The notes beneath the pieces were generated by a model. That model ran no database searches and was not told the DNA's origin. It saw nothing but the letters and a program-made list of their open reading frames with translations. Shown in pieces: positions 1 through 64,000 of a DNA stretch of 64,000 nucleotides. Each line of letters opens with the position of its first letter. The first letter of the stretch is position 1. The position numbers and the translations under genes are program-made. The DNA comes from a virus. The stretch is taken from IMG/VR virus record IMGVR_UViG_3300020179_002709, positions 1 through 64,000 of that record. One strand, 5' to 3'.

Positions 1-212
1 CACCAAAGTGGATATTGATTACTCCTGAGAACGCCGATAAGGTGTTTGCCGAACTAAAAGAGAAAAAAGTAGACTTAGTTCTTTTTGGTCTCACAGACGA
101 AGGGTATGAAGAGTTAGCAATTAATATGGCCGAGCTTCGTAATTTTATAGCATCTCAAAGAGCCATTATTATTAAATATAAAGACTACTACGAACCAAAA
201 GCCAAAGAGTAA
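1..212 (+). CDS. conserved hypothetical protein, 3' part
   Basis: The frame is open to the left edge, so the true start lies outside the window. A TTG at 15 is the only start-like codon inside and has no clear ribosome binding site. The visible part (about 70 residues) is charged and probably helical, with no motif I recognise. It ends three bases before a tail adhesin gene, so it is probably the last cistron of an upstream fibre operon. Function unknown. Confidence 0.6.
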   Translation, partial: PKWILITPENADKVFAELKEKKVDLVLFGLTDEGYEELAINMAELRNFIASQRAIIIKYKDYYEPKAKE

Positions 213-215
213 ATA

Positions 216-1463
216 ATGCCTACCTTAATTACAGCTGATAATCTAGCAGCTAATACGATTACATCTGAGAAAATATCGAGTACGGTTGCACTCGGGGGCC
301 CAAAAATAGCTAATGTTCAAATTGCTAACTCCTCTTGGTCAGTACTGGACGATACGGCCGTTGATGTGGGAGGGGGATACCTCTTAATTAATGGTACTGG
401 GTTTGTTACTGGTTGCTCCGTGTTGCTTGATACGACATCAGCATCATCGGTGACGTTTGTCTCATCAACGCAACTTAGAGTAGTTGCGCAAGCCAAGTCT
501 GCAGCAACCTACAACGCATACGTAGTAAATCCGGACGGAGGTACTGCTACAAGAGTAAATGGAATTACATACTCTGCAAGCCCTAGTTGGGTAACTGCTT
601 CTGCTCTTGCTAATGTTGCAACTAAAACAGCTTATTCTTATCAGTTAACAGCAACCGGAGCAGCATCATATTCTCTCCAGGCTGGCTCATCTCTGCCCGC
701 AAACTCTTCTCTTGCTGCCAATGGACTGTTTAGTGGTAATACAGACGTAGCTTCTGATACTTCTTACTCTTTTACGGTTTTAGCAACCGATAATGAATTA
801 CAAGATTCACCAAGAACGTTTAGCTTTACTGTAACAGCAATAGCTGCACCAGACATATATTTGAAAGGTGAGGAAGAACCATTAGTAGATTCTTCTTCAT
901 CGCCGCTATCATTGAGTATTTCTGGGGTTTCGAGATCACAAAATCAAGTCAATACAGGTAGCTACAGTATTTTAATTAACGGAACAAATAAAAATATATC
1001 TTTTGGAGGCACAAATTCTTCCGATTGGGATTTGGGAGTAAACAAAGGCACTAATATTATTTCAGGCGCATTTGAAATGCAAATTTATCCAATGTCGCCA
1101 GCAGCCTCCAGGTGTGCTATTATTGGTAGATACAATGAACCAGGAGAACTGGGATGGACAGTAGATTATAACAATAATGGTGCTTTATTTTTAGCCGTAA
1201 ACGGCTCCGGAAGTCAGTCAGATAATGGATTATTGACTTTGAATCAATGGCAAAAACTAGCGTTGGTTTACGAAAATAATTCTGGTACTTTTCAAGTAAA
1301 AATTTATAAAAATAATTCACTCATAACAACATATAATATGTCCAGCGCAACATCACCTTCTTCTGGATATAGTTTGATGTTAGCTCCTAGATCTGGGTCC
1401 CTAAGTCTAAATGCTTACATTGATGAGTTTAAGTTTTGGAAAGGAAGCAGAGGTCCGTACTAA
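216..1463 (+). CDS. tail adhesin: IPT/TIG + Ig-like + LamG-like head
   Basis: This 415-residue protein is a probable distal tail fibre or adhesin. Residues about 30-120 look like an IPT/TIG beta-sandwich (GGGYLLINGTGF, then YNAYVVNPDGGTA). Residues about 125-210 resemble a putative Ig domain (LPANSSLAANGLFSG). The C-terminal 200 residues look like a concanavalin/LamG-type lectin fold (DWDLGVN, WQKLALVYENN, AYIDEFKFWKG), suggesting glycan binding. The IPT plus Ig part is related to the N-termini of the genes at 7972 and 9759, whose heads are different. No signal peptide, as expected for a virion protein. Domain calls rest on sequence pattern only. Confidence 0.72.
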   Translation: MPTLITADNLAANTITSEKISSTVALGGPKIANVQIANSSWSVLDDTAVDVGGGYLLINGTGFVTGCSVLLDTTSASSVTFVSSTQLRVVAQAKSAATYNAYVVNPDGGTATRVNGITYSASPSWVTASALANVATKTAYSYQLTATGAASYSLQAGSSLPANSSLAANGLFSGNTDVASDTSYSFTVLATDNELQDSPRTFSFTVTAIAAPDIYLKGEEEPLVDSSSSPLSLSISGVSRSQNQVNTGSYSILINGTNKNISFGGTNSSDWDLGVNKGTNIISGAFEMQIYPMSPAASRCAIIGRYNEPGELGWTVDYNNNGALFLAVNGSGSQSDNGLLTLNQWQKLALVYENNSGTFQVKIYKNNSLITTYNMSSATSPSSGYSLMLAPRSGSLSLNAYIDEFKFWKGSRGPY

Positions 1464-1492
1464 TGAAAAAACTATTACGTTCTAACAACAAA

Positions 1493-1500
1493 TATAAATA
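1493..1500 (+). promoter_or_regulatory. T4-type late promoter box
   Basis: An exact TATAAATA octamer, the T4 late promoter consensus, lies in the 71-base gap between two fibre genes, 35 bases before the start of the collagen-like fibre. The presence of a gp33-like co-activator in this window supports late promoters of this type. Transcription from it is inferred. Confidence 0.6.
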
Positions 1501-1534
1501 TTAAAAGTATTAACACCTAACCTAAAAGAAAAAA

Positions 1535-4198
<2,664 letters not shown>

Positions 4199-4230
4199 GT
4201 AATAATACATTTATTAAAGGAATAAAAAAA

Positions 4231-4512
4231 ATGCTAAAAGCAAACGCTGAAAAGTTCTTTTTCCAGGATATGGGATGGGGACACAATCCTCCTACTCAAG
4301 CTTACGTTTATTCGTATACTGGCAACGTGCCCGCAAACACCTCATCTATTGCAGTTGCAACGGAAGAGCTTTTAATGGTGGTAAATGGTGACTTTAACAA
4401 GTCCCATTGTGTTATTATTGATAGTGAATCAAATAATACAGTACTTTTTTTAAAAGAAGAAATTTCCTCGAATAATTTTTCGTTTTTATACGAAATTAAT
4501 TCTGCAGAATAA
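4231..4512 (+). CDS. hypothetical fibre-island protein
   Basis: This gene encodes 93 residues and is preceded by a good ribosome binding site, AAAGGAAT, 8-10 bases before the ATG. The protein is of mixed beta character (AYVYSYTGNVPANTSSIAVATEELLMVVNGDF), has no signal peptide or membrane segment, and matches no family I recognise. It sits between the collagen-like fibre and two unknown fibre-island proteins, so a role as fibre accessory, chaperone or connector is plausible. An internal TATAAATA at 3964 could be its late promoter. Confidence 0.6.
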   Translation: MLKANAEKFFFQDMGWGHNPPTQAYVYSYTGNVPANTSSIAVATEELLMVVNGDFNKSHCVIIDSESNNTVLFLKEEISSNNFSFLYEINSAE

Positions 4513-4525
4513 CCGGAGACCTTAA

Positions 4526-5416
4526 ATGTTTGTAAAATACGTTTCCCATCCTAACGCAACACTAACTACTATAAAGAGCGATATTGTTTCTATATTGTCT
4601 GGAAGTATTGCAACAGCAAATGACTTCGGGGTCAATTGTAATAAAACCTCTACTCTGGTATACGGTTCCTTCCCTTCTAATACATATGCCGTGGTTAACT
4701 CTTCAGCGATGGCGTTCTCTAAAAACCATAATGACTACACCGGCAAGACCTATTATTTTAGAATAAATTTTTCCGGTAATAATTGGACGTCAATTACAGC
4801 GTCAGGAAATTATACTGCAGCGAACGATACATTTGCTAATACTGACCATACGAGGTCGTTTCCAAATACTGGTACTTCTTCCTCGCCAATGGCACCTCAA
4901 TCCGCAACAGCAGGGATAACGTTTTACATTATAGCAGGCGCCGAAACATTCCATATGGATACACCTACCTATTCGGGCAACGCTGCAAAATCAGTAACGC
5001 TGTGTGATATTAGTCACACCGGGCTTACAAGAGAATTCACAGACTCAGTTCTAATGGCTGGCTTTGATCAAATCTCTAACGTGTTTAGTAATGCTAATTC
5101 TGCTTTTGGAGTAGCGCTACCAGCAGCAAACGGAGCTTACTTTACCCAATCATCAAACGGTGCTAATTTAACATTAATTAGTACGGCTTTACCATCCACA
5201 CCTATGGTAGCAGCAAACGGGTCTCAAATTACTATTGAAAATCCTGTGTTTGTATATCACGAACTTGGTGGAAATACTAATCATTACGTATATGGTGTAA
5301 GTAGAACTTCTACGCGCACAATAGAAGCTTATAGAACATATACAGATAAAGATAGTAAAATAAAAGTAATATTACCAGCAAATAACTCATTCAGTTTAGC
5401 TTTAAACGCAGATTAA
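4526..5416 (+). CDS. putative virion structural protein of the fibre island
   Basis: This gene encodes 296 residues, with CGGAGA ten bases before the ATG. The start (FVKYVSHPNATLTTIKSDIVSILSG) resembles small N-terminal segments of other marine phage minor tail proteins, and the remainder is Ser/Thr/Asn-rich beta structure. I recognise no catalytic motif. The next gene begins with a related plan (a short helical N-terminus followed by a beta-rich body), so the two may be distant paralogues. Likely a fibre-tip or adhesin component; this is inferred from location and composition. Confidence 0.6.
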   Translation: MFVKYVSHPNATLTTIKSDIVSILSGSIATANDFGVNCNKTSTLVYGSFPSNTYAVVNSSAMAFSKNHNDYTGKTYYFRINFSGNNWTSITASGNYTAANDTFANTDHTRSFPNTGTSSSPMAPQSATAGITFYIIAGAETFHMDTPTYSGNAAKSVTLCDISHTGLTREFTDSVLMAGFDQISNVFSNANSAFGVALPAANGAYFTQSSNGANLTLISTALPSTPMVAANGSQITIENPVFVYHELGGNTNHYVYGVSRTSTRTIEAYRTYTDKDSKIKVILPANNSFSLALNAD

Positions 5417-5431
5417 CGGAGAAATATAAAC

Positions 5432-6853
5432 ATGTTTGCAACCATCGACGCAGGACTTGGCTCAAATACGGACTACCGTAACTATGCTATTAATTTTATG
5501 CGAGCAGTTAGAACAATTGCTACTGCTAATGCCGGAACAACCCCAACATGTAACGTTATATCTGGTCCTTCCGGAACAATGGAATCCAATCAGATGATTA
5601 CTGTGATTTCAAATACATCAGCCGGAGGCTGGACTGTTGATGAATCCAACACCTCATATAATCTGATTGGAAACACTTACAATTCTTCCGGGGCTTCCGG
5701 TAGCTACCCCTACTCTTTAAATTTATACACTGATACTGGAAAAAATCAATATCCGTATCATATGTTTACAATTAGAACTAACCCCTCTTATTCTTTTGGT
5801 TCATCGTTTAACTCCTACCCTCACCTGGCTTTTTACACCGGTGTAAGTAATACTGCGGTATGGGGGTCTGGATCTTACGGTGGTAACTATAGTTCAGGCA
5901 TAGGTACAACAAGCAGCTTATTAACTGATGTTAATAATTCTTGGTCTAATCCTTCTTATCAAAGCAATCCTGCTTATCATACTTGTTTTAATGTGTCTCA
6001 TATGACATGGGGTGGCAGCTATACAAACTCAATTGGTGAGAACGCTAATTTATTTTATGTTGCAGCGACAAGCGATTATATTATTATTTTAAACCGTGGA
6101 TGCGGTATGGTGTATTCCGGAAAAAGAACTACTCAAGGATGGGAAGATAGTTATGATGATAATCCTCCTGTAGTTGGATTTCAATTCAATCGCTGGATGT
6201 ACCCTCAAAGTATTTTTGGCTGGCAAAGAGTAATGACCGTAAACGGTGGAACACCTTCAGCAGCTAACATATCTTTTCATAAGTACGTTGGATGGGACAG
6301 CGTACACGCTACTAGCTGGTCCAACAACTCATATAACGCAGTGGACCCTATCTCTGGCAGCCCAATTTATTATGGATATGCAAATCAAATTGCTCCAATG
6401 TATACTTCACCTACTGCAGTAAGAATTAAATATCCTAATATTACGGCACCTGCTGGTTCAGGATTATATAATTCTCCAAACATGCTGTTTCATTCTATTA
6501 ATCATAGTGTTGGATACTATAGTTATAATATATACGGCTCTTATCCAAGCACGTACCGCGCGGTACATTATGCTCCAGCGGTAGATACATCTTCAGGCGC
6601 CTTAACACCACCTGCAGTACCTATTGTATATTCTATTTACGGGATGAGCTTTAACCCTGGAGGACGACTTAAAGGTATTTACAAGTCCTTATCTGGTCCC
6701 ACATCGTATTGTTCTTCAGTAGCAACAAATAGACAGCAGGTAACAGTAAACGAAAGTGGAACTAATACCACATATATGAATATTAATATGTTTATAGGTG
6801 TTAGTCAGTACGGTAACACCTACACTGATAGTTTCTTAATTAAGGTTGCGTAA
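5432..6853 (+). CDS. putative large virion/adhesin protein
   Basis: This gene encodes 473 residues, with an ACGGAGA ribosome binding site upstream. The N-terminal 35 residues look helical (NYAINFMRAVRTIATAN). The rest is rich in Gly, Ser, Tyr and Asn, as in phage receptor-binding tips. It has no signal peptide, transmembrane helix or recognised enzyme motif. Its stop overlaps the next start (TAATG), so the two are translationally coupled. A structural or host-binding role is inferred from neighbours only. Confidence 0.6.
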   Translation: MFATIDAGLGSNTDYRNYAINFMRAVRTIATANAGTTPTCNVISGPSGTMESNQMITVISNTSAGGWTVDESNTSYNLIGNTYNSSGASGSYPYSLNLYTDTGKNQYPYHMFTIRTNPSYSFGSSFNSYPHLAFYTGVSNTAVWGSGSYGGNYSSGIGTTSSLLTDVNNSWSNPSYQSNPAYHTCFNVSHMTWGGSYTNSIGENANLFYVAATSDYIIILNRGCGMVYSGKRTTQGWEDSYDDNPPVVGFQFNRWMYPQSIFGWQRVMTVNGGTPSAANISFHKYVGWDSVHATSWSNNSYNAVDPISGSPIYYGYANQIAPMYTSPTAVRIKYPNITAPAGSGLYNSPNMLFHSINHSVGYYSYNIYGSYPSTYRAVHYAPAVDTSSGALTPPAVPIVYSIYGMSFNPGGRLKGIYKSLSGPTSYCSSVATNRQQVTVNESGTNTTYMNINMFIGVSQYGNTYTDSFLIKVA

Positions 6854-7350
6854 TGCCCATAAATGTAGGGGATTTTGACGGTGCTGACCCACACTTAGAT
6901 AGTTTTCAGGTCTATGCTGTTGGTGGGGGAGGTATTGCCTTGTCTGGTAATACCTTCAAGCTAAGTCTAGATCCGGACTTTACCTACGCTGCCTTAATAG
7001 CCGCCGGTGGTGGTGGCGCACTTGAGTTATCTGATCAAGATGCACCGGAAAATGCCTCCTACTTAACTTACGTACCAGGCGGAGGACAGATAGGGTTATC
7101 AGCCAATACATTTAGACCGTCTCTTGACCCTGATCATACATATGCAAGTGTTATTGTTGCTGGCGGGGGCGGGGCCCTAACACTATCAGATCAAGACGCC
7201 CCAGAAAATGCCTCTTATATTACGTATGTGGCAGCCGGAGGACTAATAGGGTTAACGCATGCACCGTTCCATGCATTATTAGATAGTGAGTTTCCATCTA
7301 CTGGAGGGGGCGGAAATACTGGCACCTCACAAATATGGTCTTTAGGTTAG
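6853..7350 (+). CDS. glycine-rich repeat protein of the fibre island
   Basis: This 165-residue protein has two tandem copies of a unit of about 55 residues. Each unit carries GGGGAL, then LSDQDAPENASY, then a GGxIGLS-type stretch and SLDPDxTYA. A third, degenerate unit ends in GGGGNTGTS. Glycine-rich repeats of this kind are seen in phage fibre tips and adhesins. It is coupled to the preceding gene by TAATG. Exact role unknown. Confidence 0.62.
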   Translation: MPINVGDFDGADPHLDSFQVYAVGGGGIALSGNTFKLSLDPDFTYAALIAAGGGGALELSDQDAPENASYLTYVPGGGQIGLSANTFRPSLDPDHTYASVIVAGGGGALTLSDQDAPENASYITYVAAGGLIGLTHAPFHALLDSEFPSTGGGGNTGTSQIWSLG

Positions 7351-7351
7351 T

Positions 7352-7771
7352 ATGAAAAAACTTTTATTGATTCCAGTTGTTTTATTACTAACCGGGTGTG
7401 CTCCATTACTAACTAAGTTATATGAGTCTTATTTTCTCGCACCATATGATAATGTTGAGTATGCATTAGTAAATAAAATTAGAACAATGGCATATTTGGC
7501 CGAACCAAATTGCACCAACAAAAAACAAATACAATCTGATTTAGAAGGAATGTATTTTATATCGGTTGAAGCTAAAAACTTTAGCCAACATTTACCTGAT
7601 AATAAAGATTCAACAAAGCTTACTGCAGACCTGAGCACACTTGTAAAAGGTGCATTTGATCATTATGAAAAGAATGAAAAGGTTGGTGAGGCTTACTGTA
7701 AAGCTAAAATGAAACAAATATATTCAAATGCTGAAACAATACAAAAAGTAATAGGGGCTAAACCAAGATGA
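7352..7771 (+). CDS. phage-encoded lipoprotein
   Basis: This 139-residue protein has a classic lipoprotein signal peptide: MKKLLLIPVVLLLTGC, with the lipobox LTGC at residues 14-17. The mature part is helical and charged with two further cysteines. It should be exported and lipid-anchored in the host envelope. Placed among fibre genes and close to an XhlA-like membrane protein, it could block superinfection or take part in lysis as an outer spanin, although it is longer than usual Rz1 proteins and not proline-rich. The function is inferred. Confidence 0.7.
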   Translation: MKKLLLIPVVLLLTGCAPLLTKLYESYFLAPYDNVEYALVNKIRTMAYLAEPNCTNKKQIQSDLEGMYFISVEAKNFSQHLPDNKDSTKLTADLSTLVKGAFDHYEKNEKVGEAYCKAKMKQIYSNAETIQKVIGAKPR

Positions 7772-7971
7772 CATTAAATGAAATTAAAGCCTACTTAACA
7801 GAGTATGCTAAAGATTATGACGAGGGTAGACTGTCGTCGGAAGAGTATAAAGAACTTCTGGCCGGTCTTGATCTATCTACTGCAATTACAATGAACGCAG
7901 AAGAGCTTCAAGAAAAAGAGCAATTAAATACCTATATTAATGCTACCATAAACGTTCTATCGGCGGTCTAA
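7768..7971 (+). CDS. small acidic helical protein
   Basis: This gene encodes 67 residues, overlaps the lipoprotein gene by ATGA, and its stop directly abuts the next ATG. The sequence is acidic and helix-forming (MTLNEIKAYLTEYAKDY, then LSSEEYKELLAGL), with no export signal. A cytoplasmic or virion adaptor role is possible. I do not recognise a family. Tight coupling on both sides supports it as a real gene. Confidence 0.6.
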   Translation: MTLNEIKAYLTEYAKDYDEGRLSSEEYKELLAGLDLSTAITMNAEELQEKEQLNTYINATINVLSAV

Positions 7972-9498
7972 ATGGCATTAACTACTATCCCTATTTCAGG
8001 TCTAGAATCAAACGTTGTCCAGCAAATTCAGTCTGGTGGCGGGATACCTAGAATTATTTCTATTTCTTATCCAGGGGATGATACAGCGGCCTTGCCAGCC
8101 GGTGGTCAAACTATTACCATAAATGGGTCTAATTTTTTATTGACAAGTGCTGTGTATGTTGATGGTGCCCAGGTTGGAGTAGTATCATATGTTAATGCTA
8201 ATACTCTGACATTTGTTACACCAGCTAAAGTAGCATCTAATTATTCGTTATACGTTGTAAACCCTGACGGCGCTACAGCCATTGCTGTTCCGGGAGTTTC
8301 TTTTTCTAATGCGCCTGTCTGGTCAACATCATCAGGTTCTATTGGTACTCCATATGAAACTACAGCTTTCAGTATAAACCTTTCTGCTACAGGTGACGGT
8401 TCTGTTTCTTATGCAATGGCAGCTGGAAATACTTTACCGACCGGACTAACGCTTGCAGCAAATGGATTGTTAAGCGGCACTATACCTGCAACAGACCCTT
8501 CTACAACATATACATTTTACGTTGATGCTGTTGACGATCAAAATCAAGAAACATCAAGATCGTTTAGTGTCACATATACAAAAGATGAGGTGATATGGTC
8601 GTCCCCAGCAAACGGTGCTGCTTATGCCTGGGATATGTCAGTGGCTAATAACTTCACACTCACAGCTAACAGCGCTGCTGGTAAATCTATAACTTATACA
8701 GTACAATCTGGATCTCTTCCAGCAAACGTTTCTATCTCGAACAACAGCGTTACAGGCACACCAAATTCTGTTCAGGCCAACACTTCGGTCGTAATAAGAG
8801 CTACAGCTAACGGAACTAATCGCTTTGCGGATAGAACTCTTTATTTTGCAATCATCGATCCAGCACCTTCTACTATAGGTCAATTTTATCAAGGTGGTTA
8901 CTATGCCGGGCAAATTTATTATGAAGATACGGGTGTTCAGTATTACCTATTAGTAGCACCAAAAGCATCTGGTGAATCACAGCAAGTTTTAGGTCCGATG
9001 AATAATACAGTCCCTATCGGACAATCTCGAGTAGCTGGCCCATTATATTACGATGGGTATAACGCTACTCATAATAATAACAACAGCACGTGGCCGGCTT
9101 TTCAGTGGGCTAGAAGTCTCAATATAAACGGATATACTGATTGGTATATACCATCTATTATGGAATTTGATATTATTGCCTACCATCTTAGCCCTGGGAG
9201 ATCGTCGTCCTACGGAGATTGGTTTGTGCCGTCTTATGCAGGATACGGGGTATCTAATCGAAACCCCTATGCAAGAGTTCCATCTGCAGCAACGTTAAAT
9301 AGTAGTAGTTATTACGATACAACTTCTGTAGCAGCATTTCAAACTTCCGGGGCTCAAAAATTTGAGAGTAGTCAGTACTGGTCAACTACAAAGGAAGATT
9401 CGGTAGCATATGCCATTAGCTTTCCGCTTGGCAGATTAAATGGGGTTTTTGCTAATAACTCCCTCTACACACGCGCCATAAGAAGGGTGGCTGTTTAA
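7972..9498 (+). CDS. tail adhesin: IPT/TIG + two Ig-like + Lcl/DUF1566-like head
   Basis: This gene encodes 508 residues. Residues about 30-115 form an IPT/TIG domain (GGQTITINGSNF, NYSLYVVNPDGATA), followed by two putative Ig repeats to about 300 (LPTGLTLAANGLLSG, SLPANVSISNNSVTGTP). The C-terminal 200 residues resemble the Lcl/DUF1566 C-type-lectin-like fold (AFQWARSLNINGYTDWYIPS, then YWSTTKEDSVAYAISF and a final RAIRRV). The first 295 residues are closely similar to the protein at 9759, whose head is unrelated. Probably a host-receptor-binding tail protein. Confidence 0.75.
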   Translation: MALTTIPISGLESNVVQQIQSGGGIPRIISISYPGDDTAALPAGGQTITINGSNFLLTSAVYVDGAQVGVVSYVNANTLTFVTPAKVASNYSLYVVNPDGATAIAVPGVSFSNAPVWSTSSGSIGTPYETTAFSINLSATGDGSVSYAMAAGNTLPTGLTLAANGLLSGTIPATDPSTTYTFYVDAVDDQNQETSRSFSVTYTKDEVIWSSPANGAAYAWDMSVANNFTLTANSAAGKSITYTVQSGSLPANVSISNNSVTGTPNSVQANTSVVIRATANGTNRFADRTLYFAIIDPAPSTIGQFYQGGYYAGQIYYEDTGVQYYLLVAPKASGESQQVLGPMNNTVPIGQSRVAGPLYYDGYNATHNNNNSTWPAFQWARSLNINGYTDWYIPSIMEFDIIAYHLSPGRSSSYGDWFVPSYAGYGVSNRNPYARVPSAATLNSSSYYDTTSVAAFQTSGAQKFESSQYWSTTKEDSVAYAISFPLGRLNGVFANNSLYTRAIRRVAV

Positions 9499-9507
9499 AA
9501 AAATTAT

Positions 9508-9759
9508 ATGCACGATATTGAAATGTTCGATAAAACTTCTTCGAGGATAGCCGTGTTAGAAAACGAGGTTAAGAATATTGCTTCTGACGTTAAAGAAATG
9601 CGCCAGGAGCAAAAAGAGCAGCATGAAATATTACTAAAAAAATTCTCCACAATGGATAATAGACTGTCTATTGTTGAAAAATGGAGGTGGATGCTTTTAG
9701 GAGCCGCAGCCGTGGCTGGATATATAATTGCACACATTAGAATAGAAAGGCTGTTTTAA
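9508..9759 (+). CDS. XhlA-like coiled-coil membrane protein
   Basis: This 83-residue protein has a predicted coiled coil at residues 8-55 (SRIAVLENEVKNIASDV, then DNRLSIVEKW) and a C-terminal transmembrane helix at about 61-77 (MLLGAAAVAGYIIAHI). This plan matches the XhlA/haemolysin-associated family, which acts with holins in phage lysis. The minus-strand frame over the same bases is judged a shadow. It is coupled to the next gene by TAATG. Lysis or anti-holin function is inferred. Confidence 0.62.
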   Translation: MHDIEMFDKTSSRIAVLENEVKNIASDVKEMRQEQKEQHEILLKKFSTMDNRLSIVEKWRWMLLGAAAVAGYIIAHIRIERLF

Positions 9760-11957
9760 TGCCATCACCATTAACCACTATTCCAGCTACCGGGCTTGAG
9801 GCTAATCTTGTAAGTACAATTACCCAGGGTGTTGGTCCAAAGATTACAACCATAACATATGCCGGTGATGATACAGCTGCACTACCGGCTGGTGGTCAAA
9901 CTATAACTATAAACGGTTCAGGATTTAAAAATACAAGTACTGTTTATATTGATGGTGCTGTTGTTGGAGTAGTTTCTTTTATTGATGCAAACACATTAAC
10001 GTTTGTAGCACCAGCGAAAGCAGCATCTAATTATTCACTGTATGTTGTTAATGTCGATGGTGCAACAGCAATCTCTGTCCCCGGCATCACTTATTCTAAT
10101 GCTCCTGTCTGGTCTACTTCTTCTGGTTCTGTTGGATCCCCGTACGAAGCAAATACATTTAACGTAAGCCTTTCGGCTACTGGTGATGGCTCTGTTACGT
10201 ATGCGATGGCCGCTGGTAACTCGCTGCCCTCCGGGCTTACCCTTGCATCTAATGGATATATTTCAGGTACAGTGCCTGCTACAGATCCTACTACTACGTA
10301 TACATTTTATGTAGATGCGATAGATTCACAAAATCAAGAGACTACAAGATCATTTAGTATCACTTATAATAAGGACGCAGTTACTTGGTCATCACCAGCA
10401 AACGGTACTGCTTATTCTCTTTTTACTGGCACAGCTAATACAATCTCTCTTTCTGCAACCAGTGCATCAGGTAGAGGAATAACCTACTCAGTTCAATCAG
10501 GCTCTCTTCCAGCTAACTTAAGCATTTCGGGCAGTTCTATTACGGGAACGCCTAATACTGCTCAGGTTAATACTTCCGTTACGATTAGAGCTACAGTGGC
10601 TGCCGCTAGCAGGGTGGCCGATCTCGTACTTTATTTTCTTACACAAGCTGATCCACAGCGTTTCTCTAATTTTAATATTAGTGATAGTAATGCTCAGATT
10701 CAAGCCGGTGAGTTTGAAGTAGACTCAGGAGTTAATTTCTGCTATGGTGCTCTGCGTTACGGTTCAAACCGCTCATTAGCTATTTTTAAATATAATTTAG
10801 ATACACAATCAGTGGTTTGGGCAAAAGATATAAATGTATCTGGATTGCTTTCTTATTATACTGGGAGTATGAGTATAGGTAATGGAAAGTTGTTTATTCC
10901 AATAGGTGTTGATTCCCCTGAATATAACATTATAATGTTAGCTCTTTTGACAAGTGATGGTAATATAGTGTGGAAAAAATTGTATGATTCAGAGGATTAT
11001 AGTGTCTCAGGATCCACAGATGCTCCTTCATCCTATCAAAAATCTGTTATTTTTAATTCAAATTCTAATACAGTTTGGTTTGCTCAAAATGGCGGTAATG
11101 ATGCAGGCTGGTTGGTTTTAAACGAGTCAACGGGTAGTCTGGCGTCCCCACAATATGCCTTTTACAGTACTTTTTCAGGAGGAACAAATGCTGATATTTA
11201 TGGGGGATTTATATCCGGAAACACTATAACAAGCTACCATAACCCTAACGCCGGTGATCCTGCTTACGTAATAGCAAACACCAGTTGGGCGACGTCTCCA
11301 ACAGCAAGAAGATTAACATATAGTGGATCACTTTATCACGAATCTGCATTTCTTAATAATAATGGCGATTTTGTCGGAGTAGTTATAAAATATTCAAACG
11401 GTCCTATATTAAATTCTGCTAGTCAAAAAGAGTACTGTATTACCACTCCTACAGGTAGTAATACATTCTGGTTTACCCCTGCAGTTGCTAATGGTAAAAG
11501 TTATAGCTTTGTACGGCGAGTAGTGGATTATGATGGTAGTTATTATGTATTTGGATCCCATGATTTTGGAGGATCGGCCGAATACAAAAATTCACCTTTT
11601 TTAATAAAATTTACTAATAAAACCGTAAGTTGGGCTGTAAGATTCAGACAGGATAATAATATTCCAGAAATATATCCTACAGTAGCAGCTGCTACTGTAT
11701 CAGGTAACAAATGCTATTTTTCTTTCTATCAAAATATCTTTACCTACCCCACAGCAGGGGGCATAACCGGTACTTTAACTGCAGGAGGAATAACTTATAC
11801 AATAGAAAATATAACAATCAGTACATCTAATGCTGAAGTTACATCTAGCTCTATTGGTGCCGGGCTCTATACAGATTCAGGTGGTAAGACTTTTAGTGAT
11901 GCGTCTGGGCTTTCCATATCCAATAAAAACATAACACTTACTTCTAACACATATTAG
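9759..11957 (+). CDS. tail adhesin: IPT/TIG + two Ig-like + propeller-like head
   Basis: This gene encodes 732 residues. The first 295 (GGQTITINGSGF, NYSLYVVNVDGATA, LPSGLTLASNGYISG) are a near-paralogue of the gene at 7972. The remaining 430 residues are different: repeated beta blades with alternating Gly and Trp/Phe (FKYNLDTQSVVWAKDI, LTSDGNIVWKKLY, WLVLNESTGSL, FLIKFTNKTVSWAVRF) resemble a PQQ-like or Kelch-like beta-propeller. It is the last gene of the adhesin island, before a sigma70-type promoter. Confidence 0.74.
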   Translation: MPSPLTTIPATGLEANLVSTITQGVGPKITTITYAGDDTAALPAGGQTITINGSGFKNTSTVYIDGAVVGVVSFIDANTLTFVAPAKAASNYSLYVVNVDGATAISVPGITYSNAPVWSTSSGSVGSPYEANTFNVSLSATGDGSVTYAMAAGNSLPSGLTLASNGYISGTVPATDPTTTYTFYVDAIDSQNQETTRSFSITYNKDAVTWSSPANGTAYSLFTGTANTISLSATSASGRGITYSVQSGSLPANLSISGSSITGTPNTAQVNTSVTIRATVAAASRVADLVLYFLTQADPQRFSNFNISDSNAQIQAGEFEVDSGVNFCYGALRYGSNRSLAIFKYNLDTQSVVWAKDINVSGLLSYYTGSMSIGNGKLFIPIGVDSPEYNIIMLALLTSDGNIVWKKLYDSEDYSVSGSTDAPSSYQKSVIFNSNSNTVWFAQNGGNDAGWLVLNESTGSLASPQYAFYSTFSGGTNADIYGGFISGNTITSYHNPNAGDPAYVIANTSWATSPTARRLTYSGSLYHESAFLNNNGDFVGVVIKYSNGPILNSASQKEYCITTPTGSNTFWFTPAVANGKSYSFVRRVVDYDGSYYVFGSHDFGGSAEYKNSPFLIKFTNKTVSWAVRFRQDNNIPEIYPTVAAATVSGNKCYFSFYQNIFTYPTAGGITGTLTAGGITYTIENITISTSNAEVTSSSIGAGLYTDSGGKTFSDASGLSISNKNITLTSNTY

Positions 11958-11986
11958 TTGCCTTTAGCTGTACTTTTTTATATAAT
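11958..11986 (+). promoter_or_regulatory. sigma70-type promoter upstream of primase gene
   Basis: TTGCCT at 11958-11963 and TATAAT at 11981-11986 are separated by exactly 17 bases, in the intergenic gap after the adhesin island. It would start transcription of the primase-thyX-nrd operon, marking the change from late to early or middle genes. Confidence 0.6.
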
Positions 11987-12026
11987 CACTCTGTGGTACG
12001 GTTAAACTAGATCATTACTATACATA

Positions 12027-13016
12027 ATGTTATTCATTGAACACAAATATATTTCTTTGCTGTCAAACCGTTTACAGCGGTTTACCAAGCTGAACGAAAA
12101 GTCCTATAACTTCCGGTGTCCTATATGTGGTGATTCTCAAAAGAACACATATAAAGCCCGGGGGTATCTCTATCAGAAGAAAGACAAGTTTTTATTCTTC
12201 TGTCACAATTGCGGTGCATCGATGTTGTTTGGAAACTTTCTAAAACAGATCGATCCTAATCTTCATAACGAATACGTTCAAGAACAGTTTCTTAACAAGG
12301 AACGACCAGCTAATACCGAACCAGATATTACTAAGATACATCATCCTAAGTTTCGTATTGATTCTCCTCTTAAGTTTCTTAAGAAGGTTAGTCAGTTAAC
12401 ACCGGACCACCCGGTTAAACAGTACGTAATGAAGCGGAGAATTCCTCCGATCTACCATCATAAACTATGCTATGCACCGAAGTTCAAACAGTGGATTAAT
12501 AGTGTTCTGCCTGGAAAATTCAATGGAGACGCTGTTGACGAACCACGTCTGGTGATACCATTCATTGACAAAGAGAGTAACTGTTTTGGCATTCAGGGTC
12601 GGGCGTTTAACCCTAATTCTATTCGCTATATCACCATAATGTTTGATGAAGATAAACCTAAAGTGTTCGGATTAGATACGGTTGATTTTAGTCAGGAAGT
12701 ATTTGTGCTAGAAGGACCGATCGACTCAATGTTTATACCTAACGCCATTGCTATGGCCGGCGCCGATCTTACATTACAAACTAATTCTAAACTGACATTT
12801 ATTTTTGATAACGAACCTCGTAATAAACAAATTGTGTCTCGAATGGAGAAAGCAATTAATAAAGGCTATAATATTGTCATATGGCCAGATGATGTAATGG
12901 CTAAAGACATAAATGATATGGTTCTGATTGGACTTGATCCAATGAAAATAATTAATAAAAATATTTTTTCTGGATTGGGTGCTAGAGCCCGTCTCTCACA
13001 GTGGAGTAAAGCATAG
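12027..13016 (+). CDS. gp61: DNA primase (T4 gp61-like)
   Basis: This gene encodes 329 residues, close to the size of T4 gp61. An N-terminal zinc ribbon is visible as CPICGDSQKN near residues 31-40 and FCHNCG near 60. A TOPRIM-type catalytic core follows, with FVLEGPIDSMF as the acidic motif and GADL downstream, then a FIFDNEPRN motif. gp61 makes RNA primers for lagging-strand synthesis with helicase gp41. It is the first gene behind a sigma70-like promoter, and no strong ribosome binding site is seen before the ATG. Confidence 0.85.
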   Translation: MLFIEHKYISLLSNRLQRFTKLNEKSYNFRCPICGDSQKNTYKARGYLYQKKDKFLFFCHNCGASMLFGNFLKQIDPNLHNEYVQEQFLNKERPANTEPDITKIHHPKFRIDSPLKFLKKVSQLTPDHPVKQYVMKRRIPPIYHHKLCYAPKFKQWINSVLPGKFNGDAVDEPRLVIPFIDKESNCFGIQGRAFNPNSIRYITIMFDEDKPKVFGLDTVDFSQEVFVLEGPIDSMFIPNAIAMAGADLTLQTNSKLTFIFDNEPRNKQIVSRMEKAINKGYNIVIWPDDVMAKDINDMVLIGLDPMKIINKNIFSGLGARARLSQWSKA

Positions 13017-13023
13017 ATATATT

Positions 13024-13713
13024 ATGAACGTGAAAATTGTTAGTTATTCTAAACCCGAAAGGTGGCTTGCTGATGAAGGTCTATACGACGCACAAGACCT
13101 GGTCGCGTTCTGCGCCAGAGTTTCCAATCCAACCAATCAGTTCAATACCGAGACTTCTGAAAAGCTCATCCGATACCTTGTCAGAAACAGACATTGGTCA
13201 CCCCTTGAAATGGTTTCACTCTGCTTGGAAATTGAAACCACAAGAGACATTGCAAGACAACTCCTACGTCATAGATCATTTTCCTTTCAAGAGTTCTCCC
13301 AACGATATAGTGACCCAGTTAAAGAACTCAATTTCGTTCTTAGAGAGTGTCGGTTACAAGACCCAACTAATAGACAAAACTCCGTTGAGTTAAAATACGG
13401 AGACGATGATCATAGGAGGCTGGCCTATCAATGGGAACTAATACAGAAAAAAGTAATTGATGAGGCTAAAAATGCCTACCTTTGGGCCATAGAAAAAGGT
13501 ATTGCCAAAGAGCAAGCCCGGAGTGTATTACCAGAAGGAAATACTGTTTCAAAGCTGTATTGCAACGGTTCTCTGAGATCTTGGGTGCACTATATACAAC
13601 TACGATCCTCCAACGGAACGCAAAAAGAACATATCGAAGTGGCTAAAGCATGCGCCAAAGTGATCAGTGATGTGTTCCCACTCATTCAAGACTTTGTAGA
13701 AAAAAATAACTAG
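13024..13713 (+). CDS. thyX: flavin-dependent thymidylate synthase ThyX
   Basis: This gene makes dTMP from dUMP using methylene-tetrahydrofolate and FAD. The ThyX signature RHRSFSFQEFSQRY is present at about residues 77-90, and the C-terminal RSWVHYIQLRSSNGTQKEH matches the substrate-binding part. I start it at 13024 (229 residues); an upstream in-frame ATG at 12979 would lie inside the primase gene. It is followed closely by nrdA, making a nucleotide-supply operon. ThyX is common in marine T4-like phages. Confidence 0.9.
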   Translation: MNVKIVSYSKPERWLADEGLYDAQDLVAFCARVSNPTNQFNTETSEKLIRYLVRNRHWSPLEMVSLCLEIETTRDIARQLLRHRSFSFQEFSQRYSDPVKELNFVLRECRLQDPTNRQNSVELKYGDDDHRRLAYQWELIQKKVIDEAKNAYLWAIEKGIAKEQARSVLPEGNTVSKLYCNGSLRSWVHYIQLRSSNGTQKEHIEVAKACAKVISDVFPLIQDFVEKNN

Positions 13714-13722
13714 AGGCAGTGT

Positions 13723-15519
13723 ATGTCTGATTTGATTCACGGCATTAAGGTAGACTATTCTCGAGACTCTCTTTTTGACGAGTTAGGTATTAAGAGACTT
13801 AGAGAAAGCTACATGAAGGAAGAAGAACAATCACCACAAGAGAGGTTTGCTTATGTATCTAAAGCTTTTAGCTCGAACGAAGCACATGCGCAAAGGTTAT
13901 ATGAGTATTCTTCTAGACATTGGCTTTCTTATAGTACTCCCATTTTATCTTTTGGTAGGAGTAAGCGTGGTCTTCCTATATCATGCTTTCTCCCTTACTT
14001 GGACGACTCTGCGGAAGGGCTTGTCGATTGTTTATCGGAAGTTAATTGGTTATCGATGCTAGGAGGAGGTGTAGGAATTGGGATTGGAATTCGTTCAGCT
14101 GATGACAAGTCTGTCGGCGTTATGCCTCACCTTCGTACTTACGATGCTTCTAGTTTGGCTTACAGGCAAGGCCGCACCAGACGTGGCAGTTATGCTGCTT
14201 ATCTTGACATTAGTCACCCTGACATTCTCATATTTTTGGAAATGAGAAAACCAACAGGTGATCCTAATATGAGGACACTTAACTTACATCACGGTATTAA
14301 TGTTACTGATGACTTTATGGAGTTGATTGAGAAGTGTATGCAAGACCCTCACATTGATGATACCTGGGAATTAAAAGACCCACACAATGGAGATGTAAGA
14401 GACAAGGTATCGGCTAGAGAGTTATGGCAAAGAATTTTAGAAATAAGAATGCAGACCGGTGAGCCGTACTTACACTTCATTGATACATCAAATAGAAATA
14501 TGCCAGAGTTTCAAAAGAAACTTGGACTTAAAATAAGACAATCAAATTTATGTTCAGAAATTATTTTACCTACAGATAAAGAGAGAACAGCTGTGTGCTG
14601 TCTATCTTCTCTTAACCTTGAATACTATGATGAGTGGAGAAAAGATGATAAGTTTCTTAAAGACGTGGCTGAAATGCTCGACAATGTTCTTCAATATTTT
14701 ATTGATAATGCTCCTGATGCTATTAGTAGGGCTCGCTACTCAGCTACCCGTGAGCGTTCTATTGGTGTTGGTGCTCTTGGCTGGCATGCTTTATTGCAGC
14801 GTAGCAGTATACCCTGGGAGTCTGCACTGGCTACAAGCCTTAATCACAAAGTTTTCAAGCACGTTAAAAAGGGACTAGATGCGGCTAATAAAGAACTTGG
14901 CACTGAGCGTGGAGAGGCTCCTGACGCTAAAGGTACCGGTCTACGCTTCAGTCATATGTTGGCTATTGCTCCTAATGCTTCTTCATCCATCATCATGGGT
15001 AATACTTCTCCTTCTATTGAGCCTTTTCGGGCTAATGCTTATAGACAGGACACCCTAAGTGGATCATCCTTGAATAAGAATCGATATTTGGATAAAATTA
15101 TAAAAGAAGAGTCTAAAAATCATAAGGAGGGCTGGTATGAAGAAGTATGGTCCAGTATTATTGCTAACGACGGATCAGTTCAACACCTGGAATTCCTCGA
15201 TGATTGGCAAAAAGACATTTTTAAAACGAGTATGGAGATTGACCAACGATGGGTTGTGGAGCACGCAGCTGACAGACAAAATTACATTGACCAAGCGCAA
15301 TCCGTTAACCTCTTTTTTAGACCGGATGTAAATATTAAATATCTACATGCTGTACATTTTCAAGCCTGGAAACAAGGACTTAAAACATTATATTATTGTA
15401 GAAGTGAAAAGTTAGCTAAAGCTGATAAAGTAGCCAAGAAGATAGAACGAGAAGTAATTAAAGAAATTGATCTCAAAGCACTCACAGAAGGTGATGCATG
15501 TCTTGCTTGTGAGGGATAA
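13723..15519 (+). CDS. nrdA: ribonucleotide reductase class Ia, large subunit
   Basis: This gene encodes 598 residues, shorter than E. coli NrdA (761). Conserved residues are visible: the first redox Cys in ISCFLP, the radical Cys in SNLCSEI, its partner in AVCCLSSLNL, the radical-transfer tyrosines in LKTLYYC, and a C-terminal CLAC shuttle pair. No ATP-cone domain is seen at the N-terminus, so dATP inhibition is probably absent. It reduces ribonucleotides together with NrdB, which is encoded one gene downstream. Confidence 0.93.
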   Translation: MSDLIHGIKVDYSRDSLFDELGIKRLRESYMKEEEQSPQERFAYVSKAFSSNEAHAQRLYEYSSRHWLSYSTPILSFGRSKRGLPISCFLPYLDDSAEGLVDCLSEVNWLSMLGGGVGIGIGIRSADDKSVGVMPHLRTYDASSLAYRQGRTRRGSYAAYLDISHPDILIFLEMRKPTGDPNMRTLNLHHGINVTDDFMELIEKCMQDPHIDDTWELKDPHNGDVRDKVSARELWQRILEIRMQTGEPYLHFIDTSNRNMPEFQKKLGLKIRQSNLCSEIILPTDKERTAVCCLSSLNLEYYDEWRKDDKFLKDVAEMLDNVLQYFIDNAPDAISRARYSATRERSIGVGALGWHALLQRSSIPWESALATSLNHKVFKHVKKGLDAANKELGTERGEAPDAKGTGLRFSHMLAIAPNASSSIIMGNTSPSIEPFRANAYRQDTLSGSSLNKNRYLDKIIKEESKNHKEGWYEEVWSSIIANDGSVQHLEFLDDWQKDIFKTSMEIDQRWVVEHAADRQNYIDQAQSVNLFFRPDVNIKYLHAVHFQAWKQGLKTLYYCRSEKLAKADKVAKKIEREVIKEIDLKALTEGDACLACEG

Positions 15520-15520
15520 A

Positions 15521-16018
15521 ATGATTATACCTGATACATGGAATAATTTAGATGCATTTGTTGACTGGTACATTAATAATGGATTTCCAAGAAAATCACC
15601 CACCCCGTCCGAAGTTTATTTTACTGATGTAGGCACTAGCGTTATTATTTTCAGACACGACCACTATCAAGCAGAATTTTATATCGGTAGTCCTTACTTT
15701 AATACTTCAAAGCATTACCACCCTTTTGAGCAAACAATTATTGTTGTAGGTGGTAATGGAAAAGGAAGGCGTGGAGATAGCTTAGAAGAAGAACCCGTCT
15801 GGAGTAATATTGATCACAATCAACATAATGTACGTACCGAAGTTCTTCGTTATGATCAATGGCATCAATTATCATCTTATAATAAAGGTATGTACTTTTT
15901 TAATTTACAGCGCTGGCCAGATAAAACAAAAATGTCAAGTGCAATTATAGGATATGAAGGGGATAGTTTAGGACCTGTACATGATGAGCTGATGAAAGAT
16001 TTTAATAAAAAACAATAA
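15521..16018 (+). CDS. hypothetical cupin-like protein between nrdA and nrdB
   Basis: This gene encodes 165 residues, starting one base after the nrdA stop with GAGGGA as ribosome binding site. It is beta-rich with a histidine cluster (FYIGSPYFNTSKHYHPFEQTI-type region, then VVGGNGKGRRGDS, then YDQWHQL), suggestive of a cupin or metal-binding barrel. I do not recognise a named family. Its insertion between the two reductase subunits suggests co-expression during nucleotide synthesis, but its role is unknown. Confidence 0.6.
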   Translation: MIIPDTWNNLDAFVDWYINNGFPRKSPTPSEVYFTDVGTSVIIFRHDHYQAEFYIGSPYFNTSKHYHPFEQTIIVVGGNGKGRRGDSLEEEPVWSNIDHNQHNVRTEVLRYDQWHQLSSYNKGMYFFNLQRWPDKTKMSSAIIGYEGDSLGPVHDELMKDFNKKQ

Positions 16019-16036
16019 CAAATTAAGGGAATGCAG

Positions 16037-17026
16037 ATGAAAAAAATAGATTTAAATCTTTCAGAAAACAGAGATCATTTTAAACCATTTTATTACCCAT
16101 GGGCGTATGAGGCATGGCTAAAGCACGAACAATCACACTGGCTTCATACTGAAGTGCCGATGCTCGAAGATGTAAAAGACTGGAATAAAAAATTAACACA
16201 GTCAGAAAAAACTTTTCTTACTAATATTTTTAGATTTTTTACACAGGGTGATATTGATGTTGCTGGAGGGTACGTTAAGAATTATTTACCTTATTTTCCT
16301 CAACCAGAAGTAAGAATGATGCTTTTAGGTTTTGCCGCAAGAGAGGCACTACACGTTGCAGCATACTCCCATCTTATTGAGACTCTTGGATTACCAGAAA
16401 CAATGTATAATGAATTTTTAGAGTATCAAGAAATGAGAGAAAAACATGAATATGTAATGGATATATCGGCTAAGAATTCGACTAAAGAAAATACTGCAAC
16501 ACATATTGCAGTATTCTCAGCCTTTACGGAAGGCATGCAACTTTTCTCTTCATTTATTATGCTACTTAATTTTCCAAGGCACGGCAAAATGAAAGGTATG
16601 GGTCAAATAATTACTTGGTCTATTGTTGATGAGACAATGCATACAGAGAATATGCTCAAGTTATTTAAAACTTTTATTAATGAAAATCCAGAAGTATGGA
16701 ATGATAGTCTTAAGTCTAAAATTTACACCATTGCAGAGAAAATGGTTGAGCTGGAAGATAAGTTTATTGATCTTGCATTTAAGTTAGGACCAATGGAAAA
16801 TTTAACACCTGAGCAAGTTAAACAATATATTAGATATATTGCGGATAGAAGACTTATTTCGATGGGTATGAAAGGTATTTTTAAAGTAAAACGTAACCCA
16901 CTATTGTGGGTTGAAGAAATGATTAACGCCCCTATACATGGAAACTTTTTTGAAAATCGAGTTACTGATTATGCAAAAGGAGCTTTATCCGGTAGATGGG
17001 ACGATGTATGGGGGAAGGCAGCATAA
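16037..17026 (+). CDS. nrdB: ribonucleotide reductase class Ia, small subunit
   Basis: This gene encodes 329 residues. It holds the di-iron and tyrosyl-radical site: D72 in TQGDID, then E103, H106 and Y110 in AREALHVAAYSHL, matching D84, E115, H118 and Y122 of E. coli. The start at 16037 is preferred to the ATG at 16031, because AAGGGA at 16025-16030 then has normal spacing. It generates the radical used by NrdA. The C-terminus (WGKAA) lacks an obvious interaction tail and is directly coupled to a 20-codon frame. Confidence 0.92.
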   Translation: MKKIDLNLSENRDHFKPFYYPWAYEAWLKHEQSHWLHTEVPMLEDVKDWNKKLTQSEKTFLTNIFRFFTQGDIDVAGGYVKNYLPYFPQPEVRMMLLGFAAREALHVAAYSHLIETLGLPETMYNEFLEYQEMREKHEYVMDISAKNSTKENTATHIAVFSAFTEGMQLFSSFIMLLNFPRHGKMKGMGQIITWSIVDETMHTENMLKLFKTFINENPEVWNDSLKSKIYTIAEKMVELEDKFIDLAFKLGPMENLTPEQVKQYIRYIADRRLISMGMKGIFKVKRNPLLWVEEMINAPIHGNFFENRVTDYAKGALSGRWDDVWGKAA

Positions 17027-17088
17027 TGTACGAAAAATTAGCACAAGAAATACAAAAAGCATGGGCAGAAGAAGGTCAGTTTCATTAA
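17026..17088 (+). CDS. 20-residue micro-ORF between nrdB and dCMP deaminase
   Basis: The ATG uses the last A of the nrdB stop (TAATG), and its own stop uses the A of the deaminase start (TAATG again). It encodes MYEKLAQEIQKAWAEEGQFH, an amphipathic helix. The double coupling suggests translation and perhaps selection. It may be a small peptide or simply a coupling device. Not seen as a family by me. Confidence 0.4.
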   Translation: MYEKLAQEIQKAWAEEGQFH

Positions 17089-17588
17089 TGAAAGAAAAGT
17101 TTGTTAAGTTTTTTATGAGGGTAGCAGAAGAAACAGCTACCCTTTCTTATGCAACCAGACTTAAAGTAGGCGCAGTAATAGTAAAAGATAAAAATATTAT
17201 TTCTTTTGGATACAATGGTACACCAGAAGGAATGGATAACAGTTGTGAAAGTATTGACTTTATTGCAGATAATACCGAGCTGGTTTATGATGAAATGGTC
17301 AGTCAAGGTTATACTTTTGGAGCATATAAAGACACAGCAGGGTGGGTAAAGTCAAAAACTAAACCAGAAGTAATTCATGCTGAAGCTAATGCAATTACTA
17401 AACTAGCAAGGCAAGGAGGCTCAGGAGAAGGTTCTACTCTTTTTCTTACTCATGCTCCTTGTATTGAGTGTTCTAAAATGATTATACAAGCAGGAATAAA
17501 AACTGTTTACTGGAAAATACCTTATAGAGAGTCCTCCGGGTTAGATTTGCTACATAAGGCAGGTGTAACTATTTTTAAGACGGAGTAA
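17088..17588 (+). CDS. dCMP deaminase
   Basis: This gene encodes 166 residues. The zinc site is clear: HAEANAI (His ligand and catalytic Glu) and APCIECSKMI (two Cys ligands). It deaminates dCMP to dUMP, the ThyX substrate, so it completes the dTMP route with NrdAB and ThyX in this operon. I choose the ATG at 17088, which overlaps the preceding micro-ORF stop; the longer frame from 16938 would run inside nrdB. Confidence 0.9.
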   Translation: MKEKFVKFFMRVAEETATLSYATRLKVGAVIVKDKNIISFGYNGTPEGMDNSCESIDFIADNTELVYDEMVSQGYTFGAYKDTAGWVKSKTKPEVIHAEANAITKLARQGGSGEGSTLFLTHAPCIECSKMIIQAGIKTVYWKIPYRESSGLDLLHKAGVTIFKTE

Positions 17589-17590
17589 AT

Positions 17591-17770
17591 ATGTCAGATA
17601 AAGATAATTTAAATTGTTACGAATGCGGAGCTGAATTTCTAGTTCAGCCGGCATTTGATATTGAAGAACCAATTTCGTTTTGTCCTTATTGCGGTAGTGA
17701 GATAGAGCACGAAGAAGTTGATGATGACCTCGACGGCGATATGGATGACGATGAAGATTATAGGTATTGA
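17591..17770 (+). CDS. small zinc-ribbon protein with acidic tail
   Basis: This short gene encodes 59 residues. Two CxxC knuckles, CYEC near residue 9 and CPYC near residue 32, form a zinc ribbon, followed by a very acidic tail (EVDDDLDGDMDDDEDY). Such small ribbons in phages often bind nucleic acid or RNA polymerase. The last 20 bases overlap the start of the RuvC-like gene, which suggests translational coupling. Function unknown. Confidence 0.65.
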   Translation: MSDKDNLNCYECGAEFLVQPAFDIEEPISFCPYCGSEIEHEEVDDDLDGDMDDDEDYRY

Positions 17771-18299
17771 TTTATCCCTTACAAGCCCAGCTTGTTGTTT
17801 CTTTGAGGGTGATGAACTTAATGTAAATGGATGTAAATTTTTTTACCTTACTAATAATAAAAAATTAGAAGGTAATATCACACCATTTAACGGCACCATG
17901 ATACAAGAGTATAATAATGATATCGAAAGATATTATAATATTACTAAATGGATAGTTCACATCATATACGAAGAAAGCCCTGAGCATATTTTTATTGAGG
18001 ACTACTCTTTTTCATCAACTGGTAGAGTTTTTAATATAGCTGAGAACTGCGGTATACTAAAATTTACGTTATGGAAATCAGGCATAACTTATACTACCAT
18101 ACCTCCTACTGTGGTTAAAAAACAAGCTACTGGAAAAGGTAACTCTAATAAGGCTGCAATGGAAATTGCATTCCGTAACGAAACTGGATATGATATTAGA
18201 AAAATGTTAAAATTATCTAATTCCGCATCTAACCCCGTATCAGATATTATCGATAGTTATTATGTTTGTAAAGCAGGCTTACACTATGAGAAAACCTAA
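17751..18299 (+). CDS. RuvC-like Holliday junction resolvase
   Basis: This gene encodes 182 residues with the RNase H-type fold of RuvC. The first acidic motif is MKIIGIDLSLTSPA, the second is IFIEDYSF, and a basic segment VVKKQATGKGNSNKAAM precedes the final acidic motif NPVSDIIDSYYV. It should cut branched DNA made during T4-like recombination-dependent replication, in place of T4 endonuclease VII. The start at 17751 is chosen because the sequence before it lies inside the zinc-ribbon gene and is of low quality. Confidence 0.78.
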   Translation: MKIIGIDLSLTSPACCFFEGDELNVNGCKFFYLTNNKKLEGNITPFNGTMIQEYNNDIERYYNITKWIVHIIYEESPEHIFIEDYSFSSTGRVFNIAENCGILKFTLWKSGITYTTIPPTVVKKQATGKGNSNKAAMEIAFRNETGYDIRKMLKLSNSASNPVSDIIDSYYVCKAGLHYEKT

Positions 18300-18477
18300 A
18301 CGACCGCAGTTCCTAATTAAGAGAGGTTTAAAATTTAAAAACCGTCTTAATGGGGAGCTTATCTTAGGTGACCTTATCAATGAAGAAGATATTGATGGTA
18401 AATCCTATTTCGTTATACGCAACGAAAAAGGTAATGTGATTAAATTAACTAAGGAGGCGTACTCGCTACAAAAATGA
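18286..18477 (+). CDS. small basic hypothetical protein
   Basis: This gene encodes 63 residues from the ATG at 18286, overlapping the end of the resolvase gene. It is basic (MRKPKRPQFLIKRGLKFKNR) with a beta-rich middle (SYFVIRNEKGNVIKLTKEAY), a pattern of small SH3-like or nucleic-acid-binding phage proteins. An upstream GTG/ATG at 18262 would also be in frame. Its stop overlaps the next start. No family recognised. Confidence 0.55.
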   Translation: MRKPKRPQFLIKRGLKFKNRLNGELILGDLINEEDIDGKSYFVIRNEKGNVIKLTKEAYSLQK

Positions 18478-18653
18478 AATCAACTAGTACCTTTAAAATG
18501 AACAAAACTACAAAAAGAATGCTTTCGCTTTTTCCTTTTCCTGATCAAAAAAGCTTAATGCACTTTCGTAAACACATGATCATGTCTCAACTTATTTCCG
18601 AACAAGCCCAGCGCACAGTACAGAAAAATTCTAAAGACACTGACCAGGCTTGA
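18474..18653 (+). CDS. small hypothetical protein, 59 residues
   Basis: The gene overlaps the preceding stop by ATGA and runs to 18653. The product is basic and Met/Gln-rich (KMNKTTKRMLSLFPFPDQ, then HFRKHMIMSQLISEQAQ), probably helical and cytoplasmic. An AAGGAGG sequence at 18450-18456 lies about 17 bases before the ATG. The next promoter begins within its last codons. Function unknown. Confidence 0.5.
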   Translation: MKSTSTFKMNKTTKRMLSLFPFPDQKSLMHFRKHMIMSQLISEQAQRTVQKNSKDTDQA

Positions 18654-18678
18654 TTTTTTTTGAAGTAAATATTATATT
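18650..18678 (+). promoter_or_regulatory. sigma70-type promoter of the HTH gene
   Basis: TTGATT at 18650-18655 and TATATT at 18673-18678 are spaced by 17 bases, overlapping the stop of the previous gene. It drives only the HTH gene, which is followed by a strong hairpin terminator. Confidence 0.55.
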
Positions 18679-18722
18679 GTATAGGCCAGTTAGGCATTTA
18701 ATTTAACATGAAAGGAAATAAT

Positions 18723-18980
18723 ATGTTTACTCAGAAGCAAAAACTCCGTAAAGCTTTTTTCGAAGGCCGTGAAATGTCCTCCAAGCAAATTACCGCTCAA
18801 TTTGGCATTGCGTCTCCCTCGAAAGTAGTTTCTACTCTTCGTATGGAAGATGGTCTTCCCATTTACAATAACCGTCATGTAGATACTAAAGGCCGTGTTG
18901 TTAACAAGTACCGCCTTGGTACACCTTCACGTAAAGTGATTGCAGCCGGTTATCGTGCCCTTGCTGCTGGTTTGGTTTAA
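18723..18980 (+). CDS. small HTH DNA-binding protein, highly expressed type
   Basis: This gene encodes 85 residues. A winged or simple helix-turn-helix is suggested by KQITAQFGIASPSKVVSTL, followed by a beta wing (GLPIYNNRHVDTKGRVVNKYR). Homologues of this kind recur in T4-like marine phages. The start at 18723 is chosen because AAAGGA at 18711-18716 is its ribosome binding site; the ATG at 18708 would precede that site. All eight Arg codons are CGT or CGC, unlike the AGA-rich neighbours. It has its own promoter and terminator, so it is a separate and probably strongly expressed unit. Confidence 0.68.
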   Translation: MFTQKQKLRKAFFEGREMSSKQITAQFGIASPSKVVSTLRMEDGLPIYNNRHVDTKGRVVNKYRLGTPSRKVIAAGYRALAAGLV

Positions 18981-18999
18981 TTTGTAAAGGTGTAACAGA

Positions 19000-19024
19000 A
19001 GAGGGGCAAACGCCCCTCTCTTTG
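19000..19024 (+). terminator. hairpin terminator after the HTH gene
   Basis: A perfect 8-bp stem (AGAGGGGC / GCCCCTCT) with an AAAC loop lies at 19000-19019, followed by CTTTG, a weak T tract. It stands 20 bases after the HTH stop codon. It is the only clear intergenic GC-rich terminator hairpin I see in the window. Confidence 0.75.
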
Positions 19025-19039
19025 TTTATGGAGAATTAA

Positions 19040-19309
19040 ATGGTAAGTAAAGTAGATAATATCGAGGGTCGAAAGTGGCTTGTGGACATGCTTAAAGCTG
19101 GCCCTGCAAGAGTAATATTTACAAAAAAAGACGGTACTGAACGTATTATGAACTGTACTCTTAATTCAGGCCTTACTGAAGATTTTGAAAAAAAGACTGA
19201 TCGAGTCAAAGAACCAAATCCTGAGGTATGCCCGGTATATGATTTAGATGCTAAAGGTTGGAGATCATTTCGATTTGATAGTGTTAAAGCAGTAGAGTTT
19301 GATTTATGA
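19040..19309 (+). CDS. DUF2693-like SH3-fold protein
   Basis: This gene encodes 89 residues, with GGAG ten bases before the ATG. The sequence pattern FTKKDGTERIMNCTL followed by CPVYDLDAKGWRSFRFDSVK matches the small SH3-barrel DUF2693 family found in many T4-like marine phages. The fold suggests nucleic acid or protein binding. It is the first gene after the terminator and overlaps the nucleotidyltransferase start by ATGA. Molecular role unknown. Confidence 0.72.
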   Translation: MVSKVDNIEGRKWLVDMLKAGPARVIFTKKDGTERIMNCTLNSGLTEDFEKKTDRVKEPNPEVCPVYDLDAKGWRSFRFDSVKAVEFDL

Positions 19310-19722
19310 AAGTAGGAATAACATTTGGTGCGTTTGACTTGTGTCATGCCGGACACAATCTTATGTTTGGAGAATGTAAACAGAATTGTGACTATTTAAT
19401 TGTAGGCCTTCAAGCTGATCCTTCAATTGAAAGAAAAGAAAAGAATAAACCTGTACAGAGCCTGTTTGAACGCTACGTGCAACTTAATTCATGCAGATAC
19501 ATAAGCGAGGTTATACCTTATGTGTACGAAGCAGAGATCGAAGAAATACTAAGGTCGATTAAACCTAATGTTAGGTTTGTAGGTGCTGATTATATTGGTC
19601 GTGATTTTACCGCTAAACAATACTGCCTAGATAATAATATAGAATTATACTTTAATAATCGTGATCACGGATTTAGTACGACTGAGTTGAGGAAACGAAT
19701 TGAGACTGCTTATAACCGGTAG
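19306..19722 (+). CDS. cytidylyltransferase-like nucleotidyltransferase
   Basis: This gene encodes 138 residues. The Rossmann-type nucleotidyltransferase motif GAFDLCHAGHNLM (HxGH) is at residues 7-19, and the second motif STTELRKRI is near the C-terminus. This is the family of TagD-like cytidylyltransferases and of the HldE C-terminal domain. Lying next to an epimerase, a heptose kinase and GmhA, it may activate a sugar phosphate to a nucleotide sugar. The substrate and the nucleotide used cannot be told from sequence. Confidence 0.8.
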   Translation: MKVGITFGAFDLCHAGHNLMFGECKQNCDYLIVGLQADPSIERKEKNKPVQSLFERYVQLNSCRYISEVIPYVYEAEIEEILRSIKPNVRFVGADYIGRDFTAKQYCLDNNIELYFNNRDHGFSTTELRKRIETAYNR

Positions 19723-20665
19723 CGCCGGATACATTGGTTCAGTGCTTTGTAAAGTTGCACAAGAAAAAGGTCATTTTGTACTAGGAACAGACGTTAATAT
19801 TCCTGCTCATGACTATTACGATGAGTTTGTTCATGATAGCATAGTAAAAAATTCCGTTGCATATGAAGCAAGCAACTTAAAAGTAGACGCAGTATTTCAT
19901 CTAGCAGCCTCGGCTGACGTTTCTCATAGCACTCGTAGGCCTTCCCTTTACTACAATAATAACATCGGAGCCACATCTAAGTTATTAGATAACCTAATAA
20001 TGATGGGATGGAAGGGACCTGTCATCTTTTCTTCTACCGCTGCTGTATACGGTACAAGAGCTACACCCTGCACTGAAGATCTTACACCTACACCTTTTAC
20101 GGCATATGGTAGAAGCAAACTTATGTGTGAGCATCTTCTAAAAGATGTTTGGAATTGCAATCAAATACCTTCAGTGTCGTTTAGATATTTTAATGTAGCC
20201 GGAGCATATACTGACGTTGGTGATCACTTAGAATCAGGTCACGTAATACAAAAACTATGCAATAGCGCATCTACAAAAGAGCAATTTAATATATTTGGTA
20301 ATAGATATCAAACAATTGACGGTACATGCGTTAGAGATTATATTCACGTATTAGATGTATGTGAAGCACAATTCACTGCCTTAAATTATTTAAACAGTAA
20401 CCCCGGTGCGCATATATTTAATTTAGGAACAAAAAGTGGTATATCTGTTAAGCAACTATATGAAAAATTCTGTAATATTACTGGTGAAAAAATAAAAGCA
20501 GTTTATGATATTGCAAGAGAAGGGGACCCAGATTTTTTAGTAGCAGATCCCACGAAGTTTATTAACGCAACTGACTTTAATTATAGTCATAGTAATATAG
20601 AAAAAATAATTGATAGTGCTTGGAAATGGTACAGTAATCACAGGAGAAATAATAATGCCGTTTGA
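19700..20665 (+). CDS. NAD-dependent sugar epimerase, GalE-like
   Basis: This gene encodes 321 residues of the extended short-chain dehydrogenase fold. TGSAGYIGS at the N-terminus binds NAD, STAAVYG holds the catalytic Ser/Thr, YGRSK the catalytic Tyr and Lys, and VRDYIHVLDV is a GalE-type signature. It epimerises a nucleotide sugar. The start is TTG, with GAGGA about eight bases upstream, and it overlaps the previous gene by 23 bases. It could act on UDP-sugars or on an NDP-heptose. Confidence 0.85.
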   Translation: MRLLITGSAGYIGSVLCKVAQEKGHFVLGTDVNIPAHDYYDEFVHDSIVKNSVAYEASNLKVDAVFHLAASADVSHSTRRPSLYYNNNIGATSKLLDNLIMMGWKGPVIFSSTAAVYGTRATPCTEDLTPTPFTAYGRSKLMCEHLLKDVWNCNQIPSVSFRYFNVAGAYTDVGDHLESGHVIQKLCNSASTKEQFNIFGNRYQTIDGTCVRDYIHVLDVCEAQFTALNYLNSNPGAHIFNLGTKSGISVKQLYEKFCNITGEKIKAVYDIAREGDPDFLVADPTKFINATDFNYSHSNIEKIIDSAWKWYSNHRRNNNAV

Positions 20666-21656
20666 AGAAAATGAAATAAGCAAAAACAGTCAAGGTGGTA
20701 CGGAAAGCGTTAAAAGAGAGCTAGCTAAAAGATTACCAGAAGGACTCGCTGACAATTTTCAAATTATTTGCTCAAGAGTAAGAGAGCTTGAAGAAGATAA
20801 AATTAGAGTTTATTGGTTACATGACCTACCAGAAGACCCTGAAACTAATCATCTTAAAGATGAAACTAGTAGAGATAAATTTCACAAAATAGTGTTTTGT
20901 GGTAACTGGCAATATAACAGATATAAAGATTACCTAGGTATTCCTCCGTCTAGAAAACATATAGTTATTGATACCCCTATTGAACCATTTGACGGAGATG
21001 TATTCTCTAAAAAGGATCCTGAAACAATAAATTTAATTTATACATCCACCCCACAAAGAGGGCTCGAACTACTAGTCCCTATTTTTGAAGAACTAGCAAA
21101 GACCCACAAAGATATTCATTTACATGTTTTTTCCAGCTTTAAAATTTATGGGTGGGAAGAAGCAGATAATAAATTTGAACCATTGTACGAAAAAATAAGA
21201 AAACATCCGCAAATGACATACCACGGATTTCAACCGAACGCAGTAGTTAGAGAATATGTTGAAAAGGCAGATATATTTGCATACCCTTCCATATGGATGG
21301 AATGTAATAGTAGGAGCTTGATTGAAGCAATGTCAGCCGGGGCATTATGCGTACATCCTAACCTAGGTGGACTAACAGATACATCCGGTAATTTAACTTT
21401 TATGTACCAAACAGATGCCGACATTAACACTCATGTTGCCATCTTTATGCAAACCTTAGATACTGCAATTAAAATTATTAGAGATAATAAAGACATACAT
21501 TCCTATTTAAGGTTTGTAAAGGCTTATGCAGATACAAGATATAATTGGAACAAAATTACTTCACAATGGATAGATGTTTTAGATAAGCTTAATAATGAGT
21601 ATAAAGACATGGGTAGTAGAAAAATCCCAGCAGAGAAATTTGTTTATAAGCCATGA
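20655..21656 (+). CDS. glycosyltransferase, GT4-like
   Basis: This gene encodes 333 residues. The C-terminal half is a GT-B Rossmann domain with the GT4 donor-site pattern (YPSIWMECNSRSLIEAMSAG, then LGGLTDT) and an upstream IYTSTPQRGLELL nucleotide-sugar segment. The ATG at 20655 has AGGAG nine bases before it. It probably transfers a sugar made by this cluster to host lipopolysaccharide, phage DNA or a virion protein. The acceptor is unknown. Confidence 0.8.
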   Translation: MPFEENEISKNSQGGTESVKRELAKRLPEGLADNFQIICSRVRELEEDKIRVYWLHDLPEDPETNHLKDETSRDKFHKIVFCGNWQYNRYKDYLGIPPSRKHIVIDTPIEPFDGDVFSKKDPETINLIYTSTPQRGLELLVPIFEELAKTHKDIHLHVFSSFKIYGWEEADNKFEPLYEKIRKHPQMTYHGFQPNAVVREYVEKADIFAYPSIWMECNSRSLIEAMSAGALCVHPNLGGLTDTSGNLTFMYQTDADINTHVAIFMQTLDTAIKIIRDNKDIHSYLRFVKAYADTRYNWNKITSQWIDVLDKLNNEYKDMGSRKIPAEKFVYKP

Positions 21657-22636
21657 TTGTAACTAAAACACCACTTAGGGTAAGTTTTTTTGGCGGAGGC
21701 ACTGACCTCCCAGAGTTTTACGATCACTTACCCGGAGCAGTTCTTTCTGCTGCTATTGATATTAATATGTTTATTGCTATCAATGAATCACCTAAGCAGA
21801 GAGTTAAAGCGTGCTATGACGAGATTGAAATAGTAGATACTGCTGCTTACCTTAATCACAATAGAATAAGAGAAACTTTATTATACTATAACGTACATAA
21901 CAACATTGAGATATCTTCTTTCTGTCACATACCAACTAAAGGTACCGGGCTAGGATCATCATCAACGTATACTGTTGGACTGTGTAAGGCTATTTCAGAA
22001 TATATTAAGCAACCGGCTACCAAGCATGAATTAGCCGATTCTGCTTACTTTATTGAAAGACAAAGATGTAATGAAAAACTCGGTAAGCAGGATCAATATG
22101 CAGCTGCATTTGGAGGTATTAACCTAATTCAATTTTATTCTAACGAAACGGTAGTTAATCCTGTTAATATTACTTACGATAGAATAAAAAAACTAGAAGA
22201 CAATCTAATGTTTTTCTACACCAACATTACAAGAAAATCTAACGATATATTAGAAAAACAAGCACAAAGTTCCCTTGAGGATAATAAGGTAAAATATAAC
22301 CTTAAAAAAATGGCTGACTGCGCCCTTGACGGAACAAAGATATTAACAAAGTCAAGTAGGTTATCTGACTTAGGTAGCATGCTAGACTACTCCTGGGCTC
22401 TTAAGCGACAAGTGACTAAAGGCATCTCAAATGATATTATTGATTCATATTATTCAGATGCACTTAGCGCCGGCGCATTAGGTGGTAAGCTTCTTGGTGC
22501 CGGGGGCGGAGGCTTCCTAATGTTTTACGTACCAGAAAAAAATCAATCCAAAGTTAGACAAAAGCTCTCTTCATTACAAGAATATAAATTTAAATTTTCA
22601 TTTAACGGCTCTGAGGTTGTATTAAATGCTAATTAA
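21653..22636 (+). CDS. hddA: GHMP-family heptose-7-phosphate kinase, HddA-like
   Basis: This gene encodes 327 residues. GHMP kinase motifs are clear: TPLRVSFFGGGTD at the N-terminus, the phosphate loop GTGLGSSSTYTVGL near residue 100, and GAGGGGFLMFY near the C-terminus. This pattern best fits D-glycero-D-manno-heptose 7-phosphate kinases. It is coupled to the glycosyltransferase by ATGA and overlaps gmhA, the enzyme that would supply its substrate. Confidence 0.82.
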   Translation: MIVTKTPLRVSFFGGGTDLPEFYDHLPGAVLSAAIDINMFIAINESPKQRVKACYDEIEIVDTAAYLNHNRIRETLLYYNVHNNIEISSFCHIPTKGTGLGSSSTYTVGLCKAISEYIKQPATKHELADSAYFIERQRCNEKLGKQDQYAAAFGGINLIQFYSNETVVNPVNITYDRIKKLEDNLMFFYTNITRKSNDILEKQAQSSLEDNKVKYNLKKMADCALDGTKILTKSSRLSDLGSMLDYSWALKRQVTKGISNDIIDSYYSDALSAGALGGKLLGAGGGGFLMFYVPEKNQSKVRQKLSSLQEYKFKFSFNGSEVVLNAN

Positions 22637-23234
22637 CGCTCTTGCTCTTACCGATTTTAAACAGGATTACTTAAATCAACTTAGTAGTGGACTTGATAGT
22701 ATTGATCTAAACGCTCTTGACTTGTTCTATAATGAAATTGTTAATACAGTTAAAAATGACAAAACAATATTTGTCTGTGGTAACGGAGGTTCTGCTGCTA
22801 TTGCCGAACACCTCTCCTGTGATCATTCGAAAGGGGTAGCCTCTAACACTCGTCTAATACCGAGAGTTATTTCGTTAAATAGTAATATGTCTTTACTTAC
22901 CGCTACCGCTAACGATTACGGATACGATAAAGTTTTTTCCACTCAACTAGTACTACAAGGTAGAAGTGGTGATTTATTAATAGCTATTTCCAGTAGCGGC
23001 AACTCTCGAAATATTATAGAAGCAATATCTACTGCGAAAGCTTTAGGAATAAAAACTTCTTCCCTCACCGGATTTTACGGCGGGGAGACGAAAAATAAAA
23101 GTGATATTAATATTCACGTACCAATTCATAATTACGGAATTGTAGAGGATTGTCATCAGATTATCATGCATATCGTAGCTCAGTACATACGCACGATACA
23201 TACTGAGGTAGATATAAAAAGCGTAAAGCTATAA
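22626..23234 (+). CDS. gmhA: phosphoheptose isomerase GmhA
   Basis: This gene encodes 202 residues, a single SIS domain. VCGNGGSAAIAEHLSCD and AISSSGNSRNIIEA are typical GmhA sugar-phosphate sites, with the catalytic Glu in AEHL and a late His in VEDCHQIIMH. It converts sedoheptulose 7-phosphate to heptose 7-phosphate, the first step of nucleotide-heptose synthesis. It is followed by the RNase H gene after a short A+T-rich gap. Confidence 0.88.
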   Translation: MLINALALTDFKQDYLNQLSSGLDSIDLNALDLFYNEIVNTVKNDKTIFVCGNGGSAAIAEHLSCDHSKGVASNTRLIPRVISLNSNMSLLTATANDYGYDKVFSTQLVLQGRSGDLLIAISSSGNSRNIIEAISTAKALGIKTSSLTGFYGGETKNKSDINIHVPIHNYGIVEDCHQIIMHIVAQYIRTIHTEVDIKSVKL

Positions 23235-23243
23235 TATATTAAA

Positions 23244-24101
23244 ATGATTTTACTTGATCTAAATCAGGTTATGATTGCTAATTTTATGTCTCAAATTGGT
23301 AATCATACTGATACTAAAATAGAAGAAGGCCTATTCAGACATATGGTCTTAAACTCTATTCGCCTATTAAAACAGAAATTTTCTGATTATGGTGAATTAG
23401 TTATTGCTTGTGATGATAAGAAATTGTGGCGACGTGAAGTCTTTTACTACTATAAAGCTAATAGAAAAAAATCTCGGGACGAATCAGAGCTTGATTGGGC
23501 TAGCATCTTTAGTACTCTTAATAAAATAAAACTCGAGCTTAAAGAGTACTTTCCCTACAGAGTAATTCAAGTTGAAGGGGCCGAGGCCGATGATGTTATT
23601 GCTACTTTAGTACATACTTACGGCACATTTCTTAATACTAATAGAATTATTATTTTATCCGGAGATAAAGACTTTAGACAGCTTCACTGCTATACTAATG
23701 TTTCTCAGTTTGACCCTATTAACAAAAAGTTTATTAATGTTGACGAACCGGAAAAATATTTAAAAGAACTTATAATTAAAGGCGATAGAGGGGATGGTAT
23801 TCCTAACATCTTATCACCCGATGATTGCATTATTTCCGGCGCAAGGCAAAAACCAATAAGTTCTAAAAAACTTGAATACTATTTAAAACTAAATGAAAAT
23901 GAAATATTAAATGATACTACAGTTAGTAAAAACTGGCAAAGAAATAAAATATTAATTGATTTAGATAGTATACCGGAAAATATTAAAAATCTAATTATGG
24001 ACGAGTATCACGACCAGGATAATAAACCTAGAGACAAAATATTTAATTACATGATAAATAATAAAATGAAAGTATTGATTGAACATATAAATGAGTTCTA
24101 A
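23244..24101 (+). CDS. rnh: RNase H / 5'-3' exonuclease (T4 Rnh-like)
   Basis: This gene encodes 285 residues of the FEN/5'-nuclease family. Acidic metal-site motifs are visible: MILLDLNQVM, then VIACDDKKLWRRE, EGAEADDVIATL, and ILSGDKDFRQL, followed by the helix-hairpin region GDRGDGIPNIL. In T4 this enzyme removes RNA primers and adjacent DNA from Okazaki fragments, working with gp32. Its stop overlaps the next start (TAATG). Confidence 0.88.
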   Translation: MILLDLNQVMIANFMSQIGNHTDTKIEEGLFRHMVLNSIRLLKQKFSDYGELVIACDDKKLWRREVFYYYKANRKKSRDESELDWASIFSTLNKIKLELKEYFPYRVIQVEGAEADDVIATLVHTYGTFLNTNRIIILSGDKDFRQLHCYTNVSQFDPINKKFINVDEPEKYLKELIIKGDRGDGIPNILSPDDCIISGARQKPISSKKLEYYLKLNENEILNDTTVSKNWQRNKILIDLDSIPENIKNLIMDEYHDQDNKPRDKIFNYMINNKMKVLIEHINEF

Positions 24102-24511
24102 TGAAAAAATCTATCTATAACATACTCAAAGAATGCGCTGAACCTAAATCAGTTAATGATAGGGTTGAGCTGCTTCAGAAAAACGGCATTCCTGTAGTCA
24201 AGCAAATATTAAAATACGCTTTTGACCCTAATATTATTTTTGATTTACCGGAAGGTGCACCTCCTTACAAGCCATGCGAATATCTAGATCAAGAAGGCAG
24301 GCTTTATGCTGAGGCAAGAAAGCTCTATCTTTTTACTAAAGATGGAAACCCAGCGCTTACTAAGTTTAAAAGAGAGATGATTTTTATTCAATTCATAGAA
24401 GGTATAGATAAGAAGGACGCTACTTTAATTATAGCGGTCAAAGATAAAACTCTACCCTTTAAGGGATTAAATAAAGATGTTGTTAAGAAAGCATTTCCAG
24501 ACCTGTTTTAA
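24101..24511 (+). CDS. conserved T4-like phage protein, DUF6433-like
   Basis: This gene encodes 136 residues, coupled to rnh. The sequence (KKSIYNILKECAEPKSVNDRV-type start, LRKNG-like turn, then FKREMIFIQFIEGIDKKDA and an ending KKAFPDLF) resembles a protein conserved in cyanophages and related T4-like viruses and listed as a domain of unknown function. It is helical, cytoplasmic, and lies in the replication region. An association with replication or late transcription is possible but not shown. Confidence 0.65.
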   Translation: MKKSIYNILKECAEPKSVNDRVELLQKNGIPVVKQILKYAFDPNIIFDLPEGAPPYKPCEYLDQEGRLYAEARKLYLFTKDGNPALTKFKREMIFIQFIEGIDKKDATLIIAVKDKTLPFKGLNKDVVKKAFPDLF

Positions 24512-24513
24512 TT

Positions 24514-24681
24514 ATGAGTAAAACGCTTAAAAAATTTCGTAAATTATACGAGCCTGAGGAAGGCGCACATCAGGTTAAAAGACGCAAATCAAATTTTAAT
24601 AATAAAAAATTAAGATCTTTAGATAACATTCTTAAAACAAAAGATGTAAAAAAGATCTTAAATTATGAGGAAAAAATTTAG
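24514..24681 (+). CDS. small basic protein, 55 residues
   Basis: The gene lies between the DUF6433-like gene and the next small gene. The product is strongly basic (MSKTLKKFRKLYEPEEG, then QVKRRKSNFNNKKLR), suggestive of nucleic-acid binding. It is too short for confident family assignment. Tight spacing on both sides (2 and 9 bases) supports it as real. Confidence 0.55.
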   Translation: MSKTLKKFRKLYEPEEGAHQVKRRKSNFNNKKLRSLDNILKTKDVKKILNYEEKI

Positions 24682-24690
24682 GAGAAGACA

Positions 24691-24834
24691 ATGGGATGGT
24701 TTTGGAATAACCCTATAATGAATAAAATAGAAGCCGGGCTTATCACGCTTACAAATAAACTTTGGCGTAAAAGACGAGAGCACGAAAAAAAACTAGTAGA
24801 GAAAATTAAAGAGCAGAATAAAGTAAAAAGATAG
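24691..24834 (+). CDS. small amphipathic protein, 47 residues
   Basis: The ATG has AGGAGA six bases upstream, a strong site. The protein starts with MGWFWNNPIMNKIEAG and ends in a highly charged helix (KLWRKRREHEKKLVEKIK). It may bind membranes or nucleic acids. No family recognised. It stops two bases before the following ATG. Confidence 0.55.
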   Translation: MGWFWNNPIMNKIEAGLITLTNKLWRKRREHEKKLVEKIKEQNKVKR

Positions 24835-24836
24835 TA

Positions 24837-25073
24837 ATGCCAACATACACATTTAAAGATGTTAATACTGGTGAAGTTACAGAACATGTAATGAGAATTT
24901 CTCAACTAGATGAATTTAAAAAATCTAATCCTCATTTAGAGGCTTACATTTCAGGTTCTCCCGGACTTAGTGATCCAGCAAGACTAGGTTTAGTTAAACC
25001 AGCATCTGGGTTTCGTGATCTGTTAAAAAATATGAAGAAAAAGCACAGGAGAAGTACGATTAATGATTTTTAA
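24837..25073 (+). CDS. conserved small phage protein
   Basis: This gene encodes 78 residues beginning MPTYTFKDVNTGEV, an opening like FmdB-type regulators and several T4-like phage proteins, but without the cysteines of a zinc ribbon. The C-terminus is basic (LLKNMKKKHRRST). It lies directly upstream of phoH. It is probably cytoplasmic; function unknown. Confidence 0.62.
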   Translation: MPTYTFKDVNTGEVTEHVMRISQLDEFKKSNPHLEAYISGSPGLSDPARLGLVKPASGFRDLLKNMKKKHRRSTINDF

Positions 25074-25081
25074 AGGTGCCC

Positions 25082-25837
25082 ATGGCAAAACGATCGAGTA
25101 ATAATCAAACCTCCACTTCCAATACAGATAATTTTGACAGAATTAGTACTCAAACTACTCTTAAAATTAAATTAGATAATCTAAAAACTTTTACTCCTCT
25201 AACTAATAATCAAAAACTTTTTTTTGAAGCTTATAAGCGCGGCGACTATTTCGTTGCTCTACATGGAGTAGCCGGCACAGGAAAAACTTTTATTGCACTC
25301 TATAAAGCACTAGAGGAAGTGCTTGATAAATCAAATCCATTTAATAAAATAATTATTGTTAGATCAGCAGTACAGTCTCGAGAAATAGGACATCTTCCAG
25401 GTGATGTTGGTGAAAAGATGGAAATCTTCCAACAGCCCTATAGACAGATTTGCGAGATTTTGTTTGAAAGAAGAGATGCATGGGATAGGTTGGAAGAGCA
25501 GCATCATGTAGAGTTTATTTCAACTTCATTTATTAGAGGTATGTCGTTTGACGATGCAATTATTATTGTAGACGAAATGCAAAATATGACATTTGAAGAA
25601 ATAGATACGGTAATGACTCGAGTGGGGTATAGGTCTAAAATAATTTGGTGTGGTGATTATAGACAAACCGATTTGAATAAAAAGAAAAACGATATGAGTG
25701 GTATTTTAAAGTTCTTTAACATAGCTCATCATATATCAGCCTTCACAAGAATAGAATTTACGCCAGACGATATAGTAAGAAGTTCTCTGGTTAAGGATTA
25801 CATTTTAGCTAAGATGCAGTACGAAGATGGCAATTAA
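25082..25837 (+). CDS. phoH: PhoH-like ATPase
   Basis: This gene encodes 251 residues. The P-loop GVAGTGKT, the PhoH segment IIIVRSAVQSREIGHLPGD and the Walker B IIIVDEMQNMT identify it. PhoH is widespread in marine phages; RNA-related ATPase or helicase roles have been proposed. The start at 25082 is preferred since AAAGG at 25072-25076 sits six bases upstream, while the GTG at 25076 overlaps that site. The N-terminus is Ser/Thr/Asn-rich. Confidence 0.9.
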   Translation: MAKRSSNNQTSTSNTDNFDRISTQTTLKIKLDNLKTFTPLTNNQKLFFEAYKRGDYFVALHGVAGTGKTFIALYKALEEVLDKSNPFNKIIIVRSAVQSREIGHLPGDVGEKMEIFQQPYRQICEILFERRDAWDRLEEQHHVEFISTSFIRGMSFDDAIIIVDEMQNMTFEEIDTVMTRVGYRSKIIWCGDYRQTDLNKKKNDMSGILKFFNIAHHISAFTRIEFTPDDIVRSSLVKDYILAKMQYEDGN

Positions 25838-25861
25838 ACTCATTTTTTTAAAGGAGCAATA

Positions 25862-26533
25862 ATGAATACTACTTTATCGGCAGTTCAAACTCTTAATACA
25901 GCTGTAGCAGGGGTATTAAGCCGTATGACGGTGGGTATTTTTCTTACAATGGTCGCAGCCGGGCTATTGGCAGCAACGGGTCTTGTGCCTATTCTTTTTT
26001 CGGGCGTGGTGGGTTGGATAATTGTTTTTTTACCTCTAGTAATGAGTTTGGGTTTAATGTGGAAGGGAGAAAATCTTACTACAGGTGGAATTAAACTTTG
26101 GTTTTTTGCCTTCTCTGCAGCAATGGGCCTAAGTCTTAGTTTATTGTTCCACGTTTATACTTCAGCCTCCATTGTTATGGCATTGGTAGGGACAACGGTA
26201 AGCTTTGGAGCGTTAGCAGGGTGGGGATACTTTACCAAGCGAGATATTTCTTCCTGGGGATCATTTTTGTTTGCAGGAGTCATCGGACTAATCGTTGTTA
26301 GTCTTTTTAATATTTGGTTTGCTTCATCAGCATTACAAATGACTCTAAACGTTTTGACCATTGTAATCTTTCTTGGGCTCACTGCATACGACATGAACCG
26401 TATTCGTGATATGTTCTGGAATGTTACAGAGGGAGAAGTTAACCGCTTACAATGGTTTAGTGCTCTTTCTCTTTACATTAATTTCATAAATATATTTGTC
26501 TCTATCTTACAATTGTTTGGCAACAGGGAATAA
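25862..26533 (+). CDS. Bax inhibitor-1/YccA-family membrane protein
   Basis: This gene encodes 223 residues with about seven transmembrane helices (for example IVFLPLVMSLGLMW, VIGLIVVSLFNIWF) and the family signature near the sixth helix, FLGLTAYDMNRIRDMF. Bacterial members such as YccA interact with the FtsH protease, and others act as pH-gated Ca2+ leak channels. It has a strong AAAGGAG site and is coupled to iscU by TAATG. A role in protecting phage proteins or envelope during infection is inferred. Confidence 0.82.
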   Translation: MNTTLSAVQTLNTAVAGVLSRMTVGIFLTMVAAGLLAATGLVPILFSGVVGWIIVFLPLVMSLGLMWKGENLTTGGIKLWFFAFSAAMGLSLSLLFHVYTSASIVMALVGTTVSFGALAGWGYFTKRDISSWGSFLFAGVIGLIVVSLFNIWFASSALQMTLNVLTIVIFLGLTAYDMNRIRDMFWNVTEGEVNRLQWFSALSLYINFINIFVSILQLFGNRE

Positions 26534-26943
26534 TGGCATACTCAAATAAAGTAATCGATCATTATGAAAACCCTCGCAATGTTGGTTCTTTTGCAAAAGA
26601 TGACAATGATGTAGGAACTGGTATGGTTGGAGCTCCTGCGTGCGGTGACGTTATGAAGCTTCAGATTAAGGTAGACGAAGATGGAATTATTACTGATGCA
26701 CGTTTTAAGACATATGGTTGTGGATCGGCAATTGCGAGCAGTTCACTAGTCACAGAGTGGGTCAAAGGCAAAACTCTTGACCAAGCGATGGAAATTAAAA
26801 ATACACTGATTGCTGAAGAGCTCGCGCTTCCACCCGTCAAGATACACTGCTCCATATTAGCAGAGGATGCGATCAAAGCTGCTATTGCAAACTACAAGGA
26901 CAAATATGCTAACCGTAACTCCGAATGCGCATGCACAAATTAA
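26533..26943 (+). CDS. iscU: Fe-S cluster scaffold IscU
   Basis: This gene encodes 136 residues. All active residues match E. coli IscU at the same positions: C37 and D39 in GAPACGD, C63 in YGCGSAI, H105 and C106 in KIHCSILAE, and the HscA-binding LPPVK at 99-103. From memory the sequence is unusually close to enterobacterial IscU, much closer than typical phage homologues. The C-terminus is extended and adds two cysteines (ECAC). It overlaps iscA by 38 bases. A role in supplying Fe-S clusters during infection is inferred. Confidence 0.92.
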
Positions 26944-27214
26944 TTTAATACTCTCTGGTGAAGATTCAAAATATGTTCGCGCTTTTATTCAAGGGGGAGG
27001 GTGTAGTGGGTTCCAGTACGGCTTTACGATGGAAGATGATAAGAATGAAGACGATTTTGTAATTGAAAATTTACTTGTAGATGCTATGAGCATGCAATAT
27101 TTTGATGGTGCTACTATTGATTATAAAACAGATAAGCTTCAAGGCTCTTCTTTTGTAATTTCTAATCCAAACGCAAAAACTACTTGTGGTTGTGGTTCTT
27201 CTTTTGCTACCTAG
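26906..27214 (+). CDS. A-type Fe-S carrier (IscA/ErpA-like)
   Basis: This gene encodes 102 residues. The conserved cysteine triad is present: GGGCSGFQY (C33) and TTCGCGSSF (C94, C96). A-type carriers take clusters from IscU to target enzymes. The start at 26906 follows AAGGA in the iscU 3' end and gives a normal family length. Together with iscU it forms a minimal cluster-assembly pair without a cysteine desulfurase or chaperones, so it must use host IscS and HscAB. Confidence 0.88.
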
Positions 27215-27227
27215 ATTCAAGATACAA

Positions 27228-27899
27228 ATGAATAAAAAATTTAAATATGAATTTTTACCTCAAATTGAATTAAAGGAAGAATATATTGATAGTAAGAGAC
27301 ATTATGTGACACCGGAAGGAAAAAAATATCCATCTGTTACCACGGTTATTGGCGACAGCATGGATAAAAGTGGACTTTATGAATGGAGACAAAAAGTAGG
27401 TAAAGAAGAAGCTGATAAGATTACTAAGTCAGCTGCGTCCAGGGGCACTAAAGTTCATAAAATTTGTGAGGACTATGTATTAGGTAAGGAAAATTATTTA
27501 AAAGATAAAATGCCATCTAGCATTTCTCTTTTTAAACAAATACAACCCTACCTCGACGAAAACATGACTAAAGTTTATGGAGTAGAAATTCCTCTGTATT
27601 CAGATTTTTTACAAACAGCCGGCAGATGTGATTTAGTATGTCACATGCATGATTGTTATACTATAGTCGATTACAAAACTTCATCTAAGCCTAAAAAAGA
27701 AAATTGGATAGAAAATTACTTTCTACAGCTGACCACTTATGCAATGATGGTTGAGGAGCTTTATAAAGTTCCCATTTCCTACATCATTATTTTAATAGCG
27801 GTAGAAGACGACAACCTGCAGTTTTTTGTAAAAAATCCTAAATCCTATAAAGATAAGGTAACGGAAATATTCCGTAATTATAGTAAAAAGTTGATGTAA
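27228..27899 (+). CDS. PD-(D/E)XK nuclease, RecB/Cas4-like
   Basis: This gene encodes 223 residues. The pattern GTKVHKICEDYV (motif I), GRCDLVCHM (the Asp) and YTIVDYKTSSKPK (the D-Y-K of motif III) followed by YFLQLTTYAMM is typical of RecB/Cas4-type exonucleases found in T4-like phages. It probably processes DNA ends in recombination or host genome degradation. It starts 13 bases after iscA. A sigma70-type promoter begins inside its 3' end. Confidence 0.78.
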   Translation: MNKKFKYEFLPQIELKEEYIDSKRHYVTPEGKKYPSVTTVIGDSMDKSGLYEWRQKVGKEEADKITKSAASRGTKVHKICEDYVLGKENYLKDKMPSSISLFKQIQPYLDENMTKVYGVEIPLYSDFLQTAGRCDLVCHMHDCYTIVDYKTSSKPKKENWIENYFLQLTTYAMMVEELYKVPISYIIILIAVEDDNLQFFVKNPKSYKDKVTEIFRNYSKKLM

Positions 27900-27919
27900 T
27901 TACTCTCATACACTATAAT
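27891..27919 (+). promoter_or_regulatory. sigma70-type promoter
   Basis: TTGATG at 27891-27896 and TATAAT at 27914-27919 are separated by 17 bases. A late-like TATAAATG overlaps its end at 27919-27926. It precedes the gene at 27946, whose ribosome binding site is AGAGAGG. Confidence 0.62.
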
Positions 27920-27945
27920 ATAAATGTGTACTTAGAGAGGTGTAT

Positions 27946-28440
27946 ATGAGCGTAAATAATGAAATACTTTCCAAGCTTAATATTAAGCGAGGAACTATCG
28001 ATACTATTGCTATTCAGGCAGTTAGAGAGTACCTGGATAAGCAATCTAGCCCCCTTAAAGCAGCAAACGCAATTATTGCTAAAGTAGGTATTAGTCCGGT
28101 TAGTAATAGAAAAAAAGCCTACGTGTTTGCTATGACCACTGTTGAACAAGCCCTTTATAATATGACACCTGACATTGAATCTATCATTAAAAAATCTAAC
28201 GAACGTATTCAAAAAATTACTGATATGTTAGGCCCATCCGCCTTTAAGATTAGTGATGAGAAAGAGCAGGAGCTTCTTAAAAAAGGTCCAAGCAAAAGAT
28301 CTATTGCAAGAGACATATATCTAGAAAATAAAGATAAAGGCGAAAAAGCTATTATTGATTTAGTAGTAAAAGCTTTAGATGTTTCTAAACAAAACGCATA
28401 CACTTACATCTACCTGGTAAAGAAAGATCTTAGTCTATAG
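27946..28440 (+). CDS. putative DNA-binding regulator
   Basis: This gene encodes 164 residues with its own promoter. The C-terminal 55 residues (GPSKRSIARDIYLENKDKG, then VVKALDVSKQNAYTYIYLVK) look like a helix-turn-helix domain seen in many phage and plasmid proteins. The N-terminal part is helical (RGTIDTIAIQAVREYLD). A regulatory or genome-binding role is likely but unproved. The start at 27946 is preferred over the GTG at 27940, as the ribosome binding site is five bases before it. Confidence 0.62.
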   Translation: MSVNNEILSKLNIKRGTIDTIAIQAVREYLDKQSSPLKAANAIIAKVGISPVSNRKKAYVFAMTTVEQALYNMTPDIESIIKKSNERIQKITDMLGPSAFKISDEKEQELLKKGPSKRSIARDIYLENKDKGEKAIIDLVVKALDVSKQNAYTYIYLVKKDLSL

Positions 28441-28550
28441 TGGATGCTAAAGAGATAGTAAGATTTTTAAAAGTTCTTAGGTACTACGTATCGCCATATT
28501 GGAGAACACGAATTGAAGAAGTCATTACGAAAATTGGCGGTAGCTTGTAG
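28440..28550 (+). CDS. possible 36-residue protein
   Basis: A GTG overlaps the preceding stop (TAGTG) and a frame of 36 codons runs to 28550, out of frame with the secreted-protein gene starting at 28513. The peptide is helical and basic (VDAKEIVRFLKVLRYY). The coupling is suggestive, but the length is too short to be sure. Confidence 0.3.
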   Translation: MDAKEIVRFLKVLRYYVSPYWRTRIEEVITKIGGSL

Positions 28551-29262
28551 TACTCTACTTCCGGTCTGTGCCTTAGCAGGGCTAGAGTCAGGCGCTGGAG
28601 AAAATTTAATTAGCGATAGATATACCTCCACCACGGCTTGTATGCTAGCCGAGCAAAAGGCAATTAAACAAGCACTTGACAGATACAGCGGCAAACAATT
28701 TACAGTAGAAAAGAAAAACTTTTGTTACGATACTAAGGATTATAGTTACTGTAATTATTATAAAGAGTTAGACTATACTGTAGCAGGCACAATTCGTAAA
28801 ATAGTAAATAGATCTGAAAAAATAGAAAATAGTATCTGCAAGGTTGCGGTAGTAATTGATATAGAAGAACAACCCAAACCCATTAACGTTAATGTAAGCG
28901 GAAGAAATATTTACTTTGTTAATGAGCCTCTAAACTTTAAAATAAACGTAAATGAACCTGTTTTCTTTTATGCGTTTAACGTGCACCGTAAGGGTGTTGA
29001 GTTTTTATTTCCTTCAAAGTATTATGAAGAAAATAAATTTGAAGATGATTTTGACTTTCCTGGTTTTGGATTGAGATACGTAACAACACTTGACAAAGGA
29101 GTGAGTAGAGATGAAGAGCAAATCGTCTTTTTGTTCACAAAGCATCAAATAGATTTTGATAGAGTTGCGCTGGATCATAACATGTTGCATGAGATAATTA
29201 ACTCGATACCAGTGCATTCACGAAGAACTTTTACCTATAAAATTTTTATTAAACGGAAATGA
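28513..29262 (+). CDS. secreted FlgT-like/DUF4384-like envelope protein
   Basis: This gene encodes 249 residues with a signal peptide (KKSLRKLAVACSTLLPVCALAG). The N-terminal mature part resembles FlgT-type domains (CMLAEQKAIKQALDRYSG). The C-terminal part resembles DUF4384 (VFFYAFNVHRKGVEFLFPSKY). Such domains occur in flagellar-ring, curli-secretion and related outer-membrane assemblies. The start is TTG with GGAG eight bases before. It overlaps the next gene, a lipoprotein, by ATGA. The pair probably forms a periplasmic complex; the function in a phage is unknown. Confidence 0.65.
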   Translation: MKKSLRKLAVACSTLLPVCALAGLESGAGENLISDRYTSTTACMLAEQKAIKQALDRYSGKQFTVEKKNFCYDTKDYSYCNYYKELDYTVAGTIRKIVNRSEKIENSICKVAVVIDIEEQPKPINVNVSGRNIYFVNEPLNFKINVNEPVFFYAFNVHRKGVEFLFPSKYYEENKFEDDFDFPGFGLRYVTTLDKGVSRDEEQIVFLFTKHQIDFDRVALDHNMLHEIINSIPVHSRRTFTYKIFIKRK

Positions 29263-29951
29263 AAATGAAAATGATTATGACTTTCGTAGCAGCTTGTGCC
29301 CTTGGCCTTTTTACTACAGGGTGCTCTACTATCGGGCTAGGCGGCGATAAAGATAACAAGATGGTTGAGATTCCAAAAAGTAAAATGGATCAAATACCTA
29401 AATGGTTTTTACAAAAGCCAGTTGACGGAGCTATAACAGTGACTGCAACTGATGTAAGTAAAGATATGCAATTTGCTATTGATAAAGCTACCCTTAATGC
29501 TAAAGTTCAACTGGCAGAAAGACTAGGAACAAAAGTTGACAGTCTAACAAGGGAAACTGCTCTAGAGTCCGGTCACGGTGTCAAGGAGGTTCAGCGAGAA
29601 ATTGACCGAGTCTCTAAGGTTCGTATCAATCAAGAGCTTAATTTCTTTACTCGTGAGCATATCGCAGTTGTACGTGAGGGGGATCATTTTAGAGCTTACG
29701 TAATGCTTAAAATTAGTAACAACGATGCTCGTCGACTCACTCAGAAAGATAACTCTAAATCTCGAGAAGAGAGGCTTAAAGAATTAGATAAGTCATCTTC
29801 AGTAGATGATCAGATTACAATTAGACCAGCATCTCAAGTTGATAGGTCTAAGATGATATCAAACTCAATTAGTGATCAATCTGTAAAGGATCGTATCGCT
29901 AAGACTCTTGAAGATCCTAACGCAGTCGTCATAAACGCCACTATTCGTTAA
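29259..29951 (+). CDS. LPP20/FlgP-like lipoprotein
   Basis: This gene encodes 230 residues with a lipoprotein signal and lipobox FTTGC (Cys at residue 22). The domain at about residues 45-155 (IPKWFLQKP, AIDKATLNAKVQLAERLG, EHIAVVREGDHFRAYVMLKI) follows the LPP20 pattern, to which Vibrio FlgP belongs. It is coupled to the FlgT/DUF4384-like gene. Curli-related clusters have been noted in myophages of SAR11 bacteria; this pair may belong to that group. The start may be any of the first three ATGs. Confidence 0.7.
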   Translation: MKMKMIMTFVAACALGLFTTGCSTIGLGGDKDNKMVEIPKSKMDQIPKWFLQKPVDGAITVTATDVSKDMQFAIDKATLNAKVQLAERLGTKVDSLTRETALESGHGVKEVQREIDRVSKVRINQELNFFTREHIAVVREGDHFRAYVMLKISNNDARRLTQKDNSKSREERLKELDKSSSVDDQITIRPASQVDRSKMISNSISDQSVKDRIAKTLEDPNAVVINATIR

Positions 29952-29965
29952 TCTTTAAAATTCCG

Positions 29966-29995
29966 GCAACCTAAATATTCTTATGTTTAGGTTGC
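29966..29995 (+). promoter_or_regulatory. 10-bp hairpin with a start codon in its loop
   Basis: GCAACCTAAA at 29966-29975 is exactly complementary to TTTAGGTTGC at 29986-29995. The 10-base loop (TATTCTTATG) contains the ATG of the next gene at 29983. No Shine-Dalgarno sequence is seen. It may control translation of that gene, or end the upstream transcript, although no T tract follows. Confidence 0.55.
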
Positions 29996-30606
29996 TTAAC
30001 CCTTTTCATACTGAATACGCATACTGCTCCAGGCCCTTACAAGCTAATTTAATTACTAATGATAGTGTTCAGTATTACGATAAAGACGGATTCGAGCTTA
30101 CAAAATTAGAGCAGGAATACTATTTTGTAAACGGGTTTGAGCCGTTTTTAAATACTTGCCTTAATCATAGATGCTGGCAGGAACCGTGGTTTGAAGTAGA
30201 TAGTGAAAACTTTTTACTTGATCATAGTTTAATACTACATAGATGTTCTTTTATTGATGAGGCAAGAGAGCAGCTGATCAGCAATCAGAAAAAATGCTCT
30301 AAGTTAGTGTATTTACTACACGCCACTTCGAAGTGGGGGCTTGATTTTAATTTAGACTTCGTAGATAATAGTGGTAAATTAACCGAGGTTTTACATATTG
30401 AAATTGATACCAAAACTTATCATGAATTCTTACAACACAAAAAGGAGTTGGAATACTTCATCCTTAGCACCGATTGGGAAAACGTATATAAGTTTCTCGA
30501 TCGTCATCGCAACGAATGGGAATGTCTAGCAGGCTTTGAACAAAATGACTGGAAAGCTAGACAACTTGGATTTAAAAAAGCCGAAGTAACTCACAAGGCT
30601 ATCTAA
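29983..30606 (+). CDS. hypothetical protein, 207 residues
   Basis: This protein has no recognised family. It is acidic, rich in aromatic residues and Cys (LNTCLNHRCWQEPWFEVD, LHRCSFIDEAREQL, CSKLVYLLHATSKWGLDF), with no signal peptide or membrane helix, and is probably globular and cytoplasmic. The ATG sits in the loop of a perfect hairpin and lacks a ribosome binding site. A 14-bp palindrome (CCACTTCGAAGTGG) occurs inside the gene at 30323-30336. It lies between envelope-protein genes and the lysin. Confidence 0.6.
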   Translation: MFRLLNPFHTEYAYCSRPLQANLITNDSVQYYDKDGFELTKLEQEYYFVNGFEPFLNTCLNHRCWQEPWFEVDSENFLLDHSLILHRCSFIDEAREQLISNQKKCSKLVYLLHATSKWGLDFNLDFVDNSGKLTEVLHIEIDTKTYHEFLQHKKELEYFILSTDWENVYKFLDRHRNEWECLAGFEQNDWKARQLGFKKAEVTHKAI

Positions 30607-30631
30607 GTTTCCTAAACAAACTGGAGGTTAT

Positions 30632-31192
30632 ATGCTAAAGTCAGTAGACACTTTAGACGATAAAACTACACTGGTGCTGAAATCGTTCATTTACGCTATA
30701 TGCACCCTGTTAGTATTTACCTTGGTAACTACTACATTTAAGCAAAAAATTAATTCGTTTAGTTTAAACGGAATTCCAGCAACTTATACCGCAGAGCAAA
30801 GAGTTAAACAGTTAGATTGTTTAGCACTAAACATTTATAAAGAAGCTGGATACGAACCATTTGAAGGAAAGGTAGCAGTTGCCCAAGTAACTATTAACAG
30901 AGCAAATGATCCTAGATTTCCAAAAGACATTTGCCAGGTAGTTTATCAGAAAAATTTTTTTTACAAAAAAACAGTCTGTCAATTTTCCTGGTATTGTGAT
31001 ATTATTCATAAAAACAGGCCTGTCAATCCAGCTGCATTTAATGAAAGTTACGAAGTCGCTAAAAAGGTATTGCTAGAAAATTTTCGTCTTAATGGACTTA
31101 AAGACGCTCTTTACTATCATGCAGATTATGTTAACCCTAAATGGAATAAAGAAAAGGTAGGTAAAATTGGACGCCACATCTTCTACAAATAA
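30632..31192 (+). CDS. SleB-like cell wall hydrolase (endolysin candidate)
   Basis: This gene encodes 186 residues. A transmembrane or signal-anchor helix covers residues about 14-33 (FIYAICTLLVFTLVTTTF). The SleB/Hydrolase_2 domain follows, with LDCLALNIYKEAGYEP holding the catalytic Glu, then KVAVAQVTINRANDPRFP and CQFSWYCD. It should cleave peptidoglycan at lysis. A GGAGG site lies upstream. The next gene is a holin-like membrane protein that overlaps it by 26 bases. Confidence 0.82.
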   Translation: MLKSVDTLDDKTTLVLKSFIYAICTLLVFTLVTTTFKQKINSFSLNGIPATYTAEQRVKQLDCLALNIYKEAGYEPFEGKVAVAQVTINRANDPRFPKDICQVVYQKNFFYKKTVCQFSWYCDIIHKNRPVNPAAFNESYEVAKKVLLENFRLNGLKDALYYHADYVNPKWNKEKVGKIGRHIFYK

Positions 31193-31517
31193 AAAAGTAT
31201 TAAATTTAGATAGAATAAATTCTCTAGCATTAAAAGCTAGAGACTATCTAGCTGAAAAAGCCTCTCATTTATCAGCTGAAGGAGTAGGCTGGCTAGGCAC
31301 AATGCTTATTCATTGTGCTACTATTCCTTCATTACTAGCATTAATTATTGGAGTATCAGATACTTTACCTGCATTGGATGTAGTTTTATTTGTATGGGGT
31401 GGTCTATTGTTATTTTTTGTTAAAGCTCTCATAAAGAGAGACATGCTTAATATTATTACTATCGGCGTAGGGTTTTTTGTTCAAGCAGTTTTGCTTGGTA
31501 TGGTAGTATTTAAATAA
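31167..31517 (+). CDS. small membrane protein, holin candidate
   Basis: This gene encodes 116 residues starting at TTG, overlapping the lysin. Three hydrophobic stretches are visible: GWLGTMLIHCATIPSLLALIIG, LDVVLFVWGGLLLFFVKAL and IITIGVGFFVQAVLLGMVVF. The N-terminus is polar and helical. Position directly after the SleB-type lysin and its size fit a holin, but similar proteins in T4-like marine phages are usually left without a function. Confidence 0.6.
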   Translation: MDATSSTNKKVLNLDRINSLALKARDYLAEKASHLSAEGVGWLGTMLIHCATIPSLLALIIGVSDTLPALDVVLFVWGGLLLFFVKALIKRDMLNIITIGVGFFVQAVLLGMVVFK

Positions 31518-31798
31518 TGAGCGAACAAGAAGATAAAAAATCGTATCTATTGCAACTTGATGATGTAGAGATTAAATCTATTAAATCTCCTACTCAGTTT
31601 ATGCATGAAATAGATAAATTAGTAGAAGAAAAAAAGATGGAGTATATTGAAGCTGTAATGTATTATTGTAATGCAAATGATATTGAAATAGAGACTGCTG
31701 CCTCTTTAATTAAAGGCAGCGCAAAAATGAAAGCTAAGATTCAATTTGAAGCTGAAAATTTAAACTATTTACCTAAAAGTGGAAAGTTACCTATATGA
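31517..31798 (+). CDS. gp33: late promoter transcription accessory protein (gp33-like)
   Basis: This gene encodes 93 residues. The pattern FMHEIDKLVEEKKMEYIEAVMYYC followed by AASLIKGSAKMKAKIQFEAENLN and a short basic end matches gp33 of T4-like cyanophages. gp33 bridges the sliding clamp and RNA polymerase at late promoters. It lies next to gp59 and gp32, as in T4, and matches the TATAAATA boxes seen in the window. It is coupled to neighbours by TAATG and ATGA. Confidence 0.68.
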   Translation: MSEQEDKKSYLLQLDDVEIKSIKSPTQFMHEIDKLVEEKKMEYIEAVMYYCNANDIEIETAASLIKGSAKMKAKIQFEAENLNYLPKSGKLPI

Positions 31799-32406
31799 GC
31801 GAACCCCTTGTAGAATATAATTTTAACATCCCTCCAACATATCAACATCCAGAAGGATTACCTTCTCACCTAGGCGGACACGAAGGGGAGACTCATGTTG
31901 ACGACGGTGCATTAAGTTATTTAATTAATAAACTCAATATCAAAACTATGTTAGATGTTGGGTGTGGCCCCGGAGGAATGATTAAGATTGCGAAAGAAAA
32001 GAACCTTGTTGTAACCGGTATTGACGGCGACGACAAGGTTGAAAGAGAGCAAGATGTTATGAGTAATATTATTATTCATGACTACTGTGCCGGTCCTTAT
32101 ATTCCAGATACTGTTTTTGATCTAGCTTGGTCCGTTGAGTTTGTAGAGCATGTAGAAAAAAAGTACATGCAAAATTTTCTTGAAACATTTAAGCACTGCA
32201 AATACGTTGCAATGACCCATGCGCTACCAAATCAACCCGGGCATCATCACGTTAATTGCATGCCTATTGAGTATTGGTGTGGTGCAATGGAAGCAATAGG
32301 ATTTATGGCTATGGTTGATGAGACTAATGAGATGCGTAAAGCATCTACAATGCGTGAAAGATATATTAGACAGCAAGGCTATGTATTTAAAAATGGACGC
32401 TTTTAA
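31795..32406 (+). CDS. SAM-dependent methyltransferase
   Basis: This gene encodes 203 residues. The class I methyltransferase motif MLDVGCGPGGMIKIAK is at about residues 58-73, followed by VTGIDGD (motif II) and FDLAWSVEFVEHVEK. It transfers a methyl group from S-adenosylmethionine; the small-molecule, sugar or nucleic acid acceptor is unknown. The C-terminal part (HHHVNCMPIEYWCGAME) is like FkbM/UbiG-type enzymes. It sits between gp33 and gp59, an insertion relative to T4. Confidence 0.8.
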   Translation: MSEPLVEYNFNIPPTYQHPEGLPSHLGGHEGETHVDDGALSYLINKLNIKTMLDVGCGPGGMIKIAKEKNLVVTGIDGDDKVEREQDVMSNIIIHDYCAGPYIPDTVFDLAWSVEFVEHVEKKYMQNFLETFKHCKYVAMTHALPNQPGHHHVNCMPIEYWCGAMEAIGFMAMVDETNEMRKASTMRERYIRQQGYVFKNGRF

Positions 32407-32974
32407 CGCGTATAAAACTTATATTGCACTAAAAAATCATTTTGGCTCTAAAACGTACGACTACTTTAAATATAATGGCAGAACTAGAGCTAGTGCCAAA
32501 TCCTTTGAGAAGAGAAGTGATAGGTACTTCTTCCATAAATTATCAAAGCACAACGACTGTATTAACTACCTAGCTTCTAATTTTTTAGAGGGAGATTGTT
32601 GGGTTGGAGATCTCGTCAACGAACAAGTTGCAGAAAAAACATACATGGCGTGGCGGAAGCGAATGGAAAGTCTTTCTTATATCTTCCGCAATGACTTGGA
32701 TAAGCTTGATACTGATTTTAATAATAACTTTTTGGTTGTAGACGGCCAGCATCCAAAGCTATTAAAGTTATACCTACGCAAACAAATTTGCCCAGAGACA
32801 ATTCTTATTCTTGAAGACCTTTTGAGCTTTTTTAGAGCATGGAATAGAAAAATAGATGATAAGTTAGTCTGGCCAAATGAATATCAAAAGCTTAAGAAAT
32901 ACAGACCATTCTTTACAATAGATTTAGAAAAATATAGATCTCTTGTTCTTGATAAATTCAGTGAAAGCAGTTAA
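32393..32974 (+). CDS. gp59: helicase loader (T4 gp59-like)
   Basis: This gene encodes 193 residues. The N-terminal pattern AYKTYIALKNHFGSKTYDYFKYNGRT, then DRYFFHKLSKH and WVGDLVNEQVAEKTY, is characteristic of gp59 in T4-like phages. It loads the gp41 helicase on gp32-covered forks and recombination intermediates. The start at 32393 is chosen since it overlaps the methyltransferase end and gives the family length. It stands directly before gp32. Confidence 0.85.
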   Translation: MDAFNAYKTYIALKNHFGSKTYDYFKYNGRTRASAKSFEKRSDRYFFHKLSKHNDCINYLASNFLEGDCWVGDLVNEQVAEKTYMAWRKRMESLSYIFRNDLDKLDTDFNNNFLVVDGQHPKLLKLYLRKQICPETILILEDLLSFFRAWNRKIDDKLVWPNEYQKLKKYRPFFTIDLEKYRSLVLDKFSESS

Positions 32975-32982
32975 TATAAATA
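32975..32982 (+). promoter_or_regulatory. T4-type late promoter box upstream of gp32
   Basis: An exact TATAAATA lies one base after the gp59 stop and 67 bases before gp32. It may give late expression of gp32 in addition to read-through from upstream. The AAGGAGA ribosome binding site of gp32 is at 33040-33046. Confidence 0.5.
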
Positions 32983-33049
32983 CTCTTATCATTATGTACA
33001 AAGTGGATAAGAAGTATACATCGCATACAACGTTAATAAGGAGAAGTAA

Positions 33050-33952
33050 ATGGACTTTAGTTCACTAAAAAAGAACCGTCAAACGGTTTTTGCAAGTCTC
33101 AGCAACGAGTTTAGTAAGCTCAATCAAACAACAAGTTCCCAAGACGACGATAGATTCTGGAAGCCCGAGGTAGATAAGGCAGGTAACGGATATGCTGTTA
33201 TTCGTTTTCTTCCGGCACCTACCGGGGAAGATGTTCCTTTTGTTAGAGTATGGGATCACGGGTTTCAAGGCCCGGGAGGCTGGTATATTGAAAAGTCTCT
33301 GACCACACTTGGACAAAAAGATCCTGTATCAGAGCACAACACCCAGCTTTGGAATTCAGGCATTGAAGCAAACAAGGAATTAGTTCGTAAACAGAAACGA
33401 AGACTTTCTTACTATAGTAACATTTATGTAGTAAAGGATACAGCACATCCTGAAAATGAAGGTAAAGTATTTTTATTTAAGTATGGTAAGAAGATTTTTG
33501 AAAAGCTTAAAGATGCAATGGAACCAAAGTACGAAGATGAAAAGCCAGTTAATCCTTTCGATCTTTGGGAAGGTGCAAACTTTAAGCTTAAAATTAGGAA
33601 CGTAGAAGGGTATCGTAACTACGATAAGTCAGAATTCGATAGTCCAAGCCCGCTCCTAGATAGTGATGAAGATTTAGAAAGAGTATGGAAGCAAGAACAC
33701 TCCTTAGTTGAGTTTACGGATCCTAAAAACTTTAAATCTTATGATGAGCTTAAGAGTAAATTAGATCGTGTCCTTGGTTTAATCAACGGGTCTCCTAAGC
33801 CACAGACTACAGCTGATAGTGAGCCATGGGATGTGGATGAACCTGTTAAAACAGCGGCTCCAATGAAAACCGCTAAAGCAAAAGCACCAGTCTCCACAGC
33901 AGACGATGATGATGAGGATATGGACTTCTTTAAAAAGTTAGCGGAAGATTAA
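33050..33952 (+). CDS. gp32: single-stranded DNA binding protein gp32
   Basis: This gene encodes 300 residues. The basic N-terminus (SSLKKNRQTVFASLSNEF) mediates cooperativity. The OB-fold core has GYAVIRFLPAPTGED and PFVRVWDHGFQGPGGWYIE. The acidic C-terminal tail (DDDDEDMDFFKKLAED) recruits replication partners. Unlike T4 gp32 it has no cysteine at all, so the T4 zinc site is absent. It binds ssDNA at forks and in recombination. The gene converges on the minus block, sharing a TTAA with the opposing stop. Confidence 0.92.
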   Translation: MDFSSLKKNRQTVFASLSNEFSKLNQTTSSQDDDRFWKPEVDKAGNGYAVIRFLPAPTGEDVPFVRVWDHGFQGPGGWYIEKSLTTLGQKDPVSEHNTQLWNSGIEANKELVRKQKRRLSYYSNIYVVKDTAHPENEGKVFLFKYGKKIFEKLKDAMEPKYEDEKPVNPFDLWEGANFKLKIRNVEGYRNYDKSEFDSPSPLLDSDEDLERVWKQEHSLVEFTDPKNFKSYDELKSKLDRVLGLINGSPKPQTTADSEPWDVDEPVKTAAPMKTAKAKAPVSTADDDDEDMDFFKKLAED

Positions 33953-35844
33953 GTATAAGATGTTGAATGCCGGGTACCAATACCTAGCGTTCCTCTAACT
34001 GCAATCGGTGAAGGGATCGGAAGCGGAGCATCCGGTCCCTTTTTACTTGATAGTTGCTTGTTGTTGCTTATTGCATTATTAATAACACTGCCTTGACCAC
34101 TTGCCATCTGAGAATCATTTCTTTCTGTGGCTGCAGCTACTTTCATTCCACTTGACGCTTGCGGTGACTCCAGTGAGGCAGCCTGAGGTGCGGCCATTAC
34201 TGGTGAAGCTGCTGGTCCTTGACTAGACGTTCCGTTACCACCATCTCCCCCACCACCTTGTCTAATTAAAGATACAATAGTAGGAGCTCTTCTTCCTACT
34301 TGAGTGTACCACTTACTATCTTCTAAACTTTTTGCAGCACCTTCCGTATCACCTTCCTTTAAATTACGAGTAAAGTTAGGCCACTTTTTAAACCAGGTCG
34401 GTCCCATATTAAAAGTAAGGTCTACTAAAGCTGCTTGCCCCTTATCGTTTAAGTTATCATAGCCAGGAATCTTTTCAGCTGCTTGTTTATGATGAACAAA
34501 GTCCTTCTCAAACATCTCCATAACTTCTTCATTACTAAACTCTCTATTATACTCTGGGGGTAGAGACTTACCATCCCCAATTAAATGTCCTACACCAACT
34601 GTCCATAACCCTAAAGAATCTTTATATGGCTTGTGCCTGATACCTTCATGATGTATAATCATTTTTTTAGTATCAGCATCACTACCGGAAGGTAATTGAA
34701 GCCCCATCTTTGATTTTGGTTTAAGCCCGGTACCTAAAGCACCGCTTGATTCTTTAAGCCCGGGGTCCTTACCTCCAGGACTAGATTTAGGCAGTTCAGA
34801 GCTTTTCTTTTCTACTTTTTGTGCAGGAGCACTTCCTGCTGGTCCAGGTTTTTCAGCAGCTGCTGCTTCCGGAGCTCCTTCTGGTTTACCTTCTTGTTTT
34901 TTAGCTTGCGCTTCCTCTTCTTCTTTAGTTCTTGCTAACGCTACTCCAGCAGCTACCGTTCCACCAGCAATTGCAATACCAGCGGCAATTTTACCAGCTT
35001 TACCCATCTTACCAAACGCAGTTTTTGCTTTTGTAATTAAAGATATAGTTGTAGTAATTCCTTCAGCTACAGATTTTAGTACTCCAGCACCAAGGTAAGT
35101 TGCCAGTCCAGCCGCTGCCGCAAGCAACGCAGTTTTAAAAGTATCCAACTCACCACTCGCTTCTCCTAAACCTTTTGAGAACCCAGTGAAAAAACCTGAA
35201 ATTTTTTCTTTAATATCTTTTGGTAAGAAAAGGTAAACAAGACCAGAAAATGCCGCAATGATAGCTGGATTTTTAAAAAAGTCACCCAATAAATCTCCAA
35301 ATGATTTTTCACTACCTGTAGCACCCGTCTGAGTTGGTCTTTCTTTTTTTACAGGTACGGCTTCAGCCTGCTGCTCTTCTAACTTATATTCTTCAACGCT
35401 CTTCTTATCAATAGCCTCTTGTAAGGCAGCAGTTACTCTTTCAAAGGACTTCACCACATCTTTAAGATTGAGAGCAATAGCACTTAAACTTTCTTTAACG
35501 TTCTTACCTTCATCTTTCTTACTATCAACAGCATTGCTAGTTGCTTTATTTTTAGCTTCTTTAACAGGTCTATCAAAAAGCATTTTAGCAACAGTACCGC
35601 TGCTAACCAAAGCTTCTAAAGCATCGTACTTTGCTTTTTCAACCTCGTCAGTACCAAGAATTTTATTAGTAGAAGCTACGGACATTGCTCGAGCATCTCT
35701 TTCAGACACAGCAGGCCCAATTATAGCTTCCTTTTCCTTACGAATCGCTGCTTCTTCTCTTGCAAGCTTGGCTTTTAATTCCTCCGGAGACATTATAAAA
35801 TCAGGTTCAGGCTTGCTTACTGATGGTTTATTTTTTCTTGCCAT
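33949..35844 (-). CDS. tail-associated protein with GH24 lysozyme domain
   Basis: This gene encodes 631 residues. The N-terminus is a charged coiled coil. Residues about 190-310 hold hydrophobic helices (IAAFSGLVYLFLP, LLAAAAGLATYLGAG, IAAGIAIAGGTVAAGVAL) like tape-measure proteins. A Pro/Ala/Glu linker follows, then a T4-lysozyme-like domain at about 395-535 with the catalytic triad in HHEGIR (Glu), YKDSLG (Asp) and WTVGVGH (Thr). It probably digests peptidoglycan during tail penetration, replacing the lysozyme missing from gp5 here. Coupled to its upstream neighbour by TAATG. Confidence 0.72.
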   Translation of the reverse strand: MARKNKPSVSKPEPDFIMSPEELKAKLAREEAAIRKEKEAIIGPAVSERDARAMSVASTNKILGTDEVEKAKYDALEALVSSGTVAKMLFDRPVKEAKNKATSNAVDSKKDEGKNVKESLSAIALNLKDVVKSFERVTAALQEAIDKKSVEEYKLEEQQAEAVPVKKERPTQTGATGSEKSFGDLLGDFFKNPAIIAAFSGLVYLFLPKDIKEKISGFFTGFSKGLGEASGELDTFKTALLAAAAGLATYLGAGVLKSVAEGITTTISLITKAKTAFGKMGKAGKIAAGIAIAGGTVAAGVALARTKEEEEAQAKKQEGKPEGAPEAAAAEKPGPAGSAPAQKVEKKSSELPKSSPGGKDPGLKESSGALGTGLKPKSKMGLQLPSGSDADTKKMIIHHEGIRHKPYKDSLGLWTVGVGHLIGDGKSLPPEYNREFSNEEVMEMFEKDFVHHKQAAEKIPGYDNLNDKGQAALVDLTFNMGPTWFKKWPNFTRNLKEGDTEGAAKSLEDSKWYTQVGRRAPTIVSLIRQGGGGDGGNGTSSQGPAASPVMAAPQAASLESPQASSGMKVAAATERNDSQMASGQGSVINNAISNNKQLSSKKGPDAPLPIPSPIAVRGTLGIGTRHSTSYT

Positions 35845-37199
35845 TATACGCCTACTGTTGTGGAATATGAGTAACTACTATCACTACGGGCTGAAGCATG
35901 CTCAGTTTTTGTTATAGTAGTACTATTATCTATATTATTAACTATAATTGGAGCTACCGCATCTTTCTTTTCTATAATAATTTCTTCTGATGATTCTGCA
36001 ATGTTTAAAGTTTTAGGCATAGTAAAGACTGGCAACTCCAGCGTCCCATCAGCCGTTTCAGTTATCTCACTTTCTCCATCCGAAGTAGCATCTTCTGATA
36101 ATATTTCCATTGCTGGAGCCGGGACTGCTGTGGATTGGGGAGCAGAAGAAGTAGATGCTGTTTGAGTTTCTTGCTGAGGCGTTACTGCTTGATTAACAGC
36201 CGACTTATTTGATTCTTTAACTAAAGGAGGAACAGCCGACGCAATAGGAGCTTTCTCTATCGACTGGGCCTGCACCCCTTCTGTAACTGATTCTTTTTCA
36301 TCATCATCCTCTTCTTTAACTGCATCTATCTTAGGGGAAGCTCGTTCCTCTTCATCAAAAAAGCTCACTGCTTCATCATATATTTCATATAGTAAAAGCC
36401 CTATTGCTGCAAAAGTTCCTACAAATGGAATAGCAGTGAGTAGTTTTTTTCCAACGTTAGGAGCAATACGAGACGCAAATGCAAAAAGTTTTGATAGCTT
36501 ACCTTTACCTTTTAATGCTTGCTTTTCTTTTTTAAGATCATCACGCGCGCTTTTAGCATTGCGCTTTTTCTCATCTATTACCTTTTCTTCTTTAGCTTTC
36601 TTTTTCTTTTCTTTCTCTACTTCTTTTTTATCTTTATCTAACTTTCCTTTTTCATCAACTAAATCATCATTAGCAGCATCAGTTATACCAAATAAAATAG
36701 AAGTAACTCTAGAAAGCTCTTTCACTGCTTCAAGAGTTGTTCCAATTTGCTTAAAGAGTTTGTAAGCAAATACTCCAGTAAGCACAGCAGTAATACCTAT
36801 TAGGGTATTTTTAATTACACCGAGAGTTTCTTGTCCTATAAGCCCGGAAATAAAACTTGCAAGATATTCTCTTGATTCTTTATTAATAAGAAAAGGAAGT
36901 ATTAAGCCTAATTTTGCTAAATCAAAAGCTTGTTTCTTAGCTTTCGCAGCAATTTCTGGCATACGACTTTCTGGAATAGCATCAGGGGGAGGAGGAGGCT
37001 CCTCTTCACTTAAGTAATTAAGAAGAAGATCACTTAGCTCACTAGCTGATTGTTTAAGCTCAAGAGATCCTTCTTCTATATTATTTACTTCTGATTTAAT
37101 ATTAAGGAAAAAACCAACGCTTCCAAACATAGCAGATGATGCTTCATTTATAGCATCCTGCTTTTGTTTATCTCTTGCTTTTTTTCTTACTGATACCAT
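35844..37199 (-). CDS. putative tape-measure/hub protein
   Basis: This gene encodes 451 residues. Features in order: a basic N-terminus, a predicted helical region with a proline run (EEEPPPPPDA), hydrophobic helices (LILPFLIN, IGITAVLTGVFAYKLF, LTAIPFVGTFAAIGLLLYEIY), a long Lys/Glu-rich coiled coil near 180-235, and a Ser/Thr/Gln-rich C-terminal half. This plan and the position after gp26-gp51 fit a tail tape-measure or hub protein analogous to T4 gp29 or gp28. It starts at the last A of the gp51 stop. Function inferred. Confidence 0.55.
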   Translation of the reverse strand: MVSVRKKARDKQKQDAINEASSAMFGSVGFFLNIKSEVNNIEEGSLELKQSASELSDLLLNYLSEEEPPPPPDAIPESRMPEIAAKAKKQAFDLAKLGLILPFLINKESREYLASFISGLIGQETLGVIKNTLIGITAVLTGVFAYKLFKQIGTTLEAVKELSRVTSILFGITDAANDDLVDEKGKLDKDKKEVEKEKKKKAKEEKVIDEKKRNAKSARDDLKKEKQALKGKGKLSKLFAFASRIAPNVGKKLLTAIPFVGTFAAIGLLLYEIYDEAVSFFDEEERASPKIDAVKEEDDDEKESVTEGVQAQSIEKAPIASAVPPLVKESNKSAVNQAVTPQQETQTASTSSAPQSTAVPAPAMEILSEDATSDGESEITETADGTLELPVFTMPKTLNIAESSEEIIIEKKDAVAPIIVNNIDNSTTITKTEHASARSDSSYSYSTTVGV

Positions 37200-37378
37200 T
37201 ATCGTTGTTTTCTTGCCTTAATGCGTTCTTGTTCTCTTTCCAAGTAATCACGAAGAAGTTCAACGTAGAGATCTCTCTCAAAGGGTATCATGTTTTCAAT
37301 TTCTGTAACTGACCATTTATGGTGCTGAGCCAAACTAAAAATTAAAGTATAATAATTGCTTAGGTTATTATGACTCAG
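37199..37378 (-). CDS. gp51: gp51-like baseplate hub assembly protein, no canonical start
   Basis: The frame encodes 59 residues from a CTG that overlaps the gp26 stop. The sequence NYYTLIFSLAQHHKW followed by IENMIPFERDLYVELLRDY and a basic Arg/Lys-rich end matches the short gp51-type hub assembly catalyst or tail chaperone of T4-like marine phages. There is no ATG, GTG or TTG before the conserved core. The frame opens at the seven-T run at 37393-37387 inside gp26, in the -1 frame, so it is probably made as a gp26-gp51 fusion of about 295 residues. Its stop overlaps the next start (TAATG). Confidence 0.75.
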   Translation of the reverse strand: MSHNNLSNYYTLIFSLAQHHKWSVTEIENMIPFERDLYVELLRDYLEREQERIKARKQR

Positions 37379-37393
37379 CCCAACATAAAAAAA
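37324..37393 (-). promoter_or_regulatory. putative -1 programmed frameshift site (slippery run + stem)
   Basis: On the minus strand, T TTT TTT (37393-37387) lies in the gp26 frame as an X-XXY-YYZ heptamer. A TGA in the -1 frame ends just before it, so that frame opens exactly here. Seven bases later a 9-bp stem starts: GCTGAGTCA (37379-37371) pairs with TGGCTCAGC (37332-37324), with one G-U pair and a 38-base loop. The gp26 stop lies inside the stem. Confidence 0.65.
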
Positions 37394-38085
37394 TCATTTA
37401 ACGAGGAAAGCTTAATTGTTCTTTCATTACCAAGACTGTTTGTATATTTAATTTCGTGATATAATCTAGGCATTGTCTGAAAGAAATCTTGAATCTTTTT
37501 AAAAGATTTAACATCTAAATTTTGTAGAAAATCTTCTAGCTCTTCGCTAGAAGAATCACTTGCCATATAAACATTATCTCCATCATAAATTTTATCAATA
37601 CAATTTTTAAGAATATCAAAAAATAAATCTGCTTCACTGTCTGTATTACTAATTTTTTCTGACATCCCGGCATGCGGGTAAGCAAGATAAAAGCCAAGCT
37701 TATCTGTTACTTCTATTTTGTTAGTATGTGCAGGATCAAATCTTACTTCCACATCATCTAAATTTACTTCTACGTCATACTTTAATTCATCTTCTAAATC
37801 TTTATAAGTCAACTTAATAACATTGTTAACCGATCTAGCTCTTATTTTTAAAAACAAATACTCTAAGTCAAAAGTAGCAAGCTTATCAATATCTACATTA
37901 TTAGTAATAATACAATTATTAATTACTTGCTTAATAGAATTAATAATCTCATCTGAATCATTACCCTGCATTGCCATTAATAATATTTTTTCTTCTTTTA
38001 CTAAAAACGGTCTTACTACTAATTTTTCTTTGCTTGATGGTAATGTCACTTCAAAAGTCGGATGACTAATTTTAGGTAAAGCCAT
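37375..38085 (-). CDS. gp26: baseplate hub subunit gp26-like (T4 baseplate family)
   Basis: This gene encodes 236 residues. The sequence pattern ISHPTFEVTLPSSKEKLVVRP-type start, LVKEEKILLMAMQG and the middle NCIDKIYDG match the T4 baseplate hub gp26 family. A strong AAGGAGA site is seven bases before the ATG. The last codons (DFFMLG) contain a slippery seven-T run leading to the gp51 frame. In T4, gp26 and gp51 are needed for hub assembly without remaining as major virion parts, which suits a chaperone role. Confidence 0.8.
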   Translation of the reverse strand: MALPKISHPTFEVTLPSSKEKLVVRPFLVKEEKILLMAMQGNDSDEIINSIKQVINNCIITNNVDIDKLATFDLEYLFLKIRARSVNNVIKLTYKDLEDELKYDVEVNLDDVEVRFDPAHTNKIEVTDKLGFYLAYPHAGMSEKISNTDSEADLFFDILKNCIDKIYDGDNVYMASDSSSEELEDFLQNLDVKSFKKIQDFFQTMPRLYHEIKYTNSLGNERTIKLSSLNDFFMLG

Positions 38086-38100
38086 TTTATATCTCCTTAA

Positions 38101-39018
38101 TTAAATAAGTCCTCCAAGAGCAATCTTAGAGTTATTTACAACGTTAATAATATCAGCAACGTTGTTTGGTTTTCTAAGTGTAGCTAACGTTTGAATAGCT
38201 GTGCCAACTTTAATTAAACTTTGAATTGCGCTCGGTGATCTTTTTTCAAGTACTTGATTAATGTTAATTCGTTCTATTTTCCAATTAAAAAATGTAAATG
38301 TGATTGGTAGTCTACTTACAGAGTCAGTATCGCCCCACCCAAGATTAACGTCACCCATAAAGACGGGATATGCCTCTCTAAATCTAACATTAAGTATATC
38401 GTTATTAGATTCGTCTACTGTGGTTACTAATATATCAGTAGAATATTGATCCTTAAAGTTAACTTCAAAAGGAGCTATAGAATAATCATGAGCATCTCCA
38501 ACCGGACCGTAAACAACCTCATCAAATTTAATAATACTATTCATCCATTCGTAGAAAAATTTCTGCACCATACCTGAAGCATCAGTTAAGAATGTCATTG
38601 TTGTATCTATAAAAATAGGAGCATATGGTTTATTTTCTACTGGACCATAACCGTATCTTCTTATGGGCGAGGTTGCAAAAGATACACCTGGAAGATTAGC
38701 TGACTCACAAAGAAATGCTAATGATCTAGCATTATCACTTTGATGTCTCATTGTGTGCGGAGGTCTTATCTCAATATAAAAATGAGCAGGTCTTGCAAAA
38801 CCTTTTAACTTAGAAGCAGTGCCAAGAAAATTATTTAAATCTCTTCTATTTTGACCCGGGGGCAACCCTCTACCTGTACCAAATAAAGAGCCTATTGCAT
38901 TTCTAAGCCCTTCAGGAACCCCAGGCAAATTGCTCACAGCATCTCCAATAGCTGCTGCCGACCCTACAGCGTCTCGAGATTTTGATATTGCGCTATTAAT
39001 CGCATTAATGGCTGTCAT
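38101..39018 (-). CDS. gp54: tail tube initiator (gp54-like)
   Basis: This gene encodes 305 residues. The N-terminal 75 residues are helical and Gly/Ala-rich. The rest has the tail-tube fold pattern shared by gp19, gp48 and gp54: FARPAHFYIEIRPP, then LAFLCESANLPGVSFATSP, FIDTTMTFLTDASGMVQ and EAYPVFMGDVNLGWGD. By length and position near gp4 and gp48 it fits gp54, which caps the hub and starts tube polymerisation. It overlaps the upstream gene by ATGA. Confidence 0.68.
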   Translation of the reverse strand: MTAINAINSAISKSRDAVGSAAAIGDAVSNLPGVPEGLRNAIGSLFGTGRGLPPGQNRRDLNNFLGTASKLKGFARPAHFYIEIRPPHTMRHQSDNARSLAFLCESANLPGVSFATSPIRRYGYGPVENKPYAPIFIDTTMTFLTDASGMVQKFFYEWMNSIIKFDEVVYGPVGDAHDYSIAPFEVNFKDQYSTDILVTTVDESNNDILNVRFREAYPVFMGDVNLGWGDTDSVSRLPITFTFFNWKIERININQVLEKRSPSAIQSLIKVGTAIQTLATLRKPNNVADIINVVNNSKIALGGLI

Positions 39019-39620
39019 CTAACATTTCCTTTTAGTTTAGCCTGTCTAATCTGTCTTACACTATCTCTATGAACTTCTGATTCCGTTGCTTTTTTGAATC
39101 TTCTCAAAGGCAGAAAAAGAGCTTTCTCCCACTCCTCAGGAGAAATATGTAAGAATCTAGACTTAACATGATTATTTAGATAGTGTTTTAAACAAGGTTT
39201 ATAATACCTTAGTTTAGAAGTATTAGATAAAACGTTATAAGTTATTTTTAATCTCTGCATGTCCTCTTCGCCGACAACATAATCATAAAGCATGTCCATT
39301 AATTTTGCTCGAAATGCATATGGAAGATAATGCATATTAAGACCAACAAATCCCCCTCTAATTATTTTTACAATAAAAATAACAGGAAATGTATCATAAT
39401 ACGGAAGCTCTATTTTAAGTTTCGGGTCATATCTAAAGAGATATAAGTGCCCCAGTCTTACTCTATTCTCAGCAACAATAGTATTTTTTCTTATAATTTG
39501 CTGAGGGTCTACCTTTCTAGGCTCAACATCATAAGCTTTTTCCCTAAGCCAGTTTGTAGCGTTAACTACTTTACTGCTATCAATATCGTCTTTTATAAAA
39601 CTGGAAAATAAATTAGCCAT
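39015..39620 (-). CDS. T4-like virion protein next to gp4, possibly gp2-like
   Basis: This gene encodes 201 residues from the ATG at 39620, inside the end of gp4. The conserved-looking core is GHLYLFRYDPKLKIELPYYD, then FPVIFIVKIIRGGFVGLNMHY and a basic C-terminus. Similar proteins occur in T4-like marine phages next to the head-completion gene. In T4 that neighbour is gp2, the DNA end protector, so gp2 is one possibility. I cannot exclude a baseplate or neck role. Confidence 0.6.
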   Translation of the reverse strand: MANLFSSFIKDDIDSSKVVNATNWLREKAYDVEPRKVDPQQIIRKNTIVAENRVRLGHLYLFRYDPKLKIELPYYDTFPVIFIVKIIRGGFVGLNMHYLPYAFRAKLMDMLYDYVVGEEDMQRLKITYNVLSNTSKLRYYKPCLKHYLNNHVKSRFLHISPEEWEKALFLPLRRFKKATESEVHRDSVRQIRQAKLKGNVR

Positions 39621-40053
39621 TAATACCAAGTTCTTTCTCAGTCATTATAATAAATTTCCATTTTTTAAGTTCACAGAACTCCTTTGCAGCTTTCCATTTT
39701 GCAGTATTAACACCGTAAGTTTTAACTTCATTTAAATATCTTCTTGTTGGTTTTGTAAGCACTTTAGGAGCTTGTACTTGTTTTAAAGGTTTTACCTCTA
39801 TTACTAAGGATTCAATAATACCCTGAGGGTTCTTTTTTCTCACAAAAAAATCTGGAAAATATCGATGGACTTTACCATCTATAGGAGATCTATAAGGAAT
39901 GCAGAATTCTTCACTAGACCATTGAATTACATCAGGATGTGAGTCTAAATGAATCATAAGCTTAAGCTCCCAACCGCTACGATAAATAACGTTACTAGGA
40001 TCACCTTTGTATTTGGCCGGGTTTTTCGGCTTAAAAAATCCCTTATAACTCAT
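39613..40053 (-). CDS. gp4: head completion nuclease-like protein gp4
   Basis: This gene encodes 146 residues. The sequence KPKNPAKYKGDPSNVIYRSGWE and then RYFPDFFVRKK with LVIEVKPLKQ is a PD-(D/E)XK-type fold (the D in YFPDF, then E-V-K), as in T4 gp4 (also called gp50/65), which acts at head completion before tail joining. It is the first gene of the minus block, 11 bases from the divergent gp48 gene. No clear ribosome binding site is seen. Confidence 0.8.
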   Translation of the reverse strand: MSYKGFFKPKNPAKYKGDPSNVIYRSGWELKLMIHLDSHPDVIQWSSEEFCIPYRSPIDGKVHRYFPDFFVRKKNPQGIIESLVIEVKPLKQVQAPKVLTKPTRRYLNEVKTYGVNTAKWKAAKEFCELKKWKFIIMTEKELGING

Positions 40054-40059
40054 AGAAAA

Positions 40060-40067
40060 TATTTATG
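40060..40067 (-). promoter_or_regulatory. possible late-promoter-like box for gp4
   Basis: CATAAATA on the minus strand, one base off the late consensus, lies seven bases before the gp4 ATG and covers the gp48 start codon. The leader would be almost absent, so this is a weak call. Confidence 0.25.
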
Positions 40068-41168
40068 CCAATACGTACAGAGCAAGACAATTTTAAAAAT
40101 AATACTTCTCTTTCTGAGCAGTTTAGTAAAACATTCAGTAGCTCTGTACAAGAAGTTAATAGTGCAACTGACGGATTTTTAAAGTCATCTCCTACAAGCG
40201 TTGGACAGGCTCTTAATAATGTAAGCGCTATAGCCGGCGCGTTTGGTAGATTAGGTATGTCAGCTGTAGGGTCTGTATCCTCTGCTTTAGGTCAACTTGG
40301 TAGTCTTGGAACATATACTAAATTTAAAGATAATTTTGTCCCTCCATCTAAACTCAAAGATAGAACTCCTGAAGATGCTGTCAGGAGAAATAGGGATAGA
40401 TTTAACGGCCAACTTAGCTTTCCAAATAACATCGGCGAATATTGGATATCTTTTGTATTTGAAGCTTATGAAAGAAAGGTACCTTTATCCTCAGCGAAAA
40501 GTTTACCTACACAGACAATAAATCTCCCCATTCCATCTAATTTGCAAGAGCAATTTGCAATGCAATATGCTGATAAGCAATTAGGAATTGCAGGCTTCTT
40601 AGAACAAAATATACCAACAGGTATTAATTTTTCTGATGCTAAGTCTGTTGGAGAGGCCGTAGGTAAAGCTACCTCTGAAACTTTTAAACAAGCTGGCAAT
40701 ATTCAAGGAGCTTTTTACCTTGGTAGATCTGTTGCTGGATTAAGTGATAGTGTGGGTAGTGCTGTTGATAAAGCAACAGGCACAATTTTGAATCCATTTC
40801 AATCCTTGGTATTTCAAGGCATAAATTTAAGAACTCATTCTTTTACATATAAATTTTCTCCTAACAATGAAACAGAAACAAAAACCCTTAAAGAAATTTT
40901 ATATGAATTTAAAAGAAGAATGCACCCTCAAAAAGATAATTTACTTTTTACTTTTCCAGATACAGTTAAAATATTTTTTGGTAAAGTAAACAGTGAGCCA
41001 TACTTTTTTAAAAAATGTTTTTTAGAATCTATGTCTATTAATTATGCACCATCCGGAGTACCTGCCTTTTTTACACAAACATCTTCTCCTGTTGAAGTAG
41101 AATTTTCTTTATCGTTTAAAGAAATTGAACCAATGACGAGAGATGATATAGAGAAGAACGGAAAATAA
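40065..41168 (+). CDS. gp48: baseplate tail tube cap (gp48)
   Basis: This gene encodes 367 residues. The N-terminal third is helical and Gly/Ser/Ala-rich. The C-terminal part has the gp48 signature NPFQSLVFQGINLRTHSFTY, then FSPNNETETKTLKEIL and FKRRMHP. gp48 sits on the hub and, with gp54, templates the tail tube. It is the first plus-strand gene of the divergent baseplate blocks. No Shine-Dalgarno sequence is visible before the ATG. Confidence 0.85.
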   Translation: MPIRTEQDNFKNNTSLSEQFSKTFSSSVQEVNSATDGFLKSSPTSVGQALNNVSAIAGAFGRLGMSAVGSVSSALGQLGSLGTYTKFKDNFVPPSKLKDRTPEDAVRRNRDRFNGQLSFPNNIGEYWISFVFEAYERKVPLSSAKSLPTQTINLPIPSNLQEQFAMQYADKQLGIAGFLEQNIPTGINFSDAKSVGEAVGKATSETFKQAGNIQGAFYLGRSVAGLSDSVGSAVDKATGTILNPFQSLVFQGINLRTHSFTYKFSPNNETETKTLKEILYEFKRRMHPQKDNLLFTFPDTVKIFFGKVNSEPYFFKKCFLESMSINYAPSGVPAFFTQTSSPVEVEFSLSFKEIEPMTRDDIEKNGK

Positions 41169-41169
41169 A

Positions 41170-42039
41170 ATGGCACTGTACAATTATTTTAGCAAACTTG
41201 GAACCACGACCTATAATGGTGAGCTAGTTGTTGATATTATTAAAAACGTAAGGTTTAAAGAGTTTGTTAAGAAGAATGTTGTAACCTATTACCCTTATAC
41301 AGTCAAAGAAGGGGAAAGAGCGGAAACAATAGCTTACAATTACTATGAAGATGAACGCTACGCCTGGGTAGTTTACTTAAGTAATAATATTATAGATCCA
41401 TATCACCAATGGCCTCTTTCTGTAAAAGACTTTAGTAAGTTTATTATTGCAAAGTATGGATCTATTGAAACCGCTCAGCAAAAAATATCGTTTTATAGAA
41501 ACAATTGGTATAATGATGATTCAATTTTAACCACAAGCGCTTACAGTGCACTTACTGGCAACTTAAAAAAATACTGGAATCCTATTATTGGATATAGCGG
41601 AGAGATAGGTTCTTACGAGCGTAAAAAAGATGACAGCATTGTAGAAACAAATTTAGTATTAGATATTAATGTAAATAGCTCGGATGATTTTATCGTTGGA
41701 GAAAGAGTAACTCAAAAAACATCCGGTGCAGTTACTGGTGCAGGATGGATAAAAGCAATTAAAGAAGGTGCTATTACTATTAATAATATCTCCGGGCAAT
41801 TTAGCAACACTTCCGGATCAGTAGGTTCTATAGTAGGATCAACTTCAGAAATAAGCAGAACTGTTACTGAGGTTATAGAAACATATAGAGCTATTTTATT
41901 AATAGAGCAAGCATATTGGTCTCCAATTTCTTTTTATGATTATGAAGATGAATTAAATGAATCTAAAAAACATATTAAACTTATTGATCGACAGTATATC
42001 CCAGTAATTGAAGATCAGATGACAGAATTGCTTTCATGA
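41170..42039 (+). CDS. gp53: baseplate wedge protein gp53
   Basis: This gene encodes 289 residues, longer than T4 gp53 (196). The N-terminal part has the LysM-like wedge pattern YYPYTVKEGERAETIAYNYY, DERYAWVVYLSNNIIDPYHQW and FIIAKYGS. A beta-rich insertion of about 80 residues (LDINVNSSDDFIVGERVTQ to TSEIS) precedes the conserved end SFYDYEDELNESKKHIKLID. gp53 joins neighbouring wedges in the baseplate. Overlaps the next gene by ATGA. Confidence 0.82.
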   Translation: MALYNYFSKLGTTTYNGELVVDIIKNVRFKEFVKKNVVTYYPYTVKEGERAETIAYNYYEDERYAWVVYLSNNIIDPYHQWPLSVKDFSKFIIAKYGSIETAQQKISFYRNNWYNDDSILTTSAYSALTGNLKKYWNPIIGYSGEIGSYERKKDDSIVETNLVLDINVNSSDDFIVGERVTQKTSGAVTGAGWIKAIKEGAITINNISGQFSNTSGSVGSIVGSTSEISRTVTEVIETYRAILLIEQAYWSPISFYDYEDELNESKKHIKLIDRQYIPVIEDQMTELLS

Positions 42040-43310
42040 CAAATAAAACGTACGAACCTGGTGATGTTAATATATTAAAGGTTACATTAAGAAAAAATGG
42101 CTCTGGCTCTCAAATTCCAGTAGACATTAGATCACAGATGCTTTCAATGTCTGTTTATGAAGACATTGAAGAGCCGTCCATGCTTTTAGAACTAACAATG
42201 GTTGACTCTATCAACTTAGTTCAAGATTATCCTATTGTTGGAGAAGAAATTATATCAGTAAGCTTTTTTACTCCTGGTAGAGACAATCCTACCAAGCTAG
42301 ACTTTTATGTTTATAATGTAGAGAGTACCGGTACAAGTCCTACTGCTAAAGGATCTATTTACATTCTTAAAGCTGTTTCGCCATGTCATTATTATAATGC
42401 AAGTGAGCTTATAGAGAAATCTTATAAAGATACTATTGATGAAATGGTTAAAGATATTTTGAAGACGACTCTTAGTAATAGCAGTGCAGGATCAAACAAA
42501 TATACGGTTGAAAAAACTAAAGGTATACTTCCATTAACTGTTCCAAGATTAAAGCCATTTGAAGCAATTGATTTCTTAAGACAGAAAGCTATAAGTGCGG
42601 AGTTTGCTTCTGGAGGATCATTTGTATTTTTTGAGAATCAATTTGGACATCAATTTAAAAGCGTAGAAGCTCTTCTTAAAGAAGGTAAACAAGACATACA
42701 ATCAAAAGTATTTACTTACGCTCCAGATACCATAAGTGATAAAGAGAGACAGCAATATGCATTTAGAAATATTATTAGGTACACACACTTAGGTAAATTT
42801 GATTCAATTGAAAAAATTAATAGTGGGGTAGTTGTTAATACAGTTCAAGCTTTTGATATACTTACTAAACAAGTAGCAACAACAAAATTTAATTTATCTG
42901 AAAAAGCAAAGAGTTTTGTATCTACTGATAATAAAGGTCGATTACCTAACTCAACAGAATTTGTAGAAAAATACTCTAAATCAGCTTCTAAAAAATTCTT
43001 TATGGCTAAAGACAGCTCTAGAGGAGATGATTATATTGATACTAATTTAGGATCTAAATCAGCTTACGCCTCTTTATTAAATCAAAATGCCGTGCGTATT
43101 TTAATTTACGGAGACAGTTACTTAACAGCTGGTGACCTTATACAACTTGATCTACCCGAACTTTCTGGTACTACAGAAAAAAAAGTTAGTGATAGAAATA
43201 ATTCTGGAAATTATTTAATTACTAAACTTAGACATATTTTAACAATGGAAGAAGGTGGTAAACCAAAACATCAAATTTCTCTTGACTGCGTTAGAATGGG
43301 ATACAAATGA
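42036..43310 (+). CDS. gp27: baseplate hub protein (gp27-like)
   Basis: This gene encodes 424 residues. The N-terminal barrel (SMSVYEDIEEPSMLLELTM), a second barrel (ILKAVSPCHYYNASELIEKSY) and the segment PRLKPFEAIDFLRQKA followed by FVFFENQFG are typical of gp27 and phage late-control-D-type hub proteins. gp27 forms the trimeric hub ring that carries the gp5 spike, which is encoded next with an ATGA overlap. The C-terminal barrel has LIYGDSYLTAGDLIQL. Confidence 0.78.
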   Translation: MTNKTYEPGDVNILKVTLRKNGSGSQIPVDIRSQMLSMSVYEDIEEPSMLLELTMVDSINLVQDYPIVGEEIISVSFFTPGRDNPTKLDFYVYNVESTGTSPTAKGSIYILKAVSPCHYYNASELIEKSYKDTIDEMVKDILKTTLSNSSAGSNKYTVEKTKGILPLTVPRLKPFEAIDFLRQKAISAEFASGGSFVFFENQFGHQFKSVEALLKEGKQDIQSKVFTYAPDTISDKERQQYAFRNIIRYTHLGKFDSIEKINSGVVVNTVQAFDILTKQVATTKFNLSEKAKSFVSTDNKGRLPNSTEFVEKYSKSASKKFFMAKDSSRGDDYIDTNLGSKSAYASLLNQNAVRILIYGDSYLTAGDLIQLDLPELSGTTEKKVSDRNNSGNYLITKLRHILTMEEGGKPKHQISLDCVRMGYK

Positions 43311-44113
43311 CGACTAAAAATTTAGGTCAAGAAGGTATTGTTTGGTTTGTAGGCAAAGTTGAGGACAGACAAGATCCTTTAATGCTTGGAAGGGTAAAAG
43401 TCCGCGCTTACCATTTTCACACTGATAATAAATCGCTGATGCCTACTGACGAATTGCCTTGGGCATTAATTATGATGCCTCCTAATAATCCAAGTCACGA
43501 TAAAGTTGGACTATCACCAAACGGGCTAACCGTAGGATCTACGGTTATAGGATTTTTTATGGATGGGCATGATGCCAATCAGCCTGTAGTAATGGGTACC
43601 ATTCATGGTATTCCAGATAATGATAAGTCAAAGCATGATGTGGCTGAACCTGCTCGTGAGAATAACAATATAAGTAAAGAATACGATAGTAAAGAACCTA
43701 AGTCTGCCTATAAGGCGAAATACCCATATAATAAAGTTTTGAGAACTGAAGGCGGGCATGTAGTAGAAATAGATGACACACCAGGAGAAGAACGGCTACA
43801 CATCTATCATAAATCTGGAACCTATACTGAAATTGATAAAGATGGTCGTAAAGTAGAAAAGGTAGTAGATAACGGCTTTGAAATAATCCTTAAAAATCAA
43901 ACAGTACATATTAAAGGCAACTATGACGTGTTTGTAGATGGTGTTACAACGTTTACTTGCGAACAGGTAAATATGACAGGTAATTTAAGAGTAGATAAAG
44001 ATGTAAGTGTTGGCAAGGACGTCTTTACTGACGTTGGTGTTAGCCTTAACAAGCATACCCATACAGATACTCCTGGACTTGGTGCCGGAGTCACAACTCC
44101 TCCTAACAGATAA
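43307..44113 (+). CDS. gp5: baseplate central spike (gp5, without lysozyme)
   Basis: This gene encodes 268 residues, about half of T4 gp5. An OB-fold occupies residues 1-110 (GKVEDRQDPLMLGRVKVRAYHFH, PWALIMMPPNN, VGSTVIGFFMDG). The C-terminal part is beta-helical, with short repeats (VHIKGNYDVFVDGVTTF, NLRVDKDVSVGKDVFTD), and ends HTHTDTPGLGAGVTTPPN as in many spike proteins. No lysozyme domain is present; one is found instead in the protein at 33949. The spike punctures the outer membrane. Confidence 0.85.
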   Translation: MTTKNLGQEGIVWFVGKVEDRQDPLMLGRVKVRAYHFHTDNKSLMPTDELPWALIMMPPNNPSHDKVGLSPNGLTVGSTVIGFFMDGHDANQPVVMGTIHGIPDNDKSKHDVAEPARENNNISKEYDSKEPKSAYKAKYPYNKVLRTEGGHVVEIDDTPGEERLHIYHKSGTYTEIDKDGRKVEKVVDNGFEIILKNQTVHIKGNYDVFVDGVTTFTCEQVNMTGNLRVDKDVSVGKDVFTDVGVSLNKHTHTDTPGLGAGVTTPPNR

Positions 44114-45060
44114 TGGCAAATTATATAAACGAAAGTGGATTTGAGCTAGGCATTAATGGGCTTAGAATTGTTGATGACTCCGGAACAGTTAAATATAAAC
44201 TGCCGATTAATGATGGAACTAACGGTCAAATTATAAAGACTGACGGGTCCGGTCAGCTTTCTTTTATTACACCTCAATCCCTAGTTGGATCAAAAGGTGA
44301 AAAAGGTGATAATGGTGTAAAGGGTGATCAAGGTACTGCAGCTTCCAAAGGGGATAAAGGTGATAAAGGAGATAAAGGTGAAAAGGGAGCAGACGGCATT
44401 GGTACTAATGGGGCGCAAGGTGCCCAAGGCGCGCAAGGACCTCAAGGCGCAAAAGGAGAAAGAGTAAGCAGTGCATCCTATTCTGACAGCACTAATGTTA
44501 TTACATTTACTAATTCTGACTCTTCTGTATTTACAGTATCAGGAGTAAAAGGACAGAAAGGTGATACTGGATCAAAAGGAGATAAAGGTGACAGTGGTTC
44601 AAAAGGAGATACAGGCCCACAAGGATCTCAAGGCGCTTTCTCAACTAATTCGGACGGACAAATAAACTCTCTCGGTGTAGGAACAGCAGCATCTACCGTA
44701 ACTGGTCAAATTAGAGCTACTAATAGCATTACAGCTTTTTATTCTGACGTTAGATTAAAAGAAAATATTCAGGAAATAGAAAACGCACTAGACAAAATTG
44801 AACAACTAAGAGGGGTTTTTTATAATCAAAATGTATTAGCTGAGAAGTTTGGTTACAATGATTATAAAAGGCAAGTAGGTGTAATCGCACAGGATGTACA
44901 GAAAATATTGCCCGAGGCTGTAACAGGAGCTCCTTTTGATATTGATAAAGACGGCAATAGTATTTCAGGTGAAAATTATTTAACCGTGTACTATGAAAAA
45001 ATAATCCCACTTCTTATTCAGTGCATAAAAGAACTTAAACAATTAATAGACAATAGGTAA
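44113..45060 (+). CDS. collagen-like fibre with S74 intramolecular chaperone
   Basis: This gene encodes 315 residues and is coupled to gp5 by TAATG. A short N-terminal head domain is followed by collagen runs (GDKGDKGDKGEKG and GAQGAQGAQGPQG), a small beta linker (NVITFTNSDSSVF), another run, and a C-terminal peptidase S74 intramolecular chaperone with FYSDVRLKENI, GVIAQDVQKILPEAV and ENYLTVYYEKIIPLL. The chaperone helps fibre trimerisation and is usually cut off at the Ser of FYSD. It is closely related to the C-terminus of the fibre at 60433. Confidence 0.85.
   Translation: MANYINESGFELGINGLRIVDDSGTVKYKLPINDGTNGQIIKTDGSGQLSFITPQSLVGSKGEKGDNGVKGDQGTAASKGDKGDKGDKGEKGADGIGTNGAQGAQGAQGPQGAKGERVSSASYSDSTNVITFTNSDSSVFTVSGVKGQKGDTGSKGDKGDSGSKGDTGPQGSQGAFSTNSDGQINSLGVGTAASTVTGQIRATNSITAFYSDVRLKENIQEIENALDKIEQLRGVFYNQNVLAEKFGYNDYKRQVGVIAQDVQKILPEAVTGAPFDIDKDGNSISGENYLTVYYEKIIPLLIQCIKELKQLIDNR
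44293..44640 (+). repeat. collagen Gly-X-Y codon runs
   Basis: Two in-frame runs encode Gly-X-Y triplets (about 44293-44462 and 44548-44640), separated by a small beta linker. Units are GDK, GEK, GAQ and GSK, close at DNA level to those in the fibres at 1535 and 60433. Confidence 0.7.
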
Positions 45061-45063
45061 TAT

Positions 45064-45492
45064 ATGGCTACAGTAAAAAGAGCTGATAGATACACACCTT
45101 TAGAAGGCTCGTATACAATATATCAAGATTTATTTACTAAGATATTGTTTGAAAGAGATACAAAAGATGCTTCGTTAATTGAAAACGAGGACGCAGTTAA
45201 ACAAGCTATAATCAATATTATTCTTACTAATGTAGGAGAAAGATTATATAATCCTACTTTCGGAAGTGAAATTAATAAAATGCTTTTTGAGAACGTTACT
45301 CCTCAAACTACATCTACGCTGATAAATTTAATTCGCAGCGCAATAGAAAACTATGAGCCAAGAGCTAATCTAATTGATGTGATTGCTTCTCCTCTACCGG
45401 ATAATAACGCATATACTGTATCTATTGTTTTTAGCGTAATAAATAAAACTGAACCAGTGTATCTAGAATTTTTACTTAACAGGGTAAGATAG
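45064..45492 (+). CDS. gp25: baseplate wedge gp25
   Basis: This gene encodes 142 residues of the GPW/gp25 family. Key patterns are IIFERD-like ILFERDTKDASLIENEDAV, then INIILTNVGERLYNPTFGSEI and ending NKTEPVYLEFLL. gp25 joins wedge to hub and primes sheath assembly (its lysozyme-like name is historical). It starts three bases after the fibre gene, and its stop overlaps the GTG start of gp6. Confidence 0.9.
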   Translation: MATVKRADRYTPLEGSYTIYQDLFTKILFERDTKDASLIENEDAVKQAIINIILTNVGERLYNPTFGSEINKMLFENVTPQTTSTLINLIRSAIENYEPRANLIDVIASPLPDNNAYTVSIVFSVINKTEPVYLEFLLNRVR

Positions 45493-47297
45493 TGGCAAAT
45501 ACTAATCTCAAACTTACAGGGTTAGATTTCAATGAGTTAAAAAATAACTTTAAAGAATTTTTAAAGCGATCTGACTCACCTTTTAAAGACGTTGATTACG
45601 AAGGCTCAAACATTAATCAGCTTCTTGACATATTTTCCTATAACACCTACTTGAATGCTTACTATCTTAATATGTTAGCAAGCGAGATGTTTTTAGATAC
45701 AGCCACACTAAAAGATAGTATTATTTCTCACGTTAAAGAATTAAATTATGTACCTAGATCATATAGATCAGCAGAAGCAAAAATTTCTTTTAGCATAACC
45801 CCTGCATCAGCTCTTGATAACTTATTAGTTCCTAAAGGTACCTCTTTTACTACTAAAATTGGATCTAATAATTTTACCTTTACTACTGCAGACAATTTAG
45901 TTTTAGCTGCTAATTCAAGCGGTGCTTTTAACGCGTCAGAGATTACAGTTTACGAAGGTAATTATGTAACTGACTCTTTTGTTTACTCTGCAGCCAACAC
46001 ATCACAAAGATTTGTAATTTCCAATCCTAACATTGATATTAGAAGCCTTTCCGTTTATGTTATTGAGAACGAAGGTGCTAATACAATTACATATTCTAAA
46101 GCATCTTCGCTTTTAGACGGAACAGCCAATTCAAATATTTTCTTTCTACAGGCAGCTGAAAATTCTCAATATGAAATAATTTTTGGAGACGGAGTCATAG
46201 GAAGAGTTCCTCAGAACGGCGCTACAATTATTTCTGAGTATAGAGTAAGCAATGGCGAGCTTCCTAACGGAGCTTCAAATTTTACTATTGACGGTACAAT
46301 TCAAGGACAATCAAATATTTCTTCTATATCGACCTCACAAGCAGCAAAAGGAGGAGGAGTTAGCGAAAGTATAGACTCGATTAAATTTAACGCACCAAGA
46401 GCGTATCAGAATCAAGAGAGAGCAGTTACCGCTTTAGATTATGAAAATATTTTATTAGCAAACTTTCCTGAAATAGAATCTGTTGCTGTGTTTGGTGGTG
46501 AGGAAGCTACCCCTCCACAATATGGAAGGGTTCTTATTTCTATTGATCTTAATACAGGGGAAGGCATACCTGATATTGATAAGAGAAGATTTTTGGATTT
46601 TATTAAATTAAGAGCTCCTATTGGATTAGAGCCTGTTATTGTTAGCCCAGAATTTCTTTATCTTGAAATTGACGTTACAGCCAGGTATAATACAAATGTT
46701 ACCAAGCTAACCACTCAAGCAATAGAAGTTTTGATTAGAAGTTTGGTGAGTGAATATAACATTGACAAGCTTAACGGGTTTAAAAAGACAATAAGAACAA
46801 GTAAACTTATAGAAAACATTAACAACTGCCATTCAAGTATTGTTGGAGTAGACACCCTAGTAGTTCCATTCTCCAGGTTATCAGTTATACCAACAGTTGC
46901 TTTTAACAAGACTATAAATTTAGGATTTTCTCTTAATAGATATTATAATCTTTCTACAGGTGTAGGAGAATACATTAGATCTAACGTTAAAGCTGTATAT
47001 AGTTCAAAATTTACATTTAATGGCATACCATGCACCATACAAGATAACGGTAGTGGTGTGTTAGGAATTTACAGCTATAGTGATACAGCTGCTCATTCAT
47101 TTGTTAAATCTATTGGAACAGTAGATTATGATACTGGCTCTATTGTTATTGATGGTTTAGTAGTAACAGCAATAGAAGGTAATTATTTAAATCTTCACTA
47201 CAATCCTGTCTCAAAAGATATTGCTTCCACTAAAAATACAATTCTTCTTATTAAAGATTCTGACGTCGAAGTTACAGCGGTACAAATTAAAGAATGA
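45492..47297 (+). CDS. gp6: baseplate wedge gp6
   Basis: This gene encodes 601 residues, beginning with GTG in a TAGTG overlap with gp25. The baseplate J-like pattern is clear: DFNELKNNFKEFLKRSDSPFKDVDYEGSN-type start, LLDIFSYNTYLNAYYLNMLASEMF, then YNVPRS-like ELNYVPRSYRSAEAK and FAPRAYQNQERAVTALDYE-like KFNAPRAYQNQERAVT. gp6 forms the inner wedge ring with gp7. It overlaps gp7 by ATGA. Confidence 0.9.
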   Translation: MANTNLKLTGLDFNELKNNFKEFLKRSDSPFKDVDYEGSNINQLLDIFSYNTYLNAYYLNMLASEMFLDTATLKDSIISHVKELNYVPRSYRSAEAKISFSITPASALDNLLVPKGTSFTTKIGSNNFTFTTADNLVLAANSSGAFNASEITVYEGNYVTDSFVYSAANTSQRFVISNPNIDIRSLSVYVIENEGANTITYSKASSLLDGTANSNIFFLQAAENSQYEIIFGDGVIGRVPQNGATIISEYRVSNGELPNGASNFTIDGTIQGQSNISSISTSQAAKGGGVSESIDSIKFNAPRAYQNQERAVTALDYENILLANFPEIESVAVFGGEEATPPQYGRVLISIDLNTGEGIPDIDKRRFLDFIKLRAPIGLEPVIVSPEFLYLEIDVTARYNTNVTKLTTQAIEVLIRSLVSEYNIDKLNGFKKTIRTSKLIENINNCHSSIVGVDTLVVPFSRLSVIPTVAFNKTINLGFSLNRYYNLSTGVGEYIRSNVKAVYSSKFTFNGIPCTIQDNGSGVLGIYSYSDTAAHSFVKSIGTVDYDTGSIVIDGLVVTAIEGNYLNLHYNPVSKDIASTKNTILLIKDSDVEVTAVQIKE

Positions 47298-50200
47298 GTA
47301 TAATAGAAAAAAATATCTCCTCACTAATTGAGTCACAGTTCCCAGAATTTTATAAGGAACAGGGACCTCTTTTTATTTTATTCGTTGAGGAATACTATAA
47401 ATGGTTAGAGAGCAATGATCCTGATTATGCCACGTATTCAGATACAACCTTTGTTGGAAATCCTTTATATCATTCTAGAAGATTACAAGAGTATAGAAAT
47501 ATCGATCAAACGGTTGATGAATTTTACGTATACTTTAAAGAAAAATTTTTAAAAAACGTAGAAATTACCGCTCAGGTTTCTGAAGATAGACTAGTAAAGG
47601 CATCGAATGATCTTTACAAATCTAAAGGATCTGAAAGATCTTTAGATTTATTTTTTAAACTTCTCTACGGAACTAAAATAGAAATATACAATCCGGGAGA
47701 AGATATTTTAAAGCCATCAGACGGCACCTGGGTTATACCTCAATACCTAGAATTAACAGTATCATCAAGAACAAAAAACTATGTTGGTAAACAAGTTACC
47801 GGTAGTATTTCTGGTGCAACAGCTTTCGTAGAATATATTATTACAAGAAATATTAATGGTAAAATAATTGACTATGCCTTCTTAAGCAATAAAAGCGGTA
47901 CTTTTATTGCTAATGAATTATTATTAGATGAACCGTCTGTAGTTAATGCTCCTAAAATTTTAGGTTCTCTAACGAGTTTAGATACAACTCTAGGAGGGGA
48001 AGGCTTTGCCGTTGGTGAAACGGTAAAAATTATTTCATCTAATGGTGTCGAAGGCATAGCTCGTGTTACATCAATTGAATCAGTAACAGGGCTTGTTCAG
48101 TTTACATTAGTTGACGGAGGGTGGGGGTATTCAAATACTACTGCTGAGACTGTCATTAGCTCGGATGTGTTAAGAATTACTAACGTAACAAATGCTAATA
48201 CTGAAATAACAACTTTTTTTAGAAATGAAATAGTAACCCAAGAACTATATGAATTTAGATTAAATAATGTTACTGGTAATTTTACCAAGAACAAAGAAAT
48301 TTATAACGGCAACATCGCCGCGCCATCGGTATCAATAATTGCTGATGTTAGTCAAAATACCACCACTGTTATAGGCAGTAGCAACACCGCAAACTTAATT
48401 ATAAATTTGGTTGAAAATGATATTTTTTCAAACAACGTTTTGTATTTACCAGATCAGCAAATAATTTTTGCCACCCTAGATTACTTTGCAATTGGAGACG
48501 AGGTTGTTCAATCTAACGGCACAGGTAATAACGTTACAGGTACTGTTAGTGCAATAGTTAGTTCAACAGCTATTTCTCCAAATACATCTACTATTGGTGC
48601 TAATGGTATTCATGTTGGAACTTATGTCATACAACCAGGTACCGGCGCAACCGGATATGTAACTGCTATTCCAAGTCAAAATTATTTTACATATACAAAC
48701 GTTAATGTGTTTACAGTAAGAGGAGGATCCGGCACATTTAATAATCTTTCCTCTATTTCTAACTATACAGATTCAACCCAGACTACTCTGATTGGAACTT
48801 TTGATCCAAATATTATTTTGTTTGGATATGAATATACTATTTCTGATACATCAACTACAGGCACTGATAAGTGGTCATATGCTAATACGATTGTTAAAGT
48901 AGGATCTCAAAGTGTTAATGCAGTCATTCATCTGGCATCAGATATTGGAGGTATAGTTCAAGCGTATACAAATGTATCAGCTAGTGCCAATCTTTTTGCA
49001 TCTAATTCTACAGCAATTGGTATTACAAGTGTTACTGGAGATTTTTATGGCTCCGGTAACACAATAATTATTGGACAGACCTCTAACACTCGAGCAAAAA
49101 CTACATTACTTTTTACCGGGTTTGGAGCTGATTTTAATTTAGGTATTATTTCGGACGCCGAGACAGTAAGACTATCTCCTGACTTAATTAGTAGTAATAA
49201 TGATGGTCCAGGAGCTAATTCTGTTAAATTTACAGAAATGCTTATATCTGGCGCAAACTCAACGTATAATAATTTAAACTCTGTTTATATTATGACCGGG
49301 GGATCTGGTTACGACAATACCAATATAGTTACTTTTTCTGGTGGTAATTCTGGTGCTGGTTCATTTACAGCTGGCAACGCTTCTATCATAACAGATACTA
49401 GTGGAGTAATTGTAGCAGTAGGACTATCAGCTAACGTAGGTAATAAAATAGTATCTACTCCTTCTACATCAGTAGTCAATTCAACCGGCGGATCCACAGG
49501 AGTTGGTACCGGGGCTGAACTTATACCTGTATCTTCCCTTGGCTTTATAAAACAACCCGGTGGAGATATTACATATACAATTTTAGATCTTCTACGGTTT
49601 AATACTTTAACTATCGGGACAATATCATCACTTACTAATATTAACCCTGGAGAAAATTATAACGTTAATCCTTTTGTATCTGTTTATGAGCCATACGTTG
49701 CTTCTTACGGTAGGAGAGATATAGTAATTGAGGTGGCTGATCTTACAGGACCTGGATTTGCTGTTGGTGAGTACGTTGAACAGACTATTAGTACCCCAGG
49801 AGTAGAGATTAAGTCTAACACCTTCTCAGGTAATTCAAGCAACGTTTATGAGGTTCAAGAGCAGGTTTACTCAACAGACGGAATAAATAACACCGCTACT
49901 GGATTTATTTACAGCGCATCTAAAGATAATACCACAGGCATTTATACAACTGTATTAGTGAGTAATACTGGTACGTGGCAAAATTCAGTTAACGTTAGTA
50001 TTTTAACCGTGCTTTCTAATACTAATTTTGAACCAGGTAACGAAATTTTTCAAAGCACAACAGCCAATGGAATTTTAGTTGCATCTAACTCAACTACCCT
50101 TGTAGTAAGAAGTGTCGAAGGGACGTTTACATCAGGAGCTATTACTAGTAATGCAAGCCCCACACCTGGTTCAACAACAGTAACAGCTGAAGCTAATACT

Positions 50201-50851
50201 AAAATTTTTAAACTTATTGGTGCTACTTCAAACGGTGCATCAGTGATAACAAATACATCACCCTATATAGCATCAGCTACTGCAAAAGCTACAGTAAAAA
50301 TAAACGACAGTGATAAATTTTTAACCCTTAAAAGAGTAAGTTTATTCACAGAGTTTGTAGTTAGTAATACTGTCGTTGGAAAAACTACCGGTTCTACAGC
50401 TAATGTTGTATCAGTGTCTGCTGATCCTTCCTCTAACGTTATCGGTGATAATGCAATTGTGGTAGCTAACGTTGTTGCCACTCAAGGAACTATTTCTGGA
50501 TTAGAAGTAACTGACTCAGGAACTGGTTACATTAACAACGAAGGAGTAAACGTTAGCTCGCTTGATGGTAGCAGATTTGCATCTGCTAAAGCAAACGTAT
50601 CTACAAGTGGTATTGGAACAGGGTATTATTCCTCTACACGAAGCTTTTTAGACGACACTAAATACATACAAGATGGTGAATATTATCAGAACTTCTCTTA
50701 CGAAATACAGACATCAATACCAGTAGAAAAATATTTTGATACTCTTAAGCAAGTTCTACACGTTGCTGGCAAAAAAATGTATGGTAGAGTTCTTTTAGAT
50801 ATTGATGGCAATTTTAATATTATTTCCAATTCAAACATCACTATTACATAA
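47294..50851 (+). CDS. gp7: baseplate wedge gp7
   Basis: This gene encodes 1185 residues. The N-terminus (QFPEFYKEQGPLFILFVEEY, then SKGSERSLDLFFKLLYGTK) is typical of gp7 in T4-like marine phages. The middle consists of repeated beta segments of the type SGSGYxxxTxVTFSGG. The C-terminus (LDDTKYIQDGEYYQNFSYEI, then VLHVAGKKMYG) is also conserved-looking. gp7 is the largest wedge protein in the T4 plan and holds gp6, gp8 and gp10. It is followed by gp8 after 11 bases. Confidence 0.82.
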   Translation: MSIIEKNISSLIESQFPEFYKEQGPLFILFVEEYYKWLESNDPDYATYSDTTFVGNPLYHSRRLQEYRNIDQTVDEFYVYFKEKFLKNVEITAQVSEDRLVKASNDLYKSKGSERSLDLFFKLLYGTKIEIYNPGEDILKPSDGTWVIPQYLELTVSSRTKNYVGKQVTGSISGATAFVEYIITRNINGKIIDYAFLSNKSGTFIANELLLDEPSVVNAPKILGSLTSLDTTLGGEGFAVGETVKIISSNGVEGIARVTSIESVTGLVQFTLVDGGWGYSNTTAETVISSDVLRITNVTNANTEITTFFRNEIVTQELYEFRLNNVTGNFTKNKEIYNGNIAAPSVSIIADVSQNTTTVIGSSNTANLIINLVENDIFSNNVLYLPDQQIIFATLDYFAIGDEVVQSNGTGNNVTGTVSAIVSSTAISPNTSTIGANGIHVGTYVIQPGTGATGYVTAIPSQNYFTYTNVNVFTVRGGSGTFNNLSSISNYTDSTQTTLIGTFDPNIILFGYEYTISDTSTTGTDKWSYANTIVKVGSQSVNAVIHLASDIGGIVQAYTNVSASANLFASNSTAIGITSVTGDFYGSGNTIIIGQTSNTRAKTTLLFTGFGADFNLGIISDAETVRLSPDLISSNNDGPGANSVKFTEMLISGANSTYNNLNSVYIMTGGSGYDNTNIVTFSGGNSGAGSFTAGNASIITDTSGVIVAVGLSANVGNKIVSTPSTSVVNSTGGSTGVGTGAELIPVSSLGFIKQPGGDITYTILDLLRFNTLTIGTISSLTNINPGENYNVNPFVSVYEPYVASYGRRDIVIEVADLTGPGFAVGEYVEQTISTPGVEIKSNTFSGNSSNVYEVQEQVYSTDGINNTATGFIYSASKDNTTGIYTTVLVSNTGTWQNSVNVSILTVLSNTNFEPGNEIFQSTTANGILVASNSTTLVVRSVEGTFTSGAITSNASPTPGSTTVTAEANTKIFKLIGATSNGASVITNTSPYIASATAKATVKINDSDKFLTLKRVSLFTEFVVSNTVVGKTTGSTANVVSVSADPSSNVIGDNAIVVANVVATQGTISGLEVTDSGTGYINNEGVNVSSLDGSRFASAKANVSTSGIGTGYYSSTRSFLDDTKYIQDGEYYQNFSYEIQTSIPVEKYFDTLKQVLHVAGKKMYGRVLLDIDGNFNIISNSNITIT

Positions 50852-50862
50852 TAAATAATTGT

Positions 50863-52878
50863 ATGACCACTTTAATTACCAAAAAATTTAAAAAACATAT
50901 TGGCGAGCAGTTAATAGAGTCTATTACAGAACCAGCTAATAATGTTTATTATCTATTAGCTGCTAGACATTTTCCATTTGCCAATAATGACGCAACTATT
51001 CCAGTTCCTGATAATACTTTCAAAGAGCTTGAGACTGTTGTATATGAGGAAGCTATCTTTGGTAAAAAAATTAATTCATCTGATGTAAATCTAGTTATTC
51101 CAAAATATATTTGGACTTCTAATACAGTATACTCTCCATACGATGATACAGATACAGGATTACTTGATAAGAAATTTTATGTAGCGGTTGACGGAGGAGC
51201 AACCTATTACATCTACAAGTGCTTAGATAATAATGGGGGAGTAGCTTCTAACGTTCAGCCTACAAATACAAGTGAAAGTGCATGCAACTTTGTAACAACT
51301 GCTGACGGGTATGTTTGGAAGCTAATGTATAAACTTCCGGAAGCTACGTTTGAGAAGTTTCAAACGGCCGATTATATGCCAGTAACTACAAATGCTAATG
51401 TAGCGGGCAATACTGTCTCTGGTGCAATTGACGTTATTAAAATTACTACACCAGGTTCAAATTATGTTGCCACTCTTAACGGACAATTTACCGCTAGTGA
51501 TTTAAGAGAGTCTATTCCTGGAGTTACCGGTAATACTACAACTTACAGACTAAACGAGTCTGCTTCCGCCAATGCTGATTTTTATGTTGGTAGTGCACTT
51601 TATATTTCTACAGGAACTGGCGCTGGACAGCTAAAAAGAATTACTGACTATAATGCAGTATCAAGAGTTGCTACAATTAATTCTATATTTACGGTTCCTC
51701 CATCAACAGATTCTACCTACGTTGTTGCCCCAAATATTATAATTGGAGGAGATGGATCTGACGCAACTGCCTATGCCACCGTAAGTTCTAATAATTCCGT
51801 CAACAATTATATTAGTAAGGTTAATATTATTAATAGAGGAACTAATTATACTTACACGTCTATTACTGTTACAGGTAATACGGGTGGCGTAAGTAACGCA
51901 GCCTCATTAAGAGCAATTATTCCTCCAGTAGGAGGACACGGAAAAAATCCTGCATCAGAATTAGGAGCAAAAGCAGTCGCTATATCGCTTTCATTCAATA
52001 CAACTGAGAGTGGCTACATTACTGCAGAAAATGATTATAGAAAATTAGCACTTATTAGAGACCCTCTTTTTAGAAACGTTACACTTACACTCGGTAGTGA
52101 GATAGGAACGTTCACTGCCGGGGAAAATGTACATCAGATTGAATATAAAACACTTTTAGGTACTGTGGCTGGTAATACAAGTACTAATGCTATTACGGGT
52201 ACGGGCACGAGTTTTAATATTTCTTTAAAAGCAAATGATAGAATTTTAATTTATGATACTATTACAGGACTGTATAGCTTGAGAACCGTTACCACGGTTA
52301 CAAATGCTACCTCTATTATTGTAAATGATGAGCTTCCTTTTATTTCTTCTATTGCAAGATATTCTTTTGTAAGTATATTAGCTAGCGGAGTTAAAACAGG
52401 CAATTCATCTCCTTATCTTACTATGAGTAACGTGGAACCAAAATTTACAACAGGTAAAATTATAGTCGGTGAAACATCAGGCGCTATCGCTAATGTAACT
52501 AATATTGATGTAAATGAAAAAAATTATAATAACTGGAACACATTAGACAATAGAACAAGAATATCATACACAACTAAATCTGGCTCGATGCCAGAAGATG
52601 CAGTAGTGCTACAAACAGACATCTCATTAAGTAATGCATATTTTCATTCTTCTAATAGCACTTACATTTTTCTTACAGCTGAAAGGGGACCAATTAACGC
52701 AGATCCTGCCGAGCTGATAAGAGAAAACCAAGGTGCAGCTACCTTTACGCTTGGTAGTGTTAAGTACCTACCTGACATAATAAAAGGTTCTGGAGAGGTT
52801 ATATACATAGAGAATACTACTGCAATTTCAAGAGCAAATAATCAATCAGAAACTTTAAGATTAATTATAAATTTTTAA
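50863..52878 (+). CDS. gp8: baseplate wedge gp8
   Basis: This gene encodes 671 residues, longer than T4 gp8 (334). The N-terminus carries the gp8 pattern: FKKHIGEQLIESITEPANNVYYL, IPVPDNTFKELETVVYEEAIFGK-type region, and VTTADGYVWKLMYKLPEATFEKF. A long beta-rich C-terminal extension follows. gp8 connects to gp7 and the fibres in the wedge. No strong ribosome binding site is seen upstream; a TAATAAATA-like stretch precedes the ATG. Confidence 0.82.
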   Translation: MTTLITKKFKKHIGEQLIESITEPANNVYYLLAARHFPFANNDATIPVPDNTFKELETVVYEEAIFGKKINSSDVNLVIPKYIWTSNTVYSPYDDTDTGLLDKKFYVAVDGGATYYIYKCLDNNGGVASNVQPTNTSESACNFVTTADGYVWKLMYKLPEATFEKFQTADYMPVTTNANVAGNTVSGAIDVIKITTPGSNYVATLNGQFTASDLRESIPGVTGNTTTYRLNESASANADFYVGSALYISTGTGAGQLKRITDYNAVSRVATINSIFTVPPSTDSTYVVAPNIIIGGDGSDATAYATVSSNNSVNNYISKVNIINRGTNYTYTSITVTGNTGGVSNAASLRAIIPPVGGHGKNPASELGAKAVAISLSFNTTESGYITAENDYRKLALIRDPLFRNVTLTLGSEIGTFTAGENVHQIEYKTLLGTVAGNTSTNAITGTGTSFNISLKANDRILIYDTITGLYSLRTVTTVTNATSIIVNDELPFISSIARYSFVSILASGVKTGNSSPYLTMSNVEPKFTTGKIIVGETSGAIANVTNIDVNEKNYNNWNTLDNRTRISYTTKSGSMPEDAVVLQTDISLSNAYFHSSNSTYIFLTAERGPINADPAELIRENQGAATFTLGSVKYLPDIIKGSGEVIYIENTTAISRANNQSETLRLIINF

Positions 52879-52887
52879 GAGGAAGCA

Positions 52888-55800
52888 ATGCCTTTAGATT
52901 CTAATTTAAATGTATCACCATACTTTGATGATTTCGATGAGCAGAAAAACTTTCATCGAGTATTGTTTAGACCAGGCGTTGCAGTTCAGGCTCGCGAGCT
53001 AACTCAACTTCAAACAATTCTTCAAAATCAAATTGAGAGATTTGGCGATAACATTTATCGCACAGGTACGATTATTAAAGGGTGCGCTCTCAACCCAGAT
53101 TACAGATATAACTATATAAAAATTCTTGATAATCAGGCCGACGGTCAGCCTGTATCAATGGCTCTTTATTCTAACTCTTTAATTATTCAAGAGTCTTCTA
53201 ACTTACGGGCTTTTGCCGTTAACTACAAAACCGGTCTTGAATCTCAAGATCCCGATCTTAATACTCTTTATATTAAGTATCAAAATACTGGTACCGGTGG
53301 AGAAAAAACTTTTTCAGCGAGTCAAGTAGTAAAAGTATTTAACAGAAATAGAACAATCGAAGACATAAATGTTGTTCTTGGCGGCACATTATATTCTAAT
53401 AATGATACTGTAGTATTTTCTGGAGGTAGCGGAGCCGGCGCATCAGCAGTTCTCACTACCGATGCAGGAGGTAAAATTGTAGATGTATCCGTACAATCAA
53501 AAGGATCGGGCTATACTACTACACCAAATGTATCGATAACTACCTCTACAGGGTCAGGCGCTAACATAGCTGCATTAAACTATATTGCTGAGTTAACTGT
53601 AGCTGCGGTAACTAATGCTGTGGGTATTGGTGCAGCTGTTAAGACATCAGAAGGTATTATATACCAAAAAGGTAACTTCATAAGAGTAGATGAGGAAGAG
53701 ATCGTTATTGAAAAATATAGCAATCTTCCAAACAATAAAGTTGTTGGTTTTAGAAGTGCTGAAACGTTTGTAAATAGCGCTATTGATACATCACTTTTAG
53801 ATGTTGCTACTGGTACACCTAATTATGCAGCACCAGGTGCTAACAGATTAAAGCTTACACCTCAGCTTGTTGTAATGAGTAGATCTGAAGCAAAATCTAA
53901 TAATGAGTTTTTAGCCCTGTTAGAATTTGAAAATGGACGAGTTATTAAAGATAGAACCTACACTCAATTTAATTCTTTAAATAGAGAAATTTCAAGAAGA
54001 ACTTTTGAAGAGAGTGGTAATTACGTTATTAATCCAATGCCTTTGGATACTGAAGATATTACACCTGCTAACACAACCCACTTTAATTTAGTTACCGGAG
54101 GTGGTACCTCTTATGTAAACGGTGAGCGCATTCAAATTCTTAATTATGTTAAGACACCTATTAGAAAAGCTGACGATTCAGCTAACGTAGCTAATCAAAC
54201 AATTAATACACAATACGGAAGCTATATCTTAGTTAAGCAGCTTTTAGGTTATTTTGAAATTAAAGAAGGCACTACTTTAAATTTAAGAGAAACAGCTGCC
54301 ACTGATGTATCAGACAACGCTGGTAGCACACCCACAGCACCAGGTAATCTTGTTGGAACAGCTAGAGCAAGAGCATTAGAATATCATAGTGGAACAATTG
54401 GAACGCCTGACTGTGTATATAGATTATACATTTTTGATATTAGAATGGCTACAGGATTTCCATTTAATCGTATTAGGTCCGTTTCAGTTGGATCAACTGC
54501 AGTTGCAGATTTAGTTTTAGAAAACAGCCAGGCAATTCTTAAAGATGTAGAGAATGATATTTTAGTATTTAAAACAGGTACGTTTGCTGTTAAAGAGCTT
54601 AATTCTGAAGAATTTATTTTTAGAACTTCTACAAATAGCACCTTTACACTTTCTGGAGATCAAACCATAACGTTCTCCGGAGGAAATACAGTACCATATG
54701 GAACTGGTTCCCTTACCGATATTCAAATAAATGATTTTATAGTTGTACCAAGCGCCACCTTCAGATACAGCGCTAACAATACCGGTACAGTTGATATGAC
54801 AAACGGAGAGGCAAACGTATTAGGGACCTCCACAACTTTTACATCAACGTATAAAGTTGGTGATTTTATTCAAATAGGTCAATCCGGTAAGCTAGACAGA
54901 ATTGTAACAATTTTTAGTGATGTAAAATTAGCAGTAGCTAATACTACCGCAGCTTCTTACACCGCAAACGCACACTACACAGCTTTTCCTAGAGGGGTAC
55001 CTATCGACTTTAATAGGGACAGTAGAGATATTTCTATTCCATCTACAACAAGTATTACTGTTGATATTGGTACAAGTATTAACGTTGCTGCGTCTTTTGT
55101 AATGTACCATGATTTAGAAAATTTTGAACCAGCTGTTAGAACCAAAACTGTAAGTAATCCGGTTTATGTGAAAGTATCATCATCGAGAGTTACTGCAACA
55201 CCTAATGGACCGTGGTGCCTAGGTCTTCCGGACGTAATAAGTCTTGAGGGAGTTCACGTTGGCACTTCTTCTACTTATTCCGATACAACAACTAATTATG
55301 CTGAACAGTTTGAATTAATTACTGGACAAAAAGATAATTTTTATGGTCTAGCATACCTTCGTAAGAAGCCGGGATCAACTCTCTCACTTTCAGGTAGTAA
55401 TAATTTAACTGTTAAACTAAAAGTATTTACCCACTCATCTGGAAAATACTTTTCTACTGAATCATACCCTGTTGATGATTCAACTGATCCTTTACCATCT
55501 AATAAAATTAGAACAGAATCAATTCCTGTTTTTGTATCTCCAACATCCGGTGAACAATTTCCTTTAAGAGATAGTGTTGATTTCAGGCCAATTGCTTCTA
55601 ATACTGCTGTATATTCTAGCACTGTAGGATCAGCCTCTATAGACCCGGATGCTACTGAAACAATACCTGCTGGTGAAAAATTCTTTCCATCTCCATCAAG
55701 AAGCTTTGAATGTAATATTGAAGCATATATGTCTAGAGTAGATAGAATTGTCTTAGGTAGCGATGGTAATATAAGAATTATAGAAGGTCTACCCGCATTC

Positions 55801-58800
55801 AACCCAGTGGCACCCCCTAAAGAAAATACATCTATGGATTTAGGGCTTATTAGAATTATGCCCTACCCTAGCCTCACATCTAGGGCAGCAATGCTTAATA
55901 AGAGACCAGATCTTAAGAGTATGATCACCCCACTTCAGACAAGAAGATATACAATGGGGGATATAAGAGACTTAGAAAATAGACTTCAAAGACTAGAGTA
56001 TTATACATTACTTAATACACTTGAGACTGACGCAGCTACTTTAGCAATTCCAAGCTCAGCTTGTAATACAGTAGAAGTATTTAAAAACGGGTTTTTTGTT
56101 GATTCATTCGATAACTACGTTATTTCTAATATTAATGATGGCGAGTATAAAGCTTTAGTAGACACGACGAGATCACGTTTAGTACCACAAGAAGAAATTT
56201 TCTCTATTGATTTAAAATTTGATGCTGTTAATAGCGTAAACGCTACGAGAAATGGCGACCTAGTAACATTAAATTACACCCAAAAAGAACTGCTTAGTCA
56301 ACCTCTTGCTAATAAAGAAAGAACGCTTGTTGAAGGATTTTGGTCATTTAGAGGCAAGATGACTGTTATACCTAGAGTAGATAACTTCTTTGATAGGGAA
56401 GTTACCGCTACATCTTCAGTAGAAATAAACATTGCCGATCCTATTAACGCTTTAGTTAATGCGCAAAATGAAATAAATTCTAGAGTGGCAACGGCTACTT
56501 CATTAATTAATACTGTAAATCAAACTTCATCTGCTCAAAGAATGGAAGGTAATTTTTTAAGAACAGATTTTTCTGAGAATATTACTGAAACATTTGAAGA
56601 TGAGTTCACTACAATAACAGTACCTCCCGTACAAACTTCTATAACGCAGATTAATAACCTACTTACAAGCGTTCATATTAATCCATATATGCGCGGTCAA
56701 AAAATTGGTCTTTATGTTGTTGGTTTAAGACCGGGCGCCCAGCACTATCTATTTTTTGACGGTGTTGATTTAACGAATGAAGCTGTATCGGCTACTTTAA
56801 ATACGTTTAGTAACGCCACAATTAATGATTTTGTTCCAAGATACAATAAGGGCTCTTCACCTGGACTTTTTGCCGATGATAAAGGTAACTTAGGTATTGT
56901 TGTATGGATGCCCGCTGATACATTTACCACAGGCGAAAAAGAATTTTTAGTTGTAGACGTCAGTACTTTAGATTCTGAACAATCAGCAACTTCTAAAGCT
57001 ACAGGTAAGTTTGCTTCTTTTACAATGTCAGGAGAAGCTACCAATATTACTATTGGAACAAAATCATTTGATCTTTCAGAATCTTCTTTTGATACCGATA
57101 CATTTACACAAACAAGATCTGTTACAACTAATAGGGAATGGACAGAGTTTGAATTTATACCTCCCAGGGACCCTCTCGCTCAGACATTTTTAGTACAAAA
57201 GCAAGCAGGTAGATCTCAATTTGTTATGATTTCTTCTATAGATGTATTTTTCAAGCAAAAAGATTCTACAAAAGGAGTCACTTTAGAAATTAGAGAGGTT
57301 GATGAAGGAGGATATCCAACTAATCAGGTTTTACCTTTCTCAAGTGTATATAAAACTTCTGCTGAGGTAAGTACTAGCGCCACTGCTTCCTCTGCTACAA
57401 CATTTACTTTTCCAGCGCTTGTTACTTTAAAGACTGGCAGAGAATATGCAATTACACTTACACCAGATAGCAACTCACCAGAGTATAGAGTGTGGACTGC
57501 AATTGCTGGTGTTCCCGATGTTACTAATACTAACCTCATTACTAATTTAACCTGGGGACTTGGAACACTGTTCTTCTCAACAAGCGGAAGAGCATTTACC
57601 GCAGTTCAAAATGAAGACTTAAAATTTACAGTAAGATATGCTGAATTTAATCCAACCACAGGTACCGTTGAATTAACTAACGGGGATATGGAATTTTTAA
57701 CAATAAGTGATGTAAGCGGATCTTTTGTTGACGGTGAAGATGTAGCCCAGCTCGGCACATCCTACCTTAATGTTAACCTTACTACAAATACAACTAGCTA
57801 CGTTATAAACACTTCTACAAGTCTTACATCTACCCTGGCAGCTAATGATTATGTTTTAGTTGTATATGGCACTAACAAGCAAGTAGGAACTGCTAACGTT
57901 AAAGCTGTTAGCACTACAGTAAGTAATGCCGGCTCAACATCAACCGGATTTACAACAAAGTACGCTGTTGGTGATTATATTAATATTGGTACAGAAATAA
58001 GATTGGTAACTGCAGTTGCTAGTGATACAAGCCTAACCGTTGACTCAGCATTTAATGCAACTATTACAGATAGCAACCATTATTCTGTAGATGAAAAATT
58101 TGATATTTTTAGAATAATAAGTGCTAACTCAACTTCTATTACAGTTAATAGACCGCCCGCATATGTTGCAAACACAACAGCTGGAGCAAGTATTCAAAAA
58201 GCCGTACACGGTGTTGTCAATTATTATAGTCCAAGCAAAAATACAATTTATTTATCCGACAGCAATTCAACTAATAGTACATTTAAAGTTGCTCCTAATA
58301 CCGCTACGTATTTTGCTTATTTGATCGGCGACAGATCTGATGCAGTTGCTAAAGTAACAAGTATTAATAATCTTACCGCTACAGGATATACACCTTTAAT
58401 AAACATATTACAGCTACCAAGCACAACGGTTAGTTTAAGTGCAGAATTAGCAAAAACAGCTGGAGGTACAGACTCTGCATCTTATGTCTTTGGCGGTAAA
58501 AACACATTAAGATTTAACGATACAGCTCTTATTAAAAGTAAGAGTAATGAAATTTCTGGAGTTGGTATTACTAAGTCATTTAAAGCTACTATTAATTTTG
58601 ATACTGATAAAGCAGATATTTCTCCAGTACTTGACGTTAATCCTATTAGTATAGCTATTCAAAAATATAATATTAATAATGATTCTACAAATGAAAACAC
58701 TCGCTACGGAAGCGCAAGCTCAAAGTATATTTCTAAGAGACTTGAATTAGCAGAAGATCAAGACGCAGAAGATATCAAAGTATTTTTAAAAGCTTACAGA

Positions 58801-59391
58801 CCTAGCGGAACTGATATTGAGGTTTATGCTAAGATATTAAACTCCGGAGATAGTGAGTCATTTGATGATAAAGACTGGTCAATGTTGCAGATGATAACTT
58901 CTTCTACTCTTTACAGCTCTTCTGTAAATGAAAATGATTTAAGAGAGTATGAGTTTACATTTAGAAGAACCCCAACAACAACAGGTATAAGCGGTAAAGT
59001 TACTACTGCGGCTTCAACAACGCTTGAAGGATTTGGTACTACGTTTACTACAGACTTTACCACGAGCGATTTAATAAAAATTGTTTACTCTAACACTGAA
59101 ACAGATTTTGAAATTATTCCTATCGCATCAATCACGGATAATGATACATTGGTTCTCGCTTTTGCACCATCTGCTTCTAAAATTGGTCCCGGCTACTCTA
59201 TAGAAAAAGTAACTAAACCAAAAGAAGCTTATAAAAATAATCAAAATGGAAATGTTGTAAGATATTTTGATAGCAGCAGAGCCGCACACGACACCTATAA
59301 GTTTATGGCAATTAAAATTGTTCTTAAAGCGACAGGCAACTATTTGGTTCCATCCGTTGATGATGTAAGAGCTATAGCGATTTCAGTATGA
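52888..59391 (+). CDS. giant virion structural protein, DUF4815-like
   Basis: This gene encodes 2167 residues, the longest in the window, with an AGAGGAAG site before the ATG. The N-terminus (PYFDDFDEQKNFHRVLFRPG, VQARELTQLQTILQNQIERFGDN) is typical of DUF4815 proteins of T4-like cyanophages. The rest alternates beta-sandwich regions with a helical segment near residues 1025-1060 (MGDIRDLENRLQRLEYYTLL). It follows gp8 in the wedge operon, where T4 has gp9, gp10 and fibre-connector proteins, so it probably links baseplate and fibres. That role is inferred. Confidence 0.75.
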   Translation: MPLDSNLNVSPYFDDFDEQKNFHRVLFRPGVAVQARELTQLQTILQNQIERFGDNIYRTGTIIKGCALNPDYRYNYIKILDNQADGQPVSMALYSNSLIIQESSNLRAFAVNYKTGLESQDPDLNTLYIKYQNTGTGGEKTFSASQVVKVFNRNRTIEDINVVLGGTLYSNNDTVVFSGGSGAGASAVLTTDAGGKIVDVSVQSKGSGYTTTPNVSITTSTGSGANIAALNYIAELTVAAVTNAVGIGAAVKTSEGIIYQKGNFIRVDEEEIVIEKYSNLPNNKVVGFRSAETFVNSAIDTSLLDVATGTPNYAAPGANRLKLTPQLVVMSRSEAKSNNEFLALLEFENGRVIKDRTYTQFNSLNREISRRTFEESGNYVINPMPLDTEDITPANTTHFNLVTGGGTSYVNGERIQILNYVKTPIRKADDSANVANQTINTQYGSYILVKQLLGYFEIKEGTTLNLRETAATDVSDNAGSTPTAPGNLVGTARARALEYHSGTIGTPDCVYRLYIFDIRMATGFPFNRIRSVSVGSTAVADLVLENSQAILKDVENDILVFKTGTFAVKELNSEEFIFRTSTNSTFTLSGDQTITFSGGNTVPYGTGSLTDIQINDFIVVPSATFRYSANNTGTVDMTNGEANVLGTSTTFTSTYKVGDFIQIGQSGKLDRIVTIFSDVKLAVANTTAASYTANAHYTAFPRGVPIDFNRDSRDISIPSTTSITVDIGTSINVAASFVMYHDLENFEPAVRTKTVSNPVYVKVSSSRVTATPNGPWCLGLPDVISLEGVHVGTSSTYSDTTTNYAEQFELITGQKDNFYGLAYLRKKPGSTLSLSGSNNLTVKLKVFTHSSGKYFSTESYPVDDSTDPLPSNKIRTESIPVFVSPTSGEQFPLRDSVDFRPIASNTAVYSSTVGSASIDPDATETIPAGEKFFPSPSRSFECNIEAYMSRVDRIVLGSDGNIRIIEGLPAFNPVAPPKENTSMDLGLIRIMPYPSLTSRAAMLNKRPDLKSMITPLQTRRYTMGDIRDLENRLQRLEYYTLLNTLETDAATLAIPSSACNTVEVFKNGFFVDSFDNYVISNINDGEYKALVDTTRSRLVPQEEIFSIDLKFDAVNSVNATRNGDLVTLNYTQKELLSQPLANKERTLVEGFWSFRGKMTVIPRVDNFFDREVTATSSVEINIADPINALVNAQNEINSRVATATSLINTVNQTSSAQRMEGNFLRTDFSENITETFEDEFTTITVPPVQTSITQINNLLTSVHINPYMRGQKIGLYVVGLRPGAQHYLFFDGVDLTNEAVSATLNTFSNATINDFVPRYNKGSSPGLFADDKGNLGIVVWMPADTFTTGEKEFLVVDVSTLDSEQSATSKATGKFASFTMSGEATNITIGTKSFDLSESSFDTDTFTQTRSVTTNREWTEFEFIPPRDPLAQTFLVQKQAGRSQFVMISSIDVFFKQKDSTKGVTLEIREVDEGGYPTNQVLPFSSVYKTSAEVSTSATASSATTFTFPALVTLKTGREYAITLTPDSNSPEYRVWTAIAGVPDVTNTNLITNLTWGLGTLFFSTSGRAFTAVQNEDLKFTVRYAEFNPTTGTVELTNGDMEFLTISDVSGSFVDGEDVAQLGTSYLNVNLTTNTTSYVINTSTSLTSTLAANDYVLVVYGTNKQVGTANVKAVSTTVSNAGSTSTGFTTKYAVGDYINIGTEIRLVTAVASDTSLTVDSAFNATITDSNHYSVDEKFDIFRIISANSTSITVNRPPAYVANTTAGASIQKAVHGVVNYYSPSKNTIYLSDSNSTNSTFKVAPNTATYFAYLIGDRSDAVAKVTSINNLTATGYTPLINILQLPSTTVSLSAELAKTAGGTDSASYVFGGKNTLRFNDTALIKSKSNEISGVGITKSFKATINFDTDKADISPVLDVNPISIAIQKYNINNDSTNENTRYGSASSKYISKRLELAEDQDAEDIKVFLKAYRPSGTDIEVYAKILNSGDSESFDDKDWSMLQMITSSTLYSSSVNENDLREYEFTFRRTPTTTGISGKVTTAASTTLEGFGTTFTTDFTTSDLIKIVYSNTETDFEIIPIASITDNDTLVLAFAPSASKIGPGYSIEKVTKPKEAYKNNQNGNVVRYFDSSRAAHDTYKFMAIKIVLKATGNYLVPSVDDVRAIAISV

Positions 59392-59603
59392 AATTAATAA
59401 AGACTCAAAACCCTGACTTTAGTAGAGATCAAAGTAATTTTGCTCTAATAAATACTAACGTAAATGCTTACAAACAATATAAGCTTCAGAGAAATAATAG
59501 AAATCAAATTGCCAAGCAAGAAGAAGAAATAAAAAAACTTACTTCTGATATTGAGCAATTAAAGGAACTTGTTAAACTTTTAGTAAAAGATAAAAATGGC
59601 TAA
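59388..59603 (+). CDS. small coiled-coil protein
   Basis: This gene encodes 71 residues. The C-terminal half is a strong coiled coil (KQEEEIKKLTSDIEQLKEL); the N-terminus is Asn/Gln-rich. It overlaps the giant structural protein by ATGA and the next gene by 8 bases. A short adaptor or fibre chaperone role is plausible. Homologues in the same position are common in T4-like marine phages. Confidence 0.65.
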   Translation: MKLIKTQNPDFSRDQSNFALINTNVNAYKQYKLQRNNRNQIAKQEEEIKKLTSDIEQLKELVKLLVKDKNG

Positions 59604-60420
59604 AACAGTTGCTAATGTTGCTATTGCAACAGACACATTTGCTGGATGGGTTGGTAAAACAAATGTACTTCTCGATGCTTTAACATACGAGATTGTTACT
59701 TGTGACGACACTTCAGGAGGAGCTAACACTTCTGGAAATGGTAACGTTATTGGAATTCTTACAGCAAATGTTTTTAGCACCCCATTACTAAGAGGGGGAA
59801 CAGCCGGTAACACAGCTAACATATCCACTCTTACTATCGGTATATCAAATTCGTCAATTTCATCAAATGTTATTGTATCAGGGTATACAGCTAATATTAT
59901 AGCTAATACTCTTAATATAACATCCAATACTAATATTGGATCTGGCACTCAAGACTTGATTGTTAATGTGTCTGATATAGTAGTAAATGCTGCTTCACTT
60001 GATATTACTCTTTCAAGTGATCTAGTAGTTAATTCAAATCTCACAGTAAGCGGCAACGCCATAGTAAATAGCTCTCTTACGTTTGTATCGAAGTCTCAAA
60101 TTTTAGCTAAGACGATTACCTTGGCGTTTCCAGATACAGTAACACAAAATCTTGTTGATAGCTTTGCTATTGCTGACTTTGTCGGTGCAAAGTACACCGT
60201 TAGTGTAACAGATCAAAATAATTCTAATAATAAAGCAATGACAGAGCTGTCAGTAGTATATGGGTTCTCTAACGCACACATGACAGAATACGGTACAATT
60301 TATTCGAATACTCAGTTTGCAACATTTTCTATAAATGCGACCGCAACTCACGTTAGATTGTATGCTAACTCTGCCACTTCAAGCGCACAGTTTAAGATTC
60401 ATAGAGTGTCTTTTGTATAA
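59596..60420 (+). CDS. short tail fibre-like virion protein
   Basis: This gene encodes 274 residues. The N-terminal part (TDTFAGWVGKTNVLLDALTYEIVTC-type start) is a motif seen at the start of many T4-like marine fibre proteins. It continues as a beta-solenoid-like region with Asn/Ser/Thr repeats (NTLNITSNTNIGSG, DLVVNSNLTVSGNAIV) and a small globular C-terminus of about 100 residues. Probably a fibre shaft and tip. No chaperone domain is seen. Confidence 0.68.
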   Translation: MAKTVANVAIATDTFAGWVGKTNVLLDALTYEIVTCDDTSGGANTSGNGNVIGILTANVFSTPLLRGGTAGNTANISTLTIGISNSSISSNVIVSGYTANIIANTLNITSNTNIGSGTQDLIVNVSDIVVNAASLDITLSSDLVVNSNLTVSGNAIVNSSLTFVSKSQILAKTITLAFPDTVTQNLVDSFAIADFVGAKYTVSVTDQNNSNNKAMTELSVVYGFSNAHMTEYGTIYSNTQFATFSINATATHVRLYANSATSSAQFKIHRVSFV

Positions 60421-60432
60421 TAAAGGTTAACA

Positions 60433-62058
60433 ATGCCAGCTAATACCCAATATTTCAGAGTAGAGTACGGATTAGATGTTAATCTAGATGCCGTTATAGG
60501 AAAAGAACTATCTGTAACTAATACAGCTTCTTTTGGTAATAATGTAACTATTCAAGGCGATCTAGTAGTTAATGGTCAAACAACCTTTAACGACTCCCAA
60601 TTAGTTGAACTTGGTACCGGACAGGTAGTTTTTGTTTCAGGTGCTCAGGGAGCTCCATCTACAGATGCAAGATTAACTGTCAACAGAGGTGCAAGCGCTA
60701 ATGTAGAAATAAGATGGAATGAGACTCTTGACACATGGCAATTTACAAATAATGGAACTAATTACTACCCATTAAAATCTTACTCTGATTTAACTTATCA
60801 GTTTAGCACCCTTAACTCAACCAATGTTGATCCAGGATCCGGACTATTAAGATTTAATAACGGCACCCCCTCTCTAGTTACTCAAATTTCTATTGATAAT
60901 ACTGAGCTTGGAGGAACTGATGTTTCTGCATATATTGATTCTTTAGATGACAGCAACAATACAGTAAAAGGATTTTTACTTTTTAGAAGCTCTGTTAATC
61001 AAGATCGATTTATTGTATATGAACTTAATTCAATAACTACCCAGACAGGGTATCGTCAGTTTTCAGTAACACATGTTTCTGGTAGCACATTGTTTACTAA
61101 TGATGATGTTTTATTTTTAAGCTTTCTTCGTTCAGGAGATAAAGGTGATAAAGGTGAAAAGGGTGAAAAAGGTCAGAAAGGTGAAAGGGTAAGCTCGGGT
61201 AATTTTGATAGCGGCACCAACTCTTTACTATTTACTAATTCTGACGGATCTACTTTTACAGTGGCAGGTATAAAAGGTGATAAGGGTTCTTCAGGAGAAA
61301 AAGGTAATAAAGGCGATACAGGTGCTCAAGGCATTGGGGGTCCAGGAGCACAAGGCGATTTAGGTCCCGGAGGGCCTCAAGGTAATAAAGGCGATACAGG
61401 TGCTAAAGGTGAACCAGGAGGTCCAGGTGGTCCAGGTGTTGCAGGGCCTCAAGGGAATTTGGGCGCTCAAGGTCTTAAGGGAGATGTCGGCCCTCAAGGT
61501 TCTAAGGGAGATAAGGGAGATAAAGGTGCACAAGGCGGACCAGGTCCTGCAGGTCCTCAGGGATCTGGCGGTGATAAAGGTAATAACGGTGCTCAAGGGC
61601 AACCCGGCCCGGCCGGTACTGTAATTGACTCATCTAGTGATTTAAATATTAGATCTTTAAGAGTTAATACAGGTGCAGTTTCAATCAATGCAGGAGAAAT
61701 ATTAGCAGCTGGTGATATTACAGCATTCTATTCAGACTTAAGACTTAAAAAGAATATTGAAGAAATAAAAGATGCCACAAAAAAATTATTAATGCTAACC
61801 GGAGTTTATTACTCCCAGAACGAATTAGCAGAAAAGTTTGGTTATAACGACTACAGAAGACAACTTGGACTAATAGCTCAAGAAGTACAAAAAATATGCC
61901 CTGAAGCTGTTAGACTAGCACCATTTGATTTAGATGAAAACGGAATAAGCAAATCCGGAGAAAACTATCTTACTATTAAATACGAGAGATTGATTCCTCT
62001 TCTCATTCAGTCTATAAAAGAAATTGATAAAAGGGTTAGTGATTTAGAAAATAAGTGA
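60433..62058 (+). CDS. collagen-like tail fibre with S74 chaperone
   Basis: This gene encodes 541 residues. Layout: an N-terminal head (residues 1-60, DLVVNGQTTFND), a beta domain, a domain of about 110 residues (LTYQFSTLNSTNVDPGSGLL) shared with the fibre at 1535, a short collagen run, a linker LLFTNSDGSTFTVAG, a long collagen run rich in GPQ, GAQ and GDK, and an S74 chaperone (FYSDLRLKKNI, GLIAQEVQKICPEAV, ENYLTIKYERLIPLL). Ribosome binding site AAAGG. The 2OG-Fe(II) oxygenase gene follows 9 bases downstream. Confidence 0.85.
   Translation: MPANTQYFRVEYGLDVNLDAVIGKELSVTNTASFGNNVTIQGDLVVNGQTTFNDSQLVELGTGQVVFVSGAQGAPSTDARLTVNRGASANVEIRWNETLDTWQFTNNGTNYYPLKSYSDLTYQFSTLNSTNVDPGSGLLRFNNGTPSLVTQISIDNTELGGTDVSAYIDSLDDSNNTVKGFLLFRSSVNQDRFIVYELNSITTQTGYRQFSVTHVSGSTLFTNDDVLFLSFLRSGDKGDKGEKGEKGQKGERVSSGNFDSGTNSLLFTNSDGSTFTVAGIKGDKGSSGEKGNKGDTGAQGIGGPGAQGDLGPGGPQGNKGDTGAKGEPGGPGGPGVAGPQGNLGAQGLKGDVGPQGSKGDKGDKGAQGGPGPAGPQGSGGDKGNNGAQGQPGPAGTVIDSSSDLNIRSLRVNTGAVSINAGEILAAGDITAFYSDLRLKKNIEEIKDATKKLLMLTGVYYSQNELAEKFGYNDYRRQLGLIAQEVQKICPEAVRLAPFDLDENGISKSGENYLTIKYERLIPLLIQSIKEIDKRVSDLENK
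61135..61618 (+). repeat. collagen Gly-X-Y codon runs
   Basis: A short run (about 61135-61190, GDK and GEK units) and a long run (about 61270-61618) encode Gly-X-Y triplets. This long run is richer in Pro and Gln than those near 1600-3600 and includes GGPGGPG and GPAGPQG units. Confidence 0.7.
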
Positions 62059-62067
62059 AAGGTTATT

Positions 62068-62637
62068 ATGAGAAGTTTTTGGGCAGTATGGACCGGTGTT
62101 GTTAGTGAGTTGGCTTGTAATAGAATTATAGAAAGAGGACTGGCGTTAAACCATCAAAAAGCTATTGTTGGATATGATGATAATGCTAGAACTTCTGATA
62201 ACAGGTCAACTACTATAGGATGGTTTGATCGTAAAATAGATAAAGACATTGCTGATCTTATTACTATGTACGCAACTGAAGCAAACAGAGAATTTTTTGA
62301 TTTTGATATCTCTCATGGCGTTTTTGAAATGCAGTTTAGCATCTATAAAACTGAAGAAAAAGGCCGATTTGGATGGCATAGTGATACTCAGTATAAGACA
62401 AATATAATGACAGATAGAAAACTGTCTTTTGTTTTACAGTTGTCCGAGCCATCAGATTACGAAGGTGGTGAATTTGAATTTAAAGTGCCCGATGGTTCAA
62501 CTTTAGACAGAAACAATTTTTTACCTAAAGGTTCAGTGCTAGTTTTTCCATCTATATTTGAACATAGAGTAACAGAAATAACTAAAGGTACAAGATATTC
62601 TTTAGTGTCCTGGATTGAAGGGCCTAAGTGGAGATAG
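62068..62637 (+). CDS. 2OG-Fe(II) oxygenase, prolyl/lysyl-hydroxylase-like
   Basis: This gene encodes 189 residues. The iron site is H104 and D106 in FGWHSDT, and H166 in IFEHRV; R176 in GTRYSLV would bind 2-oxoglutarate. The pattern FVLQLSEPSDYEGGEF is typical of prolyl 4-hydroxylase-like PKHD enzymes common in marine T4-like phages. It hydroxylates a substrate using oxygen and 2-oxoglutarate. Being 9 bases after a collagen-like fibre gene, the fibre Gly-X-Lys or Gly-X-Pro repeats are candidate substrates (inference). Confidence 0.83.
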   Translation: MRSFWAVWTGVVSELACNRIIERGLALNHQKAIVGYDDNARTSDNRSTTIGWFDRKIDKDIADLITMYATEANREFFDFDISHGVFEMQFSIYKTEEKGRFGWHSDTQYKTNIMTDRKLSFVLQLSEPSDYEGGEFEFKVPDGSTLDRNNFLPKGSVLVFPSIFEHRVTEITKGTRYSLVSWIEGPKWR

Positions 62638-62650
62638 TTTTTTTTAATAT

Positions 62651-62658
62651 TATAAATA
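62651..62658 (+). promoter_or_regulatory. T4-type late promoter box
   Basis: An exact TATAAATA lies in the 44-base gap after the oxygenase gene, 24 bases before the next ATG, following an eight-T run. It would start transcription of the last fibre genes in the window. Confidence 0.6.
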
Positions 62659-62681
62659 CTAATAATAATATTTAAGCGGCT

Positions 62682-63005
62682 ATGGCTACTAAAGTAAACT
62701 TTTTAATAGATCAAGGTACCACGTTTGAAACGTCGATTAACCTAAATGATGATGACGGTAACCCTATTGATTTAACCGGGTTCACTGTTGCCGGTCAGTT
62801 GAGAAAGCATTATACATCATCTAATTATATTCAGTTTAATGCTAATTTAGCGCTCGGTGAATTAAACCTAGCATTATCCGCTAATACAACTGATGCGTTA
62901 ACTCCTGGTAGATATGTTTATGATGTAGAATTAACAGATACTAATGGATTAATAACAAGGTTGTTAGAAGGTATTATTACTGTAACTCCGCAGGTAACGA
63001 GATAG
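62682..63005 (+). CDS. small Ig-fold virion protein
   Basis: This gene encodes 107 residues. The pattern LIDQGTTFETSINLNDDDGNP, LTGFTVAGQLRKHY and LTPGRYVYDVELTDTNG is an Ig-like beta-sandwich common in T4-like marine phages, close in style to BppU-type N-terminal domains. It lies directly after a late promoter at the head of a fibre operon and could be a fibre connector. Function not known. Confidence 0.7.
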   Translation: MATKVNFLIDQGTTFETSINLNDDDGNPIDLTGFTVAGQLRKHYTSSNYIQFNANLALGELNLALSANTTDALTPGRYVYDVELTDTNGLITRLLEGIITVTPQVTR

Positions 63006-63009
63006 AACA

Positions 63010-63273
63010 ATGCCAATTAATCAGTCAGCTCTTTCGTTAAACGTAAGGTTAAATCTTGCTAACACAAAAATTACTACTACCCCTGCGCAGCCAGTAACGT
63101 TAAAATCGCAATTTAAAACAATAAGTACACTTAATGAATTGACAGACGTTGTGGAAACGGCGCCAGAATCTGGCCAGACGTTAGTTTACGATGCTACAGT
63201 TGATAAATATATAGTAAAGAAACTTACAACAGCAGACTTAGACTTAACGTCCTTGGACGGGGGAACCTTTTAA
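63010..63273 (+). CDS. small virion-associated protein
   Basis: This gene encodes 87 residues. The N-terminal 35 are low-complexity and beta-like (NQSALSLNVRLNLANTKIT). The C-terminus (LNELTDVVETAPESGQTLVYD) is a motif recurring in marine phage fibre proteins, for example again in the next gene (LGGLSDVTITSAGNNQILVYD). It probably takes part in fibre attachment. Its stop abuts the next ATG. Confidence 0.62.
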   Translation: MPINQSALSLNVRLNLANTKITTTPAQPVTLKSQFKTISTLNELTDVVETAPESGQTLVYDATVDKYIVKKLTTADLDLTSLDGGTF

Positions 63274-64000
63274 ATGTCAGAGACCATACTCCAAATTAAA
63301 CGCAGTACCACAACATCAGTACCTGCAAATCTACAACCCGGAGAATTAGCATATACCAGTAACGGACAAGTTCTATTTGTTGGAAGTCCGGAAGGGTCTA
63401 ATACTGCTAACGTTATAGCTATTGCCGGGGAAAGATTTCCCGGAGTCTTAACTGCTAATCAAGCGTTAGTCTCTAATACCTCAGCCTGGATTGACAATAT
63501 TCAAACAGCCAAGTTAATACTTGGACCTGTAGGAACATCAACAAACGTAACCTCTATTGTAACGGATAGCTCTCTAGCAAGCGTTTCAAATAATACATTA
63601 GCAACTGCCTGGGCTGTTAAAACCTATATTGATACACAGGCCGGCTCTTCTACACTCGGCGGTCTTTCTGATGTAACAATAACCTCTGCTGGCAATAATC
63701 AAATATTAGTATACGATGCAATTAGTGGCCAGTGGGAAAATCATTCAATTTCTGGAACTGCAAATGAAGTAGAAGTTACATTTGATGGACAAGACATAAC
63801 AGTTGGACTGCCTGATGCTGTAACAGTAACATCATCTATTACTGTTGGTACCGTTGGAATAAATGGATCATCTTTCCATGTTGGTAACAGCACTGTTAAC
63901 ACATTTATCAATTCTACAGCGGTAGCAATTGACGGGGTATTCTCAGCTGGCAATACAACAATTAATGGATCAGCAACCATTACTGGTGAGTTGATTTTAG
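63274..64000 (+). CDS. tail fibre protein, 5' part
   Basis: The frame starts at an ATG one base after the preceding stop codon and runs open to the right edge (242 codons visible). The start ETILQIKRSTTTSVPANL followed by GELAYTSNGQVLFVG is the well-known N-terminal motif of large T4-like marine tail fibres. It continues as a beta-helical shaft (INGSSFHVGNSTVNTFINST). It is probably a long fibre protein that continues beyond the window. Confidence 0.78.
   Translation, partial: MSETILQIKRSTTTSVPANLQPGELAYTSNGQVLFVGSPEGSNTANVIAIAGERFPGVLTANQALVSNTSAWIDNIQTAKLILGPVGTSTNVTSIVTDSSLASVSNNTLATAWAVKTYIDTQAGSSTLGGLSDVTITSAGNNQILVYDAISGQWENHSISGTANEVEVTFDGQDITVGLPDAVTVTSSITVGTVGINGSSFHVGNSTVNTFINSTAVAIDGVFSAGNTTINGSATITGELIL

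Follow-up and report, generated by a model that had tools for sequence, protein, structure and literature searches.

A −1 frameshift is reportedly used by tail assembly chaperones (TACs) such as lambda gpG/gpGT, as set out by Xu, Hendrix and Duda in 2004. The lambda pair consists of a short and a long isoform with a common N-terminus, and its −1 slippery run comes shortly before the short form ends. The slippery site of lambda G/GT differs from a poly-U heptamer.

For T4-like phages, the TAC genes were identified in 2022 (Vladimirov, Gautam and Davidson 2022, Virology 566:9-15). The PRFect paper cites that study for T4-like phages in which a short gene plus a fusion gene take the place of a shift (PMC10274946), and the phage Adele paper credits it with poly-T shift signals in T4-like TAC-N genes (PMC12846349). 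The latter paper also gives a GTTTTT shift motif for the TAC locus of Vandenendeviridae/Andersonviridae. The annotation of phage Konradin calls both gp26 and gp51 a "tape measure protein assembly chaperone." Since T4-like TACs and poly-T sites are, by these citations, already in print, a TAC frameshift locus is in itself of a known kind, and the novelty implied by the original prediction for the locus described here is smaller than thought. The literature searched, which does not extend to the full text of Vladimirov 2022, describes no frameshift at cyanophage gp26/gp51. Stem conservation, spacing, family distribution and an account of short gp51 proteins were likewise not found in it.

The gp51 proteins of cyanophages have been puzzling. 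A 2010 comparison put cyanophage gp51 at only ∼20% of the normal length and reported that the first ∼200 residues are missing from the proteins of both cyanophages and marine vibriophages (PMC3037559). If gp51 in these phages is the C-terminal extension of a TAC pair, then its short length is explained, since the shift would supply the missing ∼200 residues.

The locus examined here lies on the minus strand of a 64,000-nucleotide stretch of viral DNA (positions 1-64,000 of IMG/VR record IMGVR_UViG_3300020179_002709), which we call the window. Gene 26 and the frame annotated in some relatives as gp51 very probably form one TAC locus, in which a −1 ribosomal shift would yield both TAC-N and TAC-NC. 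As in lambda, short and long isoforms with a common N-terminus are predicted, with a −1 slippery run located just before the stop of the short one. Unlike lambda, the run is a poly-U heptamer, and the protein belongs to the PF12322 family of contractile-tailed phages. The Adele-type locus likewise has a poly-T −1 site at the TAC-N end and an extension that is usually annotated as its own gene, but it occurs in other phage families, uses the GTTTTT motif and has no downstream stem in the description consulted. T4 carries two separate full-length genes, 26 and 51, on opposite strands, whereas here there is one locus with a shift site.

Layout of the gp26 junction

Table 1. Features at and around the gp26 junction of the window
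Feature	Position	Strand	Remarks
gp26 (putative TAC-N)	37375-38085	minus	236 aa, 0-frame product
Shine-Dalgarno-like site of gp26, AAGGAGAT	38091-38098	minus	read from sequence
Slippery heptamer T TTT TTT (U UUU UUU), gp26 phase	37387-37393	minus	
TGA closing the −1 frame	37394-37396	minus	directly upstream of heptamer
Spacer, heptamer to stem	37380-37386	minus	7 nt
Stem 5′ arm, GCTGAGTCA	37371-37379	minus	includes gp26 stop TGA, 37377-37375
Stem 3′ arm, TGGCTCAGC	37324-37332	minus	
−1-frame extension (putative TAC-C, gp51-like)	37202-37387	minus	62 residues after slip
Stop of extension, TAA	37199-37201	minus	
TTG, sole in-frame start-like codon before conserved core	37331-37333	minus	no SD-like site
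Next ORF	35844-37199	minus	451 aa
Tail-tube-family gene, directly upstream of gp26	38101-39018	minus	phrog_45, PF23849

The features of the junction are collected in Table 1. The gp26 protein belongs to PF12322 (E 1.3e-57) and phrog_150 (E 4.5e-64). The extension matches phrog_634, "baseplate hub assembly catalyst" (E 4.1e-25), and also weakly matches the end of phrog_150, at positions 231-277 of 282 (E 0.0025).

An earlier reading of this sequence had proposed a −1 shift fusing the two frames, and its coordinates hold. In gp26, a TGA of the −1 frame is directly followed by the in-phase T7 run. Seven nucleotides further on there is a stem of nine pairs, one of them G-U, with a 38-nt loop and with the gp26 stop inside it, and the −1 frame is open down to position 37199. 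The product had been given as 233 gp26 residues, three linker residues and then gp51. The first figure and the total stand, with a predicted fusion of 233 + 62 = 295 residues, but the three linker residues do not, since −1-frame similarity begins at the slip site. The statement that no ATG, GTG or TTG precedes the conserved core was incorrect: an in-frame TTG directly precedes AQHHKWS of the gp51-like core.

Runs of seven T are common in this DNA. Their count in the window (49) is not beyond chance (shuffled mean 62.6), and for that reason the window alone would not carry a claim of frameshifting. The claim rests on the phase and position of the run, on the stem and on conservation, not on the T7 run alone.

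Conservation of the heptamer and of the −1 frame

Related junctions were compared after 80 IMG/VR loci had been fetched with the window gp26, with 22 non-T4 isolate regions and further IMG/VR sets added. Scans with single gp26 proteins gave 4 loci for CC2, 11 for HTVC008M and 2 for phi-pp2. All loci were picked by gp26 similarity and not by the heptamer. Five loci were set aside (L010, L011, L046, L148 and the incomplete L198), and neither the window's own copy (L083) nor T4 was counted. Removal of junctions with at least 90% ungapped identity reduced 214 loci to 117 non-redundant junctions.

The conserved slippery run that the original prediction expected among relatives is present. A heptamer of the X XXY YYZ type in the phase of the upstream gene, TTTTTT[T/C/G], occurs in the window and in 112 of the 117 junctions, although the rows are related and the counts are therefore not independent events. 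By group, it is found in all window-like (59/59), cyanophage-type (36/36), pelagiphage-type (3/3) and other (10/10) junctions, in all four Straboviridae rows (CC2, Aeromonas 65, LPCS28 and phi-pp2) and in none of five Ackermannviridae-type or Vibrio K364 rows. The 112 heptamers comprise 59 TTTTTTT, 52 TTTTTTC and a single TTTTTTG, a poor site for A-site re-pairing. Codon choice at the terminal Phe-Phe site also departs from expectation: TTTTTT is used in 78 of 78 genes, compared with a mean of 35.8/78 under synonymous codon shuffling within each gp26 (78 of the 80 loci entered this comparison, the other 2 having no heptamer). Outside that site, the 78 genes contain 14 in-phase TTTTTT.

Five junctions (L094, L095, L205, L207 and L217) have no X XXY YYZ heptamer, yet their −1 frame is open for 149-182 nt. 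The gp26 ends of the four Ackermannviridae-type junctions among them read GARATTTTCAT.

Long runs of T or A can permit slippage by RNA polymerase, and the frame change could in principle arise from mRNAs with an altered number of T rather than from the ribosome. The T7 form present in 59 of the 112 heptamers would suit such a process. However, the other 53, including all 36 of the cyanophage type (every one TTTTTTC), have just six T followed by C or G, and the fixed gp26 codon phase and the close downstream stem fit tandem tRNA slippage. We therefore consider polymerase slippage highly improbable. Homopolymer runs are also prone to error, so that the frame break might be a sequencing or assembly artifact, or else the remains of a decayed in-frame fusion. 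This explanation is barely conceivable given that the same arrangement recurs in 112/117 junctions, including those of the isolates S-RSM4, HTVC008M, Cr30, phiM7 and phi-pp2, with both −1 coding and the stem conserved.

That the −1 frame is coding beyond gp26 is supported by its openness and its pattern of variation. Past the gp26 stop, every one of the 117 non-redundant junctions keeps 149-209 nt of this frame free of stops. Among 50 window-like sequences, it contains no stop after the gp26 stop, compared with 69 and 103 in the other two frames. In these sequences, variation is highest at the third −1 codon position (0.526 versus 0.276 and 0.234), and this holds for the linker alone (0.586 versus 0.310 and 0.277). 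Similarity in the −1 frame starts at the slip site, with query residue 1 included in all 60 matches listed (of 557). A short form and a C-terminally extended long form are thus predicted at the sequence level.

These results bear on a further possibility, namely that gp51 is a separate small protein started within the −1 frame, either at the TTG of the window or by re-initiation after the gp26 stop. The TTG is in frame directly ahead of the core and could in principle start a 44-aa gp51, and some relatives are annotated with their own gp51 gene from internal codons. On the other hand, the TTG has no SD-like site, and conserved −1 coding begins at the slip site. With L094 dropped, no ATG, GTG or TTG precedes the anchored core in 22 of 79 non-redundant loci, and 44 of 79 have no ATG; after removal of the mis-anchored L092, the counts are 21/78 and 43/78. 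An ATG together with an SD-like site is found in 1/79 loci, and any start with such a site in 3/79. If the core boundary is set slightly further upstream, 45/78 loci are without a start, and in one locus (L079) the whole −1 ORF has no start codon. Independent initiation of gp51 is therefore very unlikely, and a −1 shift on the heptamer is the reading that we adopt below.

RNA structure downstream of the heptamer

Folding of the 72 nt after the heptamer was compared with nulls in which the protein encoded in the −1 frame and its codon usage were preserved. The downstream structure that the original prediction sought in relatives is evident in window-like loci, where a putative stimulatory structure is found a few nucleotides downstream and folding exceeds the synonymous nulls (mean z −3.97 over 59 loci, 48 of them under −2). 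Control regions in this group give mean z values of −0.10 for the gp51 core and −0.34 to −0.47 for gp26. The 36 cyanophage-type loci have a mean z of −2.97 at the junction, with 29 under −2. Their gp26 controls range from −0.36 to −0.72, and their gp51 core is itself somewhat structured (−1.67, 12/36 under −2). Junction folding is weak in pelagiphage loci (mean z −1.52, n=3) and in Straboviridae (−0.57, n=4).

Taken by itself, the window stem is moderately unusual (z −2.95), and 2 of 200 shuffles fold as well. Over 50 sequences, 89.8% of the cells of the 9-bp stem are paired, compared with 19.6-36.0% when the arms are slid. The covariation score of the stem is 0.224 versus 0.154, a value reached by none of 500 shuffles, with changes on both sides in four pairs. 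RNAalifold predicted no consensus structure from the same 50-row alignment. The cyanophage-type stem differs in being compact, with 9 bp and an 8-nt loop. In its alignment, pairing is found in 85.8% of cells versus 37.7-61.1% for slid arms, but covariation is not above shuffles. The most common start of the first stem of at least 5 pairs is 7 nt after the heptamer in both groups (24/59 window-like, 24/36 cyanophage-type).

Nine window-like rows of the 50-row alignment end gp26 with TAA. In four of them (L003, L006, L009 and L065), the 5′ arm finds a shifted 3′ partner in the minimum-energy fold, as if the change of register retains the structure.

An upstream Shine-Dalgarno-like stimulator is an optional and not a defining element of bacterial −1 programmed frameshifts. 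No such element is evident in the window, where the duplex energy is +0.2. Group means are −1.5 to −7.2, lower outside the window-like group, and synonymous means are −0.9 to −5.2. Because synonymous shuffles explain most of the low energies, we do not claim a stimulator of this kind.

Homology, proposed mechanism and gene neighborhood

The relationship to T4 also supports the fusion. A profile of 78 modelled fusions, over positions 15-281, aligns with residues 6-244 of T4 gp51 straight through the junction (E 9.8e-11). The N-terminal part alone also matches T4 gp51 (E 9e-06), and there the alignment stops at the junction. Full-length homology to T4 gp51 is thus found for the fusion only, and the 64-aa frame by itself corresponds to a C-terminal piece. 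For T4 gp26, the alignment is confined to the N part (E 5e-17), and this protein shares the Phe-Phe close to its C-terminus. PF12322 matches both T4 proteins, covering gp26 and the first 201 residues of gp51. TAC-N matches T4 gp26, and the fusion matches T4 gp51 end to end. T4 gp51 itself matches 1,339 phage records, and in 1,334 the match covers 80% or more of the T4 protein. A T4 gp51 was also sought in the window's own record, without a match; this record is perhaps a fragment, and the search may not reach a frame this short.

Structure prediction points in the same direction for the N-terminal domain. The AlphaFold2 model of gp26 has a pLDDT of 88.2, and the best solved matches to its N-domain, over 85-86 residues, are 3fgx (Z 7.9), the HK97 TAC 2ob9 (7.8) and YqbN 3klu (7.2), values just under 8 being in a range about which the comparison tool warns. 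The next row after 3klu reaches only Z 3.0. We take 3fgx and YqbN to be TAC-like. With Foldseek alone, the HK97 TAC 2ob9 was not significant (E 0.94), and predicted viral proteins returned mainly the same baseplate-hub family. Searching solved structures by sequence brought up no TAC, the best match (E 0.023) being unrelated, and NCBIfam gave nothing near a cut-off. The modelled resemblance to the HK97 TAC is thus supportive of a TAC fold in the N-terminal domain of gp26, and is not proof of it. The parallel with lambda G/GT that had been drawn for this locus appears to apply to the mechanism and, judging by the fold, also to the N-domain.

The heptamer, the open frame, the selected stem and the alignment with T4 gp51 thus support the proposed fusion of gp26 with the gp51-like sequence. 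What the data show directly are the signals and how widely these are conserved, the selection acting on the reading frame and the RNA structure, and the match of the fusion to its homolog T4 gp51; from the sequence we infer the slippage itself, its efficiency, the isoform ratio, the products and their chaperone role. Most ribosomes would read gp26 to its stop and produce the short TAC-N of 236 aa. At U UUU UUU, with the stem 7 nt ahead, the two Phe-tRNAs of a minority would slip back by one base, and these ribosomes would continue in the −1 frame through the gp51-like sequence to give the 295-aa TAC-NC. The short form would coat the tape measure, like lambda gpG, and the long form would tether the chaperone to the tape measure and the tail tube, like gpGT. 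In T4, the long form would instead be made by a separate full-length gene, 51.

It is well supported that "gp51" here corresponds to the C-terminal extension of a probable TAC-N/TAC-NC pair. On this view, the puzzlingly short gp51 proteins known from cyanophages and marine vibriophages would be the C-terminal part of a frameshifted chaperone, and gp26 and gp51, the hub chaperones of T4, would be connected with the TACs that other long-tailed phages use. As for its history, we lean slightly toward a −1 shift that is ancestral in T4-like phages and maintained by a stem ∼7 nt downstream, which exists in two forms (both of 9 bp, with a loop of either 38 or 8 nt). T4 and its close relatives would have swapped to two genes, and the Ackermannviridae-type/K364 lineage would have lost the canonical heptamer and kept the −1 frame. 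A 29-row tree, aimed at dating the T4 duplication from gp26, the N-terminal part of gp51 and related proteins, gives no reliable order: the T4-type gp26 and gp51 branches are long and carry a warning of a false join. The same tree groups K364 with the three Ackermannviridae-type rows included in it (100/99), all of which are without a heptamer.

Existing annotation leaves a gap at this junction, and a joined gene is given in none of the 22 non-T4 isolate regions. The extension has no gene annotation at all in some isolates, for example S-WAM1, S-BM3, CC2 and ACP17. Isolate records without an annotated gp51-like extension are L001, L002, L091, L092, L096, L101 and L102.

The extension ends and the 451-aa ORF begins within a shared TAATG (37197-37201, minus strand), an overlap of stop and ATG which suggests that this ORF is coupled to the putative frameshifted product. 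A tail-tube-family gene lies upstream of gp26, and a tape-measure gene was not identified as such within the window. In HTVC008M and Cr30, the annotated tape measure lies two genes past the gp51-like gene. The corresponding position in the window is occupied by a 631-aa ORF (33949-35844, minus strand) with a phage lysozyme domain (PF00959) at residues 398-522, and its counterpart in DLP6 is annotated as "lysozyme." This ORF may encode a tape-measure protein that carries the lysozyme domain.
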